DNA of 64,000 nt. Source: Ancylobacter oerskovii (GTDB taxonomy: Bacteria > Pseudomonadota > Alphaproteobacteria > Rhizobiales > Xanthobacteraceae). Position numbers and translations under genes: made by a program. Shown piece after piece: positions 1 through 64,000 of this stretch. The stretch lies in NCBI RefSeq assembly GCF_018390555.1, contig NZ_JAHBGB010000002.1, positions 496,001 through 560,000 of the forward strand, read 5' to 3'. Every line of letters starts with the position of its first letter. Within the stretch, counting starts at the first letter, position 1. Under the pieces are notes generated by a model. It worked only from the letters and a program-made list of their open reading frames with translations, searched no databases and was not told the DNA's origin.

Positions 1-564
1 CGCCCCGACGCCGGTCGCGAGGCCGGTGCCGAACTTGCTGGCCTCGCCGGCAATGCCGAGGCTCCAGCCGGCGGTGCCGGCGAGGGCGACGAGCACGCGG
101 CTCGCCACGCCCAGGCAGATCGCCCGGTCGGGGATCACCAGCGCCGTCGTCACCGCGGCGCCGGCGAGATCGACCTCGATCTCCTCGACCCGCAGCCCGA
201 CCCCGGCGCCGGAGGGCGAGAAGGCCAGCGCGTCGCGCCAGGCCGTGCCGTCGAAGCCGACGCTGCGCCCCTCGGCGACCACATGCGCCCGCCAGCCCGC
301 CCGGGGGGTGAGGAAGCGCCAGCCGGAGCCGTCATGCACCGCCACCGCGCCCGCGCGTCCGGCCCAGTCGCCGCCGGCGCCGGCGGCGACGATATGGCGG
401 TCGCCGAGGACGGGCGTCGGCGGCGGCGTGGCGCGCGTGCGGTCGAGCACCGCCAGTTGCACGGCGGCGTCGAGCAGCAGCAGCGCCTCGTTATGGGTGA
501 CGTGCTTCTGCGCCTGCGCCGCCGCGAGCAGCGGCAGCGCCAGCGACGGGGTCGTCTCGCTCAT
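1..564 (-). CDS. DUF2793 domain protein, partial (runs off the left edge)
   Basis: The frame is open from the ATG at 564 to the window edge (188 codons, no stop), so the C-terminus is missing. The N-terminus has the DUF2793 pattern: a Ser/Thr-Pro-Leu-Leu-Pro start, then AQAQKHVTHNEALLLLDAAV near residues 16-35, then a Gly-rich stretch with GDRHIVAAGAGGDWAG and a Trp-rich segment. DUF2793 proteins are usually found among phage or GTA tail genes; their biochemical role is not settled. It starts 37 bp after the stop of the giant tail tip gene on the same strand, so it is probably the last gene of the GTA cluster. A tail or spike accessory role is inference from position. Confidence 0.8.
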   Translation of the reverse strand, partial: MSETTPSLALPLLAAAQAQKHVTHNEALLLLDAAVQLAVLDRTRATPPPTPVLGDRHIVAAGAGGDWAGRAGAVAVHDGSGWRFLTPRAGWRAHVVAEGRSVGFDGTAWRDALAFSPSGAGVGLRVEEIEVDLAGAAVTTALVIPDRAICLGVASRVLVALAGTAGWSLGIAGEASKFGTGLATGVGA

Positions 565-601
565 GGTGATCTCGTGCTGTTGCGGCGTTCAGGCCGGAGG
601 A

Positions 602-3600
602 TCAGGTCGCCAGCCGCGCAAGGAGCGGCGCTCCCGCCCCGGCGCTCGCGGAAAGCTGCGCGACGCGCAGGTCGATGAAGGGCTGCGCGGCGCCGAAATC
701 GACGATCTCCGCCGCCGCCGCATAGAGGAAGGCCGGCGAGGTCACGGTCGCGGTCCGCACCACGGCGGCGCCGTTCAGGATCTCGACGCGGTAGGCCTCC
801 GCCGCCTCGCCGAGCGGCACCTCGACGACGTCCCAATTGTCGCCGCCCTGGCGGGTGCGCCGGGTCCAGCTCATCTCGACGCCCGCCGGCGTGCGCCGCG
901 CGCGGGCATGCACCGGCGCGAGCGGCGCCAGGGCGAGAGCGCCGACGGTCGTCCCGGTTTCGGAGACCGCCGGATCGCCATGGTCGCGATCGGCCCGCCC
1001 CGCCCGCAGGGTGAGCGCGCGACCGATCTGCTCGGCTCCGGTCGCCACGCCGGCGAGGTTGCGGTCGAGCCGCACGAACAGCGTGCCGGCCGGCCATTCG
1101 GCGGCCGCCCGCGCCTCGGTGCCGCCCTGCCCGCGCAGCAGGGTGCCGAGCGACCACACCCGCTGGCCGACCAGCTCGGCCTCGGCGAACTGGATCACCT
1201 CCACTGCGCCGTCCGGCGCCACCAGCGCCGCGAGATTGGCGCCGTTCAGCACCGCCTCCTCGCTCGCCGCCGCCAGCAGCCCGCCGTAAAGCTCCACCGT
1301 CAGCCGCGCGCCCGGTTGCCATAGCCAGGGCGCTCCCGGCGCCAGCGGCCCGGTGAGCCGCCCCATCACCGAAGGCGCCGGCAGCGTCGCCACCCGCTCG
1401 AAGCTCGCCCCGTCGATCCCGCGCCACACCGCCAGCGCCCCCGGCCAGGGGGAGGTGAAGGCCGCCAGCCAGGCCAGCGTCGGCGCCTCGCCGGAAGAGG
1501 GCAATGCCGGCAGGGTCAGCACCGCCAGCTCCGGCGGCCCGGCCGCCACGGGCAGGGTCACGCCGGTCGCGCGCGGCTCGCGCACCGCCAGCGCGAACAC
1601 GCCGGGATCGATGCTGCGTCCCGTCACCTCCCGCGCCTCGGTGTCGCTGACCTCGGTGATCTCGACCAGCCGCCGCCGGCCGTCGCGGGTGAGGCCGACG
1701 ATATCGCCCGGCTCCAGCGCGAGCCGCGAGGGCGGCAGCGCGAAGCGCAGGCTCTCGCGCGTTGCCCAGGCATCCTGCAGCCACATCTCGGCGAGGCCGG
1801 AGACCAGCCCGTCATGCGCCGCCATGGCGACATCGAGGCTCGTCTCCACCCGCGCGGCGCCGGCGAGCCGGCGCGAGGCGGCGGTGGAGCGGCGATATTC
1901 CGCCATCGCATCGACGAAGCCGATGGTCACGGAGAGCGGCAGCTCGCCCTCCGATGCCCGGGTGACGCTCGGTGCCGGCCGGTCCTCGTCGGCGAGGACA
2001 TCCTCGTCGGCGAGTTCCGCCGCCAGCCGGCCGCCGCGCGGGCGCAGCGCCAGCCCGTCGCCATTTTCCATCAGGTCGAAGCCGAAGACGCGGCCCAGCG
2101 GCTCCAGCGCCGCCCGCACGCTCATCGGCCGGTCGACGACATAGCCGTCGATCACGCCGGCCAGCCGCGAGGCGTCCAGCCCCTCGATGCCGGCATCAGC
2201 CGCGAGCGCCGCGCACATCTCGGCGAGCGGCGCCGAGCCCAGCCGCCCGGTCAGCCAGTGGCCGGTCGTCCAGTTCGTCCCGTCCGCCCACACATCGGTG
2301 GCGAGCGGAAAGGCGGGGAACGGCCGCGCATCCCATGTCCAGGCATAGACGCCCGCGAGGTCGATCATCCGCCCGCCCGGCAGGCCGGCGGCCGGCGGAT
2401 TGGCGGCATCGGACGCAAGCGCGTCGAAGGAGGCTTCGAGATGCCGGCGCTGGATCAGGTCGTCGCGCTGTCCATTGGAGAAGGGCGGCAGGCCGTTCTC
2501 CACCGATTTCGGATCGGGGAACACGCTCGGCCGGTTCGCTCCCTTGTCGACCGCCGCGCAGCCGATCTCGGTCAGCCGCACCGGCTTCGCCCCCGGCACA
2601 TAGGCGGTCGGGCCCGCCTGCCGGACGCCGCCGATGCGCTCGTGATGGGCATGGCCCCACCAGGAGGCGATGTCCTTCTGGCGGAACACCCAGGGCTCGC
2701 CATAGGCGCCGTCGGTGATCGGGGTGCGGGCCTGCGTGGCGCGCGCGTCCTCGTCGGCATAGTACCAGTCGAAGCCCTCGCCGCCGGCGACATTCGCCGC
2801 GAGATAGGCGGGATCATAGCCGCTGCCGAAGCTCGCGGCGTCGAGATGGACGTCGCCGTCGCGCCAGTCGGCGATCGGCGCGTACCAGTCGATGCCGATG
2901 AAGTCGATGGCCGGCGACGCCCAGAGTGGATCGAGCGGAAAACGCACCTCTTCCCCGCCATCGAGCGAATGGGCGCCATATTCCGTCCAGTCGGCCGCAT
3001 AGGAGACGAGGGTCCCCGCCCCCACCGTGGCCTTCACCTCGGCCGCCAGCGCCGCATAGTGCTGCGCCGCCGGATAGACGCCCGGGCTCGAGCGCACCCG
3101 CGTCAGCGCCGCCATCTCCGAGCCGATCAGCAGCGCCTCCACCCCGCCGGCGAGCACGCTCAGCCGGGCATAGTGCAGCGCCATCCGCCGCAGCCCCCAA
3201 TCGGCCGGGCCGGCATAGATCACCTCGCCGCCGGAAATCGCGAACTGCGCCGCCGTGGCGGTGCCGAACAGCGCGGCGATCTGCGCGCCGGCGCCGGCGG
3301 TGCCGTCCGGCGTGCCGGGCCGTCCCGGCGCGGGATCGCAGGTAATGCGCCCGCGCCAGGGATAGGCCGGCTGGTCGGCATTGCCGGTCCAGGGGTCGGC
3401 CAGGCCGCTGCCGGCCGGCACGTCCATCATGATGAACGGGTAGAGCGTCACCTTCAGCCCGCGGGCCTTCAGCGCCTGGATGGCGCGCACCACGCTGGCG
3501 TCGGAAGGCGTGCCGCCATAGGCCGGGCGTCCCTCATGCGCGCTCACCAGATGCGCGTCGGCCCGCGTGCGGCCGGCGACCCGCCAGGCCTGCGTCGTGC

Positions 3601-4510
3601 CGCCGGCCTTCACCGTCTTGTCCCGCCGCTCGACGCCGGGATGCACCTCGCACCGCCCCGCCCGCAGGTCGGTGCCGAACCACGACACCACCAGCGCCAC
3701 CCGTTCGAGGTTCGGGCAGCAGGCCATGAGCCGGTCGAGCGACGCCTCGACATCGGTCGCGGCGATCGTCGCATGGCGGTTCTCCGCCGCGTAGCTGCCC
3801 GCCCGTTCGACGCGCTTGAGCTCGGTGGTGTCGTAGCCGAACTCGGTGGCGGCGGGGATCATCGTCACCGCCTTCAGGCGCGGCTCCAGCGCCCCGACGG
3901 CCCGCTCCACCTCCACCGAGAGCTGCGGCAGCCGGTTGCCGAAATCGGCGAGCGGCAGTCGCTCGAAGACGAGATAGACCAGCCCGCGATAGGCCGGCGC
4001 CCCCTCGCCTTCCAGCGCCGCGACCAGCGGATCGGGCATCTGGTCCTCGCCGCCGAGATAGGTGCGGACGTTGAGCCCTTCCAGATCCAGCTCGCGCCCG
4101 TCGGCCCAGATGCGGCCGATCCACGTCGCCGGCCCCTCGCACAGGCCGACCGCGAAATTCGCGTAATAGGAATAGGTGGTCGTGGTGGTGCCGCCACCGA
4201 GCGACGAGCCCTTGCCGCCGGCGGAACCGGTCTGCGTGGAGACCACCTCCTCCACCTCGCTCGCCCAGATCAGCTGCGCCGAGAGCCGGGCGCGGCCATA
4301 GAGCCGCGGCATGGGGGCGCCGTCCACCGAGGTCATGATGTCGAGATCGGCCAGCCGCGGCCCCTCGACATTCTTGCCGGGCGTGAGCAGCGCACGGTCG
4401 ATCACCGCCCCGCCCAGCGCGCCGATGGCACGGCCGGCAATGGCGCCGAGCGGCCCGAACAGCGAGCCGCCCAGCGCCGCCCCCGCGCCGCCGAGAAGAA
4501 GTGTCGCCAT
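602..4510 (-). CDS. GTA tail tip / host-specificity protein (RcGTA g15-like, 1302 aa)
   Basis: This is the very large last structural protein of Rhodobacter-type GTAs. It has a Gly/Ala-rich hydrophobic N-terminus (residues 5-40), a Thr/Tyr-rich GTTTTTYSYYANFAVGLCEG segment near residues 110-130, a glycoside-hydrolase TIM-barrel-like region at roughly 430-720 (AAQHYAALAAEVK followed by FIGIDWYAPI), and a C-terminal half resembling phage tail tip/hub domains. The length of 1302 residues agrees with RcGTA g15 (about 1300). Such proteins form the distal tail hub and contact the recipient cell. The gene follows the NlpC/P60 gene after a 54-bp gap, and the ATG at 4510 is the obvious start. The assignment is firm; the exact role of the barrel in this species is unknown. 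Confidence 0.93.
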   Translation of the reverse strand: MATLLLGGAGAALGGSLFGPLGAIAGRAIGALGGAVIDRALLTPGKNVEGPRLADLDIMTSVDGAPMPRLYGRARLSAQLIWASEVEEVVSTQTGSAGGKGSSLGGGTTTTTYSYYANFAVGLCEGPATWIGRIWADGRELDLEGLNVRTYLGGEDQMPDPLVAALEGEGAPAYRGLVYLVFERLPLADFGNRLPQLSVEVERAVGALEPRLKAVTMIPAATEFGYDTTELKRVERAGSYAAENRHATIAATDVEASLDRLMACCPNLERVALVVSWFGTDLRAGRCEVHPGVERRDKTVKAGGTTQAWRVAGRTRADAHLVSAHEGRPAYGGTPSDASVVRAIQALKARGLKVTLYPFIMMDVPAGSGLADPWTGNADQPAYPWRGRITCDPAPGRPGTPDGTAGAGAQIAALFGTATAAQFAISGGEVIYAGPADWGLRRMALHYARLSVLAGGVEALLIGSEMAALTRVRSSPGVYPAAQHYAALAAEVKATVGAGTLVSYAADWTEYGAHSLDGGEEVRFPLDPLWASPAIDFIGIDWYAPIADWRDGDVHLDAASFGSGYDPAYLAANVAGGEGFDWYYADEDARATQARTPITDGAYGEPWVFRQKDIASWWGHAHHERIGGVRQAGPTAYVPGAKPVRLTEIGCAAVDKGANRPSVFPDPKSVENGLPPFSNGQRDDLIQRRHLEASFDALASDAANPPAAGLPGGRMIDLAGVYAWTWDARPFPAFPLATDVWADGTNWTTGHWLTGRLGSAPLAEMCAALAADAGIEGLDASRLAGVIDGYVVDRPMSVRAALEPLGRVFGFDLMENGDGLALRPRGGRLAAELADEDVLADEDRPAPSVTRASEGELPLSVTIGFVDAMAEYRRSTAASRRLAGAARVETSLDVAMAAHDGLVSGLAEMWLQDAWATRESLRFALPPSRLALEPGDIVGLTRDGRRRLVEITEVSDTEAREVTGRSIDPGVFALAVREPRATGVTLPVAAGPPELAVLTLPALPSSGEAPTLAWLAAFTSPWPGALAVWRGIDGASFERVATLPAPSVMGRLTGPLAPGAPWLWQPGARLTVELYGGLLAAASEEAVLNGANLAALVAPDGAVEVIQFAEAELVGQRVWSLGTLLRGQGGTEARAAAEWPAGTLFVRLDRNLAGVATGAEQIGRALTLRAGRADRDHGDPAVSETGTTVGALALAPLAPVHARARRTPAGVEMSWTRRTRQGGDNWDVVEVPLGEAAEAYRVEILNGAAVVRTATVTSPAFLYAAAAEIVDFGAAQPFIDLRVAQLSASAGAGAPLLARLAT

Positions 4511-4564
4511 GGATGAGGTTCCGATGTCAGAGAAAGACGCAATCGCGGTGCGGTTTCTTGTCCC

Positions 4565-5005
4565 CTACCCCGCGCCGGGAAAGGCGAAGGCGAAGGCGAG
4601 GCGCCGCCGCCACCAGGGCGCGAAGGCGACCTCCGCCACGCTCGCCCCGTCATGGGCGTGCACCATGCGATCATCAGCCACCAGGATCGCCGCATGCTTG
4701 GCCGGCAGATGCGCCCGCCAGCGGAACAGCAGCACGTCGCCGGGCCGGACGGCCTCCACCGCCACCGGCGCCAGATGCCGGAACCCGGCCTGCGCCAGTT
4801 GCTCGGTCCGCGTCGCCTCCGCCCAGTCCGGCGCATAGGCCGGCAGGGTCTCGGGCTCGGCGCCGAGCACCGCCCGCCACACCCCGCGCACCAGCCCGAG
4901 GCAATCGGCGCCCTCGCCGGCGAGCGAGGCACGATGCAGATAGGGCGTGCCGATCCACCGGCGGGCCTCGGCGATGATCTTCGCCCGCAGCTCCGTCTCG
5001 CTCAT
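4565..5005 (-). CDS. NlpC/P60 family peptidase (RcGTA g14-like)
   Basis: A 146-residue NlpC/P60 cysteine peptidase of the phage type. The catalytic Cys lies in GEGADCLGLVRG (Cys35) and the His in AKHAAILVADD (about residue 110), followed by a hydrophobic C-terminus. In RcGTA the equivalent protein sits in the tail baseplate and is thought to cut peptidoglycan so that DNA can enter the recipient periplasm. The ATG at 5005 lies one base beyond the stop of the DUF2163 gene. Position between DUF2163 and the giant tail protein is the canonical GTA order. Confidence 0.93.
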   Translation of the reverse strand: MSETELRAKIIAEARRWIGTPYLHRASLAGEGADCLGLVRGVWRAVLGAEPETLPAYAPDWAEATRTEQLAQAGFRHLAPVAVEAVRPGDVLLFRWRAHLPAKHAAILVADDRMVHAHDGASVAEVAFAPWWRRRLAFAFAFPGAG

Positions 5006-5006
5006 G

Positions 5007-5873
5007 TCAGGAGGCCCCCGGCCGGGAGATGCGCAGCACCGCGTCATTGCCCGGCATGTGCGGCATGCCGCGGAAGTTCGGCGTGTTGGCGAAGCGGTCG
5101 CGGCAGGTGGAGAACCGCTTGTCGCAACCGGCGCTCACCGTGAAGGCGTCGCCTGCCGCCAGCGGCTCCGGCGGGCGCTGCCACATGTCGAGCCGCACCG
5201 TGCCGCCGGCCATGCCATGCGCCTTCACCTCGCTGGCGAAGCCCGCATTGGCCCCGCCGGTGAAGACGAGCCGTCCCTGCGTGAACCAGCCGGCGGCGAA
5301 GCCGTCGAGCCCGCTCGCCGTGAACCGCCCGGCCGCCTCCACCGCGACCACCGCCCCCTCGCCGCGGAACGCCGGCGCGGCAAGATCGATCCGGCAGCGC
5401 ACGTCGCCGAGATCGGCGTCGCAGCTGCGGGTGAACAGCCGCCCGCGCACCTGCCCGAGCGCGTCGGCGAGCCCGCGCAGCTCGGCGACGAAGGTGCCGT
5501 TCTCGCGCCGCACCTCGCCGAGGCTACCCCGGCGCAGCCGCACGAAGCTCGCCGGGTTCGACCAGTCGACCAGCAGCAGCTCCACCGCCGCCCCGTCATA
5601 GAGGCCGGCGGCGAGGTCGCGCTCGTCGAGCTGGTCGGCGGCGAGCGCGCCGGCCATCTCCCCGGCCGCGGCCGCGAAGCCGAGCGCCGCCGCCGTCTCG
5701 CTTCCCGTCACCCCCGCCGCGGCGTGGAAGGGCGTGCCGTCCACCTCGAGGTCGCGGTCGTGCTCGGTCAGCCCCAGCACCGTGCCGTCGCGGCGGGTGA
5801 GACGCCAGCAGCGTGCCAGCGTGGTGGCGCCGGAGGCCAGGGCGGCGGCGAGGTCCGGTGGCAAGGTCCTCAT
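5007..5873 (-). CDS. DUF2163 baseplate hub protein (RcGTA g13-like)
   Basis: A 288-residue protein with the DUF2163 N-terminal region (ATTLARCWRLTRRDGTVLGL near residues 17-36) and the Cys-rich C-terminal DUF2163 segment (GDAFTVSAGCDKRFSTCRD near 245-265). In the RcGTA particle this is a baseplate hub protein; conserved Cys residues at the C-terminus are typical of the family. The ATG overlaps the stop of the upstream DUF2460 gene by 4 bp (ATGA), which indicates translational coupling. The length matches RcGTA g13. Confidence 0.93.
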   Translation of the reverse strand: MRTLPPDLAAALASGATTLARCWRLTRRDGTVLGLTEHDRDLEVDGTPFHAAAGVTGSETAAALGFAAAAGEMAGALAADQLDERDLAAGLYDGAAVELLLVDWSNPASFVRLRRGSLGEVRRENGTFVAELRGLADALGQVRGRLFTRSCDADLGDVRCRIDLAAPAFRGEGAVVAVEAAGRFTASGLDGFAAGWFTQGRLVFTGGANAGFASEVKAHGMAGGTVRLDMWQRPPEPLAAGDAFTVSAGCDKRFSTCRDRFANTPNFRGMPHMPGNDAVLRISRPGAS

Positions 5874-6511
5874 GGTCTTATCTCCAGCACGGGAATGCGC
5901 GGGATCTGCCCGGCCTCGAAGGCGGTCAGGTTCACCTCGAGGAAATCGGTGTCGAAGCGCACGGGCACGTCGAACAGGAATCCGGCGGTCACGCCCGCTC
6001 CCGCCGCCGGCACATGGCCGGCGAGGAAGGTGACGGTGCCGAGCGTGGCGTCGAGGGCGTAATGCGTTCCCTCGGTCTGCTCGGCCCCGTCCACCGCCAC
6101 CCGCACCGTGCCGGCGACCGGCTTGGCGATCGGCCGCGCATAGGGCGCGTGCGCGCCGCCATAGGTCTTGGCGAGCTGGAACTGCGCCCGCGCCCCGGTG
6201 CCGGCGCCGAGCGCCTGGTCGAGCGGCGTCACCGCCGTTCCCGGCGCGGCGGAGGAATGGTCGAGCCGGTCGCGCCAGCGAAAGCCATAGAGTCGCCCGC
6301 GCCGCTCCTCGAAGAAGGCGACGACGCCGGCCAGCTGCGCCAGCGAGGTGACGCCGTAGCCGGCGTCCCAGCGCCGGCGGGAATGGGCGAGGCGCGTGTT
6401 GCGCTCCTCGCGGCCGGTCAGCGTGGTGACGATCTCGGTCGCCCGCTCCGGCCCGCCCGCCGCGCCGAGCGCGATGTCGAGCGGAAACAGCACCTCGTGG
6501 AAGGCGGCCAT
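5870..6511 (-). CDS. DUF2460 distal tail protein (RcGTA g12-like)
   Basis: A 213-residue DUF2460 protein. Typical segments are the N-terminal FHEVLFPLDIALGAAGGPE, RRWDAGYGVTSLAQLAGVVA and FFEERRGRLYGFRWRDRLDH, and the C-terminal DVPVRFDTDFLEVNLTAFEA. DUF2460 proteins form the distal tail ring joining the tube to the baseplate in RcGTA. The start is ATG 6511, 49 bp after the tape-measure stop. The stop overlaps the next ATG. Confidence 0.94.
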   Translation of the reverse strand: MAAFHEVLFPLDIALGAAGGPERATEIVTTLTGREERNTRLAHSRRRWDAGYGVTSLAQLAGVVAFFEERRGRLYGFRWRDRLDHSSAAPGTAVTPLDQALGAGTGARAQFQLAKTYGGAHAPYARPIAKPVAGTVRVAVDGAEQTEGTHYALDATLGTVTFLAGHVPAAGAGVTAGFLFDVPVRFDTDFLEVNLTAFEAGQIPRIPVLEIRP

Positions 6512-6560
6512 GGCATGCCTTTCATTGCGAATATCGGAATGGCGGCACGGCGGCGGCGCC

Positions 6561-7157
6561 TCAGCCGCTGCGCTCCCCGCGGGCGACCGCCCGGCTCACC
6601 AGCCCGGCGAGATAGGCCTCGGACCGGCGGAACGAGCCGGCATCGGGCGTCGCGACATTGACGGTGACGTTCACCGCCCGGCCGCCGCCGCCCGCCGCCA
6701 CGCCGAGCCGCCCGTCGGGCCCGCGCCGCAGCGGCAGGATCGCCTCGGCGCCGGCCTCGCCCATCAGCCCGGTACGTCCGCCGGCGAGCGGGAAATAGGT
6801 CGGGCTCGCCACCACGCCGCCGCTCGCGAACGGCACCACCCGCCCGCCCTCGAAGGCGCCACCCTTCGCAAAGCCCAGCGCCCCGCCGAACAGGCCCTGC
6901 ACCAGGCTGGCGAAGCCCTGCTCCACCGGCCTCAGGGCGATGTCGAGCGCCAGCGAGGAAAGCCTGAGCCCCAGCGCGCGGATCACGTCGCCGGCCTCCT
7001 TGCCCTTCACCACCGCGCCGGTCAGCGCGTCGCCCACCGACCGGCCGAAGCCGCGCGCCAGGCGCTCGGCTTCGGAAAGCTCGCGGCGGAAGGCGCTCGT
7101 GTCCGCCGATATCTCGACGGTGAGATCCGCCGCCGTCAGACTGTCATCCTCGGTCAT
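6561..7157 (-). CDS. GTA tail tape measure protein (RcGTA g11-like)
   Basis: A 198-residue protein whose N-terminus (TAADLTVEISADTSAFRREL) and C-terminal Gly-rich half (FAKGGAFEGGRVVPFASGGV, then TGLMGEAGAEAILPLRRG) are characteristic of phage tape measure C-termini. RcGTA has a similarly short tape measure of about 220 residues, consistent with the short tail of these particles. A central alternation of hydrophobic and charged residues (about 25-90) is likely helical. It follows the g10.1-like gene after 34 bp in the canonical order. Confidence 0.9.
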   Translation of the reverse strand: MTEDDSLTAADLTVEISADTSAFRRELSEAERLARGFGRSVGDALTGAVVKGKEAGDVIRALGLRLSSLALDIALRPVEQGFASLVQGLFGGALGFAKGGAFEGGRVVPFASGGVVASPTYFPLAGGRTGLMGEAGAEAILPLRRGPDGRLGVAAGGGGRAVNVTVNVATPDAGSFRRSEAYLAGLVSRAVARGERSG

Positions 7158-7191
7158 GTCGGCTCCATGCGATCGGTCGGAAGGTCGGGGA

Positions 7192-7404
7192 TCAGTCGGG
7201 AAACCGCGCCATCAGCGCCGCCAGGCCGCTGCGGTCGAGCGGCGCCCGCTCCGGGCCGGCGAAGGCGCGCATGGCGGCGGCGAGTTCGCGCGGCGTCAGC
7301 GCCCAGAAGTCGCGGGCGGCAAGCCGCAGCCGGCCGAAGCCGAACGCCATGGCCTCCGCCCAGGGAAACGCCGCGACGGGCCGCGACAGCTCGGTCGCGT
7401 TCAG
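7192..7404 (-). CDS. small GTA tail assembly protein (rcc01693 / TIGR02216-like)
   Basis: A short reading frame between the g10-like gene and the tape measure gene encodes FPWAEAMAFGFGRLRLAARD, then FWALTPRELAAAMRAF and a C-terminal LAALMARFPD. This is the recognisable pattern of the roughly 65-residue GTA protein found between g10 and g11. There is no ATG or GTG at the 5' end. The only suitable codon is a CTG (7402-7404) overlapping the upstream stop as CTGA, giving 70 residues; the first ATG would remove the conserved FPW motif. The family is thought to be a tail assembly chaperone. The identity is confident and the start is not. Confidence 0.82.
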   Translation of the reverse strand: MNATELSRPVAAFPWAEAMAFGFGRLRLAARDFWALTPRELAAAMRAFAGPERAPLDRSGLAALMARFPD

Positions 7405-7796
7405 TCCCGCCGCGGCACGCGAGGGTCCGGCACGGCCTCCGCGGCCGCCGGCAGGTCCGGTCGCCCTTCCTCCGGCACCGCCCCGAAGGTGGCGGCGATC
7501 AGGTCGCCGACGATGCGGGCGAAGCCGGTGGCCCCGCCCGGCGTCGTCATCCGCGCCACCTCCGCCGCGCCGATCTCCTCGCCGGCACCGCCGAGGCCGG
7601 CGGCGATCACCCGCGCCGCGTCGCGGGCGGAGAGCCGCCCGGCGCCGAAGCGCTCGGCCAGCGCCACCAGGTCGGCGGCCCCGAAGGCCTCCTCCAGCTC
7701 CGCCAGCGCGCCCAGGGTAAGCACCAGCCGCCGCCGGCGCCCGTCGAGCTCGGCGACGATCTCGCCGCGATAACGGTTGGCCGCGAAAACGTTCAT
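7401..7796 (-). CDS. GTA family protein (RcGTA g10-like)
   Basis: A 131-residue protein of the GTA g10 family (tail tube-associated, gene transfer agent family protein). It begins with NRYRGEIVAELDGRRRRLVL, followed by LGALAELEEAFGAADLVALA, both typical of the family. The C-terminus is Pro/Ala/Asp-rich. The start is ATG 7796, 10 bp after the major tail protein stop. Its end overlaps the next gene by 4 bp if that gene uses the CTG start. Confidence 0.92.
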   Translation of the reverse strand: MNVFAANRYRGEIVAELDGRRRRLVLTLGALAELEEAFGAADLVALAERFGAGRLSARDAARVIAAGLGGAGEEIGAAEVARMTTPGGATGFARIVGDLIAATFGAVPEEGRPDLPAAAEAVPDPRVPRRD

Positions 7797-7806
7797 GTCC
7801 GGTCCC

Positions 7807-8214
7807 TCACAGCGCCACGAAGGCGAGTTCGCCCGCGCTTTCCAGCGCGATGTCGAACGTCACCTCGCCGTCGTGCTCGGCGGCGATCTCCAGCGAGACG
7901 ATCTGGAACGGCCCGGTGACGGTGCCGAAATCGGGCACCACCAGCTGCGCGTTCTGCACCGCGCCGTCGAAGAAGCTCTGGCGGATCAGCGCGTCGGAGG
8001 CGGCATCCTTGAACACGCCGGAACCGGAGACGGAGGCGCGCTTCACCCCCGCCCCCGCCAGCAGTTCGCGCCAGCGCCCGGCGCTCTCGGCATGGGTCAC
8101 GTCGACCGTCTCGGTGTTGAAGGCGATCTGCCGCGAGCGCAGCCCGGCCACCGTCACATAGGCGGTGCCGTCGTGGATCTTCAAAAGCAGGTCCTTGCCC
8201 TTCTGCGCGGCCAT
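7807..8214 (-). CDS. GTA major tail protein (RcGTA g9-like)
   Basis: A 135-residue major tail protein (TP901-1/gpV-like fold family used by GTAs). The N-terminus MAAQKGKDLLLKIHDG, the RSRQIAFNTETVDVTHAESA segment and the C-terminal FDIALESAGELAFVAL match the family closely. It polymerises into the tail tube. It is preceded by a 218-bp gap, the longest gap without a gene between genes on this strand of the tail block, which holds an inverted repeat. That gap separates it from the DUF3168 gene that normally abuts it. Confidence 0.94.
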   Translation of the reverse strand: MAAQKGKDLLLKIHDGTAYVTVAGLRSRQIAFNTETVDVTHAESAGRWRELLAGAGVKRASVSGSGVFKDAASDALIRQSFFDGAVQNAQLVVPDFGTVTGPFQIVSLEIAAEHDGEVTFDIALESAGELAFVAL

Positions 8215-8316
8215 GGCCGTCTCCCGTCTTGGTATTTAGGAACCGTTAACCGCGATGCGGCAACCTAGGGCCAGGGTCGGCGATCAGGTGATCGCCGCCA
8301 GCGCCCGTCTCATGTT

Positions 8317-8366
8317 CTGAATCAGGATGAGGAATCGCCGCCAAGTGAGCTCATCCTCCGATTCAG
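8317..8366. repeat. imperfect inverted repeat in the tail-gene gap
   Basis: CTGAATCAGGATGAG at 8317-8331 and CTCATCCTCCGATTCAG at 8350-8366 form an inverted repeat (the right arm has two extra bases) with an 18-bp spacer. GATTCAGGATGA at 8360-8371 also repeats part of the left arm directly. The element lies within the 218-bp gap 8215-8432 between the DUF3168 and major tail genes, where no credible gene was seen. It could be a mobile intergenic palindrome or an RNA hairpin in the GTA transcript. Confidence 0.6.
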
Positions 8367-8432
8367 GATGAAGGCGCTTTCCCGAGTCCCCGCCGGATAT
8401 TAGCCGGCTTTCCTGAGATTCGTCCTGCCCGT

Positions 8433-8837
8433 TCAAGTCGTTTCCGTCACAGCGCGAAACCGGACGATCGCACGATAGGTGCGCCCGCCCGCCTCGCGCC
8501 GGATCTCCGCGCCGGTGGTGCGCAGGTTGACGAGCCGCCCCTCGGCCAGCGGCAGCGCCGCATCGTGCAGCGCTTCCTGCACCAGCGCGGCGATCCGGTG
8601 CGCCTCGCCGTGCCCACCCTGGCGCGACCACACATGCAGGGTGAGCCGGTGTTCCTCGCCACGCTCGGTGGCGGTGGACCAGTCGAGCACCTGCGCGTCT
8701 CCCAGCGTCACATAGGGAAACACCGGCGCCGCCGGCGGCACATCGTAGATGCGCGCGCCGCCCAGCGCGGCAAGCAGCGGCGCATCGGCGCCGAGCGCCG
8801 CGTGAAGTGCGGCCCGCAAGGCCGCCGCCGCGCTCAT
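8433..8837 (-). CDS. DUF3168 tail terminator protein (RcGTA g8-like)
   Basis: A 134-residue DUF3168 protein, the tail terminator/completion family of RcGTA g8. Family features include the Ala/Leu-rich N-terminal helix, ARIYDVPPAAPVFPYVTLGD, then STATERGEEHRLTLHVWSR and AHRIAALVQEALHDAALPL. The ATG overlaps the stop of a 40-codon ORF by 4 bp. The 3' side faces a 218-bp gap. Confidence 0.93.
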   Translation of the reverse strand: MSAAAALRAALHAALGADAPLLAALGGARIYDVPPAAPVFPYVTLGDAQVLDWSTATERGEEHRLTLHVWSRQGGHGEAHRIAALVQEALHDAALPLAEGRLVNLRTTGAEIRREAGGRTYRAIVRFRAVTETT

Positions 8838-8956
8838 CGCCCGCCCTCCCGCGCGGCCACCTCGCGCGCAACCTCCGCACGCAAAGCCGTTTGCCGGCGC
8901 AGCACGGCGATCAGCCGGGCAAGCGTCGCGCTCTTCAGGCTGGATGAAAACCTCAT
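8834..8956 (-). CDS. 40-residue basic protein between connector and tail terminator genes
   Basis: A 40-codon ORF (ATG 8956) encoding a basic, helical peptide: MRFSSSLKSATLARLIAVLR, then RQTALRAEVAREVAAREGGR. It overlaps both neighbours by 4 bp (ATGA at each end), which is the strongest sign that it is translated. RcGTA has no annotated gene at this position that I recall. Function is unknown; a small connector or assembly factor, or simply a translational-coupling relay, are both possible. Confidence 0.55.
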   Translation of the reverse strand: MRFSSSLKSATLARLIAVLRRQTALRAEVAREVAAREGGR

Positions 8957-9273
8957 GGCGCCTCCTCCCGGCAGCGGCAGGAAAGCCGCCGCCCGCGTCC
9001 GTCCGGGTCGCTCACCGCCTCGACCAGCAGCACCCGCGCGCCGAGCCGCAGCCGGTCGCCCGGCTTCACCGCCGCCGGCGCCCGCAGCGTCACGCGATGC
9101 GTCAGCACCGCCCCCGGCCGGTCGGCGATCTCGGCCGGCGCGGCGTCGCTGCGCAGCGCGCCCCACAGCTGCCCCGCCGCCACATAGGCGAGCACGGCCC
9201 CGCCGAGCCCATCGGGCGTCGCCACCGGCGTCTCATGGACCAGCCGGTGGCGCAGTCCGCCGAGCCCGCTCAC
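8953..9273 (-). CDS. head-tail adaptor / head closure protein (RcGTA g7-like)
   Basis: A 106-residue head closure protein of the phage head-tail joining family. It contains GLRHRLVHETPVATPDGLGG, a Trp-Gly-Ala-Leu segment, and APAAVKPGDRLRLGARVLLV followed by a basic, Cys-containing C-terminus, all typical of g7. The start is GTG 9273, which forms a GTGA overlap with the stop of the upstream connector gene. The protein seals the capsid portal end before tail attachment. Confidence 0.9.
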   Translation of the reverse strand: MSGLGGLRHRLVHETPVATPDGLGGAVLAYVAAGQLWGALRSDAAPAEIADRPGAVLTHRVTLRAPAAVKPGDRLRLGARVLLVEAVSDPDGRGRRLSCRCREEAP

Positions 9274-9836
9274 AGCCGCGCCACCCGCCAGGGGGCGACC
9301 AGCGTGCCCAGCGCGGCGGGAAAGGCCGCGGCCGGGCCGGCGAGGTCGCGATGCTCGTGGAAATGCGCCAGCACGAGGCGCACCGCCTCGATCAGCGGCG
9401 CCGGCACCTCGGCGGCGCTCGGCCCGTGCCCGGCGGTGATGTCGAGCGCGATGCCGGCGAGCGGGCGCGGGGGCGGTGCCACCGCCCCCCGGTCGACGCG
9501 GATCAGCCCCGGCAGCCGCGCGGCATCGACATTGAAAGCCGTCCCGGGCACCTCGATCTCCACGCCGGCGGCGTCGATCAGCGCCACCCTGTCGAGCGTG
9601 CGCAGCGGCGACACCGGCACCGGGATCAGCCCGCTCGCCGGCCAGGCGTCGCGGACGATCCGCCATTTCTGGTCGATCAGCGCCCGGCGGGTCAGCGTCT
9701 CCACCGTCGCCCGCGCGGCGGTGATCATCGAGGCGATCAGCGCGTCCTCGCCGTCATGGTCGACGCGCAGATACGCCTTCGCCTCGGCGAGCGTCAGCGG
9801 TTCGCTCGCGGGTCCCGCGAGCAGCAAGGCGGGCAT
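9270..9836 (-). CDS. head-tail connector protein (RcGTA g6-like)
   Basis: A 188-residue head-tail connector (gp6/HK97 adaptor family). The N-terminal segment EPLTLAEAKAYLRVDHDGED and the adjoining LIASMITAARATVETLTRRA helix are diagnostic, with a C-terminal LIEAVRLVLAHFHEHRDLAG. The ATG at 9836 has a strong upstream GGGGAGGGG ribosome-binding site, which fits a gene that must restart translation. The gene is separated from the capsid gene by a divergent protease gene and repeats, so it cannot be translationally coupled to capsid as in compact GTA clusters. Confidence 0.92.
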   Translation of the reverse strand: MPALLLAGPASEPLTLAEAKAYLRVDHDGEDALIASMITAARATVETLTRRALIDQKWRIVRDAWPASGLIPVPVSPLRTLDRVALIDAAGVEIEVPGTAFNVDAARLPGLIRVDRGAVAPPPRPLAGIALDITAGHGPSAAEVPAPLIEAVRLVLAHFHEHRDLAGPAAAFPAALGTLVAPWRVARL

Positions 9837-9959
9837 CGGCCCCTCCCCTCTTGTGCTGTGAAACGATGCAGCGACGTGCCTCGGCCCGACGCCCGCCATG
9901 ACTTGACGCGGCGGGAGCCGGCCGGCAGAACCGCGCCACCCCCTCATCGAGGAAGCCCG

Positions 9960-10703
9960 ATGCCGCGCCCCTCCTTCTTCCGCCTCGCCCGGATCGCCGC
10001 CGTCGCCGCCCCCCTGCTGGCCTGCGCCGCGCCGGCCCTCGCCATTGTCGGCGGCCGCCCGGCGGACGAGGCGACGAAGGCGCAGACGGCGCTCATCGTC
10101 TCGACGCGGGGCGCCTCCTGCACCGGCGTCGTCGTCGCCCCGCAGGTGCTGCTCACCGCGGCGCATTGCGTGCAGCCCTCGGCGAACTATGCGGCGGTGG
10201 TGTTCGAGGCGTCCGGCCCGCGCCTCGTCGAGGCGAGCCGCATCGCGCTGCATCCGCGCTTCGACCCTGCCTCCTTCGAGACCCGCCGGCCGACGCCGGA
10301 CCTCGCTTTGGTGAAGCTCTCGGCGCCGCTGCCCGGCGTGCGCCCGGCGCAGCTGTCGAGCGAGCCGGCGCTGCCGGCCCGCCGCACCGCCTTCACCCTC
10401 GCCGGCTACGGCGTGACGAAGGACGGCGACGGCAAGTCGGCCGGCACGCTGCGCGTGGTGAGCCTGCCGAGCATCGGCACCACCGGCGGCATCATGATCC
10501 GCCTCTCCGATGGCGCGGCCGCCGGCGGCTGCACCGGCGACAGCGGCGGCCCGGTCTTCCTCGACGGCACGGTGGCCGGGATCATCGGCTGGTCGACGGC
10601 GGCCGGCGGCGCGCGCGGCTGCGGCGGCGTCACCGGCGCGACGCTGGTCGGTCCCCAGCGCGCCTGGGTCGATGCCACCGCGCGGAGCATGGGCGCGCAG
10701 TGA
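9960..10703 (+). CDS. secreted trypsin-like serine protease inside the GTA cluster
   Basis: A 247-residue S1 family protease. A signal peptide (basic PSFFRLARIAA, hydrophobic core, ALA at 26-28) is followed immediately by IVGG at 29-32. The catalytic triad is His69 (LLTAAHC), Asp114 (PDLALVKL) and Ser195 (CTGDSGGP). Signal cleavage after Ala28 would create the free Ile-Val-Gly-Gly N-terminus that activates trypsin-fold enzymes, so no propeptide is evident. The residue six before the Ser is Gly, arguing against Arg/Lys specificity. The gene is on the opposite strand to the surrounding GTA genes and is not part of the known GTA set, so it looks like an insertion. Confidence 0.9.
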   Translation: MPRPSFFRLARIAAVAAPLLACAAPALAIVGGRPADEATKAQTALIVSTRGASCTGVVVAPQVLLTAAHCVQPSANYAAVVFEASGPRLVEASRIALHPRFDPASFETRRPTPDLALVKLSAPLPGVRPAQLSSEPALPARRTAFTLAGYGVTKDGDGKSAGTLRVVSLPSIGTTGGIMIRLSDGAAAGGCTGDSGGPVFLDGTVAGIIGWSTAAGGARGCGGVTGATLVGPQRAWVDATARSMGAQ

Positions 10704-10847
10704 TCCCCCTTTCCCGCTGGGGAGAAGAGATCGCGCCCGTCCGTTCCCTCTCCCCGACGGGAAGCGGGAGCTTGCTGCGTCTGGCCCCGGCGCCGCACGG
10801 TCCGACCTGCCCCCTCCCCTGGCGGGAGAGGGAGCAGGTCGCGCCCG
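10704..10847. repeat. intergenic GC-rich repeat (CCCTCTCCCC type)
   Basis: The 144 bp between the protease and capsid stops contain CCTTTCCCGCTGGGGAGA, TTCCCTCTCCCCGACGGGAA and CCCCTCCCCTGGCGGGAGAG, which are short dyads of the CCCTCTCCCC/GGGGAGAGGG kind. Related sequence occurs at 14107-14225 and near 63785. This resembles dispersed intergenic repeats common in Hyphomicrobiales. No gene was seen. Confidence 0.55.
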
Positions 10848-12107
10848 TTACGACGCGGCGAACTTCAGCAGCTTGATGGCGTCGAAGTCCTGCACGCCGC
10901 CGCCGACGCGCTTCGTGGTGTAGAACAGCACATAGGGCTTGGCGGAATAGGGATCGCGCAGCACCCGCACCCCGGCGCGGTCCACCACCAGATAGCCGCG
11001 GCGGAAATCGCCGAACGCCACCGAAAGGCTGTCGGCGCCGATATTCGGCATCTCCTCCGCCTCGTGGACGGCGAAGTTCATCAGGCTCGGCGGCTGGCCG
11101 GGGCCGACGGGCGGCGCCCAGAGATAATGGCCGTTCTCGTCCTTCAGCTTGCGCACCGCGCCTTGCGTACGGCGGTTCATCACGAAGCTGCCGTTCTGGC
11201 GATAGCCGGCCTTCAGCGCATAGACGAGATCGACCAGCGGATCGGCGGGATTGGCGCTCGGGAAGCCGCCGGCCGCGCCCGTCGCCACGAAGCCGAGCGA
11301 ACCCCACGCCCAGGCGCTCTCGGCCACGCTCGCATAGCTCAGGAAGCCCTTCGGCTTGCCGGTGCCGTCGCCGGTGACGAAGGCGGTGCCTTCCTGGCTG
11401 GCGAAGGCCGCCTCCACCTCGATGGCGAGCCATTCGTCGATGTTCACCGCCGCGTCGTCGAGCAGGGTCTGGGTGGCCGCCGGCATGGCGTAGAGTTCCA
11501 TCGCCGGGAAGGCGAGTTCGTCCAGCACCGGGCTGGCGGTCTGCGCGCGGGCCGCCGTCTCGGCCACCCAGCCGACCGCCGGGCCGGAGGTCATGAACGG
11601 CTTCTTGTAGGTGCCGGCGGAAATCGTCCGCACGTCGGAGATGGCGCGGATCGGCGAGAGCGCGGCGAGCCTTTTGCCGATCTCGCGCTCGGTCTCGCCC
11701 GGCACCACATAGCCGCCATCGGCGGCGACGCCGGCCGACATCGCCTTCGCCTCGATGCGCTTGAGGCCGGCCGCCTCGCCATGCCGGACATAGGCGTCGA
11801 AGGCGGCCTTGTGCTCGCGCGCCGCGAGGTCGCCCGCCAGGTCGGCGCGGCCGGAGAGCCCGGGCCGGCGCGCTTTGAGCACCAGCTCGTCGATCAGCGC
11901 CTTCTGGGTGTCGAGCGCGGCGTTGATGCGCTCCACCTTGTCGGCGGTCACCGCATCGACGCCGCGCCGCTCCAGCTCGCCGAGGCGCTGGTCGTTGGCG
12001 TCCTTGAACGCCTCGAAGGCGCCCATGAATTCCTCGAAGGCGGCGCTCACCTCCGGGCCGGCGGATTTGGTCTCGAGGCCGGCTTTGGTTTCAGGATTGC
12101 TGGACAT
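10848..12107 (-). CDS. HK97-type major capsid protein (RcGTA g5-like)
   Basis: A 419-residue HK97-fold capsid precursor. Residues 1-100 form a charged, helical scaffold-like delta region (FKDANDQRLGELERRGVDAV). The mature part begins near AMSAGVAADGGYVVPGETER at about 125-145, followed by MELYAMPAATQTLLDDAAVN and a C-terminal VLFYTTKRVGGGVQDFDAIK. Capsids of this kind are cleaved by the prohead protease encoded just upstream (6-bp gap). The length matches GTA capsid proteins. Confidence 0.96.
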   Translation of the reverse strand: MSSNPETKAGLETKSAGPEVSAAFEEFMGAFEAFKDANDQRLGELERRGVDAVTADKVERINAALDTQKALIDELVLKARRPGLSGRADLAGDLAAREHKAAFDAYVRHGEAAGLKRIEAKAMSAGVAADGGYVVPGETEREIGKRLAALSPIRAISDVRTISAGTYKKPFMTSGPAVGWVAETAARAQTASPVLDELAFPAMELYAMPAATQTLLDDAAVNIDEWLAIEVEAAFASQEGTAFVTGDGTGKPKGFLSYASVAESAWAWGSLGFVATGAAGGFPSANPADPLVDLVYALKAGYRQNGSFVMNRRTQGAVRKLKDENGHYLWAPPVGPGQPPSLMNFAVHEAEEMPNIGADSLSVAFGDFRRGYLVVDRAGVRVLRDPYSAKPYVLFYTTKRVGGGVQDFDAIKLLKFAAS

Positions 12108-12113
12108 GAAGGG

Positions 12114-12731
12114 TCATCCTTTCAGGGGAGAGAGGGAGCCGGGTGTCGGCAGGGCGCCGAGGGCGCGCAGGCGCCGGGCGCCGCGGCGGATGGCGGCGAC
12201 GAGCGGGGTATTGGAGCCGCCGAGCCGCTTCACCGCGTCGATGCGGGCGTCGGGCTGCATGGGGAAGGTGACGACCGACACCTCCCACAAATCGATGCGC
12301 GAGAGCCGGCGCACCCGCGAGCGCGGGTCGGTACGGCCCTCCACAGCGCGGAAGCCGATGGAGAGCCCGTCGATCGCCCCGGCACGCATCAGCGCCAGCA
12401 CCTCGCGGGCACGCGCCACGTCCGACATCAGCCGGCCGCGCACGAACAGGCCGGTCGCATCCTCGCGGATCTCGGTCCACACGCCGATCGGCTCGGCCGG
12501 ATCGTGCTGGAACAGCATGCGCACCCCGCCGGCGCCGCGTTCGGCGAGCGAGCGGGAGAAGGCGCCGTGCAGGATCAGGTCGCGGCCGAGATCGACGCGG
12601 CCGAACAGCGCCGCATAGCCCTCGAAGCTGCCGTCGGCCTCGATCTGCGCCAGCGCCGCCGGGCGGGCCTTCACCTCCGGCGGCGCGAGCGCCGGCGCCC
12701 GGCGGGCGGCATCGATGCGAAAGGAACTCAT
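12114..12731 (-). CDS. HK97 family prohead protease (RcGTA g4-like)
   Basis: A 205-residue U35-type prohead protease. It shows EGYAALFGRVDLGRDLILHG, the catalytic-His region MLFQHDPAEPIGVW, the catalytic-Ser segment AGAIDGLSIGFRAVEGRTD, and LWEVSVVTFPMQPDARI. It would trim the capsid delta domain and other inner head proteins during maturation. The ATG at 12731 overlaps the stop of the upstream 66-residue ORF (ATGA). Confidence 0.95.
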   Translation of the reverse strand: MSSFRIDAARRAPALAPPEVKARPAALAQIEADGSFEGYAALFGRVDLGRDLILHGAFSRSLAERGAGGVRMLFQHDPAEPIGVWTEIREDATGLFVRGRLMSDVARAREVLALMRAGAIDGLSIGFRAVEGRTDPRSRVRRLSRIDLWEVSVVTFPMQPDARIDAVKRLGGSNTPLVAAIRRGARRLRALGALPTPGSLSPLKG

Positions 12732-12928
12732 GCGCCGCCCTTCCCGCCATCCTTGGCCGATCGGGCGGCGGAGGTGGCCGCCGGCTTGTCGACATGGGCG
12801 GCGCGGTCGAGTCTGCCGAGGGTCCGGCCGAAATCGCGGAAGACTTTCGGCGCGTCGCCGGCGCGCGTCGGCGCCGGCAGCCGCGGCCGTCCGGGCAGGA
12901 AGGCCCGGATGCGGGGTGTGACCTTCAT
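12728..12928 (-). CDS. 66-residue basic protein between portal and protease genes
   Basis: A short ORF encoding a basic, Ala/Arg-rich protein (MKVTPRIRAFLPGRPRLPAP, then PKVFRDFGRTLGRLDRAAHV). It overlaps by 4 bp the ATG of the protease gene and, at its own start, the stop of the 74-residue ORF. Overlap at both ends supports translation. Compact GTA clusters carry one small gene (g3.5) here, so two tandem small genes is slightly unusual. No function can be given. Confidence 0.6.
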   Translation of the reverse strand: MKVTPRIRAFLPGRPRLPAPTRAGDAPKVFRDFGRTLGRLDRAAHVDKPAATSAARSAKDGGKGGA

Positions 12929-13149
12929 TCGTCGTCTCCGAAGGTGGCTTTGGTGTCAGCCGTGAACCGGGCATTGAAGCTGGCGTTGAAGCGCGCGATC
13001 TCGCGCACGAAGTCGTCGAAGCGCCGCACGCCGGCGGCGAGCTCGCGAAACAGCACATAGGCGAAGCCGGAGGCGCCGAGCGCCCAGGCGAGCAAGGCCA
13101 GATGCGCGAGATCGCCCCGCGCCACGAAGGCGTCGATGAGGTGGTCCAT
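12925..13149 (-). CDS. 74-residue GTA protein (g3.5 position)
   Basis: A 74-residue protein with one likely transmembrane or amphipathic segment (LALLAWALGASGFAYVLFRE, about residues 17-36) followed by FDDFVREIARFNASFNARFT. It occupies the position of RcGTA g3.5, a small protein of unknown role between portal and protease. The ATG is at 13149, and the 613 bp upstream lack a gene on this strand and contain repeats. Confidence 0.65.
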   Translation of the reverse strand: MDHLIDAFVARGDLAHLALLAWALGASGFAYVLFRELAAGVRRFDDFVREIARFNASFNARFTADTKATFGDDE

Positions 13150-13244
13150 GGGCGGTCTCGGTTGCAGCCGGATTGGCCGCGCGCGGCGGCGGGCCGGTCG
13201 AAAAGACGACGGTGATGCCCCCGCTCCCCGTCCTCCCGGCCGGA

Positions 13245-13670
13245 GGCGAAACCTTCGAGCCGGGATCACGTCCCGATATCCCGACTGGCGGCGTAGGCTT
13301 CGAGCCGGGATCGCGTCCCGATGCGCGGCGGCATGCCCGAAGACGTGGATGGCCGGGTCAAGCCCAGCCATGACGATATCCGGCTTCAATCCCGGTCCGG
13401 CGGCGGCCCCGCGCACCCGAACGTCAACGGGCACGATCTTCCGCCGCATCACACCACAACCACGTCAAGCCCGGCCATGACGATATCCGGCGTCCGTTCC
13501 GTCACGCCGGAACGTTGACCAATCCTCTCTCTTTCGCGACGCTACACTGACAAAGCCACGTCATGCCCGGGCTTGACCCGGGCATCCACGCGGCCCAGCC
13601 AATGCCGCGACGCCGCTCTTCTTCATCCGGCCAAAGGCGTAGCCCTCGAGCCGGGATCGTTCCGATATCT
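13245..13670. repeat. two dispersed intergenic repeat families between small GTA gene and plus-strand gene
   Basis: The 613 bp from 13150 to 13762 hold no convincing gene. Family A, CGAGCCGGGATC followed by GTCCCGAT, recurs at 13253-13280, 13298-13322 and, degraded, at 13643-13669. Family B, GTCAAGCCCGGCCATGACG, recurs at 13345-13382 and 13461-13490. It is present as a near-perfect hairpin at 13563-13585 (ATGCCCGGG, CTTGA loop, CCCGGGCAT). Family B resembles intergenic palindromes very common in Rhizobiales genomes. Weak ORFs across these repeats are artefacts of the palindromes. Confidence 0.75.
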
Positions 13671-13762
13671 GCGCGATCCCGGACCGACCTGCGGCCGCCC
13701 GGGACGACCCCGGCATACCGCAACGAATGCCAGGCTCCCCGCGTCCCACAAGGAGCTCCGCC

Positions 13763-14074
13763 ATGTCCGGCGTGTTCGATCTGTTCGTCCGCTCGGCGCG
13801 CGAGAAACGTCCTCTCGCCTGCCGCTATGACGGCCATGAGCGTGAGCTCTGCGTGCATGTGGTCGGCTACAAGCACGGCGACGCAAGGGCGCTCGCCTTC
13901 CAGTTCGCCGGCGGCAGCGCCAGCGGCCTGCCGTCGGGCGGCGAATGGCGCTGCCTGTTCCTGGAGCGCGTCCGCGATGCCCGATTGATCGACGGCGACT
14001 GGCGCAGCCCCCCCTGGACGCAGCCGCAGAGCTGCGTCGACGAGATCGTCGTCGAGGTGGGGAAGAAGGACTGA
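13763..14074 (+). CDS. hypothetical protein (103 aa), opposite strand in GTA cluster
   Basis: A 103-residue soluble protein (SGVFDLFVRSAREKRPLACR, then EWRCLFLERVRDARLIDGDW). The start at ATG 13763 has a good AGGAG ribosome-binding site about 7 bases upstream. There is no signal peptide, membrane segment or motif I recognise; Cys and Trp spacing suggest a compact fold. Codon use is typical of the window. It lies divergently between the g3.5-like gene and portal, flanked by repeats, and is not a known GTA component. Confidence 0.65.
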   Translation: MSGVFDLFVRSAREKRPLACRYDGHERELCVHVVGYKHGDARALAFQFAGGSASGLPSGGEWRCLFLERVRDARLIDGDWRSPPWTQPQSCVDEIVVEVGKKD

Positions 14075-14106
14075 GAAACGCGCAAGTGAGGCGCGATCAC
14101 GGGTTT

Positions 14107-14225
14107 TTCTTCCCTCTCCCCGAGGGGGAGAGGTGGCCCGCGAAGCGGGTCGGTGAGGGGGAACGACATCGGGAAGCCGGTAAGCCCCTTCACCCCATCC
14201 CTCTCCCCGACGGAGAGAGGGGGGC
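14107..14225. repeat. CCCTCTCCCC-type intergenic palindrome array
   Basis: CCCTCTCCCCGAGGGGGAG near 14113 is followed by GGCCCGCGAAGCGGGTCGG and GGTGAGGGG, then by a second CCCTCTCCCCGACGGAGAG at about 14201. This is the core of a dispersed repeat seen in many Rhizobiales intergenic regions. It fills most of the 180-bp gap between the unknown plus-strand gene and the portal stop; no gene was seen. Confidence 0.7.
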
Positions 14226-14254
14226 CGGTCGCTCCGTCGCCCCCAGCGCCTCTT

Positions 14255-15421
14255 CTACCCCTCGCCATACCCCACGGCCGCGCGTTTCTCCGCCTCGCTG
14301 AGGAACGCCGCGTCGCCGACGCGGCGCCACAGCGCCTCGCGTTCGGACGACAGCGCCTCGATGGCGTCGAGGTCCGGCACCAACTCCAGCGGCGCGTCGC
14401 CGAAGCCCGGCGCCAGCCAGCGCGCCAGTCCCTCACCGATGCGCCGCGCCATCGGCAGTACCGCCTGGCGCCAGAACACCCGGTTGGCCTCGGAATAATT
14501 GGCGTAGGTCGCGTCGCCGGGAATGCCCAGCAGCATCGGCGGCACGCCGAAGGCGAGCGCGATCTCCCGCGCCGCGGCGTTGCGCGCCTCGAGGAAATCC
14601 ATGTCCTTCGGCGACAGCGACAGCGGGCGCCAGTCGAGCCCGCCCTCCAGCAGCAGCGGCCGGCCGGCATTGGGGGCGCCGGAGAAATTCGCCTCCAGCT
14701 CCTCCTTCAGCCGGTCGAACTGCTCGTCGGAGAGATTGCCCGCCCCGCCATAGACCAAGGCGCCGGACGGCCGGGCGGCATTGTCGATCAGCGCCTTGTT
14801 CCAGGCGCCGGCGGCGTTGTGCAGGTCGAGCGCGGTCTGCGCCGCCTCCAAGGGCGCCGTGCCGTAATGGTCGTCGAGCGGGTTGAACAAGGCGAGATGC
14901 AGGATCGGCGGCACGCCGTTCCCCGCTTGCCCGTCCTGCAGGAAACGCAGCGTGCGCCCGCCCACCGTGTAGTCATAGGCCTCCGCCCAGCCGTCAATGC
15001 CGGGCACCACCTTCATGCGGTCGGGGCGCAGCACATGCAGCTCGCGCACCCGGCCGTCGAGGCTCACCGCCTCGACATAGGCATTGCCGGCGAGCAGCAG
15101 ATGCCCCGCCACCGCCTCGATGAGGCCGGCCCCCGTCGCCCGCATGTTGGGACGCGCCAGCAGGTCGAGCAGCGGATGGCCGGCATGTTCCTGCGCGCCC
15201 TCCATCAGGCTGAAGCGCACCTGCGCCGCGCCCTCGGCGATCATCCTGACGCAGCGATGGGCGACGGCGTTGCGCAGATAGCCCTCGCCGGCGAGCGCGG
15301 CATAGTCGCGCGGCGTCCAGCGCGGCCGTCCCGCGGCGAGCAGCGCGACCAGCGGCGCCGCCCGCGAGGCCTTCGCCTCGGGGGGAGCGGCGGGACGGAA
15401 AAAGCGAAAGGGCAGACGCAT
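14255..15421 (-). CDS. phage portal protein (RcGTA g3-like)
   Basis: A 388-residue HK97-type portal protein. Characteristic segments are NAVAHRCVRMIAEGAAQVRF, HPLLDLLARPNMRATGAGLI, LLLAGNAYVEAVSLDGRVRE, LRPDRMKVVPG, and AFGVPPMLLGIPGDATYANY with the adjoining ANRVFWRQAVLPMARRIGEG. Twelve copies form the DNA channel and bind the terminase. The ATG at 15421 gives the family-typical N-terminus (basic, RFFR). No good ribosome-binding site precedes it. It is separated from the terminase by 125 bp containing an intrinsic terminator, which is unusual. Confidence 0.95.
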   Translation of the reverse strand: MRLPFRFFRPAAPPEAKASRAAPLVALLAAGRPRWTPRDYAALAGEGYLRNAVAHRCVRMIAEGAAQVRFSLMEGAQEHAGHPLLDLLARPNMRATGAGLIEAVAGHLLLAGNAYVEAVSLDGRVRELHVLRPDRMKVVPGIDGWAEAYDYTVGGRTLRFLQDGQAGNGVPPILHLALFNPLDDHYGTAPLEAAQTALDLHNAAGAWNKALIDNAARPSGALVYGGAGNLSDEQFDRLKEELEANFSGAPNAGRPLLLEGGLDWRPLSLSPKDMDFLEARNAAAREIALAFGVPPMLLGIPGDATYANYSEANRVFWRQAVLPMARRIGEGLARWLAPGFGDAPLELVPDLDAIEALSSEREALWRRVGDAAFLSEAEKRAAVGYGEG

Positions 15422-15476
15422 CGGAGTATCCCGCGCTTCGGAGGAACACCGGCCGGCCGGAGAGGTGGCGGCCACG

Positions 15477-15500
15477 AAAAAGGCCGGCGTGCACCGGCCT
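15477..15500 (-). terminator. intrinsic terminator between large terminase and portal genes
   Basis: Read on the minus strand, AGGCCGG (15500-15494), a 6-base loop and CCGGCCT (15487-15481) form a perfect 7-bp GC stem, followed directly by a run of Ts (15481-15477). The orientation matches the GTA genes, so RNA polymerase coming from the terminase would meet it before the portal gene. Confidence 0.75.
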
Positions 15501-15546
15501 CGAGACATGTCGGTTCACGGTCGGGCCGGCGCGATGCACCGCGCGG

Positions 15547-16902
15547 TCAGACGCGGCGCACCCGCGGCGCCGCTTCCCCCGGTCCCAGCGCCAGCGCGGT
15601 GATCGCCCACACCAGCGCGTCGAGCCTGTCGGGCGAGCGCCCGCCCGACAGGCCGTCCGGCCCGAAGTCGCAGAGCTCGTCCTCCAGCGCCGGGAAGGTG
15701 CCGGCGTGGCGCACCCGGCCGCGCTCGTAGAGCGCCGCCACCGGCTCGGCGCGCAGCCACTTGCCGCGCGTCGCCCGTACCTCGGCCACCGGCAGGCCGG
15801 GATCGAGGCCGGCGAGGATGGTGCGCACCATCTCCCCGCCCTGGTTCACCTCCACCACCACCCGGTCGGCGGCGAGCTTGTGGAACAGAGCCACCACCCG
15901 TGCCCCCCAGGCGCCCGGCGTCAGGCCCTGCGCGCTCTCGTCGGCGAGCACATGCACCAGCCCCTCGCCGTCGAGCCCGGCGGCGACGATGCCGCAGGCA
16001 TCCGCCCCCTTGCGCGAGGAGGCCGGCGGGTCGACCGCCACCACGATGCGGGTGAGCGCCGGCGCCGCCTCCTCCCGGGCGGTCTCGATCCCCGCCCGGT
16101 TCCACAGCGCGTCGGCGCGGTCCTCGATCAGCTCGCCCTCCAGCTCCTGCCGGCCGAGCCGCGTGCCGGCATAGCGGGAGACCACCGCCTCCAGGAAGGT
16201 CGGCGCCAGATGCGCGGCGTTCTCCGCCGTGCCCATCCGCGTGACCGCGGTCGTCGGATCGGCGATGAGCCGGCGCATCAATTGGGTGGCGCGGGGCGTC
16301 GTCGTCACCATCTGGCGCGGCCGGTCGCCGAGGCGCAGGCCGAATTGCAGCATGTCGAAGCTCGCCTGCGCATAGCGCCACTTGGCGAGCTCGTCGCACC
16401 AGGCGGCGTCGAATTGCGGCCCGCGCAGGCTTTCCGGGTCGTCGGCGGAAAAGCCCTGGGCGATCGCCCCGTTCGGCCATTCGAGCCGCCGTCGCGTCGG
16501 CTCCCAGCGCGGGCGCTCCGCGCGGGGATGGATGGCGAGCAGGCCGGAGACGCCCTCCACCATCACCTCGCGCACATCGGCGAAGGTCTCCGCCACCAGG
16601 GCGATCCGGCCCACCGGCCGGGCGGAAAATCCCGGCGTGCCGAGCGCCAGCCCGCGCACCCATTCGGCGCCGGCGCGGGTCTTGCCGGCGCCGCGCCCGC
16701 CCATCACCAGCCAGGTGGTCCAGTCGCCGCCGCCCTGCGCGGCAGCGGGAGGCAGCTGCGCCGGCCGCGCCAGCAGGCTCCAGCAGTGCAGCAGCCAGTG
16801 CGAGACGCCGGGGCTCAGCCCGGCGACCGCTGCGTCAAGCCGCCCGCTCCGCCAGCACGCGCTCAAGAGCTTCCGCAAGCTCGCGTCGGTAGGCGTCGGC
16901 AT
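15547..16902 (-). CDS. terminase large subunit (RcGTA g2-like)
   Basis: A 451-residue terminase. The ATPase has Walker A VMGGRGAGKTRAGAEW (about 67-82) and an acidic Walker-B-like WCDELAKWRYA. The RNase-H-like nuclease has an Asp in RIVVAVDPPASS, a second in VVVEVNQGGEM and a C-terminal DRLDALVWAITAL. Together with portal it packages DNA into the capsid. In RcGTA packaging is headful of host DNA without sequence specificity; the same is inferred here. The ATG at 16902 overlaps the small terminase gene by 68 bp; TTG codons a little downstream could also serve. Confidence 0.94.
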   Translation of the reverse strand: MPTPTDASLRKLLSACWRSGRLDAAVAGLSPGVSHWLLHCWSLLARPAQLPPAAAQGGGDWTTWLVMGGRGAGKTRAGAEWVRGLALGTPGFSARPVGRIALVAETFADVREVMVEGVSGLLAIHPRAERPRWEPTRRRLEWPNGAIAQGFSADDPESLRGPQFDAAWCDELAKWRYAQASFDMLQFGLRLGDRPRQMVTTTPRATQLMRRLIADPTTAVTRMGTAENAAHLAPTFLEAVVSRYAGTRLGRQELEGELIEDRADALWNRAGIETAREEAAPALTRIVVAVDPPASSRKGADACGIVAAGLDGEGLVHVLADESAQGLTPGAWGARVVALFHKLAADRVVVEVNQGGEMVRTILAGLDPGLPVAEVRATRGKWLRAEPVAALYERGRVRHAGTFPALEDELCDFGPDGLSGGRSPDRLDALVWAITALALGPGEAAPRVRRV

Positions 16903-17389
16903 TGCGGAACACGTCGTCATGGGCGCCCTCGTCCCCGGCATCCTCGTTGGCGTCGCGGGAGATGGCGGCGAGCTCGCGCATCGCCCGCACCAGTATGGCG
17001 AGGGTGCGCGCCGCCCGCTCGGCATCGGCGCCGCTGCGGCCGGCATGCAGCCCGGCGCGGGCCAGCAGCCGCTCCACGGCGGCGAGCTCGCCCTCCATCC
17101 GCGCCACCAGCCGGGCGATGAGCAGCCGGCGCGACACCGGCCCGTCCGCCTCCGTGGCGACGGCCGCCGCCGCCGCCGGCTCCGGTGCTCCCGGTTCCGG
17201 CCCCGGCCCCATCAGGGCCAGCCGGTCCTTGCGGCGCCTCCAGCCCCATTGGCCGATGCGGACGCTCAGCGTCGAGCGGCTGATGCCGAGCAGATCGGCA
17301 ATGTGCTGGTTCGACACGCGGGTATGTTCGTAGAGGCGGCGGGCTTCCTCGATCGCCTCGGGCGGGACGTCGCGCTTGGGTATGGTCAT
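16835..17389 (-). CDS. terminase small subunit-like HTH protein (RcGTA g1 position)
   Basis: A 184-residue protein with an N-terminal helix-turn-helix (VSNQHIADLLGISRSTLSVR at about 25-44, then GWRRRKDRLAL), a Pro/Ala-rich linker (60-80) and a long charged helical C-terminal half. It is the first gene of the cluster and overlaps the large terminase. RcGTA g1 has been shown to be the TerS. The HTH, size and position here agree with that role, but the sequence family is loosely conserved. The ATG at 17389 is downstream of an intrinsic terminator in the leader. Confidence 0.8.
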   Translation of the reverse strand: MTIPKRDVPPEAIEEARRLYEHTRVSNQHIADLLGISRSTLSVRIGQWGWRRRKDRLALMGPGPEPGAPEPAAAAAVATEADGPVSRRLLIARLVARMEGELAAVERLLARAGLHAGRSGADAERAARTLAILVRAMRELAAISRDANEDAGDEGAHDDVFRNADAYRRELAEALERVLAERAA

Positions 17390-17429
17390 GATCCGTGGTT
17401 TCCCCTCGAATTATCGGCCCCGCCACAAT

Positions 17430-17455
17430 AAAAAAGCCGGCCTTACCGGCCGGCT
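17430..17455 (-). terminator. intrinsic terminator in the GTA leader
   Basis: On the minus strand AGCCGGC C (17455-17448), loop GGTAA and GGCCGGCT (17442-17435) form an 8-bp stem with a 5-base loop, followed by T6 (17435-17430). It lies 40 bp before the g1 ATG in the same orientation, and the stop codon of a leader ORF sits in its loop. That arrangement is typical of transcription attenuators, though function is inferred. Confidence 0.8.
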
Positions 17456-17511
17456 GACGACTGCGGCGTCCCCTGCCGGCCCCGCCGGCTTCGGACGCAA
17501 TTGTGGAGCAT
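17443..17511 (-). CDS. candidate leaderless leader peptide (22 aa) before the GTA cluster
   Basis: The sequence ATG CTC CAC AAT ... CGG TAA encodes MLHNCVRSRRGRQGTPQSSA plus Gly-Arg, a short basic peptide. The ATG starts only 7 bases after the putative -10 hexamer, so it would be at or very near +1, that is, leaderless. The TAA falls in the loop of the downstream terminator hairpin. The arrangement mimics attenuation leaders. There is no independent evidence that the ORF is translated. Confidence 0.4.
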   Translation of the reverse strand: MLHNCVRSRRGRQGTPQSSAGR

Positions 17512-17517
17512 GGCCAG

Positions 17518-17546
17518 AACCTACCGGAGCAGCGCGACGCTGTCAA
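17518..17546 (-). promoter_or_regulatory. sigma-70-like promoter for the GTA cluster
   Basis: On the minus strand a perfect TTGACA (-35, 17546-17541) and TAGGTT (-10, 17523-17518) are separated by 17 bp. The region just upstream (17547-17580) is AT-richer than its surroundings. It is the only good promoter seen upstream of the first GTA gene. The predicted transcript starts near 17511. Confidence 0.65.
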
Positions 17547-17659
17547 GGCATATATTCCTACACGTCTGGATTTTATCAGAACCCGCACTCGCCCGATGAT
17601 CGCATTGCCGGGCATGCCGCCTTGCTATATTCATCCATGCATAGCTTTCGAGGTGCCGC

Positions 17660-18175
17660 ATGCCGCCTTTCCTCCGCCGCCTGCGCCGGGCCGGCTGCCT
17701 TGCCGCCACGCTCGCCATGCTCTCGGCGACGGCGGTGCCGGCGCAGGATCTGCGCCTGTCCGCCCCGGAAGCCGGCACCCGCATGCTGGCGCCGGACGCG
17801 CTGCGCGCCCTGCCGGCGGTAACGCTGGAGACGAGCTTCCTCACCTCGCGCGGCGAGGAGACCGGGCGCTTCACCGGCGCCCGCCTGTGGGACGTGCTCA
17901 CGGCCGCCGGCCTCGTCGATCCGAAGGATCATCACGGCATCGCCCGCAGCGCGGTGCTGGTCACCGCCCGCGACGGCTATGCCGCCCTGCTCGGCCTCGG
18001 CGAGCTTGCCCCGGATCTCGAAGCCAAGGCCGTGCTGGTCGCCTATGAGCGCGACGGCGCCGCCCTCCCTGAGGACAGGCAACCCCGCCTGGTGATACCC
18101 GGCGACCGTCGCGGTTCGCGGGCGGTGTTCGCCATCGCCCGCATCGACATCCTCAAACCGGAGTCCCCGAAATGA
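17660..18175 (+). CDS. secreted SUOX-fold-like protein lacking the cofactor cysteine
   Basis: A 171-residue protein with a signal peptide (RRLRRAGCLAATLAMLSATA, cleavage near VPAQ). The mature part resembles a minimal oxidoreductase molybdopterin-binding (SUOX) domain: GRFTGARLWDVLTAAGLVD, SAVLVTARDGYAALLGLGEL, and LPEDRQPRLVIPGDRRGSRA before a final beta strand IARIDIL. Family enzymes bind Mo through a Cys, but the mature part here has none. It overlaps the next gene, a molybdopterin-binding Mop protein, by 4 bp. This suggests a non-catalytic or carrier role in periplasmic molybdenum biology (inference). Confidence 0.75.
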   Translation: MPPFLRRLRRAGCLAATLAMLSATAVPAQDLRLSAPEAGTRMLAPDALRALPAVTLETSFLTSRGEETGRFTGARLWDVLTAAGLVDPKDHHGIARSAVLVTARDGYAALLGLGELAPDLEAKAVLVAYERDGAALPEDRQPRLVIPGDRRGSRAVFAIARIDILKPESPK

Positions 18176-18381
18176 AGCTCAGCGCCCGCAACGTCGTCCC
18201 CGGCAAGGTCGTGGCCATCCAGAAGGGTGCCACCACCGCCCATGTCCGCATCGAGATCGCGGGTGGCCAGGTGCTCACCTCCTCCATCACCAACGAGGCG
18301 GTGGACGAGCTCGGCCTCACCGTCGGCGGCCCCGCCTATGCGGTGATCAAGGCCTCCGACGTGCTGGTCGCGGTCGACTGA
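18172..18381 (+). CDS. TOBE/Mop domain molybdate-binding protein
   Basis: A 69-residue single Mop (TOBE) domain: KLSARNVVPGKVVAIQKGAT, then AHVRIEIAGGQVLTSSITNE, LGLTVGGPAYAVIKASDVLV. Molbindins of this size assemble into hexamers that store molybdate in the cytoplasm. The ATG overlaps the upstream gene (ATGA), so the two are coupled. No ModABC transporter is seen nearby. The ORF fills the whole typical length of the family. Confidence 0.9.
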   Translation: MKLSARNVVPGKVVAIQKGATTAHVRIEIAGGQVLTSSITNEAVDELGLTVGGPAYAVIKASDVLVAVD

Positions 18382-18408
18382 TCGCTTCCCTGTAGCGGGA
18401 GGGCCGGC

Positions 18409-18906
18409 ATGGTCCGCCTCGACGAAGTCCGCGCCGGCGAGGTCCTCGCGGCCCCGCCGGCCGCCGACGATGCCGGCCTCGCCTTCATCGGCCGCATCCG
18501 CACGCCCTGGGTGTCGCGGCTGGAGACGCCCCGCCTCGGCCGGCCGGACGGGCCGGAATGCACCCTCGAGATCTTCGAGCCCTGGCGGCCGGCGCTCCGG
18601 GGCATCGAGGCCTATGCGCGCATCGAGGTGCTGTTCTGGATGCACCTGTCGCGCCGCGATCTCGTCATCCAGAGCCCGGCCAATGACGGGCGCGGCCACG
18701 GCACCTTCGCGCTGCGCTCGCCGGCCCGGCCCAATCCCATCGGCACCACCATCGCCACGCTGGTGCGGGTGGAGCCGGAGCGGCTCATCGTGCGCGGGCT
18801 CGATTGCATCGACGGCACGCCGCTGCTCGACCTCAAGCCCGAGCGCAGCCTCTTCACCCCCATCGCCCCGGAGCAGCCGGGGGACCGCCAGACCTTCCGG
18901 CCGTAG
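18409..18906 (+). CDS. trmO: TrmO-type tRNA m6t6A37 methyltransferase (TsaA/UPF0066)
   Basis: A 165-residue UPF0066 protein. The conserved FIGRIRTPW, ECTLEIFEPWRPALRGIEAY, EVLFWMHLSRRDL, GHGTFALRSPARPNPIGTTI and LDCIDGTPLLDLKP all match TrmO. In characterised members this SAM-dependent enzyme N6-methylates t6A37 of some tRNAs; in alphaproteobacteria the protein often sits beside molybdenum genes. It starts with ATG 18409, 27 bp after Mop, so probably the same transcript. The exact substrate here is inferred from the family. Confidence 0.88.
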   Translation: MVRLDEVRAGEVLAAPPAADDAGLAFIGRIRTPWVSRLETPRLGRPDGPECTLEIFEPWRPALRGIEAYARIEVLFWMHLSRRDLVIQSPANDGRGHGTFALRSPARPNPIGTTIATLVRVEPERLIVRGLDCIDGTPLLDLKPERSLFTPIAPEQPGDRQTFRP

Positions 18907-19020
18907 TGAGGCGCGGCGGCATCTCCGGGCGTGGGCTCGCGGATCGCGGCCCCACCGGCTAGGCTGGCGCAGCCGCGGGCCGTCCCGTCCTGCGGCAAGG
19001 TGCCGATGGAGACGTGCCAC

Positions 19021-19425
19021 ATGTCGGAAAGCGAGCCGAGCGCCTCCGCGCTGATCGACGCCCGTATCGCGGCGCTGGACGATTGGCGGGGCCGAACGCT
19101 GTCGCAGGTCCGCGCCCTCATCCGCGAGGCGATCCCGGATGTGGTCGAGGAGTGGAAATGGCGGGGCGTTCCGGTGTGGTCGCGCCACGGCATCCTCTGC
19201 ACCGGCGAAACCTATAAGAGCGTCGTGAAGCTCACCTTCGCCAAGGGTGCCGCGCTGCCCGATCCGTCCGGCCTGTTCAATGCCAGTCTGGAGGGCAACA
19301 CCCGGCGGGCCATCGACCTTCGTGAAGGCGAGATCCTCGATGCGGAAGCCTTCGGGGCGCTGCTCCGCGCCGCCGCGGCGCTGAATGCCTCGCCGAAGCG
19401 CCCGAAGCCACGGCCGGGGGCTTGA
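19021..19425 (+). CDS. DUF1801 domain protein
   Basis: A 134-residue protein of the DUF1801 (YdhG-like) type. Family signatures are LSQVRALIREAIPDVVEEWK, WRGVPVWSRHGILCTGETYK, KLTFAKGAALPDP and the C-terminal GNTRRAIDLREGEILDAEAF. The fold is known but no biochemical role is established for the family. The ATG at 19021 lies 114 bp after TrmO; a Lys/Pro-rich tail ends the protein. Confidence 0.85.
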   Translation: MSESEPSASALIDARIAALDDWRGRTLSQVRALIREAIPDVVEEWKWRGVPVWSRHGILCTGETYKSVVKLTFAKGAALPDPSGLFNASLEGNTRRAIDLREGEILDAEAFGALLRAAAALNASPKRPKPRPGA

Positions 19426-19463
19426 TCCTTCCGGCCCGCCACGGCAGCCGGCATCGACAAAGC

Positions 19464-20135
19464 CTATCCGCGACGCGCGACCAGCGCCTCGACCGCCCGA
19501 ACGGCCGCCGCCACTGCCGCCGCCCGCTCGGCCACGCCGGCCGGCTCGGTCTCGAACAGCGCCCGCTGCTGCAGGTCGCCCGCCACCATGTCGTGGAACA
19601 GCCGCGCCAGCACCGCGATCTCCGACGGGTCGCCGGGCGCGCGCCCGGCGTCCTCCCCTGCGGCCAGCGCGCGGGCGAGGAAGCCGGCGAAGGCGGCCTG
19701 CGAGGTCGCCGGCCCCGCGGCGTACCAGGCGGCCCCGAGCCGCGGGAAACGGCCGGTCTCGCCGATCAGCGTGCGATGAAGCGCCAGCGCCTTCGGGCTG
19801 AGCAGCGCGTCGATGAGCGCCTGGCCCAGTCGCGTCAGCCCCTCCTCGAGCGCGAGCCCGCGCGTATCCGCCTCGGTGAGCGGACGCAGCACCTCGCCGA
19901 GGGCGGCCTCGATGGCGGCGACGAACAGCCCCTCCTTGCCGCCATAGAAGGCATAGATGTTGGTCTTGGAACCGCCGGCCGCCTGCACGATCTCGTCCAG
20001 GCTCACCCCGTCATAGCCGCGGGCGACGAACAGGCAGGCGGCGACGCGGCGCAGCCGGTCGCAGGTCGCCTGCCCGCGCCCGGTGCGGCGGGTCGGGCAG
20101 CGGCGCCCGGTGGAAGCTCCTGCCTCCCCGGCCAC
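19464..20135 (-). CDS. TetR/AcrR family transcriptional regulator
   Basis: A 223-residue TetR regulator starting at GTG 20135. The N-terminal HTH is ACLFVARGYDGVSLDEIVQA with AGGSKTNIYAFYGGKEGLF (about residues 33-72), preceded by an unusual basic extension of about 25 residues. The C-terminal half is an Ala/Leu-rich helical ligand domain. It lies 46 bp downstream of an FMN reductase gene on the same strand, so it is likely co-transcribed and autoregulated through the palindrome at 20782-20797 (inference). The effector is unknown. Confidence 0.9.
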   Translation of the reverse strand: MAGEAGASTGRRCPTRRTGRGQATCDRLRRVAACLFVARGYDGVSLDEIVQAAGGSKTNIYAFYGGKEGLFVAAIEAALGEVLRPLTEADTRGLALEEGLTRLGQALIDALLSPKALALHRTLIGETGRFPRLGAAWYAAGPATSQAAFAGFLARALAAGEDAGRAPGDPSEIAVLARLFHDMVAGDLQQRALFETEPAGVAERAAAVAAAVRAVEALVARRG

Positions 20136-20181
20136 GGGCGGCGCCGGCTCGCCGGCACCGCTATGGTCGTCCGCGGCCGTA

Positions 20182-20754
20182 TCAGGCCCCCTTCTTCAGG
20201 TGCTCGACGAAGCGGATCTCGGTGATCAGCGCATCGACGCCACTCAGCACGAAGCTCTTGGTCTTCTCGTCGATGAAGGCGCCGTCCTTCACCTTGTCGG
20301 CGACGCTCGGCACCGCCACATGCGGCACCACCGCCACGCGGGCACCGGCGGCGGTCAGCGATTCACGCAGCTGCGCCTGGGCGCGGATGCCGCCGGTCGA
20401 GCCGGGCGAGGAGGTGACGACCAGCACCGGCTTGCCGAGCAGCGCGCCCTTGGAATAAGGGCGCGACCCCCAGTCGATGGCGTTCTTCATCGCGCCGGAC
20501 GTGCCGAAATTATATTCCGGCGAGGCGAAGATCACCCCGTCCGCCTCGGCGATGGCCGCGCGCAGCGCCGCCGCGCCGGCCGGCGGGGTCGCGGTATCCT
20601 CGTCCTGGTTGTAGAGCGGCACGTCGTTCAGGCGGAACACGGTCAGCTCGGCCTTGTCGGTGGCCGCGGCCTTGATGGCCTCGAGCAGGGCGGTGGAATA
20701 GGACGCGGCGCGCAGGCTGCCGGAAATGCCGAGAAGCTTGAAACGGGCGGTCAT
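20182..20754 (-). CDS. NADPH-dependent FMN reductase family oxidoreductase
   Basis: A 190-residue flavodoxin-like NAD(P)H:FMN oxidoreductase. FMN phosphate is bound by LLGISGSLRAASYSTALLEA near the N-terminus. The flavin-contacting FASPEYNFGTSGAMKNAIDW motif and the GALLGKPVLVVTSSPGSTGG segment are typical of the YieF/ChrR/azobenzene reductase group. Such enzymes reduce quinones, azo dyes or chromate; the physiological substrate is unknown. The gene precedes the TetR gene in an apparent two-gene operon with a palindromic operator upstream. Confidence 0.9.
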   Translation of the reverse strand: MTARFKLLGISGSLRAASYSTALLEAIKAAATDKAELTVFRLNDVPLYNQDEDTATPPAGAAALRAAIAEADGVIFASPEYNFGTSGAMKNAIDWGSRPYSKGALLGKPVLVVTSSPGSTGGIRAQAQLRESLTAAGARVAVVPHVAVPSVADKVKDGAFIDEKTKSFVLSGVDALITEIRFVEHLKKGA

Positions 20755-20779
20755 GGGGAAGAACGTCTCCTGAGTATGA

Positions 20780-20799
20780 ACGATACTGGTCGGTATCAT
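20780..20799. promoter_or_regulatory. palindromic operator candidate upstream of the FMN reductase-TetR operon
   Basis: GATAC (20782-20786), 6 bp, GTATC (20793-20797), with additional matching A/T flanks, lies 28 bp upstream of the reductase ATG. The size fits a TetR-family site. The 179-bp intergenic region 20755-20933 holds no gene; it also contains the upstream region of dcd. Confidence 0.55.
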
Positions 20800-20933
20800 T
20801 TCATATGTAGCAATGTCCGCGCAAGGGCCGCTTCGCGGTGGCAGCAGGGTTGCGCGGCGACGCCGCGCTCGCGCCGCCCCGGCATTCATGTTACCGATCA
20901 TGGGCTTGTCTCGCGTAAACGGGGATACCCGCC

Positions 20934-21491
20934 TTGATCCTGACCGATCGCGACATTCGCGACGCGCTGGCCGCCGGCCTGCTCGCCATCGACCCGCCGC
21001 CCCCGGCGGAGTTCTACGCGCCGAACGGCGTCGACCTGCGCCTCGATTCCCGCCTCACCCTCTATCGCGCCCCGGCGGAGGGCGAGGATCCGGTCATCGA
21101 TCCGGCGGGTCCCGGCTACAGCTTCCGCGAGGCGATCCTCGCCATGGCCGACGATATCGAGATCGGCGCCGACGGCTTCGTGCTCGATCCCGGCCGGCTG
21201 GTGCTGGGCTGGACCTGCGAGAAGGTCGACCTCACGCCCGGCGCCCGCCTTGCCGCGCGGGTGGAGGGCAAGAGCTCGCTGGCCCGCATCGGCCTCATCG
21301 TCCACCTCACCGCGCCGACCATCCATGCCGGCTCCACCGGGCGCATCCAGCTCGAGATCATCAATCTGGGCCCGCGCCCCATCCGCCTCAGGACCGGCAT
21401 GAAGGTGTGCCAGCTCATCCTCGAGCAGACGCTGGGGGTACCGGAGGTCGGCTATCGCGGCCAGTTCGCCGGCCAGCGCGCCGCCGGCTGA
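20934..21491 (+). CDS. dcd: dCTP deaminase
   Basis: A 185-residue Dcd/dUTPase-superfamily protein. It converts dCTP to dUTP and ammonia, feeding dTTP synthesis. The conserved core is LAARVEGKSSLARIGLIVHL, followed by TAPTIHAGSTGRIQLEIINL, which carries the trimer-interface Ser-Ser-Leu-Ala-Arg and the catalytic Glu in QLEI. The N-terminal ILTDRDIRDAL and FYAPNGVDLRL are also typical. The start is TTG 20934 (the codon read as Met), close to the end of a divergent regulatory region. Confidence 0.9.
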   Translation: MILTDRDIRDALAAGLLAIDPPPPAEFYAPNGVDLRLDSRLTLYRAPAEGEDPVIDPAGPGYSFREAILAMADDIEIGADGFVLDPGRLVLGWTCEKVDLTPGARLAARVEGKSSLARIGLIVHLTAPTIHAGSTGRIQLEIINLGPRPIRLRTGMKVCQLILEQTLGVPEVGYRGQFAGQRAAG

Positions 21492-21516
21492 GAAGAATAG
21501 GCGGTGAAACCCCTCG

Positions 21517-22284
21517 TCAGCCGCCGGAGATCAGCGTCGAACGGTTGAGCCGCCGCAGCGCGAGGCTGGTGCGCGCCTCGTCGCGGCGGAAGCGCTCGAC
21601 GCTCTGGCCGGTATAGACGAGGTGCCGCAGCGCCGCCTCCTCCGCCGCCGCCACGTCGCCTCCCACCACCGCCTCGCCTATCGCCTTGTGCTGGCTCAGC
21701 AATTCCTCGCGGAACTCGTCGATGGCGAAGAGCTGCGTGCGGTTGAAGAAGATGTCCCGCCGCAGCATCTCGCTGAAGGCGCGCATGACATGCAGGATGA
21801 CGAGGTTGTGCGAGGCGCCGTAGATCAGCCGGTGCAGCACGATGTCCGCCTCCGCCTCGCGGGTGGCGTCGTTGGCGTCGTAGGCCGCCTGCATCTCGCC
21901 GAGGCACTCGCGGATCGCCTGCCGCTCCGGGTCGCTGGCCCGCACCGCGGCAAGGGCGGTGGCCTTGCGCTCCACCGCCTCGCGATACTCGAAATAATCC
22001 GCCGTCACCTGCTCGTTGGAGTTGAGCAGCCCCGCCAGCGGCTCGGTGAGCGGGGCGAGGAACTGCGTCACCCGCGTGCCGTCGCGGCCGATCGCCAGCA
22101 GCCCGCGCTCCTCGAGGATCTGCAGCGCGTCGCGCAGCGAGGGGCGCGAGACCTCCAGCTGCTCGGAAAGGTCGCGCTCGCTCGCCAGCCGCTCGCCGGG
22201 GCGCAGCACGCCTTCGAGGATAAGCCGCTCAATATGCCCGGCAATGGCCTCTGCCAGTTTGGGCGTGCGCAGCCGCGCGGTCAT
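21517..22284 (-). CDS. lldR: GntR/FadR-family regulator of lactate utilisation (LldR-like)
   Basis: A 255-residue FadR-subfamily regulator. It has an N-terminal winged helix (GERLASERDLSEQLEVSRPS, then LRDALQILEERGLL) and a C-terminal FCD effector domain whose metal-binding residues lie in EADIVLHRLIYGASHN and SQHKAIGEAVVGGD. It is divergent from lldP-lldD with an operator-like palindrome between them, so control of lactate uptake and oxidation is the natural inference. LldR/PdhR proteins release DNA on binding lactate or pyruvate. The symbol rests on context. Confidence 0.85.
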   Translation of the reverse strand: MTARLRTPKLAEAIAGHIERLILEGVLRPGERLASERDLSEQLEVSRPSLRDALQILEERGLLAIGRDGTRVTQFLAPLTEPLAGLLNSNEQVTADYFEYREAVERKATALAAVRASDPERQAIRECLGEMQAAYDANDATREAEADIVLHRLIYGASHNLVILHVMRAFSEMLRRDIFFNRTQLFAIDEFREELLSQHKAIGEAVVGGDVAAAEEAALRHLVYTGQSVERFRRDEARTSLALRRLNRSTLISGG

Positions 22285-22350
22285 CTGGGTCGAGCTCCGA
22301 GCTGAATTCCCGCTGCTTTTTCCATTTTCCGGCCCGCGCGTCTACAACCA

Positions 22351-22363
22351 AGAGCTAAGCTCT
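22351..22363. promoter_or_regulatory. 13-bp perfect palindrome in the lldR-lldP intergenic region
   Basis: AGAGCT-A-AGCTCT is flanked on both sides by AACCA or CCA motifs (AACCA at 22346-22350 and 22365-22369). It lies 67 bp from the lldR start and 17 bp from the larger operator palindrome. It may be a second regulator site for lldR autoregulation. Confidence 0.4.
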
Positions 22364-22379
22364 TAACCAGTTGACTCGT

Positions 22380-22400
22380 TTGGTAAGGCAATTTTACCAA
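22380..22400. promoter_or_regulatory. LldR/PdhR-type operator
   Basis: TTGGTAA (22380-22386) and TTACCAA (22394-22400) form a perfect 7-bp inverted repeat with a 7-bp spacer. The TTGGT...ACCAA arms match the operator style of FadR/PdhR/LldR regulators, although their usual spacer is shorter. It lies between lldR and lldP, 120 bp before the lldP start. Confidence 0.7.
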
Positions 22401-22519
22401 GCAGGTCTCCTGTTAACGCCTTCCCTAGCGGGCAGGGTTAAGGTGCCGCCGGGGCGGCTCCCAATCGCGAACGCGCAAAACGGACGCCAAGTCCGCTGCT
22501 CTCTAGGAGGAAACGGATC

Positions 22520-24202
<1,683 letters not shown>

Positions 24203-24262
24203 CGTCACGAAGGGGAGGCCGCGGCGCCTCCCCTCCTCTTTGGAACTATAGGAGCCGGGCCA

Positions 24263-25411
24263 ATGGCCACCGTCACCAATATCCAGGATCTTCGCGCCAT
24301 CGCCATGAAGAAGGTGCCGCGCGCGATCTTCCACTATGCCGACCGCGGCTCCTATGACGAGACCACTCTCCGGGCCAACAAGGCCGACCTCGACGCCATC
24401 GCGCTGCGCCAGCGGGTGATGATCGACGTGTCCGAGCGCTCGACCCGGACGACGATGATCGGTGAGGACGTCGCGCTGCCGCTCGCCATCGCCCCCACCG
24501 GCCTCACCGGCCTGTTCCATGGCGACGGCGAGATCCATGGCTGCCGCGCCGCCCATGCCGCCGGCATTCCCTTCACCCTGTCCACCATGTCGATCTGCTC
24601 GATCGAGGACGTGGCGGCGGCGGTGAACAAGCCGTTCTGGTTCCAGCTCTATGTGATGCGCGACCGCAAATTCTCCGAGTCGCTGATCGAGCGCGCCAAG
24701 GCGGCCAAGTGCTCGGCGCTGGTGCTGACGCTGGACCTGCAGATCCAGGGCCAGCGCCACATGGACATCAAGAACGGCCTCGCCGTTCCGCCCAAGCTGA
24801 CCGTCGCCAACGCGCTCGACATCGCCACCAAGCCGGCCTGGGCGCTGAGCGTGCTGATGGGCAAGCGCCATTCCTTCGGCAATCTCGCGGTGCGCAAGGA
24901 GAGCGACAGCCTCACCACCCTGTCGCAGTGGATCGCCGGCCAGTTCGATCCCTCGCTGTCGTGGAAGGATGTCGAGTGGGTGCGCTCCATCTGGCCGGGC
25001 AAGCTGATCCTCAAGGGCGTGCTCGACGTCGAGGACGCGAAGATCGCCGCCGAGACCGGCGCCGACGCCATCGTGGTGTCCAACCATGGCGGCCGCCAGC
25101 TGGACGGCGCGGTGTCCTCCATCTCGGCGCTGCCGAAGATCGTCGACGCCATCGGCGGCGGCAGGAACGGCGGCACCAGCGAGATCTGGTTCGACGGCGG
25201 CATCCAGTCCGGCCAGGACGTGCTCAAGGCCGTGGCGCTCGGCGCCAAGGGCTGCATGATGGGCAAGTCGTTCCTGTGGTCGCTGGCCGCCGGCGGCCAG
25301 GCCGGCGTCGCCAAGGCGATCGAGATCATCCGCAAGGAGCTCGACGTCTCCATGGCGCTCACCGGCACCAAGGACATCAACAAGGTCGACAAGAGCGTGC
25401 TGGCGCTCTGA
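24263..25411 (+). CDS. lldD: FMN-dependent L-lactate dehydrogenase
   Basis: A 382-residue FMN alpha-hydroxyacid dehydrogenase. It oxidises L-lactate to pyruvate and passes electrons to the respiratory chain. FMN/substrate motifs include PLAIAPTGLTGLFHGDGE, FWFQLYVMRDR, KGVLDVEDAKIAAETGADAI and the catalytic-His signature VVSNHGGRQLDG (His275), then IWFDGGIQSGQDVLKA. It is the second gene of the lldPD operon. The stop is immediately adjacent to the convergent stop of the next gene (no intergenic DNA). Confidence 0.93.
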   Translation: MATVTNIQDLRAIAMKKVPRAIFHYADRGSYDETTLRANKADLDAIALRQRVMIDVSERSTRTTMIGEDVALPLAIAPTGLTGLFHGDGEIHGCRAAHAAGIPFTLSTMSICSIEDVAAAVNKPFWFQLYVMRDRKFSESLIERAKAAKCSALVLTLDLQIQGQRHMDIKNGLAVPPKLTVANALDIATKPAWALSVLMGKRHSFGNLAVRKESDSLTTLSQWIAGQFDPSLSWKDVEWVRSIWPGKLILKGVLDVEDAKIAAETGADAIVVSNHGGRQLDGAVSSISALPKIVDAIGGGRNGGTSEIWFDGGIQSGQDVLKAVALGAKGCMMGKSFLWSLAAGGQAGVAKAIEIIRKELDVSMALTGTKDINKVDKSVLAL

Positions 25412-25951
25412 TCACCCTCTGGCGGGCCGGCGCGGCCGGCCCGCTTCTCCCTTGCGCTGCCGGCTCGCCGCCCCCTTGGGCAGGCGCAGCGGCCAGCGCA
25501 CCATGTGGTCGACGAAGTCCTCCAGCGGCAGCTCGTCCTCCAGCGCGGCGACGCGACCGCGCACCGAGACGCCGGCGGCATGCACCGTCTCGCGGTCGCC
25601 GGAGACGAGGTGATGCCACCAATAGAGGTCGCGTCCCTCGGCGACCAGCCGGTAGCCGCAGGAAGGCGGCAGCCATTCCAGCGTGCGGACCACCTCCGGC
25701 GTCAGCCGCACGCAATCGGGCACCTGCGCCTGCCGGTTGGGGTAGTCGCGGCAGCGGCAGCCGAAATCGTCCAGCAGCTGGCAGCCTATGTCGGTATAGG
25801 CAATCGCCTCGGTGTCCTCGTCCTGCAGCTTGACGAGGCAGCAGCGCCCGCAGCCGTCGCACAGGCTTTCCCATTCCCCCGCGCTCATGTCCTCCAGCGA
25901 CTTGCGCTTCCAGAACGGCAGTTGCGGGGCGGTGGCGAGATCGGCGGTCAT
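25412..25951 (-). CDS. YcgN/UPF0260 cysteine cluster protein
   Basis: A 179-residue protein of the YcgN family (UPF0260). The cysteine cluster is [18 protein letters not shown], then [20 protein letters not shown] and [20 protein letters not shown] with [20 protein letters not shown]. The family is widespread in proteobacteria and may bind Zn or an Fe-S cluster; its function is unknown. I chose ATG 25951 because the family begins shortly before [12 protein letters not shown] basic low-complexity tail ([16 protein letters not shown]) ends the protein. Confidence 0.88.
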
Positions 25952-26115
25952 CGGGTCTCCCGGGAGGGGCAAAGGCGGCCCCGCTTCACGGCTTGTCAAT
26001 CAAACCTTAGATAGCTTCCACGCCCGCCAATGGCGAGAGCGCAGCGCGAAGTGGTGCGCACAGGGCGTCTCGGCTATAAGGGCGGACTGTTAGAGTACCT
26101 CGCGGAGATCGCGGC

Positions 26116-28380
26116 TTGCACGACGGGTCGAAGAAGGACGACGCCCCTGCGGGACAAGCGACGCCGGACGGCACCCGCTCCCCCGAGGAGCGGCCGGGCC
26201 GGATGCGCCGGCTTCGGAACGTCCTCCTCGCCATCGACTCCTGGATCGACTCGAGCATCTATTCCGGCGGCGTGCGCCTGCGCGCCGCATGGGACGGCTT
26301 CGTCGCCTTCACCGAGCGCTTCAACCTGCAGGGCCCGGCCCGCTGGGGCGTCGAGATCGCCTCGGAGGGCATGACCTGGGGCGCGGTCGGCGCGGTGCTG
26401 ATGCTGGCGCTCGCCATCCCCGCCTTCCAGGAGACCTCGGACGACTGGCTGAAGCGCTCCGAGCTCTCCGTCACCTTCCTCGACCGCTATGGCAACACCA
26501 TCGGCGAGCGCGGCATCCGCCACAACGACACCGTGCCGCTGGAAGAGTTCCCCGATCACCTGATCAAGGCGGTGCTCGCCACCGAGGACCGCCGCTTCTA
26601 CGAGCATTTCGGCATCGACATCCCCGGCACCTTCCGCGCCGTGCTGTCGAATGCCCGCGCCGGCGGCGTGGTGCAGGGCGGCTCCTCGCTCACCCAGCAG
26701 CTCGCCAAGAACCTGTTCCTGTCCAACGAGCGCACGCTGGAGCGCAAGATCAAGGAAGCGTTCCTGGCGCTGTGGCTGGAGTTCCACCTCACCAAGAACC
26801 AGATCCTGAAGCTCTATCTCGACCGCGCCTATATGGGCGGCGGCGCCTTCGGCGTCGACGCGGCGGCGCAGTATTATTTCGGCAAGTCCGCGCGGGAAGT
26901 GACGCTCGCCGAGGCGGCCATGCTGGCCGGCCTGTTCAAGGCGCCGTCGAAATTCGCCCCGCACGTCAACCTGCCCGCCGCGCGCGGGCGCGCCTCGGTG
27001 GTGCTCGACAATCTCGTCGATGCCGGCTTCATGACCGAGGGCCAGGTGTTCGGCGCCCGGCGCAATCCGGCCACCCCCATCGACCGCAAGCAGGAAGACA
27101 CGCCGGACTATTATCTCGACTACGCCTTCGACCAGGTGAAGACCATCGTCGAGACGCTGCCGAAGAACTATGCCGAGCGCTCCTTCGTTGTGCGCACCGC
27201 GCTCGACCCCAACATCCAGAAGGCCGCCGACACCGCCATCCGCGAAAGCCTCAAGCAGTTCGGCAAGGATTACGGCACCAGCCAGTCCGCCATGGTGGTG
27301 CTGGAGCCCAACGGCGCCGTGCGCGCCATGGTCGGCGGGCGCGATTATGGCGAGAGCCAGTTCAACCGCGCCACCGACGCGCTGCGCCAGCCCGGCTCGT
27401 CCTTCAAGCCCTATGTCTACACCGCGGCGCTGATGACCGGGAAATTCACCCCGCAGACCATGGTGGTGGACGGCCCGATCTGCATCGGCAACTGGTGCCC
27501 GCAGAATTACGGCCGCTCCTATGCCGGGCGGCTGCCGCTGATCCAGGCGCTCACCCGCTCGCTCAACACCGTGGCGGTGAAGCTCGCCGAGGCGATCGGG
27601 CGCGGGCGCATCGTCGACCTCGCCCACGCCATGGGCGTGAAGAGCGAACTGAAGATCACCCGCGCCCTGCCGCTCGGCGCCGCCGAGGTGACGGTGATCG
27701 ACCAGGCGACCGGCTATGCCGTCTTCGCCAATAACGGCATGTCGGTGGACCCGCACGCGGTGCTGGAGATGCGCACCCCCGCCGGCGACCCGGTCTGGAG
27801 CTTCGACCGCAACGGGCCGAAGCCGCACCGCGTGATCCCGGAGAACATCATCGCCATGATCAACCCGATGCTGAACAGCGTGGTGGAGAACGGCACCGGC
27901 CGGCGCGCCATGATCCCCGGCACCAAGGTCTCCGGCAAGACCGGCACCACCAATGCCTATCGCGACGCCTGGTTCGTCGGGTTCACCGGCAACTATGCCG
28001 GCGCCATCTGGTTCGGCAATGACGACTTCACCCCCACCCGCAAGATGACCGGCGGCTCGCTGCCGGCGATGACCTGGCAGAAGGTGATGGCCTTCGCGCA
28101 TCAGGGCATCGAGCTCAAGCCGACGCCGGGGCTGGGCAACCAGCCGGCGCCGAAGCTCGACGGCGCGGTGGCGGAGGCCTCGTCGCTCGACATCGAGGGC
28201 TTTCAGCGCCCGGTGACGCTCTCCCCGATGGCGGCGACGCGGCTCATGGCGCTGTCCGACCGGATGCGGGCGGCGGCCGAGGCCCCGCGCCGCTCGCCGA
28301 GCGCCGCGCTGCCCGGTTCCGCGCCGACCGGCGAGCAGCTGGCCGGCTCCGCCCCTCGCTCCGCCACCGACCGCAATTGA
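26116..28380 (+). CDS. class A penicillin-binding protein (PBP1A family)
   Basis: A bifunctional peptidoglycan synthase of about 750 residues. A cytoplasmic N-terminus and one membrane segment (about 95-110, GAVGAVLMLALAIPAF) precede a GT51 glycosyltransferase with ATEDRRFYEHFGIDIPG and GGSSLTQQLAKNLFLSNERT. The transpeptidase has SxxK in PGSSFKPYVY (about 427), SLN and KTG in VSGKTGTTNAYRDAW (about 605). The C-terminus is a Pro/Ser-rich tail. The longest frame begins at a TTG (26116); an ATG at 26203 preceded by GAGGAG is a plausible alternative. A cell-wall role is certain, the start is not. Confidence 0.93.
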   Translation: MHDGSKKDDAPAGQATPDGTRSPEERPGRMRRLRNVLLAIDSWIDSSIYSGGVRLRAAWDGFVAFTERFNLQGPARWGVEIASEGMTWGAVGAVLMLALAIPAFQETSDDWLKRSELSVTFLDRYGNTIGERGIRHNDTVPLEEFPDHLIKAVLATEDRRFYEHFGIDIPGTFRAVLSNARAGGVVQGGSSLTQQLAKNLFLSNERTLERKIKEAFLALWLEFHLTKNQILKLYLDRAYMGGGAFGVDAAAQYYFGKSAREVTLAEAAMLAGLFKAPSKFAPHVNLPAARGRASVVLDNLVDAGFMTEGQVFGARRNPATPIDRKQEDTPDYYLDYAFDQVKTIVETLPKNYAERSFVVRTALDPNIQKAADTAIRESLKQFGKDYGTSQSAMVVLEPNGAVRAMVGGRDYGESQFNRATDALRQPGSSFKPYVYTAALMTGKFTPQTMVVDGPICIGNWCPQNYGRSYAGRLPLIQALTRSLNTVAVKLAEAIGRGRIVDLAHAMGVKSELKITRALPLGAAEVTVIDQATGYAVFANNGMSVDPHAVLEMRTPAGDPVWSFDRNGPKPHRVIPENIIAMINPMLNSVVENGTGRRAMIPGTKVSGKTGTTNAYRDAWFVGFTGNYAGAIWFGNDDFTPTRKMTGGSLPAMTWQKVMAFAHQGIELKPTPGLGNQPAPKLDGAVAEASSLDIEGFQRPVTLSPMAATRLMALSDRMRAAAEAPRRSPSAALPGSAPTGEQLAGSAPRSATDRN

Positions 28381-28441
28381 CCCGCGCCGCCGGCAAGCCC
28401 ATGGCTGGCCCCCTGCCCCCGAGACCGGATTCGTCCCGACC

Positions 28442-29017
28442 GTGCGTCCGCTCCTGTTCATCCTGACCCTCGTCATCGGCGCCGTGGTGGGCCTCGGCCT
28501 CACCTGGTTCGCCACGGCGAACGGCTACGGTCCCGGCCTGGTGCGCGCCGGCGCCTGGAAGGCGTGGCCCAAGGCCGGCACCGAGGAGGCCGATCCCTAT
28601 GCGCGCGCAGCGCTCGCCCGCGCCGGGGAACTGCCGCTGGAGCTCGCCGACGGGCTCGCCTTCGTCGCCGTCACCGACGATGCCGGCCGGCCGCTGGACG
28701 GGCGCTGCGACATCCGCCTCTCCGGTACGGTGCCGCAGGCCCGGTTCTGGACGCTGACGCTCACCGATCGCGACGGCAATCTCGTCGACAACGCCGCCGA
28801 CCGCCACGGCTTCACCTCGACGGAAGTGGTGTGGAATCGCGACGGCATGGTGGATGTGGTGCTGGGCCCGCGCGCCCGGGCCGGCAACTGGCTGCCGACC
28901 GGCGCCCGCGACCGCCTCGCGCTGACGCTTCGCCTCTACGATGCCCCGGTCGGCCTCGCCAGCCGCACCAGCGACGCGCCGGAAATGCCGAAGCTGATCA
29001 CGGAGCGCTGCCCGTGA
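28442..29017 (+). CDS. DUF1214 domain membrane-anchored protein
   Basis: A 191-residue protein with an N-terminal membrane anchor (LLFILTLVIGAVVGLGLTWF) and a DUF1214 domain (DPYARAALARAGELPLEL, FWTLTLTDRDGNLVDNAADR, then VVLGPRARAGNWLPTGARDR). It starts at GTG 28442 and overlaps the DUF1254 gene by 4 bp. In larger proteins DUF1254 and DUF1214 occur fused, so these two probably form one complex in the periplasm. The function of the family is unknown. Confidence 0.85.
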   Translation: MRPLLFILTLVIGAVVGLGLTWFATANGYGPGLVRAGAWKAWPKAGTEEADPYARAALARAGELPLELADGLAFVAVTDDAGRPLDGRCDIRLSGTVPQARFWTLTLTDRDGNLVDNAADRHGFTSTEVVWNRDGMVDVVLGPRARAGNWLPTGARDRLALTLRLYDAPVGLASRTSDAPEMPKLITERCP

Positions 29018-29559
29018 AGCGCGTCGTCATCCCCATCCTCGCCGGGCTGGTGCTGGGCACGCTGGTGCATCTCGTCGGGGTGCTGATGATGCCCTATGTC
29101 GCGGAACAGGATGCCTATGCCCGCCTGTCCGGGGTCAGCCAGGTGAACGCGGCCACGCTCATCGAGGACCCGCGCACCCTTGCCACGGTGCTGCCCGCCT
29201 CCGATCCGGCCTTCGTGACGGCCGTGTGCCTGTACGATCTCGCCGAGGGGCCGCTGAAGGTGAAGGTACCGACCACCGAGGACTACACCTCGATTTCCTT
29301 CTACACCCGCTACGGCCTGCCCTTCTACGCGATCAACGACCGCTCCGCCGGCCGCACCGTCATTGAGCTCGACCTGATGAACGCCCGCCAGAAGGCGGCG
29401 ATGCCGGAAGACGAGGAAGTCACCGTCGCCGACCGGCTGGTGGTGGAATCGCCGGCCGAGGAAGGCATCGTGCTCATCCGCGCCATGGCCCGCGAGCGCG
29501 GCGCGCGCGACGAGGTGAAGGCCGCCGTCGCCGCGGCGAGCTGCACGCCCGTGCCCTGA
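29014..29559 (+). CDS. DUF1254 domain membrane-anchored protein
   Basis: A 181-residue protein with an N-terminal hydrophobic anchor (VVIPILAGLVLGTLVHLVGV) and a short DUF1254 domain (MPYVAEQDAYARLSGV, then DLAEGPLKVKVPTTEDYTSI and SFYTRYGLPFYAINDRS). The start GTG 29014 overlaps the DUF1214 stop (GTGA), showing coupling. The split DUF1214/DUF1254 pair is common in Rhizobiales. No activity is known. Confidence 0.85.
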   Translation: MKRVVIPILAGLVLGTLVHLVGVLMMPYVAEQDAYARLSGVSQVNAATLIEDPRTLATVLPASDPAFVTAVCLYDLAEGPLKVKVPTTEDYTSISFYTRYGLPFYAINDRSAGRTVIELDLMNARQKAAMPEDEEVTVADRLVVESPAEEGIVLIRAMARERGARDEVKAAVAAASCTPVP

Positions 29560-29602
29560 TCCCGCCTGCGCGCCCAGGCAGCACGCATGCCACGCGCGCC
29601 GC

Positions 29603-29788
29603 TCACGCCTTGGGCGGCGCGGCGGCGACGCTGGAGGTCGCCGGCGCCGGCGCGGGCGGCGGCACCGAGCGGGATATGCGGATTGCCGGCAGGATCACCA
29701 CCTGCGCCGGCCCAGGCACGGCCTCCCGGCGGCGATCACGCCGCGTGCGCAGCTTGCGGGAGGCAGGAAACGGTACGACCGAACCCAT
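29603..29788 (-). CDS. small hypothetical protein (61 aa)
   Basis: A 61-residue ORF, GSVVPFPASRKLRTRRDRRR and a Pro/Ala-rich C-terminus. The VVPFP...R pattern at the N-terminus resembles small conserved alphaproteobacterial proteins of unknown function. It lies between the DUF1254 gene and DUF2336, on the opposite strand to both. No domain is visible and the protein may be a weak prediction. Confidence 0.45.
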   Translation of the reverse strand: MGSVVPFPASRKLRTRRDRRREAVPGPAQVVILPAIRISRSVPPPAPAPATSSVAAAPPKA

Positions 29789-29932
29789 TCTGCATCCTCC
29801 GATCTTCAGCCAAACCGGACCAATGGGAAGCTAGTTTCGGCATGGTTAACGCGTTGCTAACGTTCATGGCGCAATTTGGTTCGGCCGGCCCGGTGCCGCC
29901 TCCCCCCATCCTGTCGAGCCCCCTCGTCCTCC

Positions 29933-30934
29933 ATGCTTTCGAATGACGGCCCCAGTCTCAAGGCCCCCATCGAGGAGGCGCGCCGTCGCGATCCCGATAC
30001 GCGCCCGGCCTTGCTGACCCTGCTGGTCGACCGGGTGGTCGAGCAGGGGGCCGGCGGGGATGACGAGGCGGTGGCCCGGCTCGGGGTGCTGCTGCCGCGG
30101 CTGATGCAGGCGGTGCCGCCGGCGCTGGCACGGCAGGCCGCCGAGCGGCTGGCCCGGCGGCCCGACCTGCCGGCGGCGCTCGCCCGCCTCCTCGCCTCCG
30201 GCCCCATCGACATCGCCGCGCCGCTGCTGCGCCTGTCGCCGGCGCTGGACGAGGCGGCGCTGATCGCCCTGGCCACCGGGGCGGAACCCGCGCGGCTGCA
30301 GGCCATCGCCGCCCGTCGCGATGTCTCGCCGGAACTCGCCAAGCGCCTCGCCTCCACCGTCCACCGGGCGCGCGAAAGCCACCAGCGTCCCGCGCCGGCG
30401 GGGCCGGATTTCTTCACGGCAGCGCCGGAAGAGCGCGCGGGCATGCTGCATCGCCTGCTGGCCCTGCCGCCGCTGCCCTTGGCCGAGCGGGTCGGCGCCC
30501 AGGGCGACGCCTTCACCGACAGCCTGCTCGCGGCTGCCAAGCGCGAGGATCGCGCCGCGCTGGCCCTGCTGCTCGAACGGGCGCTGGCGGTGCCGGCCGA
30601 CGTCGCCCCCCGCATTGTCGGCGACGAGGCGGGCCAGGCGCTGGCGGTCGCGGCACGGGCGCTCGGGCTCAGCTTCGCGGTGCTGTCGCGGATCCTGTTC
30701 CGGCTTCACCCCGGGGTCGGCCGCTCCTCCAGCGACATGGCGCGCCTCGCGGATCTGTTCGATTCGCTGCCGCTGGCGAGCGCGCAGCACATGGTGGCGA
30801 TCTGGCGCGGCAGCCGCCGCCCCGGCGCGCCGCGCGGCGCGGCGGAAGCGCCGTCCATGCGCGATTTCGCCGTGCCCCGCCCCGCCGCCGCGCCCGCCGG
30901 CGAGAGCGCCGCCGAGCCGCGCCGGCAGGCCTGA
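29933..30934 (+). CDS. DUF2336 domain protein
   Basis: A 333-residue helical protein of the DUF2336 family: PALLTLLVDRVVEQGA, DEAALIALATGAEPARLQAI, AARRDVSPELAKRLAS, then AVAARALGLSFAVLSRILFR with the adjoining LHP and a C-terminal Pro/Ala-rich tail. DUF2336 proteins consist of HEAT-like repeats and are frequent in alphaproteobacteria, without a known biochemical role. The start is ATG 29933. It is convergent with DUF1491. Confidence 0.87.
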   Translation: MLSNDGPSLKAPIEEARRRDPDTRPALLTLLVDRVVEQGAGGDDEAVARLGVLLPRLMQAVPPALARQAAERLARRPDLPAALARLLASGPIDIAAPLLRLSPALDEAALIALATGAEPARLQAIAARRDVSPELAKRLASTVHRARESHQRPAPAGPDFFTAAPEERAGMLHRLLALPPLPLAERVGAQGDAFTDSLLAAAKREDRAALALLLERALAVPADVAPRIVGDEAGQALAVAARALGLSFAVLSRILFRLHPGVGRSSSDMARLADLFDSLPLASAQHMVAIWRGSRRPGAPRGAAEAPSMRDFAVPRPAAAPAGESAAEPRRQA

Positions 30935-30941
30935 GGCCGGC

Positions 30942-31274
30942 TCAGGCGAGGTCGAGGAAGCTGCGTCCCGCGCGGTCCTCGATCTCGACGAACCACAAAT
31001 CGGGGTCGAAGCGGATCTCCTTGCCCATCCGCTCTTCCGCCTCGGCTTCCGGCCGGTCGGCCACGAGCGGCGTGAAGCGGCGCTCCGGGCTTGCCTCGTC
31101 GTCGAAGGAGGGAGGCGCCGGCCCGTACAGGCTCGCCTTGCCGTCCAGCGTCGCGACCTTGACGAAGACCGCCCCCGCCTCCTCGGCGCCGCGGCGGCGC
31201 ACGGCGGCGAAAGCACCCGCCCCATTGGCGCGCCGCAGCAGGGCGGAAACCCAGATGGCGCTCTTCAGCCGCAT
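30942..31274 (-). CDS. DUF1491 family protein
   Basis: A 110-residue DUF1491 protein: RLKSAIWVSALLRRANGAGA, FAAVRRRGAEEAGAVFVKVA, LDGKASLYGPAPPSF and the C-terminal DPDLWFVEIEDRAGRSFLDL. The family is almost restricted to alphaproteobacteria and has no known function. It starts 7 bp after the stop of the peptidoglycan-binding protein gene and is probably co-transcribed with it. Confidence 0.92.
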   Translation of the reverse strand: MRLKSAIWVSALLRRANGAGAFAAVRRRGAEEAGAVFVKVATLDGKASLYGPAPPSFDDEASPERRFTPLVADRPEAEAEERMGKEIRFDPDLWFVEIEDRAGRSFLDLA

Positions 31275-31281
31275 GGTGCCG

Positions 31282-31953
31282 CTACTGGATGGAGAAGCCG
31301 GCGACGGCGTTGAGCTCGCGCACCAGCCGGTCGGAAATCTGGCCCGTCACCGGCAGGCGACGGTCGCGCTCGAAGTCCTTGATGGCCTTTTCCGTCGCCT
31401 CGCTGGCGCGCCCGTCGATGCGGACCGGGCCGTAGCCGAGGCGGGCCAGCGCCTTCTGCACCTCCAGCATCCGCGCGGAGACGGCGACATCGGCGGGCGG
31501 GCGCACCGGCGCGGCCGCCGCCGCCGGGTTCGCGGCGCCCGCCTGGTTGGCCAGCGCGGCGATGCCGCCATCGGGCTTGGCGACGGATTCGGCCTTGGCG
31601 GCGGGCTTGGGCGCCGGCGGCTTCACCGGCGGCAACGGGGTCGCCGCGGCCACCGGCGCGGCCGGCGTCTCGACAGGAGCGCCGGCGCGGGCGGCCGGTT
31701 CGGGAGCCGGCGCCGCGGCGGCGGGGCGGCTTGCGGCCGGGGTGGGCGTCGGCACCGGCGTGCCACCGCTCTCGCGCCGGCCGTCCTGGAACACGAAGGC
31801 ATTGGCGAGCACGGTGCCGCTGGCGAGGGCGGCCAGGAGCAGCATGAACAGGTCCGAGCGCCGGTGGCGCGGCCGGTCCGGCAGGACGAGGCTGCGCTGC
31901 GCGCCGAGATCGATCCCGTCCACGAGAAGATCGCTCGCATAAGACCGCGGCAT
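31282..31953 (-). CDS. peptidoglycan-binding protein with membrane anchor
   Basis: A 223-residue protein: basic N-terminus, a membrane segment (DLFMLLLAALASGTVLANAF, about 34-53), a long Pro/Ala-rich periplasmic linker (60-150), and a C-terminal PG_binding_1 domain (MLEVQKALARLGYGPVRIDG, RASEATEKAIKDFERDRRLP, TGQISDRLVRELNAV). It probably tethers to peptidoglycan from the inner membrane. The ATG at 31953 was chosen because the membrane segment sits at the usual distance. It is transcribed with DUF1491. Confidence 0.87.
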   Translation of the reverse strand: MPRSYASDLLVDGIDLGAQRSLVLPDRPRHRRSDLFMLLLAALASGTVLANAFVFQDGRRESGGTPVPTPTPAASRPAAAAPAPEPAARAGAPVETPAAPVAAATPLPPVKPPAPKPAAKAESVAKPDGGIAALANQAGAANPAAAAAPVRPPADVAVSARMLEVQKALARLGYGPVRIDGRASEATEKAIKDFERDRRLPVTGQISDRLVRELNAVAGFSIQ

Positions 31954-32188
31954 CCGCTGCTCCCTCGCCGCCGGCCTTGCCGGCCGGCCATCCCTGACGC
32001 CGCCTGCGGCGCCCTGCGCGACGATCTTGCGGCCGACGTGCTTAACATCGGCTTTCCGCAATCGGCTGATTTCGCGCGAATGCGAGGCAGGTTGCGCAAC
32101 GTCTGCCCGCTAGTATCGCCGAAGATGGGCGAGAGAGGGGCGTGCGAGGAACGCCGGCCGCGCCTGTCCGCAAACGAGAGACAGGGCG

Positions 32189-32731
32189 ATGTTCTTCCTT
32201 CTGCGTATCGCGTTCTGGCTGACCGTCGTGCTGCTGCTGCTGCCCGCCATTCCCGGAACGCGGCTGTCGGAGACGCCGTCCCCGGGCCTGCAGGCATCGA
32301 ACGCGCAGCCGTCGGAACATGCGGCGTCGGGCGGGCAGATCGACCCGCTCCGGGCGCTGTCCGCCGCCACCTCCGCCGTGTCGGATGCCGGCAGCTTCTG
32401 CGAGCGCCAGCCGCAGGCCTGCGCCATCGGCAGCGAGATCCTCACCCAGCTCGGCACGCGGGCACAAGCCGGGGCGCAGCTCCTGCTCGGCTATATCGGC
32501 GACCAGATCGCCGAACAGAAGCGCAAGGCCGCCGAGCGCGCGGCCGCCAATCCGAGCGGCGATACCCTCACCGCCCACGATCTCAGCCCGGCCTGGCAGG
32601 CCCCGGGCGACACCGGCCCGCGCGCCGATTCGTCCTCCACCATCTTCGGCCCGCCTGCGGCCGTGCAGGGCGGGGCCTCTCCCGCCGCCGCGACGCCGGC
32701 GGTTCCCACCCCGCCGCGCCGCCCGAGCTGA
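32189..32731 (+). CDS. DUF5330 domain protein
   Basis: A 180-residue protein with an N-terminal hydrophobic helix (FFLLRIAFWLTVVLLLLPAI) and the DUF5330 core (ALSAATSAVSDAGSFCERQP, then ACAIGSEILTQLGTRAQAGA and a basic helix). The C-terminal third is Pro/Ala/Ser-rich. DUF5330 proteins are small, conserved in Rhizobiales, and uncharacterised. It is divergent from the peptidoglycan-binding gene; the ATG at 32189 is clear. Confidence 0.85.
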   Translation: MFFLLRIAFWLTVVLLLLPAIPGTRLSETPSPGLQASNAQPSEHAASGGQIDPLRALSAATSAVSDAGSFCERQPQACAIGSEILTQLGTRAQAGAQLLLGYIGDQIAEQKRKAAERAAANPSGDTLTAHDLSPAWQAPGDTGPRADSSSTIFGPPAAVQGGASPAAATPAVPTPPRRPS

Positions 32732-32791
32732 CCGGCGCCATTGCGCTCGGGGCGGGCTCGCCCCTATATGCGGGACGAGGGGCGGATCCAC

Positions 32792-33220
32792 ATGGCCATG
32801 ACCATCGACCACATCATCGACGATTTCGAGCTGCTCGACAGCTGGGACGACCGCTATCGCTACCTGATCGAGCTCGGCCGCAAGCTGCCGCCCTTCCCGG
32901 AGGACGAGCGCGGCGACGCCACCAAGGTGCAGGGCTGCGCCAGCCAGGTGTGGCTGGTGAGCCGCCCGGCGGAGGGCAGCGACGGCCCGCGCCTCGCCTT
33001 CATCGGCGATTCCGACGCCCATATCGTGCGCGGGCTCATCGCCATCCTGCTGGCGCTCTATTCCGGCCGCTCCGCCCGCGACATCCTCGCCGTCGATCCC
33101 GCCGCCACCTTCGATCGCATCGGCCTGCGCGAGCATCTCACCCCGCAGCGCTCCAACGGGCTGCGCTCCATGGTGGAGCGCATCCGCGCCGATGCCCGCG
33201 AGGCGCTAGCCGCCGTCTGA
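32792..33220 (+). CDS. sufE: SufE family sulfur acceptor protein
   Basis: A 142-residue SufE protein. SufE accepts persulfide sulfur from the SufS cysteine desulfurase for Fe-S assembly. The active Cys is Cys49 in ATKVQGCASQVWLV, within the typical DDRYRYLIELGRKLPPFPED framework, and the C-terminal SNGLRSMVERIRADA is also conserved. No suf operon is nearby, as is common for SufE in alphaproteobacteria. Its end overlaps the convergent DUF6456 gene by 15 bp. Confidence 0.93.
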   Translation: MAMTIDHIIDDFELLDSWDDRYRYLIELGRKLPPFPEDERGDATKVQGCASQVWLVSRPAEGSDGPRLAFIGDSDAHIVRGLIAILLALYSGRSARDILAVDPAATFDRIGLREHLTPQRSNGLRSMVERIRADAREALAAV

Positions 33221-33775
33221 CCGCTCCGGCTGCGCCTCCGCCCTCCAGTGCCGCATGGGGCCGCGCGCCGGCCCCTTCAGCTCGCGCGACAGGCCGTAAT
33301 GGCGCGCCAGCCGGTCGAGGCCGAGGCCGAGCACCACCTTGCCGGCGCGCGCGGGCCATCCCCTCTCCTGCTCCACCGTCTCCAGCCCCTTCAGGAAGCA
33401 GCACACGTCGAGCAGCGTGCCGGAGAATTCCGGCCCGACCGCCTCCATCGCCCGGTCCACCCGCTGCCGGGCGGCGAGCCGCATCTCCGGCATGTCGAGC
33501 CCGGTGCGGGCGGCATGGCGGGCGGGCGCCCGGCCGCCGCCGCTCCAGTCCGCGGTGGTGCGGGGCATCATCTGCGCCCGGGTGAAATCGGCCCGCAACC
33601 TTTCCCCGGCCATGAGCTGCATCGCGTCGATGAAGCAGCGCCCGTCGCGGCCGCGCCGGCGCGCCAGCCAGACGAGCGGGCTTTCGGTGAGGTCCACCTC
33701 CACCCAGTTCCGCTGGCCGTCGATCACGATCTCCAGGCGCTCGACGATACGCCCCGCCCTGCGCTCATCCGCCAT
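33206..33775 (-). CDS. DUF6456 domain protein
   Basis: A 189-residue basic protein of the DUF6456 family: NWVEVDLTESPLVWLARRRG, DGRCFIDAMQLMAGERLRAD, FTRAQMMPRTTADWSGGGR, and LDVCCFLKGLETVEQERGWP with KVVLGLGLDRLARHYGL at the C-terminus. The domain is frequent in Rhizobiales and lies here immediately downstream of a DnaA domain-IV-like protein (11-bp overlap of coding regions). Such pairs suggest a DNA-binding regulatory unit, but no function is known. Confidence 0.82.
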   Translation of the reverse strand: MADERRAGRIVERLEIVIDGQRNWVEVDLTESPLVWLARRRGRDGRCFIDAMQLMAGERLRADFTRAQMMPRTTADWSGGGRAPARHAARTGLDMPEMRLAARQRVDRAMEAVGPEFSGTLLDVCCFLKGLETVEQERGWPARAGKVVLGLGLDRLARHYGLSRELKGPARGPMRHWRAEAQPERSDGG

Positions 33776-34118
33776 GGCCGACCTCCGTCCGCCCGCGCAG
33801 CTGCTGCTCCAGCGCGGCGATCCGGTCGTCGCAGCCGCGCTCGTCCCGGTCATCCTCGATGCGGCGGCAGGCATGGGCCACGGTGGAGCGGTGGCGGCGA
33901 AAATCCCGCGCCACCCGCCCGATCGGCTCGCCGAGGCCGACATGGGCGAGATACATGGCGAGCGCCCGGGCGGCGGCACTGGCCCGCCGCCCCCGCCGGA
34001 CGTGCAGGATCTCGTGCACCGGCAGGCCGGAACTCTCGGCAGCGAGGCAGGCGGCCAGCAGGCTGGGACGTCCCATCGGCTCGGCACGCGACATGGAAGA
34101 AGGCTGCGCCATTGGCAT
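33765..34118 (-). CDS. DnaA domain-IV-like HTH protein
   Basis: A 117-residue protein whose centre (RGRRASAAARALAMYLAHVG, then LGEPIGRVARDFRRHRSTVA and HACRRIEDDRDE) matches the C-terminal DnaA DNA-binding domain. It lacks the AAA+ ATPase part. The N-terminus has Met at positions 1, 3, 9 and 15, so the true start is uncertain. Similar stand-alone proteins occur in Rhizobiales. It could bind DnaA-box-like sites; its target is unknown. It overlaps the DUF6456 gene and is probably co-transcribed. Confidence 0.8.
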   Translation of the reverse strand: MPMAQPSSMSRAEPMGRPSLLAACLAAESSGLPVHEILHVRRGRRASAAARALAMYLAHVGLGEPIGRVARDFRRHRSTVAHACRRIEDDRDERGCDDRIAALEQQLRGRTEVGHGG

Positions 34119-34272
34119 AAACTATTGGTTGCAGGAATTTAAACCTACATCCAAAAGTTGACCCCTGGCAAGACACCATCGACAGGTGCGCCACGCCCTG
34201 CGCCGGCAGGAAAGCCGACTTATCCGCACGCCTCCGCCCCGCCTCACAATGGAGGCGACCAGGGAGGTTTCG

Positions 34273-34590
34273 ATGGAAAGACCACAACCGAGACGTGTCC
34301 GGCTCCGCGCCATGCGCAGCCATGAGCCCGCCGAGGAGATCGCCGCCAGGGCGGCGGCGCTCCGGCCGTTTCTCGGCCAGGGCGCCGAGCGGCGCGCCCG
34401 CCTCGCCCGGCTGCTGCGCGCCGAACGCCGCGCCGCCCTCACCGGCATCGGCTACGACGCCGCCCGCCACGCCGCGTTGCGGCGCCTCGAGAACGAGAGG
34501 CGGGCGGACGAGAGGCGAGCGGACGAGAGGCGGGCGGACGTGAAAAAGGCCGCCGCGGCACCCGCGACGGCCTGTTCCATCAAGACATGA
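34273..34590 (+). CDS. hypothetical basic protein with ERRAD tandem repeat (105 aa)
   Basis: A 105-residue Arg/Ala-rich protein (MRSHEPAEEIAARAAALRPF, then ERRARLARLLRAERRAALTG). The ATG at 34273 has a good AGGGAGG ribosome-binding site 5 bases upstream. Residues near 75-90 are three copies of the pentapeptide ERRAD encoded by a 15-bp tandem repeat. The C-terminus overlaps a terminator hairpin serving the opposite mucR gene, so the last part may not be needed. No known domain is visible. Confidence 0.6.
   Translation: MERPQPRRVRLRAMRSHEPAEEIAARAAALRPFLGQGAERRARLARLLRAERRAALTGIGYDAARHAALRRLENERRADERRADERRADVKKAAAAPATACSIKT
34495..34539 (+). repeat. three-copy 15-bp tandem repeat
   Basis: GAGAGGCGGGCGGAC occurs three times in tandem (34495-34509, 34510-34524 with one change, 34525-34539). 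It encodes repeated Glu-Arg-Arg-Ala-Asp inside the small basic protein. Confidence 0.9.
34543..34573 (-). terminator. intrinsic terminator of mucR
   Basis: On the minus strand AGGCCG-T-CGCGG (34573-34562), loop GTG, CCGCG-G-CGGCCT (34558-34547) form a 12-bp stem with one mismatch followed by T5 (34547-34543). It lies 42 bp after the mucR stop and inside the 3' end of the opposite gene. Confidence 0.75.
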
Positions 34591-34614
34591 TCGACGCCGC
34601 CGGCGCCGGCGCCG

Positions 34615-35034
34615 TCAGCGGGCGCCGCGCCGGCGCTGCTGGCCGAGCCCCATCTGCTTGGCGAGCTCGGAGCGGGCGGCGGCATAGTTCGGCGCCACCA
34701 TCGGGTAATCCGCCGGCAGGCCCCACTTCTCGCGATACTGCTCCGGCGTCATGCCATACTGGGTCCGCAGGTGCCGCTTGAGCGACTTGAACTTCTTGCC
34801 GTCCTCGAGACAGACGAGGAAATCCGGCGCGATCGACCTCTTCACCGACACCGCCGGCTTCAACGGCTCGGGCGCCGCGTCCTCGACCACCTTGCCGAGG
34901 GACTGCAACGCCGCATGCACGTCGCCGATCAGCGCCGGCAGATCGTTCGACATCACCGCATTGTTGCTCACATAAGCGGAGACGATGTCTGCGGCGAGTT
35001 CAATATATTTCTCGATATCAGTATTTTCGCTCAT
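34615..35034 (-). CDS. mucR: MucR/Ros family transcriptional regulator
   Basis: A 139-residue Ros/MucR regulator. The N-terminal half ([20 protein letters not shown]) and the finger region ([20 protein letters not shown], then [20 protein letters not shown] and [20 protein letters not shown]) are diagnostic. The first Cys of the Ros finger is present, but Asp replaces the second metal-binding residue (CLED rather than CLxC). This substitution is known in MucR homologues that fold without, or with altered, zinc. MucR controls exopolysaccharide, motility and cell-cycle genes in rhizobia. Upstream DNA carries a promoter and palindrome (see adjacent entries). Confidence 0.93.
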
Positions 35035-35053
35035 GGGTCGTTCTTTTCCGCCA

Positions 35054-35076
35054 GGTCGACAGAATAACCGTCGACC
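35054..35076. promoter_or_regulatory. inverted repeat in the mucR leader
   Basis: GGTCGAC (35054-35060), 9 bp, GTCGACC (35070-35076) is a perfect 7-bp palindrome 20 bp upstream of the mucR start and within the predicted transcript. MucR is autorepressed in several rhizobia, so an operator is plausible, though the GC-rich arms differ from the AT-rich sites usually reported. Confidence 0.45.
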
Positions 35077-35150
35077 AACCATCCGCCGCAACGTCGCCCC
35101 GAGGACAAATCCGAACGGGGATCAGCAGCCATATGCGTTTCTACCCTTTT

Positions 35151-35179
35151 TAAATAGGATTGTTTGCGGCCGGCATCAA
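35151..35179 (-). promoter_or_regulatory. putative sigma-70 promoter of mucR
   Basis: On the minus strand TTGATG (35179-35174) and TATTTA (35156-35151) are separated by 17 bp in an AT-rich island. The 5' leader would be about 110 bases long. The region 35035-35465 (431 bp) between mucR and msrB has no gene and appears to be a double regulatory region. Confidence 0.55.
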
Positions 35180-35465
35180 GAACTTTCGATTTTGAATCAT
35201 CTTTCAGCATCCGGCCGCATGTGTAGCGGCATCCGAGCGCTCCGAACACCGCTCGCTCAACTGATCGTGTTCGCCCGAATGTGCCCTGGCGTGCGATCGC
35301 CGCACCGATATACCCGATCCTCGACGGACGTTTCATGAAATTTCCGCAAGAATCCGGCCCGCTGTCGGCAGGACCGGCAAGGCCCGGCAAGGTCCGGCCG
35401 GCGCGCAGGCTTGAAGAGCGGCCGGGCGGCGCCTATCTCAAGCCCCGTTCAGCAGGAATTTCCAT

Positions 35466-35912
35466 ATGGTCGAGACAGCCCGCCGTCCCAAGGTCGTGAA
35501 AACGGAGGCCGAATGGCGCGCACTGCTCACACCGGAGCAGTTCCGCGTCACCCGTGGCCACGGCACCGAATGCGCCTTCAGCGGCCCGCATCTGTCGCAG
35601 AAGGAAGCCGGCATTTATAGCTGCGTGTGCTGCGGCGAGCCGCTGTTCCACTCCTCCGCCAAGTTCGAATCGGGCACCGGCTGGCCGAGCTTCTTCCAGC
35701 CGGTCTCGAAGGAGGCGGTCAGCGCCGTCCACGATCACTCGCACGGCATGCACCGCATCGAGATTCGCTGCGCCAGCTGCGACGCGCATCTCGGCCATGT
35801 CTTTCCCGACGGCCCGCGCCCGACCGGCATGCGCTTCTGCATGAACGGCGTCGCCCTCACCTTCCGCGCCGATGCCGGCACCGAGGCCAGCGAGGGCGCC
35901 GGTGAGCGCTGA
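35466..35912 (+). CDS. msrB: peptide-methionine (R)-S-oxide reductase MsrB
   Basis: A 148-residue MsrB. It reduces methionine-R-sulfoxide in proteins. Zinc-binding pairs are Cys53-x2-Cys56 (SCVCCGE) and Cys102-x2-Cys105 ([15 protein letters not shown]). The catalytic Cys125 is in [11 protein letters not shown], and the substrate region [11 protein letters not shown] is present. The ATG at 35466 has an AGGAA site. Its stop overlaps the GTG start of the S9 peptidase gene. Confidence 0.95.
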
Positions 35913-38010
35913 CAGCCCGGCGGATGCCGTCCATGCCCCGCTCGTCCGCTCCTTCCACGGCGAGACGCTGACCGATCCCTATGCCTGGCTGCGCGCCGAC
36001 AATTGGCGCGAGGTCATGCGCGACCCCGCGGTGCTGCCGGCGGATATCCGCACCCATCTGGAGGCCGAGAACCGGGCCGCCGATGCCTGGTTCGCCCCGC
36101 ATGCCGCGCTATGCCGCACCCTGGTCGGGGAGATGCGCGGCCGCATCAAGGAGGACGATTCCGCCGTCCCGTCGGTGGATGGGCCCTTCGCCTATTACAC
36201 GCGCTTCCGCGAAGGCGGCCAGCATCCGCTCTATTGCCGCATTCCCGCCGCCGGCGGCGACGAGCAGGTGCTGCTCGACGGCGATGCGCTCGGGGCCGGG
36301 CTGGCCTATTTCAGCTTCGGCGACGTGCAGCCCTCGCCGGACCACCGCCTCGTCGCCTGGACGGCCGACACCGCCGGCTCGGAATATTACACGCTGCGGA
36401 TCGGCGACATCGACGCCGGCACCGAACGGCCGGACCGCGTCGAGGAGACCACCGGCGACGTGCTGTGGAGCGCCGACGGCCGCTACCTGTTCTACATCCG
36501 CCGCGACGCCGAGCATCGCCCGAGCTTCGTCTACCGCCACGCGCTCGGCGCAGATCCGTCGAGCGACGTGCTGATCTATGAGGAGCCGGACAAGGGCTTC
36601 TTCGTCTCGCTGGGCCGCACCCAGTCGGAGCGGTTCGGGCTGATCTCCTGCGGCGATCACGACACCAGCGAGGTGCTTCTCCTCGACCTCGCCGATCCGC
36701 TGGCCGCCCCGCGGCGGGTCGAGCCGCGCCATCCCGGCCTGCGCTACGGCGTCGAGCATCACCCGGATCTCGCCGGCGCCGACAGGCTGGTGCTGCTCAC
36801 CAATGCGGACGGCGCCGAGGACTTCAAGATCGTGTCGGCCCCCCTCGCCGCCCCCGGCCGGGAGAACTGGCGCGACCTCGTGCCGCACCGATCCGGCCGG
36901 CTGATCCTGTCGCACAGCGTCTTCCGCGACCATCTGGTGCGGCTGGAGCGGGAGGATGGCCTGCCCCGCCTGGTGGTGCGCGGCCTCGCCGATGGCGCCG
37001 AGCATGTGGTCGCCTTCGCCGAGGAGGCCTACTCGCTCGGCTTCGATCCCGGCCACGGCTTCGACAAGACGCTGGTGCGCTTCACCTATTCCTCCATGAC
37101 CACCCCCGCCGAGGTGTGGGACTACGACCTCGCCTCGCGCGAGCGGGTGCTGCGCAAGCGTCAGGAAGTGCCTTCCGGCCACGATCCGGCCCGCTACGTC
37201 ACCCGCCGGCTGATGGTGGAAGCGGCGGACGGCGCCCGCATTCCCGTCTCGCTGCTGTTCGCGCGCGACACCCCGCTGGACGGCACCGCCCCCTGCCTGC
37301 TCTATGGCTACGGCGCCTACGGCATCTCCATCCCCGCCGGCTTCTCCACCTCGCGGCTGTCGCTGGTCGATCGCGGCTTCGTCTATGCCATCGCGCATAT
37401 ACGCGGCGGCACCGAGAAGGGCTGGCGCTGGTATCTCGACGGCAAGCTGGCGAAGAAGACCAACACCTTCCACGATTTCATCGCGGCCGCCGACCATCTC
37501 GCCGCCGGCAAGATCGTGGCGCCCGACCGCATCGTCGCCCATGGCGGCTCGGCCGGCGGCATGCTGATGGGCGCGGTCGCCAATCTGCGGCCGGACCGGT
37601 TCGCCGGCATCGTGGCGGAGGTGCCCTTCGTCGACGTGCTGAACACCATGCTGGACGACACGCTGCCGCTCACCCCGCCGGAATGGCCGGAATGGGGCAA
37701 TCCGATCGCCGATGCGGAGGCGTTCCGCTTCATCCGCTCCTATTCGCCCTACGACAATGTCGCGGCGACGGCCTATCCGGCCATCCTGGCGCTGGCCGGG
37801 CTCACCGATCCCCGCGTCACCTATTGGGAGCCGGCGAAGTGGGTGGCGAAGCTGCGGGCCACCCGCACCAATGACGCGCCGCTGCTCATGAAGACCAATA
37901 TGGACGCCGGCCATGGCGGCGCCGCCGGCCGGTTCGACCGGCTGGAGGAAACCGCGCTGGTCTATGCCTTCGCGCTGGCGGCGGTACGGGTGGCGGCCCC
38001 CGCCGCCTGA
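35902..38010 (+). CDS. S9A/B oligopeptidase (PtrB-like, oligopeptidase B)
   Basis: A 702-residue prolyl-oligopeptidase family enzyme. An N-terminal beta-propeller is followed by a C-terminal alpha/beta hydrolase domain. The catalytic Ser (about 549) is in [16 protein letters not shown], the Asp near [15 protein letters not shown], and the His (about 669) in [15 protein letters not shown]. These enzymes cleave short basic or prolyl peptides in the cytosol. GTG 35902 was chosen because it overlaps the msrB stop and gives the family N-terminus; a longer version from 35872 (ATG) is possible. It forms an operon with msrB. Confidence 0.92.
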
Positions 38011-38016
38011 CAATGG

Positions 38017-38048
38017 AAAAGGGCGCCGCGACCCTCGTCGCGGCGCCC
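38017..38048 (-). terminator. intrinsic terminator for the proline-rich membrane protein gene
   Basis: GGGCGCCGCGAC (38021-38032), loop CCTC, GTCGCGGCGCCC (38037-38048) form a perfect 12-bp hairpin. On the minus strand it is followed by T4 (38020-38017). It could also limit read-through from the plus-strand peptidase. Confidence 0.75.
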
Positions 38049-38073
38049 TGGCCTCTCATTCCCGCCGAACGGC

Positions 38074-39222
38074 TCAGCCCTGGCCGACACCGGAGACGTG
38101 GTCGCGCAGTTCCTGCAGCGACGCGAAGCGCAGCGTGCCGTCCGGCAGCTCGGCCTCGATCGATCCGTCCGAGAACAGCTTGTAGGCCATGCCGCCGATC
38201 ACCCCGGCCTTGAGCACGGTGATCGAGGCGGGCGCCGGCTCGTCGACGAGATCGTTGACATGCAGGAACGCCGGCGGCGCGCCGGGGCCGTCATCGGCAT
38301 CGGCGGGCAAGGCCTCTTGCGCCACCGGCGAAACGGGACGGGCCGCCTCGCCGGCACCCGGCTTCGGAGCGAGGGGAGCCGGCTTAGGCTCGGCAGGCTT
38401 GGCTTCAATCGGCTTGGGTTCAGTAGGCTTGGCCGCCGGCGGCACGATCGGCGAGGCGGCCGGCGAGGCGATCGGCGGCTTGGGCGCCGCGGGAGCCGGC
38501 TTCGGCGCGGCCGGTGCCTTGCTCTCCGGCTGCGGCTTGGTCTCGGGCTGCGGCTTGGCTTCCGGCTTGGGCGCGGGCTCGTGCCTGGGCGCGGGCTCCG
38601 GCTCCAGCAGGTCCGACAATTCGAACGGCGGCAGTTCCAGCGCCTCCCCGGCCGGCTCGCCGAGGGCCGGCGTCTCGTCGAACGCCGTCTCCGGCTCCAG
38701 CTCCGGCTCGTCCGCGGGCTCGGCGCGCTTGCGGCGGAACCAGGCCGGCAGGCTGCCGGACAGGCTCCCCGCCAGCCCCTTGATGGCCGCCTGCGGCACG
38801 GGCGTCGCCGGTCCGGCGGGCAAGGGAGCGGCGGGCAAGGGGGCGACAGGCGCGGGCGCCGCCACCGGCGGCAGCGCCGTCTCCGCCACGCTCTCGGCAT
38901 GCCGCGCGGGCTCCCGAACGGGCTCCACCGGCGTCACGGCACGCTCGGCCTCCTCGTGGAACGCGATCGGCCGGGCGCCCTCGCTCTCGTAATAATCCTC
39001 CGCCTCGACATGCACGACGCCGTCGAGCTTCTGTCCGATGTCGACGAGCGCGCGATGGATGGATCCCAGCGCCAGCAACAGCAATCCTCCGACGAAGCCG
39101 AGAGTGCCGACGATGACGAGCGTGGGCCCGGAAGGTTGAGCCAGGGATTGCACGCCGATCAGCCCGATCACGACGCCGATCGCGCCGACCACCAGACCGA
39201 TGCCGATGATGATTGCACCCAT
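38074..39222 (-). CDS. membrane-anchored proline-rich protein of unknown function
   Basis: A 382-residue protein. Two hydrophobic N-terminal segments (IIIGIGLVVGAIGVVIGLIG at about 4-23 and VIVGTLGFVGGLLLLALGSI at about 36-55) are followed by a long acidic and then Pro/Lys/Glu-rich low-complexity region (about 180-330, many KP and EP repeats). The C-terminal domain is soluble (SITVLKAGVIGGMAYKLFSD, then GSIEAELPDGTLRFASLQEL). The C-terminus looks like a short beta-rich binding module. Similar proteins exist in Rhizobiales, but I know of no function. The N-terminus probably spans the inner membrane. Confidence 0.75.
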   Translation of the reverse strand: MGAIIIGIGLVVGAIGVVIGLIGVQSLAQPSGPTLVIVGTLGFVGGLLLLALGSIHRALVDIGQKLDGVVHVEAEDYYESEGARPIAFHEEAERAVTPVEPVREPARHAESVAETALPPVAAPAPVAPLPAAPLPAGPATPVPQAAIKGLAGSLSGSLPAWFRRKRAEPADEPELEPETAFDETPALGEPAGEALELPPFELSDLLEPEPAPRHEPAPKPEAKPQPETKPQPESKAPAAPKPAPAAPKPPIASPAASPIVPPAAKPTEPKPIEAKPAEPKPAPLAPKPGAGEAARPVSPVAQEALPADADDGPGAPPAFLHVNDLVDEPAPASITVLKAGVIGGMAYKLFSDGSIEAELPDGTLRFASLQELRDHVSGVGQG

Positions 39223-39412
39223 AGAAAAACTCCGCCGGGCTGATTCGCGACCAGCCCTCCCTCCATTCAAACTTACGTCGCGCATGGCTTTTACGAAAGC
39301 TCGGCACGATTACCAAGATGATTTGCTTTCGCAGCGTCGCCAAATCCGCCGGCGTCGCCGCCGCGCCGTGGAAATTCTTCCCGGGGAAACGCCGGCTCGG
39401 CGCACCGATCGG

Positions 39413-39441
39413 TTGTCGCGGACGGCGGACCGCCCTATCTA
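39413..39441 (+). promoter_or_regulatory. putative sigma-70 promoter of sodB
   Basis: TTGTCG (39413-39418) and TATCTA (39436-39441) are separated by 17 bp, about 106 bp before the sodB ATG. The 325-bp gap 39223-39547 holds no gene. Confidence 0.45.
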
Positions 39442-39547
39442 GTCACCGTCGATCTCTTTTCGGTGCGCACGCACCTTTGGGAGGAAGCCGCCCGGCGCAT
39501 TGCCGCCGGGGCGGCAGAGCCGGTTTTACATTGCGGAGACAGAATCG

Positions 39548-40144
39548 ATGTCCTTCACGCTTCCCGATCTGCCCTATTCCTATGATGCTCTCGCTCCCTA
39601 CATGTCGCGCGAGACGCTCGAATATCATCACGACAAGCATCACCTCGCCTATGTGAACAACGGCAACAACCTGCTGAAGGGCACCGAGTTCGAGGGCAAG
39701 TCGCTCGAGGAGATCGTCAAGGGCTCCTACGGCAAGAATCCCGGCCTCTTCAACAATGCCGGCCAGCACTACAACCACCTGCACTTCTGGCACTGGCTGA
39801 AGCCCAATGGCGGCGGCGCCATTCCCGGCGAGCTCGAGAAGAAGATCGTCGAGGACCTCGGCTCGGTGGAGAAGTTCAAGGAAGACTTCATCCAGGCCGG
39901 CGTCACCCAGTTCGGCTCCGGCTGGGCCTGGCTGGCGGTGAAGGACGGCAAGCTCATCGTCGCCAAGACCCCGAACGGCGAGAGCCCGCTGGTCTCCGGC
40001 GCCACCCCGATCCTCGGCGTCGACGTGTGGGAGCACTCCTACTACATCGACTACCGCAACCGCCGCCCCGACTATCTGAAGGCGTTCGTCGAGAACCTGG
40101 TGAACTGGGAATACGTCGCCGAGCTGTATTCCAAGGCCGTCTGA
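39548..40144 (+). CDS. sodB: iron-type superoxide dismutase
   Basis: A 198-residue Fe/Mn superoxide dismutase. Metal ligands by alignment are His27 (YHHDKHHLAYV), His77 (QHYNHLHFW), Asp159 and His163 (VDVWEHSYYIDYRN). The N-terminal FTLPDLPYSYDALAPYMSRE and GSGWAWLAVKDGKL are family hallmarks. It dismutates superoxide in the cytoplasm. The Fe type is inferred from general similarity to alphaproteobacterial SodB. A clear terminator follows. Confidence 0.96.
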   Translation: MSFTLPDLPYSYDALAPYMSRETLEYHHDKHHLAYVNNGNNLLKGTEFEGKSLEEIVKGSYGKNPGLFNNAGQHYNHLHFWHWLKPNGGGAIPGELEKKIVEDLGSVEKFKEDFIQAGVTQFGSGWAWLAVKDGKLIVAKTPNGESPLVSGATPILGVDVWEHSYYIDYRNRRPDYLKAFVENLVNWEYVAELYSKAV

Positions 40145-40168
40145 GCCGGCTCGATCCGACCATGCGAA

Positions 40169-40199
40169 AGGCGTCGGCCCGGCGGGCCGGCGCCTTTTT
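40169..40199 (+). terminator. intrinsic terminator of sodB
   Basis: AGGCGTCGGCCC (40169-40180), loop GGC, GGGCCGGCGCCT (40184-40195) form a 12-bp hairpin with one mismatch followed by T5 (40195-40199). A run of As on the left makes it potentially bidirectional. Confidence 0.85.
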
Positions 40200-40249
40200 C
40201 ACGTCTGGCGCCGGAGAGCGCGCCTTGCGCCCGCCTACCCTCGCCGGGC

Positions 40250-40693
40250 TCAGCCGGCATAGGGGCGCCGCGGCCGCGGCTGGTTGCTGATCACGCAGTA
40301 GTCGTTCCAGAAATTGTACTGGAAGGTGGAGCGCCACTGGTACAGCCAGTTGTCGCATTCGGCCCGGGTCCTGAAGCAGCCTTCCACGGTGCGCGTCTGG
40401 ATCCGCTCCTCGAAGGTTCCCCACTGGCGCTGGCCGGTGAAATGGCCGTACCAGAGCTTCGAGGGCGGAATGGTCCGCGACATGGCGACGCAGTCGCCGC
40501 CGGGAAACGCGCCGGTGAATTCATAGGCGGCGGCGCCGGTCGGCAGCGCCACGGCGGCCAGAGCCAATGTGGCAACTCCCAGCGCAGCAAGCCCCAGAGT
40601 AGCAAACCCCAGGGCGGCAGATCTCAGGCTGGCAGATCCCAGGCTGGCCAGGCCCCTTCCGGCTGCCCGGGCCGGCATCGGCAGGATGTGCAT
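40250..40693 (-). CDS. secreted protein of unknown function with repeat-built signal region
   Basis: A 147-residue protein. The N-terminal 50 residues are hydrophobic and made of Gly-x-Ala-x-Leu pentapeptides (from a 15-bp tandem repeat), ending in a likely signal cleavage near PTGAAA. The mature part (about 90 residues: AYEFTGAFPGGDCVAMSRTI, then RTRAECDNWLYQWRSTFQYN) has Cys residues, probably in disulfides, and a basic Pro-rich tail. No family was recognised. A start at the second Met (about residue 6) is possible. Confidence 0.65.
   Translation of the reverse strand: MHILPMPARAAGRGLASLGSASLRSAALGFATLGLAALGVATLALAAVALPTGAAAYEFTGAFPGGDCVAMSRTIPPSKLWYGHFTGQRQWGTFEERIQTRTVEGCFRTRAECDNWLYQWRSTFQYNFWNDYCVISNQPRPRRPYAG
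40550..40654 (-). repeat. seven degenerate 15-bp tandem repeats within a signal peptide
   Basis: Seven consecutive 15-bp units (consensus on the minus strand GGxxTTGCCxCxCTG) run from 40654 to 40550, for example GGCCTGGCCAGCCTG, GGATCTGCCAGCCTG, AGATCTGCCGCCCTG. They encode GLASL, GSASL, RSAAL, GFATL, GLAAL, GVATL, ALAAV. Codons such as TTT, ACT and GCT are unlike those of neighbouring genes. Confidence 0.9.
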
Positions 40694-40758
40694 CTCGCGC
40701 CTCGCGCAATGGCCCCCGCGGCCCGCCGCCGCAGCACCATCCTACCCCTGCGGCAGCC

Positions 40759-41745
40759 CTATAGCCAGCGCACCCAGCGGAACAGCAGCACCATCGCCAC
40801 GCCGGCGATGCCCGCCAGCACGGTGACGGCCCAGAAGCCGACCGGATCGTCGGCGCCGGGAATGCCGCCGACATTCATGCCCATCAGGCCGGTGATCAGG
40901 GTGAGCGGGGCGAAGATCACCGTCACCGCCGCCAGGATCTGCATGGAGCGGTTCATCTGCTCGGCGCGGCGTTCCACCATCTGGTCGTAGATCACCGCCG
41001 CGCGGTCGCGGACCGAATCGAGTTCTTCGGCGAAGCGCGTCACCCGGTCGCCGGCCTCGCGCAGCCGGTTGCGGTCGCGCACGGTGATCCACTCGGCGTC
41101 CTCGAGCGAGAAATGGTTCAGGGCCTCGCGCTGCGGCGCGATGTAGCGGCGCAGGATGATCGCCACGCGCCGCAGCTCCGAGACCTTGGGGCTCAGATTG
41201 GCCAGCGTCGCGCTCCAGGCATGTTCCTCGAGCTCGTCGGCCTGCTCGGCCAGCGCGGTGATCACCGTGTCCATGCGGTCGACGAGGCGCAGCGACAGGT
41301 CGGCGATGAATTCGCCCGGCGTGCGCGGTGCCCGTCCGCGCGCCAGCGCGTCCTCGAAATCGGCGAGGGCGGAAAGCGGATGCGTGCGCACCGAGATGAT
41401 CCGCTTCGGCTCCACCCAGAAGCGGATGGAATGCATCTCGTCCGGCAGCGAATAGGGCTTGAAGTTGATGCCGCGCAGATTGAGGAAGGCGCCGGAATCG
41501 AACAGCACGCAGCGCGGGCGGGTCTCCTCGGCGGTCAGCGACTCGGCGATGCCCGGCTCGATGCCGGCATCGGCCTCCAGCCAGGGCTGCTGGCGGCGGT
41601 CCATGAGCTGCAGATGGATCCAGATATAGCCGCGCTCCCCGGCCTGGTAGCCGCCGCGCAGCTCGGCCCAGCCGATCCTGCGCGCTCCGCCCGCGCCATC
41701 GAAGGCCCAGGCCGCGATGAACCCCTCATTGTCGTAATCCGGCAC
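40759..41745 (-). CDS. zntB: ZntB/CorA family metal ion transporter
   Basis: A 328-residue CorA-superfamily transporter of the ZntB type. A large cytosolic N-terminal domain (RGYIWIHLQLMDRRQQPW, then HSIRFWVEPKRIISVRTHPL) and a long helical stretch (220-260) lead to two C-terminal membrane segments. The signature GMN motif is in ITGLMGMNVGGIPGADD, after the first segment (AAVTVIFAPLTLITGL). ZntB members export or import Zn2+; the direction cannot be told from sequence. It is divergent from the Gly-rich secreted protein. Confidence 0.92.
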   Translation of the reverse strand: MPDYDNEGFIAAWAFDGAGGARRIGWAELRGGYQAGERGYIWIHLQLMDRRQQPWLEADAGIEPGIAESLTAEETRPRCVLFDSGAFLNLRGINFKPYSLPDEMHSIRFWVEPKRIISVRTHPLSALADFEDALARGRAPRTPGEFIADLSLRLVDRMDTVITALAEQADELEEHAWSATLANLSPKVSELRRVAIILRRYIAPQREALNHFSLEDAEWITVRDRNRLREAGDRVTRFAEELDSVRDRAAVIYDQMVERRAEQMNRSMQILAAVTVIFAPLTLITGLMGMNVGGIPGADDPVGFWAVTVLAGIAGVAMVLLFRWVRWL

Positions 41746-41917
41746 CGGCCACCTCCCCGCTCGCGGGATGAACGCTAGATGAACGAACCCGAAGGATTGC
41801 GTTCAGTTTGATGAACCTTTTGCAACAGCGGGTTCAGATTGAGTTGAGGCGACGGGGATTAGCTTCATTCCATCGACAGGCCGATCCCCGGCCGAGACCG
41901 AGATGCAAGAGGTCGTC

Positions 41918-42307
41918 ATGAGCCGCTTCGCTCACAGCACCAAGATTGCCGCGATCGCCCTCGCGGGCGTCGCCCTGGCCAGCGCCCTCCCCACCCCGTC
42001 GCAGGCCCGCGACCATCGCAACAACGGCGCCGCCGTCGCTGCCGGCGTGGTCGGCGGCCTCATCGTCGGCGGCCTCGTCGCCGGCGCCGCCAGCAATGCC
42101 TATGGCGGCGGCTATGGCGGTGGCTATTACGACCCGCCCCCGCCGCGCCCCTATCGGCCCGGCCCGGCCTATGCCTACGGGCCCGGCCCCGGCTATGGCC
42201 CGGGCTACGGCTACCGCGCCTATCGCCCGCGTTGCTGGGTGGAGACGCAGACCTTCTACAATCGCTGGGGCCGCCCCTATTACCGCGATGTCGAGGTCTG
42301 CCGCTGA
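41918..42307 (+). CDS. Gly/Tyr-rich secreted protein
   Basis: A 129-residue protein with a signal peptide (FAHSTKIAAIALAGVALASA, cleavage near SQA). A second hydrophobic Gly-rich segment (AAVAAGVVGGLIVGGLVAGA) follows, then a Gly/Tyr/Pro-rich region (GGGYGGGYYDPPPPRPYR) and a C-terminal CWVETQTFYNRWGRPYYRDV with two Cys. The organisation resembles small alphaproteobacterial outer-surface or envelope proteins of unknown role. The ATG at 41918 was preferred to 41903 because AGAGG precedes it. Confidence 0.75.
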   Translation: MSRFAHSTKIAAIALAGVALASALPTPSQARDHRNNGAAVAAGVVGGLIVGGLVAGAASNAYGGGYGGGYYDPPPPRPYRPGPAYAYGPGPGYGPGYGYRAYRPRCWVETQTFYNRWGRPYYRDVEVCR

Positions 42308-42339
42308 GTTGCGTGAAATCGGCAGAGCTTGACGAGGCG

Positions 42340-42369
42340 AAAGGGCGACGGGGCGATCCGTCGCCCTTT
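42340..42369. terminator. bidirectional intrinsic terminator
   Basis: AAAGGGCGACGG (42340-42351), loop GGCGAT, CCGTCGCCCTTT (42358-42369) form a perfect 12-bp hairpin with A/T tracts on both sides. It separates the plus-strand secreted protein from the minus-strand folK. Confidence 0.8.
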
Positions 42370-42374
42370 CCGCG

Positions 42375-42908
42375 TCAGGCGGCATCGGCGACCCGCAGGA
42401 TGCCGGTGGTGTCGAGCCCGGCCAGCGCATCGCGCACCAGCACGCCGCCCACAGCGAGGTCCGGGGCGATCTCGGCCAGCGGCAACAGCGCGAAGGCGCG
42501 CTCCATCATGCGCGGATGCGGGATCTCGAGGTCCGGCTCGTCGATCTTCTCCTCGCCATAGAGCAGGATGTCGATGTCGATGGTGCGCGGGCCGAAGCGC
42601 ACCTCCCGGGTGCGGTCGCGCCCGAAGGCATGCTCGACGCCGAGCAGCATGTGCAGGAGCTCGCGGGCCGAGAGCACCGTCTCTATGGCGACCACGAGAT
42701 TGAGATACGGCCCCTGCGGCACCGGCCCCCAGGGCGGCGTCTCGTAGAGCGAGGACCGCTGCAATATGGTCACGCCGCCGGTGCGGGCGATCAGCCCCAC
42801 CGCCTTCGCCATGGTCTTCGCCCGGTCGCCGAGATTGGAGCCGAGGCAGAGATAGGCGACGTGTTTCTCGACCTTGCGCGGCCGGCGGATGAAGAATTCA
42901 GGCGGCAC
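42375..42908 (-). CDS. folK: 2-amino-4-hydroxy-6-hydroxymethyldihydropteridine pyrophosphokinase
   Basis: A 177-residue HPPK. It transfers pyrophosphate from ATP to hydroxymethyl-dihydropterin in folate synthesis. The conserved YLCLGSNLGDR, SSLYETPPWG, PYLNLVVAIET and EVRFGPRTIDIDILLYGEE are present, with the Mg-ligand Asp residues in DIDILLY. Translation starts at GTG 42908 and overlaps folP by 11 bp, so it is coupled. An approximately 15-residue N-terminal extension precedes the core. Confidence 0.95.
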   Translation of the reverse strand: MPPEFFIRRPRKVEKHVAYLCLGSNLGDRAKTMAKAVGLIARTGGVTILQRSSLYETPPWGPVPQGPYLNLVVAIETVLSARELLHMLLGVEHAFGRDRTREVRFGPRTIDIDILLYGEEKIDEPDLEIPHPRMMERAFALLPLAEIAPDLAVGGVLVRDALAGLDTTGILRVADAA

Positions 42909-43827
42909 CCTGGTTCGCCCCCTTGATGGCTTCCGTCACCCGCGCCGCCTGCACATGCTCGGCGACGTCATGCACGCGGATGATCGCGCAGCCGGCCATG
43001 ATGCCGATCACGTTGGAGGCGATGGTGCCCGGCAGCCGCTCGGCGGGCGTCGCCACCACCACCTTGCCGATCAGCGATTTGCGCGAGGTGCCGAGCAGCA
43101 CCGGGAAGCCGAGCCTGACGATGTCGCCGAGCCGCGCAAGGGCGGTGAGGTTCTGCTCGAAGCTCTTGCCGAAGCCGATGCCGGGATCGAGGCTGATGCG
43201 GTCGGCGCGGATGCCGGCCCGTGCCGCCCGCTCCAGCGCCGCCTCGAAGAAGGCCAGCATGTCGGCGACGATGTCGATCGAGGGGTCGACGGTGGCGCGG
43301 TTGTGCATCGCCACCACCCCGGCGTCGAAATCGGCCGCCACCCGCGCCATCTCCGGGTCGCCCATCAGCCCCCAGATGTCGTTGACGATATGCACCCCCG
43401 CCTTGAGCGCCGCCTCGGCGACCCGCGCCTTCTGGGTGTCGATCGACACCGGCACGCCGAGGCCGGCGATCTCCCCGAGCACCGGCAGCACCCGGCGCAT
43501 CTCCTCCTCCACCGGCACCGGCGTGTGGCCCGGCCGGGTCGATTCGCCGCCTATGTCGAGAATATCGGCCCCATCGGCCACCAGCCTGGACGCATTGGTC
43601 ACCGCATCGGCCAGCGCGGCGCTGCGCCCGCCATCGGAAAACGAGTCCGGCGTGACGTTGAGAATGCCCATCACCAGCGTGCGCCCGGCATAGTCCAGCC
43701 GCCGCCCGCGCGCATCGAACACCGCCTCCGCCGGGGGCGGCAAAGGCAGGCGGCGCACGGTCGACGCGACCGGCGACGTGGCAGTCAGTGACGCAGGCGA
43801 CGACGCAGACATGGCAGGATCCCGCAT
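42898..43827 (-). CDS. folP: dihydropteroate synthase
   Basis: A 309-residue DHPS. It condenses dihydropterin pyrophosphate with p-aminobenzoate. Family motifs are MGILNVTPDSFSDGG, ADILDIGGESTRPGHTPV, VSIDTQKARVAEAALKAGVH, VNDIWGLMGDP, LDPGIGFGKSFEQNLTALA and GTSRKSLIG. An N-terminal extension of about 45 residues is unusual but seen in Rhizobiales. The ATG at 43827 has GAGAG upstream; an ATG at 43812 is an alternative. folB, often adjacent, is absent from this locus. Confidence 0.95.
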   Translation of the reverse strand: MRDPAMSASSPASLTATSPVASTVRRLPLPPPAEAVFDARGRRLDYAGRTLVMGILNVTPDSFSDGGRSAALADAVTNASRLVADGADILDIGGESTRPGHTPVPVEEEMRRVLPVLGEIAGLGVPVSIDTQKARVAEAALKAGVHIVNDIWGLMGDPEMARVAADFDAGVVAMHNRATVDPSIDIVADMLAFFEAALERAARAGIRADRISLDPGIGFGKSFEQNLTALARLGDIVRLGFPVLLGTSRKSLIGKVVVATPAERLPGTIASNVIGIMAGCAIIRVHDVAEHVQAARVTEAIKGANQGAA

Positions 43828-43964
43828 TTTCTCTCAAATTGCGCGCCGCGCCGGCGAAAGCAAGGCGCCGGCGGCCATCGGCGACAATCTGCGCAGGTCC
43901 CGCTTGCCGAATGCCCCGCCCCCGCGCTCTATAGGCGCCGATGAATCCACACGGGGAGACCCTC

Positions 43965-45584
43965 ATGACCGGGGATGTCGACGGCAAGATCCTGGTGGGG
44001 CGTTCGGAAAAGCCCGAATTTCTCACGCTGAAGCTCGCCAATCGCCACGGCCTCGCCACCGGCGCCACCGGCACCGGCAAGACGGTGACGCTGCAGACGC
44101 TGGCGGAGGGCTTTTCCCGCGCCGGCGTGCCGGTATTCGCCGCCGACATCAAGGGAGACCTCTCCGGCGTCGCCATGAAGGGCGACGGGGTGGACTGGAT
44201 TCTCAAGCGCTGCAAGGAGATAGGCGTCGAGTATCAGGCCGACGAGTTCCCGGTGGTGTTCTGGGACCTGTTCGGCGAGCAGGGCCATCCGGTGCGCGCC
44301 ACCGTCACCGAGATGGGGCCGCTGCTGCTCGCCCGGCTGATGGGGCTCAACGAGGTGCAGGAGGGCGTACTCAACGTCGTCTTCCGCGTCGCCGACGAGA
44401 ACGGCTTCCTGCTGCTCGACCTGAAGGACCTCAGGGCGATGCTCGCCTTCGTGGCCGAGAACGCTGCCAAGCTCACCACCACCTATGGCAATGTCTCGCC
44501 GGCCACGGTCGGCGCCATCCAGCGCGCCCTGCTGGTGCTGGAGAATCAGGGCGCCGACAAGTTCTTCGGCGAGCCGGCGCTGAAGATCACCGACCTGATG
44601 CAGGTCGATCGCTCCGGCTACGGCACCATCAACATCCTCGCCGCGGACAAGCTGATGGGCTCGCCGCAGCTTTACGCCTCCTTCCTGCTCTGGCTGCTCT
44701 CCGAGCTGTTCGAGGAACTGCCGGAGGTCGGCGACCCGGACAAGCCCAAGCTGGTGTTCTTCTTCGACGAGGCGCATCTCGTCTTCGACGAGGCACCCAA
44801 GGCGCTCCTGCAGAAGATCGAGCAGGTGGTGCGTCTGATCCGCTCCAAGGGCGTCGGCGTCTATTTCGTCACCCAGAACCCGCTCGACGTGCCGGAAACC
44901 GTGCTGGCCCAGCTCGGCAACCGCGTGCAGCATGCGCTGCGCGCCTTCACCCCGCGCGACCAGAAGGCGGTGAAGGCGGCGGCCGACACGTTCCGCCCCA
45001 ACCCCAAGCTCAACACGGCGCAGGTCATCACCGAGCTCGGCAAGGGCGAGGCGCTGGTCTCCATGCTGGAAGGCAACGGCACGCCCTCCATCGTCGAGCG
45101 CACGCTGATCGCCCCGCCCTCCGGCCGCGTCGGGCCGGTGACGCCGCAGGAACGCGCGGCGATCCTCGCCAAAAGCCCCTTCAAGGGCACCTATGACGAG
45201 ACGCTCGACCGCGAATCCGCCTTCGAGATGCTGGCGAAGCGGGCCGAGGAGACCACGCCCGAGGCCGCGCCCGGAAAGCCGGCTCCCGACGCCCCCGCGC
45301 CCACCGAAGCCGGCACCGCGTCCGGCGGCGGCTGGATCAGCGACGTGCTCGGCGGCATTTTCGGCACCCCGTCGCGCGGACGCATGAGCGTCGGCGAGCA
45401 GGTCACGCGGCAGGTGGCGCGCGAAGTCACCAACCAAGTGACCAAGGCGATCCTGCGCAACGTGCTCGGCGGGCGCTCCCGCTCGACCCGCGCGGTCTCC
45501 TCCACCTCCACGCGCCGCGCTTCCGGCGGTGGCAACGACTTCGCGCAGATCTTCGACGACTTCTCCGGCACCGGGCGCAAATGA
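43965..45584 (+). CDS. HerA-like ATPase, DUF853 family (YjgR type)
   Basis: A 539-residue DUF853 ATPase. The P-loop is LATGATGTGKTVTLQTL (about 30-46), with Walker B-like KLVFFFDEAHLVFDEAP and further motifs RSKGVGVYFVTQNPLDVPE and LAQLGNRVQHALRAFTPRDQ. The C-terminal 110 residues are low-complexity (Pro/Ala/Thr, then Ser/Thr/Arg-rich) and a GGG-linked tail. E. coli YjgR is the best-known relative and its role is unresolved; DNA or RNA translocation by HerA-type motors is inferred. ATG 43965 was preferred as GGGGAG precedes it. Confidence 0.9.
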   Translation: MTGDVDGKILVGRSEKPEFLTLKLANRHGLATGATGTGKTVTLQTLAEGFSRAGVPVFAADIKGDLSGVAMKGDGVDWILKRCKEIGVEYQADEFPVVFWDLFGEQGHPVRATVTEMGPLLLARLMGLNEVQEGVLNVVFRVADENGFLLLDLKDLRAMLAFVAENAAKLTTTYGNVSPATVGAIQRALLVLENQGADKFFGEPALKITDLMQVDRSGYGTINILAADKLMGSPQLYASFLLWLLSELFEELPEVGDPDKPKLVFFFDEAHLVFDEAPKALLQKIEQVVRLIRSKGVGVYFVTQNPLDVPETVLAQLGNRVQHALRAFTPRDQKAVKAAADTFRPNPKLNTAQVITELGKGEALVSMLEGNGTPSIVERTLIAPPSGRVGPVTPQERAAILAKSPFKGTYDETLDRESAFEMLAKRAEETTPEAAPGKPAPDAPAPTEAGTASGGGWISDVLGGIFGTPSRGRMSVGEQVTRQVAREVTNQVTKAILRNVLGGRSRSTRAVSSTSTRRASGGGNDFAQIFDDFSGTGRK

Positions 45585-45652
45585 CCGGGCATGAACGCCT
45601 TTTCTACCAATGACTTGCCACAGATGATCCGCCGCAACTGAGTTTTATCGCC

Positions 45653-47035
45653 ATGTCCGATCTCGACCGCGTCCTCGCCGCCGTGGATGCCGATCTCGAT
45701 GCCAGCCTGCAGCGCCTGTTCGCCTTCCTGCGCATCCCCTCGATCTCCACCGACCGCGCCTATGCCGAGGATTGCCGCAAGGCCGGCCAGTGGCTGGCGG
45801 ACGACCTCGCCGGCCTCGGTCTCGTCGCCAGGCTGAACGACACGCCCGGCCATCCCATCGTCACCGGCACGTCGAATGTCGGCGCCGGACACCGCGTCCT
45901 GTTCTACGGCCATTACGACGTGCAGCCGGTCGACCCGCTGAACCTGTGGGAAAACCCGCCCTTCGAGCCCAAGATCGTCGACGGGCCGGACGGGGTGAAG
46001 CGGATCGTCGCCCGCGGCTCCTCCGACGACAAGGGTCAGGTGATGACCTTCGTCGAGGCCTGCCGCGCCTATCTGAAGGTCACTGGCACGCTGCCGGTGG
46101 ACGTCACCATCATGGTCGAGGGCGAGGAGGAGAACGGCTCCGGCAACCTGCCGCCGTTCCTCGAAACCCACCGGGACGAGTTGAAGGCCGACGTCGCTTT
46201 GGTCTGCGACACCAGCATGTGGGACGCGAAGACTCCCGCCATCACCGTCTCGCTGCGCGGCCTGATGCATGACGAGATCGTCGTCACCTGCGCCAATCGC
46301 GACCTGCATTCCGGCTATTACGGCGGCGCCGCGGCCAACCCGCTGCATGTGCTGTCGAAGATCATCGCCGGCGTGCACGGGCCGGATGGGCGGATCACCA
46401 TCCCCGGCTTCTATGACGGTGTCGTCGAGCCCCCGGACGAGGTGAAGGCGCAGTGGAACGCGCTCGGCATGACGCCCGAGAGCTTCCTCGGCCCGATCGG
46501 CCTCGCCGAACCGGTCGGCGAGAAGGGCCGCTCGCTCGTCGAGATGACCACCTCGCGGCCGACCTTCGAGGTGAACGGCCTGTGGGGCGGCTACACGGGC
46601 GACGGCACCAAGACGGTGATCCCTTCCATCGCCACCGCGAAGATCTCCTGCCGTCTCGTCGCCGGCCAGGATCCGGCGCATGTCCGCGACGCGGTGCGCG
46701 CCTTCGTGCGGGCGCATCTGCCGGCGGATTGCTCGGTCGAGTTCCTCGGCGGCGAAGGCTCGCCGGCCGTCGCCGTCTCGCACGACAATCCCAATCTCGC
46801 CAAGGCGACCGCAGCGCTTGCCGACGAATGGGGCAGGCCCGCCGTGGTCATCGGCGCCGGCGGCTCGATCCCGATCGTCGGCCATTTCAAGAAGACGCTG
46901 GGGCAGGACACGCTGCTGGTCGGCTTCGCCCTCGACGACGACCGCATCCACTCGCCGAACGAGAAGTACAACCTCGCCTCGTTCCACAAGGGCATCCGCA
47001 GCTGGGTGCGCATCCTCGCCTCCCTGGCGGCCTGA
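45653..47035 (+). CDS. M20 family metallopeptidase (dipeptidase)
   Basis: A 460-residue M20/M25/M40 metallopeptidase. Zinc ligands and catalytic residues lie in VLFYGHYDVQPVDPLNLW, GSSDDKGQVMTFVEAC, MVEGEEENGSGNLPPFLE and the C-terminal IHSPNEKYNLASF. A dimerisation-domain sequence (LRGLMHDEIVVTCANRDLHS) is typical of dipeptidases in this family. The substrate is unknown; dipeptides are likely. It is 69 bp downstream of the HerA-like gene and same strand. Confidence 0.92.
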   Translation: MSDLDRVLAAVDADLDASLQRLFAFLRIPSISTDRAYAEDCRKAGQWLADDLAGLGLVARLNDTPGHPIVTGTSNVGAGHRVLFYGHYDVQPVDPLNLWENPPFEPKIVDGPDGVKRIVARGSSDDKGQVMTFVEACRAYLKVTGTLPVDVTIMVEGEEENGSGNLPPFLETHRDELKADVALVCDTSMWDAKTPAITVSLRGLMHDEIVVTCANRDLHSGYYGGAAANPLHVLSKIIAGVHGPDGRITIPGFYDGVVEPPDEVKAQWNALGMTPESFLGPIGLAEPVGEKGRSLVEMTTSRPTFEVNGLWGGYTGDGTKTVIPSIATAKISCRLVAGQDPAHVRDAVRAFVRAHLPADCSVEFLGGEGSPAVAVSHDNPNLAKATAALADEWGRPAVVIGAGGSIPIVGHFKKTLGQDTLLVGFALDDDRIHSPNEKYNLASFHKGIRSWVRILASLAA

Positions 47036-47148
47036 GGCCCGGGTCGCCTGCCGGGCGGCATCCCTCGCCGAAAGGACGAGAAGGGATGTCGCCCGTCATC
47101 TCCATCTTTGGCTATGGTGCCCTCGGCTGACATTCGGGAGTGCGTGAG

Positions 47149-48009
47149 ATGACCGGCGACTGGTCGCGGACCTGGACCTTCCTCGATGGCGCGTGGCACG
47201 AGGGCAACGTGCCGATCATGGGCGTGCGCACCCATGCCTCTTGGCTCGGCACCTCGGTATTCGACGGCGCCCGCGCCTTCGAGGGGGTGACGCCGGATCT
47301 CGACCTGCACTGCGCCCGCGTCAATCGCTCGGCGCTCGCCATGGGGCTGAAGCCGGTCGTGTCCGTCGAGCGCTGGATGGAACTGGCCGCCGAAGGGCTG
47401 AAGCGCTTCGCCCCCGATGCGGCGCTCTACATCCGGCCGATGTACTGGGCCGAGCTTCCCGGCGCGCGCACCGTGGATGCCGATGCGGAATCCACCCGCT
47501 GGTGCCTCAGCCTCTACGAGGCGCCGATGCCGACGCCGGAGCGCGGCACCTCGATTACCCTGTCGCCGTTCCGCCGCCCGACGGTGGAATGCGCCGTGAC
47601 CGAGGCCAAGACCGGCGCCCTCTATCCCAACAATGCCCGCGCGCTCGTCGAGTGCCACCGCCGCGGCTTCGACAATGCGGCGCTGTGCGACATGCTTGGC
47701 AACGTCGCCGAGCTCGCCACCGCCAACCTCTTCATGGCGAAGGACGGCGTGGCCTTCACCCCGGCCGCCAACGGCACCTTTCTCGCGGGGATCACCCGCA
47801 CCCGCACCATCGGGCTGATGCGACAGGCCGGCATCGAGGTGGTGGAGACGACGCTGCGCTGGGACGATTTCAGGGCCGCCGACGAATTGTTCACCACCGG
47901 CAACTATTCCAAGGTCACGCCGATCACCGGCATCGAGGATCGCGAGCTGCAACCCGGCCCGGTGTTCCGGCGCGCCCGCGAGCTCTACTGGGACTTTGCC
48001 CACACCTGA
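47149..48009 (+). CDS. branched-chain aminotransferase-type PLP enzyme
   Basis: A 286-residue class IV aminotransferase. The PLP Lys is Lys154 in VTEAKTGALYPNNARALVEC. The N-terminal HEGNVPIMGVRTHASWLGTS, VFDGARAFEG and the C-terminal GITRTRTIGLMRQAGIEVVE are diagnostic of this group. Relatives transaminate branched-chain amino acids or D-amino acids; assignment to ilvE is not certain because the Lys motif differs from KTGGNYA. ATG 47149 has GGGAG upstream. A hairpin terminator follows. Confidence 0.85.
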   Translation: MTGDWSRTWTFLDGAWHEGNVPIMGVRTHASWLGTSVFDGARAFEGVTPDLDLHCARVNRSALAMGLKPVVSVERWMELAAEGLKRFAPDAALYIRPMYWAELPGARTVDADAESTRWCLSLYEAPMPTPERGTSITLSPFRRPTVECAVTEAKTGALYPNNARALVECHRRGFDNAALCDMLGNVAELATANLFMAKDGVAFTPAANGTFLAGITRTRTIGLMRQAGIEVVETTLRWDDFRAADELFTTGNYSKVTPITGIEDRELQPGPVFRRARELYWDFAHT

Positions 48010-48029
48010 TCCGCGGCCCTAACGGCAAA

Positions 48030-48051
48030 CGGCCGGGGAGAGCCCCGGCCG
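48030..48051. terminator. GC hairpin between the aminotransferase and CsbD genes
   Basis: CGGCCGGGG (48030-48038), loop AGAG, CCCCGGCCG (48043-48051) is a perfect 9-bp hairpin between convergent genes. Only weak T tracts flank it, so termination may be partial. Confidence 0.5.
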
Positions 48052-48087
48052 CATCTGTCGGCGGACATCCGCCATGCCACAACCGCC

Positions 48088-48291
48088 TCACATGCGGTAG
48101 CGGGTGCTCCATTCGTCGACCTGGCGCTTGGCCTCGTCCTTGGCGATGCCGTAGCGCTCCTGCAGCACGCCCTCGAGCTCCTCGCGCTTGCCGTGCAGGC
48201 GATCGATGTCGTCATCGGTCAGCTTGCCCCATTGCTGGCGCACCTGCCCCTTGATCTGTTTCCAGTTGCCTTCGATACGGTCCCAGTTCAT
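48088..48291 (-). CDS. CsbD family stress protein
   Basis: A 67-residue CsbD protein: MNWDRIEGNWKQIKGQVRQQ, then WGKLTDDDIDRLHGKREELE, GVLQERYGIAKDEAKRQVDE. It is a small hydrophilic stress-related protein found across proteobacteria with unknown molecular role; in other bacteria it is under sigma-B or general stress control. It is full length and has no unusual feature. Confidence 0.95.
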   Translation of the reverse strand: MNWDRIEGNWKQIKGQVRQQWGKLTDDDIDRLHGKREELEGVLQERYGIAKDEAKRQVDEWSTRYRM

Positions 48292-48383
48292 GGCGTTATC
48301 TCCGTGAAAACATTGGCTTGCCGTGCCTCGTCAGGCACGGCCGCGGCTGCTAGCATCGCTTCGACAACGCTCGGAGCCCGATT

Positions 48384-49385
48384 TTGATCCACGCCCCGGC
48401 CCTCCCCTCGCTCGACGAACTGGTCGATGGCGTCCGCGCCGGACGACGCGCGATGCTGGCAAGGGCCATCACCCTCGTCGAATCGCGCAAGGCCGCGCAT
48501 CGGGCCCTTGCCGAGCCGTTGCTTCAGGCCCTGCTGCCCTTCACCGGCGGTGCCGTGCGGGTCGGGATCACCGGCGTACCCGGGGTCGGCAAGTCCACCG
48601 CCATCGATTCGCTGGGGACGCTTCTCACCGGCAAGGGCCATCGCGTGGCGGTGCTGGCGGTGGATCCGTCATCGGCGCGCACCGGCGGCTCGATCCTGGG
48701 CGACAAGACCCGCATGGCGCGGCTGGCGGTGGACGAGCGCGCCTTCGTGCGGCCCTCGCCCTCCGCCGGCACGCTTGGCGGCGTCGCCGCCCGCACCCGC
48801 GAGACGCTGCTCATCTGCGAGGCCGCCGGATACGACGTGGTGCTGGTGGAGACGGTCGGCGTCGGCCAGTCCGAGACCGCCGTCGCCGAGATGACGGATA
48901 CGTTCCTGGTCCTGATGCTGCCGGGCGCCGGCGACGAATTGCAGGGCCTCAAGAAGGGCATCATCGAGCTCGCCGACATCGTCGCCGTGAACAAGGCGGA
49001 TGGCGACGGCGGCACCCGCGCCCGCGCCGCCGCCGGCGATTATCGCGCGGCGCTGCATGTGCTGGGCGCGCGCGAGGCTCATTGGTCGACGCCGGTCCTC
49101 GCCTGCTCCGGCCTCACCGGCGAGGGGCTGGAAGAGCTGTGGGCGCAGGTGCGGCTGCATGGCGAGCGGTCGCGGCAGGCCGGGGCCTTCGCCGCGCGGC
49201 GCAGCGCCCAGCAGGTCGGCTGGATGTGGACGCTGTTGGACGAGCGCATGCGCGAGCGGATCCGCACCCATGCCGGGCTGCGCGAGGACGTACCGAAGAT
49301 CACCGCCGAGGTGGCGGCCGGCCGACTGGCGCCGGGCCTCGCCGCCGCGCGCATCGCCGTGCGCCTCGGACTTGAGCCGACCTGA
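48384..49385 (+). CDS. meaB: MeaB-type G3E GTPase (methylmalonyl-CoA mutase chaperone)
   Basis: A 333-residue MeaB/ArgK GTPase. The P-loop is [17 protein letters not shown] (about 61-77), with [40 protein letters not shown] and [11 protein letters not shown] (NKxD). MeaB loads and protects adenosylcobalamin in methylmalonyl-CoA mutase. The mutase gene is not nearby. The reading frame begins at TTG 48384, as no ATG is suitable; the first residues agree with family length. It is likely followed by the response regulator as a separate unit. Confidence 0.92.
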
Positions 49386-49478
49386 AAAAGACGGAATGTT
49401 TGGTTCACTTCTGTGCAGTCTTCCGAGGCGCCGTACGCTTGCATGGGGCGACGGCGTGCCGGCCAGGATGACGGGGCG

Positions 49479-49895
49479 ATGGGATTGACGATGGGCAATG
49501 ACAACCGGCTCGCCGGACGGGGCGTTTTCGTCGTCGAGGACGAGCCGTTGGTCGCGCTGATGATCGAGGCCATGATCGAGGAACTGGGCGCGGTGGTGAT
49601 CGGCAGCGCACGGCGCCTGCCCGATGCGCTGGATTTCGTCGCCGCGCGTCACCAGGAGATCGACGTGGCTCTCCTCGATCTCAATCTCGGCGGCATCGCC
49701 AGCTATGACGTCGCGCAGGCGGCCAGCGACCAGGGCATCCCGGTGGTGTTCTCCACCGGCTATGACGACGAGGCGATCAGCGAGCCGTGGCGCAGCCTGC
49801 CGCTGCTGTCCAAGCCCTTCCAGCTCGCCCAGCTGGAGGATGCCCTCGCCTCCGCCGTCGTAACCCGCCGCGCCCGGGGCCGCGCCCAGGGATGA
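49479..49895 (+). CDS. single-domain response regulator
   Basis: A 138-residue receiver domain: VFVVEDEPLVALMIEAMIEE (acidic pocket), phospho-acceptor Asp67 in VALLDLNLGGIASYD, the Thr/Ser in VVFSTGYDDEAIS, and Lys in LLSKPFQLAQLEDALASAV. No output domain is present, so it probably relays phosphate or works with a HWE/histidine kinase encoded elsewhere. The ATG at 49491 is an alternative. The stop overlaps the next ATG by 4 bp, so it is translationally coupled to pcp. Confidence 0.9.
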   Translation: MGLTMGNDNRLAGRGVFVVEDEPLVALMIEAMIEELGAVVIGSARRLPDALDFVAARHQEIDVALLDLNLGGIASYDVAQAASDQGIPVVFSTGYDDEAISEPWRSLPLLSKPFQLAQLEDALASAVVTRRARGRAQG

Positions 49896-50524
49896 TCCGG
49901 CCCGGCGGCCCGCACATCCTGATCACCGGCTTCGGTCCCTTTCCTGGCGCACCGGCCAATCCGGCGGCCGGGCTGGCCGGCGATCTCGCGCGGCTGCGAC
50001 GGCCGGCGCTCGCCGGCACCCGCCGCAGCCTGCGCCTGCTGCCGACCTCGTGGGAGGAGGCTGCCGGCTTCCCGGCCGTGCTCGACGCGCTGGCGCCCGA
50101 CATCGTGCTGATGATCGGCCTCGCCGCCCGCCGCCGGGCGGTGTCGGTGGAGCTCCTGGGGCGCAACCGCACCCGGCTTTCGCCGGATGCGACGCGGCGG
50201 CGCCCGCCCGGAGCCCGCTTCGATCCCGGCGCGGGCGCCACGCGCCGCTGCGCCGTCGATCCCGCGCCATTGCTGCGGGCGCTTGCCGTCGCCGGCCTGC
50301 CGGCACGGCCGTCGCGCGATGCCGGCGGCTATGTCTGCAATGCGCTGAGCTGGCGCGCCTATGGCTGGGCGCAGGGCGCGCCGGGCCGCCTCGCGGTGTT
50401 CGTCCACATCCCGCAACCACGCGCCGGCGGCCGTCTCGGCCGCGCCCGGCTGCTGCGCGGCTTCGGCAACCTCCTGGCGGCGCTCGTCGCCCAGCACCGG
50501 CTCAGGGCGGTGCCTGCACGGTGA
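49892..50524 (+). CDS. pcp: pyroglutamyl peptidase I (C15 family)
   Basis: A 210-residue C15 peptidase that removes N-terminal pyroglutamate. N-terminal HILITGFGPFPGAPANPA is typical. The triad is Glu87 (VSVELLGRN), Cys149 (GGYVCNALSW) and His172 (AVFVHIPQP). It follows the response regulator with an ATGA overlap and overlaps the 3' end of the convergent cytochrome gene by 23 bp. The sequence is more Arg-rich than textbook Pcp and more divergent in the middle. Confidence 0.88.
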   Translation: MIRPGGPHILITGFGPFPGAPANPAAGLAGDLARLRRPALAGTRRSLRLLPTSWEEAAGFPAVLDALAPDIVLMIGLAARRRAVSVELLGRNRTRLSPDATRRRPPGARFDPGAGATRRCAVDPAPLLRALAVAGLPARPSRDAGGYVCNALSWRAYGWAQGAPGRLAVFVHIPQPRAGGRLGRARLLRGFGNLLAALVAQHRLRAVPAR

Positions 50525-50876
50525 TCTCGATCGAGTTGTACCAGGCGGCGAAATTGGCGATGTCGTCGTCGGAAAGATCCTTGGTCACCACGGTCATCAT
50601 CTCGTTGACCCGCTTGCCGGAGCGAAACTCCTCCAGCGCCTTGGCGAGATACATCTCGACCTGACCGGCGAGGTTCGGCGCTTCCGGGTGCTGGGACATG
50701 CCGTTGGCGCCATGGCACACCGCGCATTGCTGGCTCGCCTTGGCCCGCCCGGCGGCCGCGTCGCCGGCAAGGGCGGGACCGCCCAAGGCGAAGATGAAGG
50801 CCGGGATCGCACAGGCGAGGGTCGGGTAGATCAGTCGTACCGCCGCGCCCAGCGGCGGGCTCCACATCCGCATCAT
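50502..50876 (-). CDS. class I cytochrome c
   Basis: A 124-residue monohaem c-type cytochrome. A signal segment (IYPTLACAIPAFIFALGGPA) is followed by the haem-binding CAVCH (Cys51-His55), the typical HGANGMSQHPEAPNLAGQ and a candidate axial Met in MMTVVTKDLSDDDIANFAAW. It would be exported and probably accepts electrons from the adjacent PQQ-type dehydrogenase, 103 bp upstream. The ATG at 50876 is preceded by GGAAAGAG. Confidence 0.9.
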   Translation of the reverse strand: MMRMWSPPLGAAVRLIYPTLACAIPAFIFALGGPALAGDAAAGRAKASQQCAVCHGANGMSQHPEAPNLAGQVEMYLAKALEEFRSGKRVNEMMTVVTKDLSDDDIANFAAWYNSIEITVQAPP

Positions 50877-50979
50877 CAACTCTTTCCGCGGTTGGCCGGG
50901 AGAACGGCCGCGACGGCATGCGCCGCCGCGGCCATCGGCTTCTTCGCCTCGCACGGGCAAGGCCTCGTACAGGCAGGCC

Positions 50980-52269
50980 TCATTCGCCGTAGGAGATGCG
51001 GTAGATCGCCCCGGACGTGTCGTCGGATACCAGCAGCGAGCCGTCATTGAGCTGCGCCACCGAGGCCGGGCGGCCGAGATACTCGCCGTTCGGCGTCAGC
51101 CAGCCCTCGGCGAAGGGCTCGCTCTTGCCGGCGGTGCCGTCCTCCTTCACCTCGGTGAACATCACCCGCGCCCCCACCGGCGTGGTGCGGTTCCACGAAC
51201 CGTGCTGCACCGAGAAGACGCCGCCGCGATATTTTTCCGGGAACTGGCTGCCGGTGTAGAAGGTCATGCCGAGATCGGCGGCATGCGCCACCATCTCCAC
51301 CTGCGGCTTCACCGAATCCGCCGGCGGCTCCTTGTCCTTGTATTCGACGGTACGCACCGAGCCGCCGCCATAATAGGGGAAGCCGAAGGTCTGCCCGGCC
51401 TTCTCGGCGCGGTTGAGCTCGCCGGGCGGGATGTCGTCGCCCATGCCGTCGACCTGGTTGTCGGTGAACCAGAGCGTCTTGTCCTTCGGGTTGAAGTCCA
51501 TGCCGACGGAGTTGCGGATACCCCACGCATAGACATTCCGGTTCTTGCCGTCGCGATCCATCTGGACGATGCCGCCGATGCCGACCTTCTTGTAGAGGTC
51601 GTACTTCTCCGGCGCGAACACGTTGAACGGCTGGCCGAGCGTGATGTAGAGCTTGTCGTCCGGCCCGATCCGGCACACCCGGGCGGTGTGGTTGTAGGAT
51701 TCCTCCTCCTTCGGGATGAGGTCGCCCTGCTTCACCACCTGGAAGGCGGCGACATCCGGCCCCTCATAGAAGAATTCGGCCGCCGGGAAGAGCAGCACGC
51801 GATTCTGCTCAGCGACGAACAGGAAACCGTCCTTCGAGAAGCACACCCCATGCGGCAGCTTCATCTGGATCGACGGCGCGAAGGGTTTCACCTCGTCGGC
51901 CACCCGGTCCTTGTCGCGGTCGGTCACTGCCCACACGCGCGACTTGCGGGTACCGACGAACACCACGCCGGCCGACGGGCCCACCGCCATCTCGCGCGCA
52001 TCCGGCACGATGGCATAGAGCTTGATCTTGAACCCGTCGGGCAGCTTGATGCCGGACAGCGTCTTGTTGAAGGCGGCGACGCGCGGCCCGTCCTGCGGCA
52101 CCGTCGGAATTTCCATCGGCGCGCCGGTCGACTGGAAATTCGACAGCTTCTCCAGATTGTCGGTGGCTTGCGCGCTCGCCGCGCTGTGCCCCATAGCCAG
52201 CAGCGCGCCGGCCAGCATCGTCGAGGTCAGCAGCGTGCGCAGGCGCACGCCTGTTGCAGAGGTCGTCAT
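50980..52269 (-). CDS. PQQ-dependent sugar/sorbosone dehydrogenase family protein
   Basis: A 429-residue secreted beta-propeller protein of the sorbosone/glucose dehydrogenase family. A signal peptide (TLLTSTMLAGALLAMGHSAA) is followed by segments typical of the family: KLPDGFKIKLYAIVPDAREM, KLPHGVCFSKDGFLFVAEQN, GQTFGFPYYGGGSVRTVEYK and RPASVAQLNDGSLLVSDDTS. Such periplasmic enzymes oxidise sugars and pass electrons to a cytochrome c, encoded here just downstream. PQQ dependence is inferred from the family. ATG 52269 follows GGGAGGATACTGC. Confidence 0.9.
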   Translation of the reverse strand: MTTSATGVRLRTLLTSTMLAGALLAMGHSAASAQATDNLEKLSNFQSTGAPMEIPTVPQDGPRVAAFNKTLSGIKLPDGFKIKLYAIVPDAREMAVGPSAGVVFVGTRKSRVWAVTDRDKDRVADEVKPFAPSIQMKLPHGVCFSKDGFLFVAEQNRVLLFPAAEFFYEGPDVAAFQVVKQGDLIPKEEESYNHTARVCRIGPDDKLYITLGQPFNVFAPEKYDLYKKVGIGGIVQMDRDGKNRNVYAWGIRNSVGMDFNPKDKTLWFTDNQVDGMGDDIPPGELNRAEKAGQTFGFPYYGGGSVRTVEYKDKEPPADSVKPQVEMVAHAADLGMTFYTGSQFPEKYRGGVFSVQHGSWNRTTPVGARVMFTEVKEDGTAGKSEPFAEGWLTPNGEYLGRPASVAQLNDGSLLVSDDTSGAIYRISYGE

Positions 52270-52595
52270 GCAGTATCCTCCCAGGCATTCGGGCCTCGTT
52301 CGGACCCGTTCCGGCAAGGAGTATTGCCATGCCCACGCGAAAGGAAAGGACATTCTACAACATTTTGACGATGTAATAATTTATACTACATTGCATCGCA
52401 CCATAACAATGAAATACACCCAACGCCGATACTTAAAAACAGGCGAAGATACTCTCTTCCGTTACGGCGGCGCGGAACGGCGGGCGATGGCTGCGGGCGC
52501 GACGGCGGCCTGCTCTCGATGCCCTCATCTCCTGTTAGCGGAAATCTGCTAAGCGGGGAGCACGCCCTATCTCCCCACCCTGGGATCCGACGCGC
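52270..52595. other. divergent intergenic region, AT-rich centre
   Basis: A 326-bp region between the dehydrogenase and TauE/SafE genes. Bases 52345-52440 are much more AT-rich than the window average and contain several TTGACG, TATACT and TTATAC-like motifs. It probably holds both divergent promoters, but no confident hexamer pair could be assigned. I see no gene, although a 46-codon ORF begins near 52410. Confidence 0.6.
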
Positions 52596-53522
52596 GTGAC
52601 CATCTATCTGCCGATCGCCGAACTGCCGGTGAACATCTTCACCCTGCTCGCCCTGGGCATCGCGGTCGGCTTCATCTCCGGCATGTTCGGGGTGGGCGGC
52701 GGCTTCCTGATGACGCCGCTCCTGATCTTCCTCGGCGTCGCCCCGGCGGTGGCGGTGGCGAGCGTGTCGACCCACATGGCGGCCTCGTCGCTGTCCGGCA
52801 CGCTGAACTACCTGCGGCGAAGACTTGTCGACGTGCAGCTGGGATGCGTCCTGCTCGTGGGCGGATTGACGGGCACGCTGACGGGCGTGATCACCTTCAT
52901 GCTGCTGCGCCGCTTCGGCCAGCTCGACCTGTTCATCGCCATCTCCTACATCGCGCTGCTCGGCACGATCGGCACGCTGATGGTGATCGAGAGCCTGAGG
53001 GCGCTGCTGCGCAACTGGCGGGGCGAGCCGGCGCGCATCCGCCGCCCGGGCGCCCATCCCTGGTTCCTGCGCATGCCGTTCAAGATGCGGTTCCGGCAGT
53101 CGCGCATCTATGTCTCGATCATCCCGGTCCTCGCCATCGGCTTTGCCATCGGCTTCCTCGGCGCCTTGATGGGCATTGGTGGCGGCTTTCTGCTGGTACC
53201 GGCGCTCATCTATCTCCTGCGGGTACCGACGCTGACCTCGGTCGCCACCTCGCTCATGCTCACCCTCGTCACCATGGCGGCGGCGATCGTCATGCACGCG
53301 GTGCTCAACCAGACGGTGGACGCGGTGCTCGGCCTGGTACTGATGGTAGGCGGCACCATCGGCGCCCAGTTCGGCGCCCGCGCCGGCCAGGCGATGAAGG
53401 CGGAGAACCTGCGCCTTCTGCTCGGCCTCCTGGTGCTGGGCGTCGGCCTCAGGGTCGCCATCGACCAGATCCGGCAGCCGGCCGACCTCTACGCCGTAAC
53501 CCTCGACGAGGCGAACCGGTGA
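52596..53522 (+). CDS. TauE/SafE family sulfite/anion exporter
   Basis: A 308-residue TauE/SafE (TSUP) transporter, starting with GTG 52596. About eight membrane segments are seen; LLALGIAVGFISGMFGVGGG is the classic Gly-rich first-repeat motif, and AIGFAIGFLGALMGIGGGFL the second. TSUP proteins transport sulfite, sulfoacetate or related anions. It overlaps the TIGR02186 gene by 4 bp, a recurrent pair in Rhizobiales. Confidence 0.92.
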   Translation: MTIYLPIAELPVNIFTLLALGIAVGFISGMFGVGGGFLMTPLLIFLGVAPAVAVASVSTHMAASSLSGTLNYLRRRLVDVQLGCVLLVGGLTGTLTGVITFMLLRRFGQLDLFIAISYIALLGTIGTLMVIESLRALLRNWRGEPARIRRPGAHPWFLRMPFKMRFRQSRIYVSIIPVLAIGFAIGFLGALMGIGGGFLLVPALIYLLRVPTLTSVATSLMLTLVTMAAAIVMHAVLNQTVDAVLGLVLMVGGTIGAQFGARAGQAMKAENLRLLLGLLVLGVGLRVAIDQIRQPADLYAVTLDEANR

Positions 53523-54301
53523 GGCCCGCCCACCTCATCGCCCTGCTCGGGCTTCTCGCCCTCGGCCTCGCGCCCGCCGCGGCGCAGAATGAGACGGCCG
53601 AGCGCCAGGGCCTCGTCCTGTCGCTGTCCAAGGCGCGGGTGACGATCACCTCCAGCTTTTCCGGCGACAGCATCGTGCTGTTCGGCGTCGTCCCCGAGGA
53701 TGTCGTGGACGCACCGGATGTCGTGGTCAGCGTGCGCGGCCCCAACCAGAGCTTCATCACCTGGAAGAAGGAACGCCGCTTCGGCCTGTGGACCAATGTC
53801 GAGAGCCGTTCCTTCCTCGCCGCCCCCTCCTATCTCGCCGTCTTGAGCAACCGGCCCCCGGCGGAGATGGCGGATGCCGAGACGCTCCGCCAGGAGCAGG
53901 CCGGCTTCACCAATAACCGCCTGCTCCAGCGCGTCGGCACCGATTATGCCGATGTCGTGCCGGGCGATCCGTTCCGGCAGGCCTTCCTGCGGGTGAAGCA
54001 GTCGCAGGGCCTCTATTTCGAGCGCACCGACGCGGTGGAGTTCATCGCCCCGCACGTCTTCCGCACGGTGATACCCATTCCCGGCACCGCGCCGATCGGC
54101 GTCTACGAGGTGCAGGTCAAGCTGTTCGCGAAGGGCGAACGCGTCGCCAGCGGCCGGCTGGCGCTGGAGGTGGCGAAGATCGATTTCGAGCAATCGGTGG
54201 CCACCGCCGCGCAGGACCACGCGCTGCTCTACGGCCTCGCCACCATGCTCGGCGCCCTCGCGGTCGGCTTCGTCGCCAATGTCGTGTTCCGGCGCGACTG
54301 A
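53519..54301 (+). CDS. TIGR02186 family protein
   Basis: A 260-residue protein with an N-terminal signal-like segment (LIALLGLLALGLAPAAAQNE), a beta-rich extracytoplasmic domain (VVSVRGPNQSFITWKKERRF, GLWTNVESRSFLAAPSYLAV) and a C-terminal membrane segment (LATMLGALAVGFVANVVFRR). TIGR02186 proteins regularly pair with a TSUP transporter, and a substrate-binding or partner role is inferred. The start GTG 53519 forms GTGA with the transporter stop. Confidence 0.9.
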   Translation: MRPAHLIALLGLLALGLAPAAAQNETAERQGLVLSLSKARVTITSSFSGDSIVLFGVVPEDVVDAPDVVVSVRGPNQSFITWKKERRFGLWTNVESRSFLAAPSYLAVLSNRPPAEMADAETLRQEQAGFTNNRLLQRVGTDYADVVPGDPFRQAFLRVKQSQGLYFERTDAVEFIAPHVFRTVIPIPGTAPIGVYEVQVKLFAKGERVASGRLALEVAKIDFEQSVATAAQDHALLYGLATMLGALAVGFVANVVFRRD

Positions 54302-54319
54302 AGATCCCCGCGCGGCGTT

Positions 54320-55750
54320 CTACACCACCGGCTCCGGCGCATAGGCGACGCCAGCCGTCTCCAGCGCCCGCGCCGCCCGCAGCGCGACATCCTCCCGCCA
54401 GGGGGCTGCGATCAGCTGCACGCCGATCGGCAGCGGCCCGCCGCCGGGGATCGGCGCCGCCGCCACCGGCAGGCCGATGAAGGAGATGGGCTGGGTGTAG
54501 ATGCCGATATTCGGCCGCACCAGCATCTCCCGGCCATCGAGCACGAAGGTCGCCTGCCCGCTCCGCGGCGCCGGCACCGGCGTCGACGGCGCGACCAGCA
54601 CGTCGAACTGCGAGAACAGCTCCAGCGCCCGGTCGCGGAACCAGCGGCGGAAATTCTGCGCCTTGACGACCATGGCGGCCGGCAGCGCCGCGCCGGCGAG
54701 AAGCCGCTCGCGCACCGCCGGGTCGAAATCGGCCGGCCGGTCGCGCAGCCGGTCGCGGTGCAGCGCCGCGCCCTCCGCCATGGTGATGAGATAGGCGCTC
54801 GCCCGCGCCCGCTCGACCTCCGGCAGTTCGACCGTCCGTTCCGCACCCAGCGCCGCAGCCGCGCGGGCCACCGCGTCATAGGCCTGGGGCGTACCCTGCC
54901 GGGCGAACCAGCCCCCGAGAATGCCGACGCGCAGGCCGTCGGCGCCGCGCTCCAGCTCCGGCAGCGCCGGCAAGGCCTCGATATCGGCAAGCGCCGGGTC
55001 GTCCGCATCCGGCCCCACAAGCGCGTCATAGGTGGCGGCGAGGTCGGCGACGTTGCGGGCGAAAGGACCGAGATGGTCGAGGCTCGCCACGAACGGAAAG
55101 CTGCGCGCCCGCGACAGCCGCCCATAGGTCGGCTTCAGCCCGAAGATGCCGCAGAAGGAGGACGGCACCCGTATCGACCCGTTGGTGTCGGAGCCGAGCG
55201 ACAGCGGCACCAGCCTGCCCCCCACCGCCGCCCCCGAGCCGCCGGAAGAGCCTCCCGACATGTGGCCGAGGTCGTGAGGGTTGCGGGAATGGCCGGCATG
55301 CAGGTTCTCGCCGGTGAAATCATAGGCATATTCGCCCATATTGAGCGCGCCGAGGCACACCGCCCCCGCCGCGCGCAGGCGCTCCACCAGCGTCGCATCC
55401 CGGTCCGCCGCCGGCCGGTCCGCATTGATCTTCGAGCCGGCCAGCGTCGGCAATCCCTTGAGGTCGAACAGGTTCTTGACCGCATAGGGCACGCCGGCGA
55501 GCGGGCCGGGCGCGGCGCCCGCCGCCCGGGCGGCATCCACCGCATCGGCCTCGGCGAGGGCACGCACCGCGGTGACATGGGTAAAGGCGTTGAGCTTCGG
55601 ATCCACCGCGGCGATCCGCTCCAGCGCCGCCTCGCATATGGCGCGGGCGGAGACGCGGCCGGCGCGCACCGCCGCGGCGATGGCAAGCGCCGGCCCAGCG
55701 GCGAGATCGGCGATGGTGGTCGGCGACGGTTCGGTCACGGGAGCGCTCAT
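54320..55750 (-). CDS. AtzE-like amidase (amidase signature family)
   Basis: A 476-residue amidase-signature enzyme. The catalytic Lys is in GVPYAVKNLFDLKG, the cis-Ser in HMSGGSSGGSGAAVGG, and the nucleophilic Ser in GSDTNGSIRVPSSFCG, with the canonical GLKPTYGRLSR afterwards. Similarity and the coupled downstream partner point to the AtzE group, which hydrolyses 1-carboxybiuret after cyanuric acid opening. No AtzD or AtzH gene is in the window, so another ureide or amide substrate is equally possible. It overlaps the upstream small gene by 4 bp. Confidence 0.88.
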   Translation of the reverse strand: MSAPVTEPSPTTIADLAAGPALAIAAAVRAGRVSARAICEAALERIAAVDPKLNAFTHVTAVRALAEADAVDAARAAGAAPGPLAGVPYAVKNLFDLKGLPTLAGSKINADRPAADRDATLVERLRAAGAVCLGALNMGEYAYDFTGENLHAGHSRNPHDLGHMSGGSSGGSGAAVGGRLVPLSLGSDTNGSIRVPSSFCGIFGLKPTYGRLSRARSFPFVASLDHLGPFARNVADLAATYDALVGPDADDPALADIEALPALPELERGADGLRVGILGGWFARQGTPQAYDAVARAAAALGAERTVELPEVERARASAYLITMAEGAALHRDRLRDRPADFDPAVRERLLAGAALPAAMVVKAQNFRRWFRDRALELFSQFDVLVAPSTPVPAPRSGQATFVLDGREMLVRPNIGIYTQPISFIGLPVAAAPIPGGGPLPIGVQLIAAPWREDVALRAARALETAGVAYAPEPVV

Positions 55751-55950
55751 GGACGGTAGACCGGCGCCGGCTCCGCCTCGTCGGGGAGCGGGAAGTCGAG
55801 CACCAGGGCGCCCATCTGCAGCGCGGTCTCGAGGTGCAGGAGCACCCTCGGCCGCAGCTCCGGCTCCAGCGGCAGGCCGGCCAGCGCCAGCGCCGCATCG
55901 AGATAGGCCCCTGCTTGGCCCGGCATGCCGCCGGCCTGTTGATCCGTCAC
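55747..55950 (-). CDS. AtzG-like DUF4089 protein
   Basis: A 67-residue protein starting at GTG 55950 with AGGGAGG just upstream: AGAYLDAALALAGLPLEPEL, then RPRVLLHLETALQMGALVLD. DUF4089 proteins such as AtzG bind and stabilise AtzE-type amidases. Here the coding region overlaps the amidase gene ATG, supporting a complex. Length is that of the family. Confidence 0.85.
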   Translation of the reverse strand: MTDQQAGGMPGQAGAYLDAALALAGLPLEPELRPRVLLHLETALQMGALVLDFPLPDEAEPAPVYRP

Positions 55951-56162
55951 ATCGTCCTCCCTGGCACCGCGGCCGCCGGGCACCGCATCGGGGATATCGC
56001 CCCTCGCCCTCCGACCGGTGCCGTCCAATTCAGGAAACGTGCCATGCCGACCCGGGACAGAGGAGGCCAAACCCGGCAGCTATCCCAAGGATTTTGCTCG
56101 GCAGCGCTTGCCGGCCTTGCAAAGCGGCACTCGCCCGATTAGGTTCCGCGCCATTCTGGCAT

Positions 56163-56239
56163 GCAGGTGTAGCTCAGTTGGTTAGAGCGCCGGTCTGTGG
56201 AACCGGAGGTCGGTGGTTCAAGTCCACCCACCTGTACCA
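56163..56239 (+). tRNA. tRNA-His (anticodon GTG)
   Basis: A 77-base cloverleaf with CCA encoded. The anticodon loop CTGTGGA lies on a CCGGT/ACCGG stem (GTG anticodon), the T arm is GGTGG-TTCAAGT-CCACC, and the D arm is GCTC...GAGC. The acceptor stem is GCAGGTG/CACCTGT with G-U at the end and A at position 73 (ACCA). No extra 5' G is encoded opposite C73, in contrast to most bacteria; alphaproteobacteria are known to use this variant with a special HisRS. Confidence 0.97.
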
Positions 56240-56688
56240 TGAATAATGCCAAGGATATCAATCCTTTATCACAAGACGGCCACCATGAGCCGGCGGCTCT
56301 GGCGCGAAAGCCGGCTTCCGCGCCGATCGTTGTTTTTCAACGCCTTCCCGCGCCTTGCCAGCATCCCTGCAACACGGATGTGCGATGTTCGCGGCGTTCC
56401 GCAGCGGCGTAGCGACCGCGCCTCCATCTGACGCATCATGAGGGCATGGAAGGGCAGCCCCTGGAGCGTAGCCTGCCATCCGCTCGGCCACGGCCCTCAA
56501 GGCGGCGCCTTCTCCTCGACACCGACCGTGCAGGCGCCGCCCCCCCGCACCCGGCAGCGTGACCAGCCGCCGACAGGTCGAGCCAGCAGATATCGCCGCC
56601 ATCCTCGGATGCGAGCGGCTGTCGCGTAAGTCTCGACATTCGCATGACGCTGCGTCATGTTTCTCCGGCATGTGCATTGGGGGCTGTG
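56240..56688. other. 449-bp region downstream of tRNA-His without a convincing gene
   Basis: Short ORFs on both strands have poor composition and no ribosome-binding sites. No duplicate of the tRNA 3' end could be found by eye, so an integration site is not supported. G+C is slightly lower than in housekeeping parts. Confidence 0.55.
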
Positions 56689-57228
56689 ATGCGGTGCGTT
56701 GCTTGGGCCTTGGCAGTGGTCGCGGTCGGATGCGGCGAGGCATCTGCGCAGGACAGCCCACCCAAGCGACGCTTTGACGCCACGGGCGGGATCGTCTTCA
56801 CATGCAGCCCCGCCACGGGAATCGCATGGACGGGGAAGGCCTGTAGCGAGTTGAGCAGCGACTTCAAGAAGCGGGCGCAGGCGGCCGGCCTCAACTTTAC
56901 CGAGGTCATGATCACAGCCGACTTCAAGACCAAGAGGTTCCCCGTTTCCGATGCGTTCAACCAGGACAGGGCGGTGCGCGTCTTCTGGTTCATGCACGCC
57001 GCGTCGGGCCCGTCCGGCCCCATGAGCGCCAAATTGATGAGCAATGTCGTTTTCGAGCCGACGTCGGCCGACATACCCAACGTCGTTCCCGGGCAGCGGA
57101 TACCGATAAACTTCTACACTCAATCGGTCTCGCTCGATCCCGGCGCCACTCATGCGGATGCCCGGCCCTACCTGAAGCAGATCACCGACGCCTTTTTCCA
57201 ATCGGGCGAGATGGCCCTGCCGAAGTGA
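56689..57228 (+). CDS. secreted hypothetical protein (possible lipoprotein)
   Basis: A 179-residue protein. The N-terminus MRCVAWALAVVAVGCGEASA is a signal peptide with a Cys in a lipobox-like VAVGC. The mature region has TGGIVFTCSPATGIAWTGKA, a Cys-containing helix, and VFWFMHAASGPSGPMSAKLM. No recognisable domain. ATG 56689 was chosen as it gives a canonical signal peptide and has GGGGG upstream; a longer version starts at 56644. It is followed by a small HTH gene. Confidence 0.65.
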   Translation: MRCVAWALAVVAVGCGEASAQDSPPKRRFDATGGIVFTCSPATGIAWTGKACSELSSDFKKRAQAAGLNFTEVMITADFKTKRFPVSDAFNQDRAVRVFWFMHAASGPSGPMSAKLMSNVVFEPTSADIPNVVPGQRIPINFYTQSVSLDPGATHADARPYLKQITDAFFQSGEMALPK

Positions 57229-57318
57229 GGGAAAGCGGCGCCGGACGGCTGCCCGTGCTGGCCCGTGCGTGATCGTGCTGCTACTTCATCGCCCTCACGC
57301 CTGCCGGAGTTCCGCGCG

Positions 57319-57687
57319 ATGACACCCGAAGACTTCAAAGCCGCCCTGGACACCCTTGGCCTTTCGCCCGCTGCCATCGCGAAAATGCTGGGCGTCGACG
57401 TCCGCACGGCCCGCCGGTGGGCGACGGGCGGCAAGGGCATTCCCGATACCGTGGCCGCCCAGGTCGCCGACCTGTTGACGAACGGCATCACCCCGGAGGC
57501 GCGGGTGAAATCGCCGGCTGCCGATGCGGTGATGGCCTTCCTGTGGGTTCGGCGGCAGGGCGACCAGGAATGGACCGTCGCGGAACATGACCGCGTCGCC
57601 GACTTCTATTATCTGCCAGGGCGCATCGAACGCTATGTGGCGTCGGAACTGGTCCTCGGCCCCGCGATCGAGGTGCCGGGGCTCTGA
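57319..57687 (+). CDS. small helix-turn-helix protein
   Basis: A 122-residue protein. An N-terminal HTH (FKAALDTLGLSPAAIAKMLG, then VDVRTARRWATGGKGIPDTV) resembles the Cro/C1-like or transposase-like domain found in small antitoxin-type regulators. The C-terminal part (ADAVMAFLWVRRQGDQEWTV, then DFYYLPGRIERYVASELVLG) is unknown. ATG 57319 has GGAG upstream. It overlaps the weak ORF on the other strand. It could regulate a neighbouring gene. Confidence 0.7.
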   Translation: MTPEDFKAALDTLGLSPAAIAKMLGVDVRTARRWATGGKGIPDTVAAQVADLLTNGITPEARVKSPAADAVMAFLWVRRQGDQEWTVAEHDRVADFYYLPGRIERYVASELVLGPAIEVPGL

Positions 57688-58088
57688 CGGCCCGAACCGT
57701 CATGCCACCTCGCGGCATCCACCAGGCTCGCCGGATCCGCGACGTGGAAATGGCGAGCGCCGCCCGATGCCGGGGTCACTCTACGCAACCGCACTAGGTT
57801 GCGGCGGCGCTCTTCATCGAACAGGGCGTCGTTCTCAAGAAGATCCAGGCGTTCATCGGTCGCTCGTCGATCCGAAGGACCTTTGACCTCGGCAGTGCCC
57901 TGTTCCTGTCGGAGACGAACGATTGCCACGCCGCGCTCTCGCACGACGAGCAGGCGGCGAATGGCGGCATATGCCCCCGGATGTGAACTGAGCCGTCCGA
58001 GATCCATTTCGCACATGCGAGCTTTAGACAGCGCCTGCTGTACCGCCTCCTGGCTCGATGGCAATGAAACCATAGAGAGAAACAACAA
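57633..58088 (-). CDS. weak hypothetical ORF (151 aa)
   Basis: A 151-codon frame with a plausible helical composition (AAIRRLLVVRERGVAIVRLR, then DERLDLLENDALFDEERRRN). The C-terminal part overlaps the HTH gene by 55 bp on the other strand, and no ribosome-binding site is clear. It may start at an internal ATG (58016). No family was recognised. The opposing frame on the plus strand is Ser/Arg-rich and likely a shadow. Confidence 0.3.
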   Translation of the reverse strand: MLFLSMVSLPSSQEAVQQALSKARMCEMDLGRLSSHPGAYAAIRRLLVVRERGVAIVRLRQEQGTAEVKGPSDRRATDERLDLLENDALFDEERRRNLVRLRRVTPASGGARHFHVADPASLVDAARWHDGSGRQSPGTSIAGPRTSSDAT

Positions 58089-58129
58089 GCTCCCGAGGTG
58101 GCGGAATCGTTCGCGCCAACGGCTGAATC

Positions 58130-58371
58130 ACTAATCTGCCTTCTGCTGCCGGGTCAGATTATGCTGCGCTAGCGCACTAATCGAATTTCCATCATGACGC
58201 TTACATATGATTATAAAATTGAAATAACCTCGTATTATTATTTTGCAATCTGGAATCGTCTTGCGGAACGAACCCGATGCATTAAAGTTCGGAATGCTTT
58301 CGGTTTTTTGTTCCGACTTTAGTCGGAACTGGTCGGCATAGCCGCCATCCATCTATTTATGAGGGGAAGTC
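58130..58371. promoter_or_regulatory. AT-rich upstream region of the Hint-domain gene with palindrome
   Basis: The 242 bp are close to 50% A+T, and 58195-58260 is much higher, in contrast with about 30% elsewhere. TTCCGAC-TTTA-GTCGGAA (58311-58328) is a perfect 7-bp palindrome 43 bp before the gene. AT-rich DNA is a hallmark of silenced or acquired genes and could be a target of MucR or H-NS-like proteins (inference). Confidence 0.6.
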
Positions 58372-59253
58372 ATGGCCACGTATGATTTCGAATATTATTA
58401 CGGCGTCAGCGCGCCGGCCGGGAACGTCAACACGGTCAATGCAGAATCCGCGTCCATCACGATCGACGACGGCGATACGCTCGAGCCGGGGGAAGTCATC
58501 ACCGTCACCTTCACCGACGGTTCCACGACCAGCGTGACGTATCAGGGCATTTCCGATGCCGGAGAGCCCTATTTCACCAGCATCCCGGGCAATCAGTATT
58601 ATTTCGCCTCCAATACGGTCTATTCCACGCAGCCTCCCGGCAGCGCGCCCGAGATGAACGTGGAAGACTTCTTCTGCTTCCTCTCCGGCACGATGATCGC
58701 GACGCCGACCGGCGACGTGGCGGTCGAGGATCTCGCCATCGGTGATCTGGTGCTGACCGCGACCGGCGTCGCGGTACCGGTGAAGTGGATCGGCATGCAG
58801 ACGGTCGTCAGCCGGTTCGGCATGCCGGAACGGCGGCGGCCGGTGCTCGTCTCGGCCGGTGCGCTCGGCGCCGACCTGCCGGCGCGCGACCTGAAGCTCA
58901 CCGCCGACCACGCCCTGCTGCTGGACGGCGTCCTCGTCCAGGCTGGCGCGCTGGTGAACCAGACCACGATCCGCCACATGACGACGGCCGAGCTCGGCGC
59001 GCGCTTCACGGTCTATCATGTGGAGCTCGAGAACCATGAGCTGGTCCTCGCCGAGGGCGTGGCCGCCGAGACCTTCGTCGACAATGTCAGCCGTCGCCGC
59101 TTCGACAACTACGCCGAGTTCGAGGCGCTCTACGGCACCGAACGCCAGGGCACCGGCGAGATGGACCTGCCGCGGGTGAAGTCGGCCCGCCAGCTGCCCA
59201 TCGAGATCCGGGCGCGGATCACCGCCGGCGCGGAGGCATCGGCGGCGGCGTGA
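58372..59253 (+). CDS. Hint-domain (Hedgehog/intein-like) protein
   Basis: A 293-residue protein. Residues 1-100 are an acidic, Thr/Ser-rich beta domain. The Hint_2 module begins at Cys102 (FCFLSGTMIATPTGDVAVED), continues with VLTATGVAVPVKWIG, the block RDLKLTADHALLLDGVLVQA (His180), and ends with YHVELENHELVLAEGVAAET (His222). Hint modules self-cleave or modify; in alphaproteobacteria many sit at the C-terminus of secreted or RTX-like proteins. No extein follows, so the Hint is C-terminal. No signal peptide is present. A non-classical secretion or autoprocessing role is inference. Confidence 0.88.
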   Translation: MATYDFEYYYGVSAPAGNVNTVNAESASITIDDGDTLEPGEVITVTFTDGSTTSVTYQGISDAGEPYFTSIPGNQYYFASNTVYSTQPPGSAPEMNVEDFFCFLSGTMIATPTGDVAVEDLAIGDLVLTATGVAVPVKWIGMQTVVSRFGMPERRRPVLVSAGALGADLPARDLKLTADHALLLDGVLVQAGALVNQTTIRHMTTAELGARFTVYHVELENHELVLAEGVAAETFVDNVSRRRFDNYAEFEALYGTERQGTGEMDLPRVKSARQLPIEIRARITAGAEASAAA

Positions 59254-59448
59254 GCCCTGCCGGCCTGTCGAGCCTGAGCGTCAGGAACCCGGTCGCGGGC
59301 TCCTGACGCAGCAGGGCACGTCGCCCGCTGTCGCGAAGTGGCGCCAACCGCCGGCCCGGATGGACGCGAACACGCGCAATTTACTGTTCTTCCATGTAAG
59401 TGCGACGATGATCGTCGCGAAAGCGGCAGTTGTCGGCGAGGCAAAACG

Positions 59449-59739
59449 ATGCGGGTTCTTCTTCTCTGTCTGCCTCTGGTCATGGCGGCGGCGCCGGCGG
59501 CGCTGGCCCAGGCAATGCCCAACTCCCTGCAGATGACCTGCACGCAGGTCGCCGACCTCGTCAAGCGCCAGGGAGCGGTGGTGATCGGCACCGGCCCGAA
59601 CCTGTTCGACCGCTACGTGGCCAACCAGGGCTATTGCGACAACCAGTCGGTCACCACGCCCGCCTGGCTCGCCACCTCGGACAATCCCCAGTGCTTCATC
59701 GGCTATCGCTGCCGCAACCGTTATCTCCACGGCCGCTGA
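59449..59739 (+). CDS. small secreted Cys-rich protein (96 aa)
   Basis: A 96-residue protein with a signal peptide (VLLLCLPLVMAAAPAALAQA) and a mature part of about 75 residues (LQMTCTQVADLVKRQGAVVI, then NLFDRYVANQGYCDNQSVTT, CFIGYRCRNR), having four Cys. It is probably exported and disulfide-bonded. Similar small periplasmic proteins exist in Rhizobiales, with no known function. ATG 59449 is preceded by a weak GGCGAGG. Confidence 0.75.
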   Translation: MRVLLLCLPLVMAAAPAALAQAMPNSLQMTCTQVADLVKRQGAVVIGTGPNLFDRYVANQGYCDNQSVTTPAWLATSDNPQCFIGYRCRNRYLHGR

Positions 59740-59781
59740 GCCGGGAGACGGGGCGGCGCGCCCCTCCCCCGGCCCGTCGGC

Positions 59782-60615
59782 TCAATGGGCGAGCAGCAGC
59801 GGCACGGTCATCCGCTCCAGCATGTCGCGGGTGACGCCGCCCAGCACGAATTCGCGCAGCCGCGAATGGCCGTAGCCGCCCATCACCACCAGATCGATGT
59901 CGCGCTCGGCGATTTCCTTCAGCAGCACGTCGACGATGCCCTCGTCGCTCGCGGGGACCAGCCGGCGCAGCTCGACATTCTTGTCGTGGCGCGCCAGATG
60001 CTCGGCGAGGTCCGCCCCCGCCAGCCGGCCCGGCTTGGATTTGCCGGTCTCCACCACCGCCACCTCGACGAGTTCCGCCTTCTCGACCAGCGCGCGCGCC
60101 TCGGCCACCGCGCGCGCGGCGGCGCGCCCGCCGTCCCACGCCACCAGGATGCGGCGGGCGGCGAAGGGCTTCTGCTGCTTGCGCGGCACCAGCAGCACCG
60201 ACCGGCCGGATTCGAACAGCACCGCCTCGGCGATCACCTCTTCCGGCCCCATCCTCTCGGGATCGGACTGGCCGACGATGGTGAGGTCGAACAGCCGCGC
60301 CATGGCGCCGATCTGCTCGGCGGCCCCGCCGGGGGTGCCGTCGATGCTTCTCACCTCGGGGGTGATGCCCACCGCGCGCGCCGCCTCGCCGAAGCGCTCG
60401 ACCGCCAGCTTCGCCAGCCGCTGCCCCTCGGCACGCTGCGCCTCGAGGAAATCGGTGGAGAAGGCCTCGGTATAGACCGGCGGAATGTCGATGTCGTAGC
60501 TCACCGCCACGGCGGTCAGGTGCGCGCCCAGCGCCGCGGCCGCGGATACGGCATAATCCTTCGTGGCGTCCACGCCCTCGCCGACGCTCAGACTGACGAG
60601 AATGTCCTTGATCAT
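59782..60615 (-). CDS. universal stress protein (tandem UspA domains)
   Basis: A 277-residue protein with two UspA-like halves. The first starts KDILVSLSVGEGVDATKDYA; the second starts ARRILVAWDGGRAAARAVAE and ends with DIDLVVMGGYGHSRLREFVL, which is the ATP-binding GxxGHS-type motif. The first half lacks that motif. It probably acts in stress survival. ATG 60615 matches the family start. Confidence 0.92.
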   Translation of the reverse strand: MIKDILVSLSVGEGVDATKDYAVSAAAALGAHLTAVAVSYDIDIPPVYTEAFSTDFLEAQRAEGQRLAKLAVERFGEAARAVGITPEVRSIDGTPGGAAEQIGAMARLFDLTIVGQSDPERMGPEEVIAEAVLFESGRSVLLVPRKQQKPFAARRILVAWDGGRAAARAVAEARALVEKAELVEVAVVETGKSKPGRLAGADLAEHLARHDKNVELRRLVPASDEGIVDVLLKEIAERDIDLVVMGGYGHSRLREFVLGGVTRDMLERMTVPLLLAH

Positions 60616-60844
60616 GCCTTCCTCCACTGTCCAGACGTCATCGTTGTTACCTCTCAAAAGGTGGCCCCGCATCGACGGGCGTCAAGTCCATCACGCACGC
60701 GGAATATTTTTCGTCGTGCCGGCTATCGATCCGCCCGGAGAAGACGCGCTAAGACGATAGGCGGGCTTGCGCCGCGACCGCGTGCGGCCGGGCGGAGCCA
60801 CCGGGCGACACGATATCCGAACGCCCTCGAACGGAGAACGTCTC

Positions 60845-61603
60845 ATGGCCGGCCTCGCACGTGGCTGCCTCGTCGCGGCCCTCCTGTTGGGCATATGGGA
60901 AATCGCGGTGCGGCTTGCCGGCGTGCCGGCCTATATCCTGCCCGCTCCCTCGCGCATCGGCCTCGCCCTGTGGCTCAATCGCGGCGTGCTGTTCGACAAT
61001 GCACGGATCACACTCGGGGAAATGCTGCTGGGCCTCGTCTGCGGCGCCGGGCTGGGCATCGCCTGCGCGCTCGCCATGGCCACCTCGCCGGCGGTACGGC
61101 GCGCCATGCGGCCGGTGCTGCTGGTGGCGCAGGCGCTGCCGGTCTTCGCCATCGCCCCGCTGCTGGTCATCTGGTTCGGCTTCGGCCTCGCCTCCAAGAT
61201 CGTGATGGCCAGCCTGATCATCTTCTTCCCCGTCGCCTCCGCCTTCCATGACGGGCTCGCCCGCACCGACCGGGGGCTGGTCGATCTCGGGCGGCTCTAC
61301 GGCGCCGGCGATCTCGCCATGCTGCGCTTCATCCGCGTGCCCTCGGCACTGCCGGCGCTGGCGTCCGGGCTGCGGGTCGCTACGGCGGTCGCCCCCATCG
61401 GGGCGGTGGTGGGCGAATGGGTCGGGGCCTCGGCGGGGCTCGGCTATCTGATGGTCTATTCTAATGCCCGCATGCAGACCGACATGGTGTTCGCGGCGCT
61501 CGCCATCCTGCTGGCGGTGGCGCTGATCCTGTTCGCCCTGGTGGACCGCGCCCTCGCCCGGCTGGTTCCCTGGGCGCCGGAGACGGGGTCGGCGCGCGAG
61601 TGA
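60845..61603 (+). CDS. ABC transporter permease (NitT/TauT or thiamine precursor type)
   Basis: A 252-residue permease with six membrane segments. The EAA loop is VDLGRLYGAGDLAMLRFIRV, then PSALPALASGLRVATAVAPI, and YILPAPSRIGLALW in the N-terminal part matches the NitT/TauT/ThiX group. No ATPase or solute-binding protein gene is in the neighbourhood, so it is an orphan permease here. The substrate cannot be inferred. ATG 60845 has GGAGA upstream. Confidence 0.88.
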   Translation: MAGLARGCLVAALLLGIWEIAVRLAGVPAYILPAPSRIGLALWLNRGVLFDNARITLGEMLLGLVCGAGLGIACALAMATSPAVRRAMRPVLLVAQALPVFAIAPLLVIWFGFGLASKIVMASLIIFFPVASAFHDGLARTDRGLVDLGRLYGAGDLAMLRFIRVPSALPALASGLRVATAVAPIGAVVGEWVGASAGLGYLMVYSNARMQTDMVFAALAILLAVALILFALVDRALARLVPWAPETGSARE

Positions 61604-61674
61604 GTGGCGCGGGACGGTGGACTCATGCTGTGCTGATGCGCAACGCTGGGCTGCCGCCGGTCCTGTGAGGATCC

Positions 61675-62577
61675 ATGATTCCCCGCCAAGTCGTCTATGA
61701 AGCGCTGGTCGACGTGTTCGAGCTCTCGCCGGTCGCCATCTGCATCTCGACGGCCGAATACGTCTCCCGCTACATCATGGCCAATCCCGCCTATCTGCGG
61801 CTGATCGGCCGGAGCTGGTAGGAGATCGCCGGCCAGCCCATGTATCTCGACACGGTGCGCAGCCTCGACGACCCGGAGCGGCTGCGCCGGCTGCACGAGC
61901 TGGAAACGGTCGGCCTCTACCAGCTGGAAGAAGTCGACCTGCGGCATTCCTCCGGCCGCGTCATCCCCACCCTCATCTCGACCCAGCGCCGCACCATCAA
62001 TGGCGAGCGGCTCGACATCGAGATCATCATCGACAATTCGGAGCGCAAGGCGGTCGAGCGGCGCATATTGGAAGCCGCCTATACCGACGTGGTGACCGGG
62101 CTGCCGAACCGCGCCGCCTTCGACCACCGGCTGCGCAACCTCTCCACCCAGCGGCCGTCCGGGCAGGGCCTCGCCCTCGCCTATATCGACCTGAACGGCT
62201 TCAAGTCGGTGAATGATCGCTACGGGCATCTGGTCGGCGACCGGGTGCTGCGCGGCGTGGCCGAACGCCTGCGCGCCTATGTCGATCCGCAGCATTTCGC
62301 GGCGCGGATCGGGGGCGACGAGTTCGTGCTGCTTTCCACCTTCCCGCGCGACGAGCCGCCGACCGCCGCCGAGTTGCAGGCCATCGCCGAGGCGATCTGC
62401 GCGGTGATGCTCGTCGACGACAGCCGGATCACCATCGGCGCCGCCCTGGGCGTGGCCCTCACCGGCGAGGCGGTGGATGCCGACGCGCTGCTCCGCCGGG
62501 CCGACATATTGATGTACGCCGCCAAGGCGACCGGCCGGGCCGTCGCGGTGGACCTCAAATGGATCGACGGCACATGA
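61675..62577 (+). pseudogene. PAS-GGDEF diguanylate cyclase gene interrupted by an in-frame amber codon
   Basis: From ATG 61675 a continuous frame encodes a PAS domain (VFELSPVAICISTAEYVSRY, then IMANPAYLRLIGRSW). TAG at 61819-61821 is codon 49, after which EIAGQPMYLDTVRSLDDPER continues the same PAS domain in the same frame. The rest carries a GGDEF cyclase domain (VTGLPNRAAFDHRLRNLS and RIGGDEFVLLST). Either the gene is a recent pseudogene, the stop is a sequencing error, or a shortened protein is made from ATG 61840 (245 residues). The codon lies where homologues would have Glu or Gln (inference). It overlaps the next gene by 4 bp. Confidence 0.8.
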
Positions 62578-63767
62578 GCCTGCACCTCTCCAACCACGAT
62601 GCGCGACGCATCTTCCTGGCGAAGCAGGGCCTGTCCCGCCCGCCCGGCCGCGCGCTCACCAAGGCCGGGCTGCTGGAGCTGGTGCATGATCTCGGCTTCG
62701 TGCAGGTGGACAGCATCGCCACGGTGGAGCGCGCGCATCATCACATCCTGTTCGCCCGCGCCCAGACCTACCGGCCCGAACATCTCGCTACATTGCTCGA
62801 GCGCGACGGCGACCTGTTCGAGCACTGGACGCACGACGCCGCCATCATCCCCTCGGCCTTCTATCCCTATTGGAAGCACCGCTTCGACCATGCGCGGGAA
62901 AACCTCGCGGCGCGCTGGCGCAACTGGCACGAGAACGGCTTCGAGCAATCGGTCGATCATGTGCTCGAGCGCATCACCGCCGAGGGGCCGTTGATGACCC
63001 GGCATTTCGAGGCGGAGGAGCGCCTGCCGGGCGGCTGGTGGAACTGGCACCCGGCCAAGACGGCGCTGGAATATCTCTGGCGCACCGGCCGCCTCGCCAT
63101 TGCCGGGCGCGACGGCTTCCAGAAGATCTACGACCTCGCCGAGCGGGTCATTCCCGCCCGTCACTATGGCCGCGAGGTGACGCGCGAGGATTTCGTCGAC
63201 TGGGCCTGCGCCTCGGCGCTGGAGCGGCTCGGCTTCGCCACCCATGGCGAGATCGCCGCCTTCTGGGATCTGGTGTCGCCGGAGGAGGCCCGGGCCTGGG
63301 TGACGCGCAATCGCGAGAAGCTGGAAGAGGTCAGCATCGTGACGGCGGATGGCGGCAGGCCCCGCGCCTCCTTCGCCGTCGCCGGCAGCGGCCCGGCCCT
63401 CGAGGCGCTGCCGGAACCGCCGGCGCGGCTGCGGGTGCTCAGCCCCTTCGACCCGCTGCTGCGCGACCGCAACCGCGCCGAGCGGCTGTTCGGCTTCTCC
63501 TACCGCATCGAGGTATTCGTGCCGGCGGAGAAGCGCGTCTACGGCTATTACGTCTTCCCGCTCATGGAAGGCGACCGCATGATCGGCCGCATCGACATGA
63601 AGGCGGACCGCAAGGCGGGCACGCTCGACGTCAGGAAGCTCTGGCTGGAGCCGGGGGTGCGCGCCTCCTCCGGCCGGCTGGAGCGGCTCGATGCCGAGCT
63701 TGCCCGCGTCGCCCGCTTCGCCGGCGTCGAGAGCGTGCGCTATCTCGACGGCTGGCGCGGGAATTGA
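62574..63767 (+). CDS. YcaQ/AlkZ-type winged-helix DNA glycosylase
   Basis: A 397-residue protein of the HTH_42 (YcaQ/AlkZ) family. The catalytic QxD motif is Gln44-Val-Asp46 in GFVQVDSIATVERAHHHIL. Other conserved segments are LFEHWTHDAAIIPSAFYPYW, DRNRAERLFGFSYRIEVFVP and KRVYGYYVFPLMEGDRMIGR. Relatives excise interstrand cross-links or alkylated bases from DNA. It starts at ATG 62574, which overlaps the GGDEF stop, so expression may depend on the interrupted gene upstream. Confidence 0.9.
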   Translation: MSLHLSNHDARRIFLAKQGLSRPPGRALTKAGLLELVHDLGFVQVDSIATVERAHHHILFARAQTYRPEHLATLLERDGDLFEHWTHDAAIIPSAFYPYWKHRFDHARENLAARWRNWHENGFEQSVDHVLERITAEGPLMTRHFEAEERLPGGWWNWHPAKTALEYLWRTGRLAIAGRDGFQKIYDLAERVIPARHYGREVTREDFVDWACASALERLGFATHGEIAAFWDLVSPEEARAWVTRNREKLEEVSIVTADGGRPRASFAVAGSGPALEALPEPPARLRVLSPFDPLLRDRNRAERLFGFSYRIEVFVPAEKRVYGYYVFPLMEGDRMIGRIDMKADRKAGTLDVRKLWLEPGVRASSGRLERLDAELARVARFAGVESVRYLDGWRGN

Positions 63768-63784
63768 GCCGCAAGGCGGCTTTC

Positions 63785-63835
63785 CCGACCTCTCCCCGAA
63801 AAGGAAAGGTCGACCGGGACGCGGTGGGGTGAGGG
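63785..63835. repeat. CCTCTCCCC-type intergenic repeat
   Basis: GACCTCTCCCCGAAAAGGAA, then GGTCGACCGGGACGCGGTGG and GGTGAGGGGCCGGGCC form a degenerate copy of the palindromic family seen at 14107-14225 and 10704-10847. The remaining 3' part of the window (63836-64000) has no gene I can support, and it is cut by the window edge. Confidence 0.55.
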
Positions 63836-64000
63836 GCCGGGCCATTTCGAGGCGCCATGCGCCCCTCCCACACCTCGGGGGAGATGAAGCAGCGCGAGAC
63901 CCACCCGCCTCCGATCACCGCCGGCCGATTGCCGTGGCATACCAGCTCTGCTAGATTCCGTCCGTCCGAGGGGTGTCCCGCCGGCCTGAAAGGGCCAAGG

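Follow-up and report, generated by a model that had tools for sequence, protein, structure and literature searches.

The 64,000-nucleotide stretch of Ancylobacter oerskovii DNA that was analysed (hereafter the window) carries a gene transfer agent (GTA) cluster of roughly 17 kb, in which the RcGTA-type structural genes for the large terminase (TerL), the portal, the prohead protease (S78), the capsid, GTA_TIM and Rcc01698_C are present. When the small terminase (TerS), the product of the first gene, was submitted to domain searches, Pfam gave only HTH_23, below the cut-off, and NCBIfam gave no match. A gene for a trypsin-like protease (9858-10703, plus strand) is located on the opposite strand within the cluster, beside the capsid gene. 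Elsewhere in the window, gafY, whose product bears a DnaA-like helix-turn-helix, adjoins gafZ, which encodes a DUF6456 protein, as in GafYZ-controlled clusters (Table 1). The putative start codon of gafZ was picked by its overlap with gafY; every NCBIfam match of the GafY-like protein was below the cut-off, and PF20057, the profile that identified the GafZ-like protein, matched only Caulobacter among 14 control genomes. A ROS/MUCR regulator gene (34615-35091, minus strand) is found upstream of gafYZ. GTA production kills the producer cell, and the control region described below may bear on how this production stays off in most cells.

Upstream of the cluster, the initial annotation had described a promoter, an ATG, 22 codons and a hairpin with T6, and this unit is present base for base on the minus strand. 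TTGACA and TAGGTT are separated by a 17-nt spacer, the ATG (17511-17509, minus strand) comes six bases past TAGGTT, and the frame ends with a TAA (17445-17443, minus strand) in the loop of a hairpin of 8 bp (17455-17435, minus strand), which runs into the T6 at 17435-17430. From the end of T6 to the small terminase ATG (17389) there are 40 bp, and the leader is 122 nt long. The adjacent gene is divergent (start at 17660, plus strand) and therefore no other gene's transcript needs a terminator at 17430..17455. A strict sigma-70 scan did not call a promoter at the locus because TAGGTT fits TATAAT poorly. Terminator-like sites numbered 3 in 12 kb compared to 3.6 in shuffled sequences, the one at the locus being the richest in G-C pairs, and the fold of the 85-nt leader had a z of -2.15, with 6 of 200 shuffles as good. 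Hairpin counts are thus not above chance, and it is conservation that decides whether the unit is real.

Table 1. Features of the GTA control region and of the associated genes in the window.
Feature	Position	Strand	Basis
Large terminase	15547..17046	-	Terminase_6N + Terminase_6C
Small terminase, first GTA gene	16835..17389	-	Position before TerL; homologues at the same place
Predicted intrinsic terminator AGCCGGCC-GGTAA-GGCCGGCT + T6, +57 to +82	17430..17455	-	
22-codon frame with stop, MLHNCVRSRRGRQGTPQSSAGR	17443..17511	-	Judged no functional leader peptide
Start site predicted by spacing (A 17511), with the conserved initial transcribed region, +1 to +18	17494..17511	-	
-10 hexamer TAGGTT	17518..17523	-	Sequence reading; column counts
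Dyad CAGCGTCGCGCTG, consensus CAGCGTnACGCTG, -31 to -19, candidate GafZ-binding element	17530..17542	-	
-35 hexamer TTGACA	17541..17546	-	Direct sequence reading
Upstream box TAGGAATATATGCC, -49 to -36, consensus TAGGAaaaTAnTCC	17547..17560	-	Column counts; alignment A1
GafZ-like protein, DUF6456	33206..33772	-	PF20057, E 7.2e-50
GafY-like protein, DnaA C-terminal helix-turn-helix	33765..34118	-	PF08299, E 2.2e-9

A 261-base query taken from the locus matched 37 of 61 genomes, among them 28 of the 30 genomes of the genus, its own genome counted; the matching bases lie chiefly in the promoter and at the start of the transcript. Among the first 30 loci, TerL lies downstream in all 30 and TerS in 27; these 27 all belong to the genus and comprise all genus loci fetched. 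Column counts showed that conservation spans -49 to +18, the conserved columns being, in order, TAGGAaaaTAnTCC, TTGACA, GCGTnACGCTG, GGTAGnTT and then ATGCTCCACAAnTGCGTC from +1. The first of these, the upstream box before the -35, is a candidate UP-like element or activator site; directly 5' of the -35, it has GGA/TCC symmetry. The exact core pattern was found in 65 stretches of the species-genome collection, under titles that name Ancylobacter, Xanthobacter, Methylopila, Phreatobacter, Methyloceanibacter and Nitrobacter or designate several bins without a genus name. These exact-pattern loci match the core by construction, and only the flanks of the logo are informative for them; beyond the first 30 loci, the logo and alignment A1 (51 of the 53 references listed, hand-picked) are limited to loci followed by TerS or TerL. 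The initial annotation had proposed searching for the same leader in relatives: the promoter core proved to be kept there, the leader terminator is predicted in most loci of the genus and in half of the wider loci described below, and the ORF is not conserved.

The core was then sought with a sequence-only model of 67 positions, which detected it in 144 of the 297 genomes sampled in the order and in 74 of 122 genera, making it usable as a marker for GTA promoters. In this same draw of 297 genomes, TerL was found in 219 and GafZ in 226. The core-bearing genomes nearly all carry these genes, a GafZ homologue being present in 142 of the 144 and TerL in 138. Among the matches listed for both, 75 of 81 genomes have their best core 5' of TerL, on the strand of TerL and at most 3.3 kb away; the six misses have TerL on another contig (G303, G047, G252 and G155), a match far from TerL (G177) or a best match beyond TerL (G051). 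These elements are therefore conserved and associated with GTA and gafZ genes. Model and profile searches also agreed on eight genomes of one genus of the same family, in which the core, TerL and GafZ are all absent. Four contigs of a viral collection (L106-L109) carry the core as well. A phage origin of the core was considered and rejected, as a GTA-type TerL follows downstream in 4/4; these contigs are probably GTA pieces filed as viruses.

The leader was further compared over 70 wider loci (L110-L179), composed of the 30 best model matches and of 40 chosen to spread over families. This set overlaps the first one by two genus loci and some others, includes two genomes without TerL (G239 and G314), favours consensus-like cores and has uncertain start sites in the low-scoring loci L165, L172, L175, L176 and L178. 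TTGACA is present in 66/70 of them, a number to be read with the fact that the model used to find the loci favours TTGACA.

The initial annotation had argued that, with a terminator placed before the first gene of the cluster, expression would depend on read-through or antitermination, and the terminator on which this argument rests is predicted well beyond the window. When we scanned for a hairpin followed by a T-tract, 24 of the 27 genus loci (those of the first 30 with a TerS match) gave a leader terminator, compared to 5.7 expected from shuffled leaders and to 9 of 365 random windows of the same length, and the sequence of its stem and loop varies among these loci. Within the wider set, a terminator occurs within +220 in 35 of 70 loci, versus 23 of 345 random windows, and ends by +130 in 28 of 70; in other families the terminators are of unrelated sequence and often start at +14 to +25. 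The leader terminator is enriched, though non-universal, over the wider loci. None was found within +220 in the 10 loci of group f35 g44, to which Methylopila sequences belong; the terminator may lie further downstream there, as in Caulobacter. As read from the sequence, the predicted terminator lies between the promoter and the first gene, which is the Q/AlpA-type layout.

Such a promoter-terminator unit might instead produce an independent, roughly 80-nt small RNA, since a short terminated transcript is what would be expected from it, the leader fold is moderately stable and orphan copies of the core exist. We regard this as very unlikely: no Rfam 15 family scored above its gathering score (sroD reached 14.4 bits, the cut-off being 50), both the sequence past +18 and the position of the hairpin are variable, and the best core precedes TerL in the large majority of the genomes among the matches listed.

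The unit had also been likened to a leader-peptide attenuator, in which translation of the 22-codon frame chooses between terminator and read-through. The window has the frame, the stop within the hairpin loop and the terminator that this reading calls for, and the triplet at +1 is ATG in 25 of 27 genus loci (ATA in the other 2). However, in the 24 genus loci that have a hairpin, the stop overlaps with it in only 2 and is found 5' of it in 9 and 3' of it in 13; the hairpin starts are distributed at random over the frame phases (9/8/7), and L002-L004, which are close relatives, have a frame that continues beyond the hairpin. Furthermore, the frame is without a run of one amino acid, and at +1 the wider loci have ATG in 45 of 70 and another triplet in 25. 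No short ORF at a fixed place relative to the terminator was found conserved among the genus loci; the leaderless ORF does not hold as a functional unit, because its relation to the hairpin is not conserved, and we give almost no credence to the attenuator. TTGCG at +12 to +16 is still frequent among the wider loci. The +1 to +18 region is more plausibly a promoter-proximal element, which might be the place at which an antiterminator is loaded, and for a promoter-proximal pause this conserved region is only suggestive. A sigma-dependent pause within it was looked for by eye and set aside, the matches being weak. By eye too, the GCCGGC blocks of the window could form competing RNA hairpins, the first of which is found only in the closest relatives.

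A palindrome lies between the -35 and the -10, and the window matches 5 of its 6 arm positions (CAGCGTCGCGCTG). The dyad together with the -35 (TTGACAGCGTNNCGCTG) has one exact site in the genome, and with one or two mismatches 28 sites, about as many as a reversed control pattern. According to the parts of PMC11150451 on which we draw for Caulobacter crescentus, GafZ binds a near-perfect palindrome between the -35 and -10 of the GTA promoter, mutation of this palindrome leads to the loss of GafZ binding and of GTA production, and GafZ is found with polymerase, NusA, NusE and NusG across the cluster and lets polymerase past a terminator after the first gene. The initial annotation knew of no such control of a gene transfer agent, a statement that this published antitermination by GafZ renders outdated. 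GafZ would be the reader of the CAGCGTnACGCTG dyad in the window. The genome holds one core, which parallels the single target reported for GafZ in Caulobacter (same parts of PMC11150451). Both arms of the dyad are changed, to CACCG..CGGTG or nearly, in three wider loci (L155, L171 and L177), which supports recognition of the dyad as such; the right arm alone is changed to CGGTG in eight, which counts against it and exceeds the three two-arm changes.

The dyad overlaps the -35 and the spacer, a usual position for a repressor, and a consensus -35 would require holding down; the dyad could thus be the operator at which a repressor prevents initiation, with the terminator serving only to trim leaky transcription. 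We consider this explanation unlikely, as it gives no need to keep leader terminators and gafZ accompanies nearly every core. In Caulobacter, moreover, the palindrome at the same place is required for GafZ binding, and the repressor RogA targets gafYZ (passages of PMC11150451).

We therefore consider it likely that the GTA promoter is followed by an antitermination leader of the Q/AlpA type. Transcription would start at or near 17511 from the consensus -35 promoter and, without GafZ, most polymerase complexes would halt at the hairpin about 80 nt on, before the first GTA gene. Once GafYZ is made, GafZ would bind the CAGCGTnACGCTG dyad between the -35 and the -10 and be handed to the polymerase early in transcription; the polymerase so modified would get past the terminator in the leader, and those further on, and enter the cluster. 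Termination at the hairpin in the cell, promoter activity in the absence of GafZ and loading within the conserved +1 to +18 stretch are our inferences. The core points to the likely loading place of a poorly understood antiterminator. Counting against this reading, a leader terminator was found in only 35 of the 70 wider loci, the core was not detected, with strict filters, in 84 of 226 GafZ genomes and 81 of 219 TerL genomes, and the dyad is unlike the GCGCCCG-CTGGCGC of Caulobacter.

Under lambda Q, a terminator is passed by the polymerase. The Q late promoter is alike in its DNA recruitment element and in loading at a promoter-proximal pause (parts of PMC7171158), whereas GafZ is reported to be without similarity to known antiterminators (parts of PMC11150451). 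Closer in layout is AlpA of Pseudomonas aeruginosa, as described in parts of PMC7969949: at alpBCDE the element also lies between the -35 and -10, an intrinsic terminator is immediately 5' of the first gene, and the lysis genes are on in a subset of cells; however, the AlpA motif, GGGACGN5GGTA, has no dyad, and both protein and operon are others. Another close system is the Caulobacter promoter PgtaT, which shares with the window an RcGTA-type cluster, separate gafY and gafZ genes, a palindrome between the -35 and -10 and a terminator to be passed (parts of PMC11150451). The two differ in the -35, degenerate in PgtaT (AATCAT) versus TTGACA here, in the start codon, at +251 versus after a leader of 122 nt, and in the terminator, the one studied in Caulobacter lying after the first gene and the one here before it. 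In Rhodobacter capsulatus, the GafZ-homologous C-terminal part of GafA binds a fragment spanning the -35, the -10 and the start site, but the GafY and GafZ parts are fused in this protein; the main text of PMC9638019, the source of these statements, contains no match to terminator, palindrom or inverted repeat.

If a consensus -35 needs no activator, this would fit the observation that the Caulobacter promoter, given a near-consensus -35, is active without GafYZ, at about one sixth of its activity (parts of PMC11150451). The comparison suggests that GTA control may have shifted here from initiation to elongation. GafZ or GafY may nevertheless act on initiation too, since GafY and IHF are both required in Caulobacter, where expression also falls about fourfold on loss of GafZ when the cluster terminator is absent (same source, in part). 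GTA antitermination as such is already known from Caulobacter, and PMC13236601 cites a work whose title names antitermination for the GTA of Bartonella; what is new is that the -35 is consensus, that the dyad differs, that a terminator precedes the first gene and that the core is spread so widely over the order. Our literature search returned no title on a GTA leader and no papers for gene transfer agent with Ancylobacter. With a conserved, searchable core and a terminator ahead of the genes, it becomes testable whether the switch works by antitermination well beyond one Caulobacter promoter.

Phreatobacter-type genomes carry the core up to 17 times, and many of these copies are off GTA genes, which again counts against the antitermination reading. 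From one of them, G262, 14 non-GTA copies were fetched (L180-L193) and 10 were examined by Pfam: in all 10 the next gene is ordinary and convergent, so a transcript from such a copy would be antisense to the 3' end of that gene. It is a tentative proposal, which we hold to be rather doubtful, that the GTA decision is made at elongation in the order, with the consensus promoter firing in every cell to give a short dead-end RNA and polymerase entering the cluster only when GafZ is loaded at the dyad, and, jointly, that the cores copied many times between convergent genes in Phreatobacter-type genomes form a GafZ-dependent antisense set. Multiple cores were also seen in the groups f23 g70 (G243, G104, G139 and G170) and f36 g45 (G072 and G148), with 5 to 12 promoter-model matches per genome. 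Further copies off GTA genes are L054/L068, L062/L082 and L064/L078, some of which look alike by eye in two genomes.
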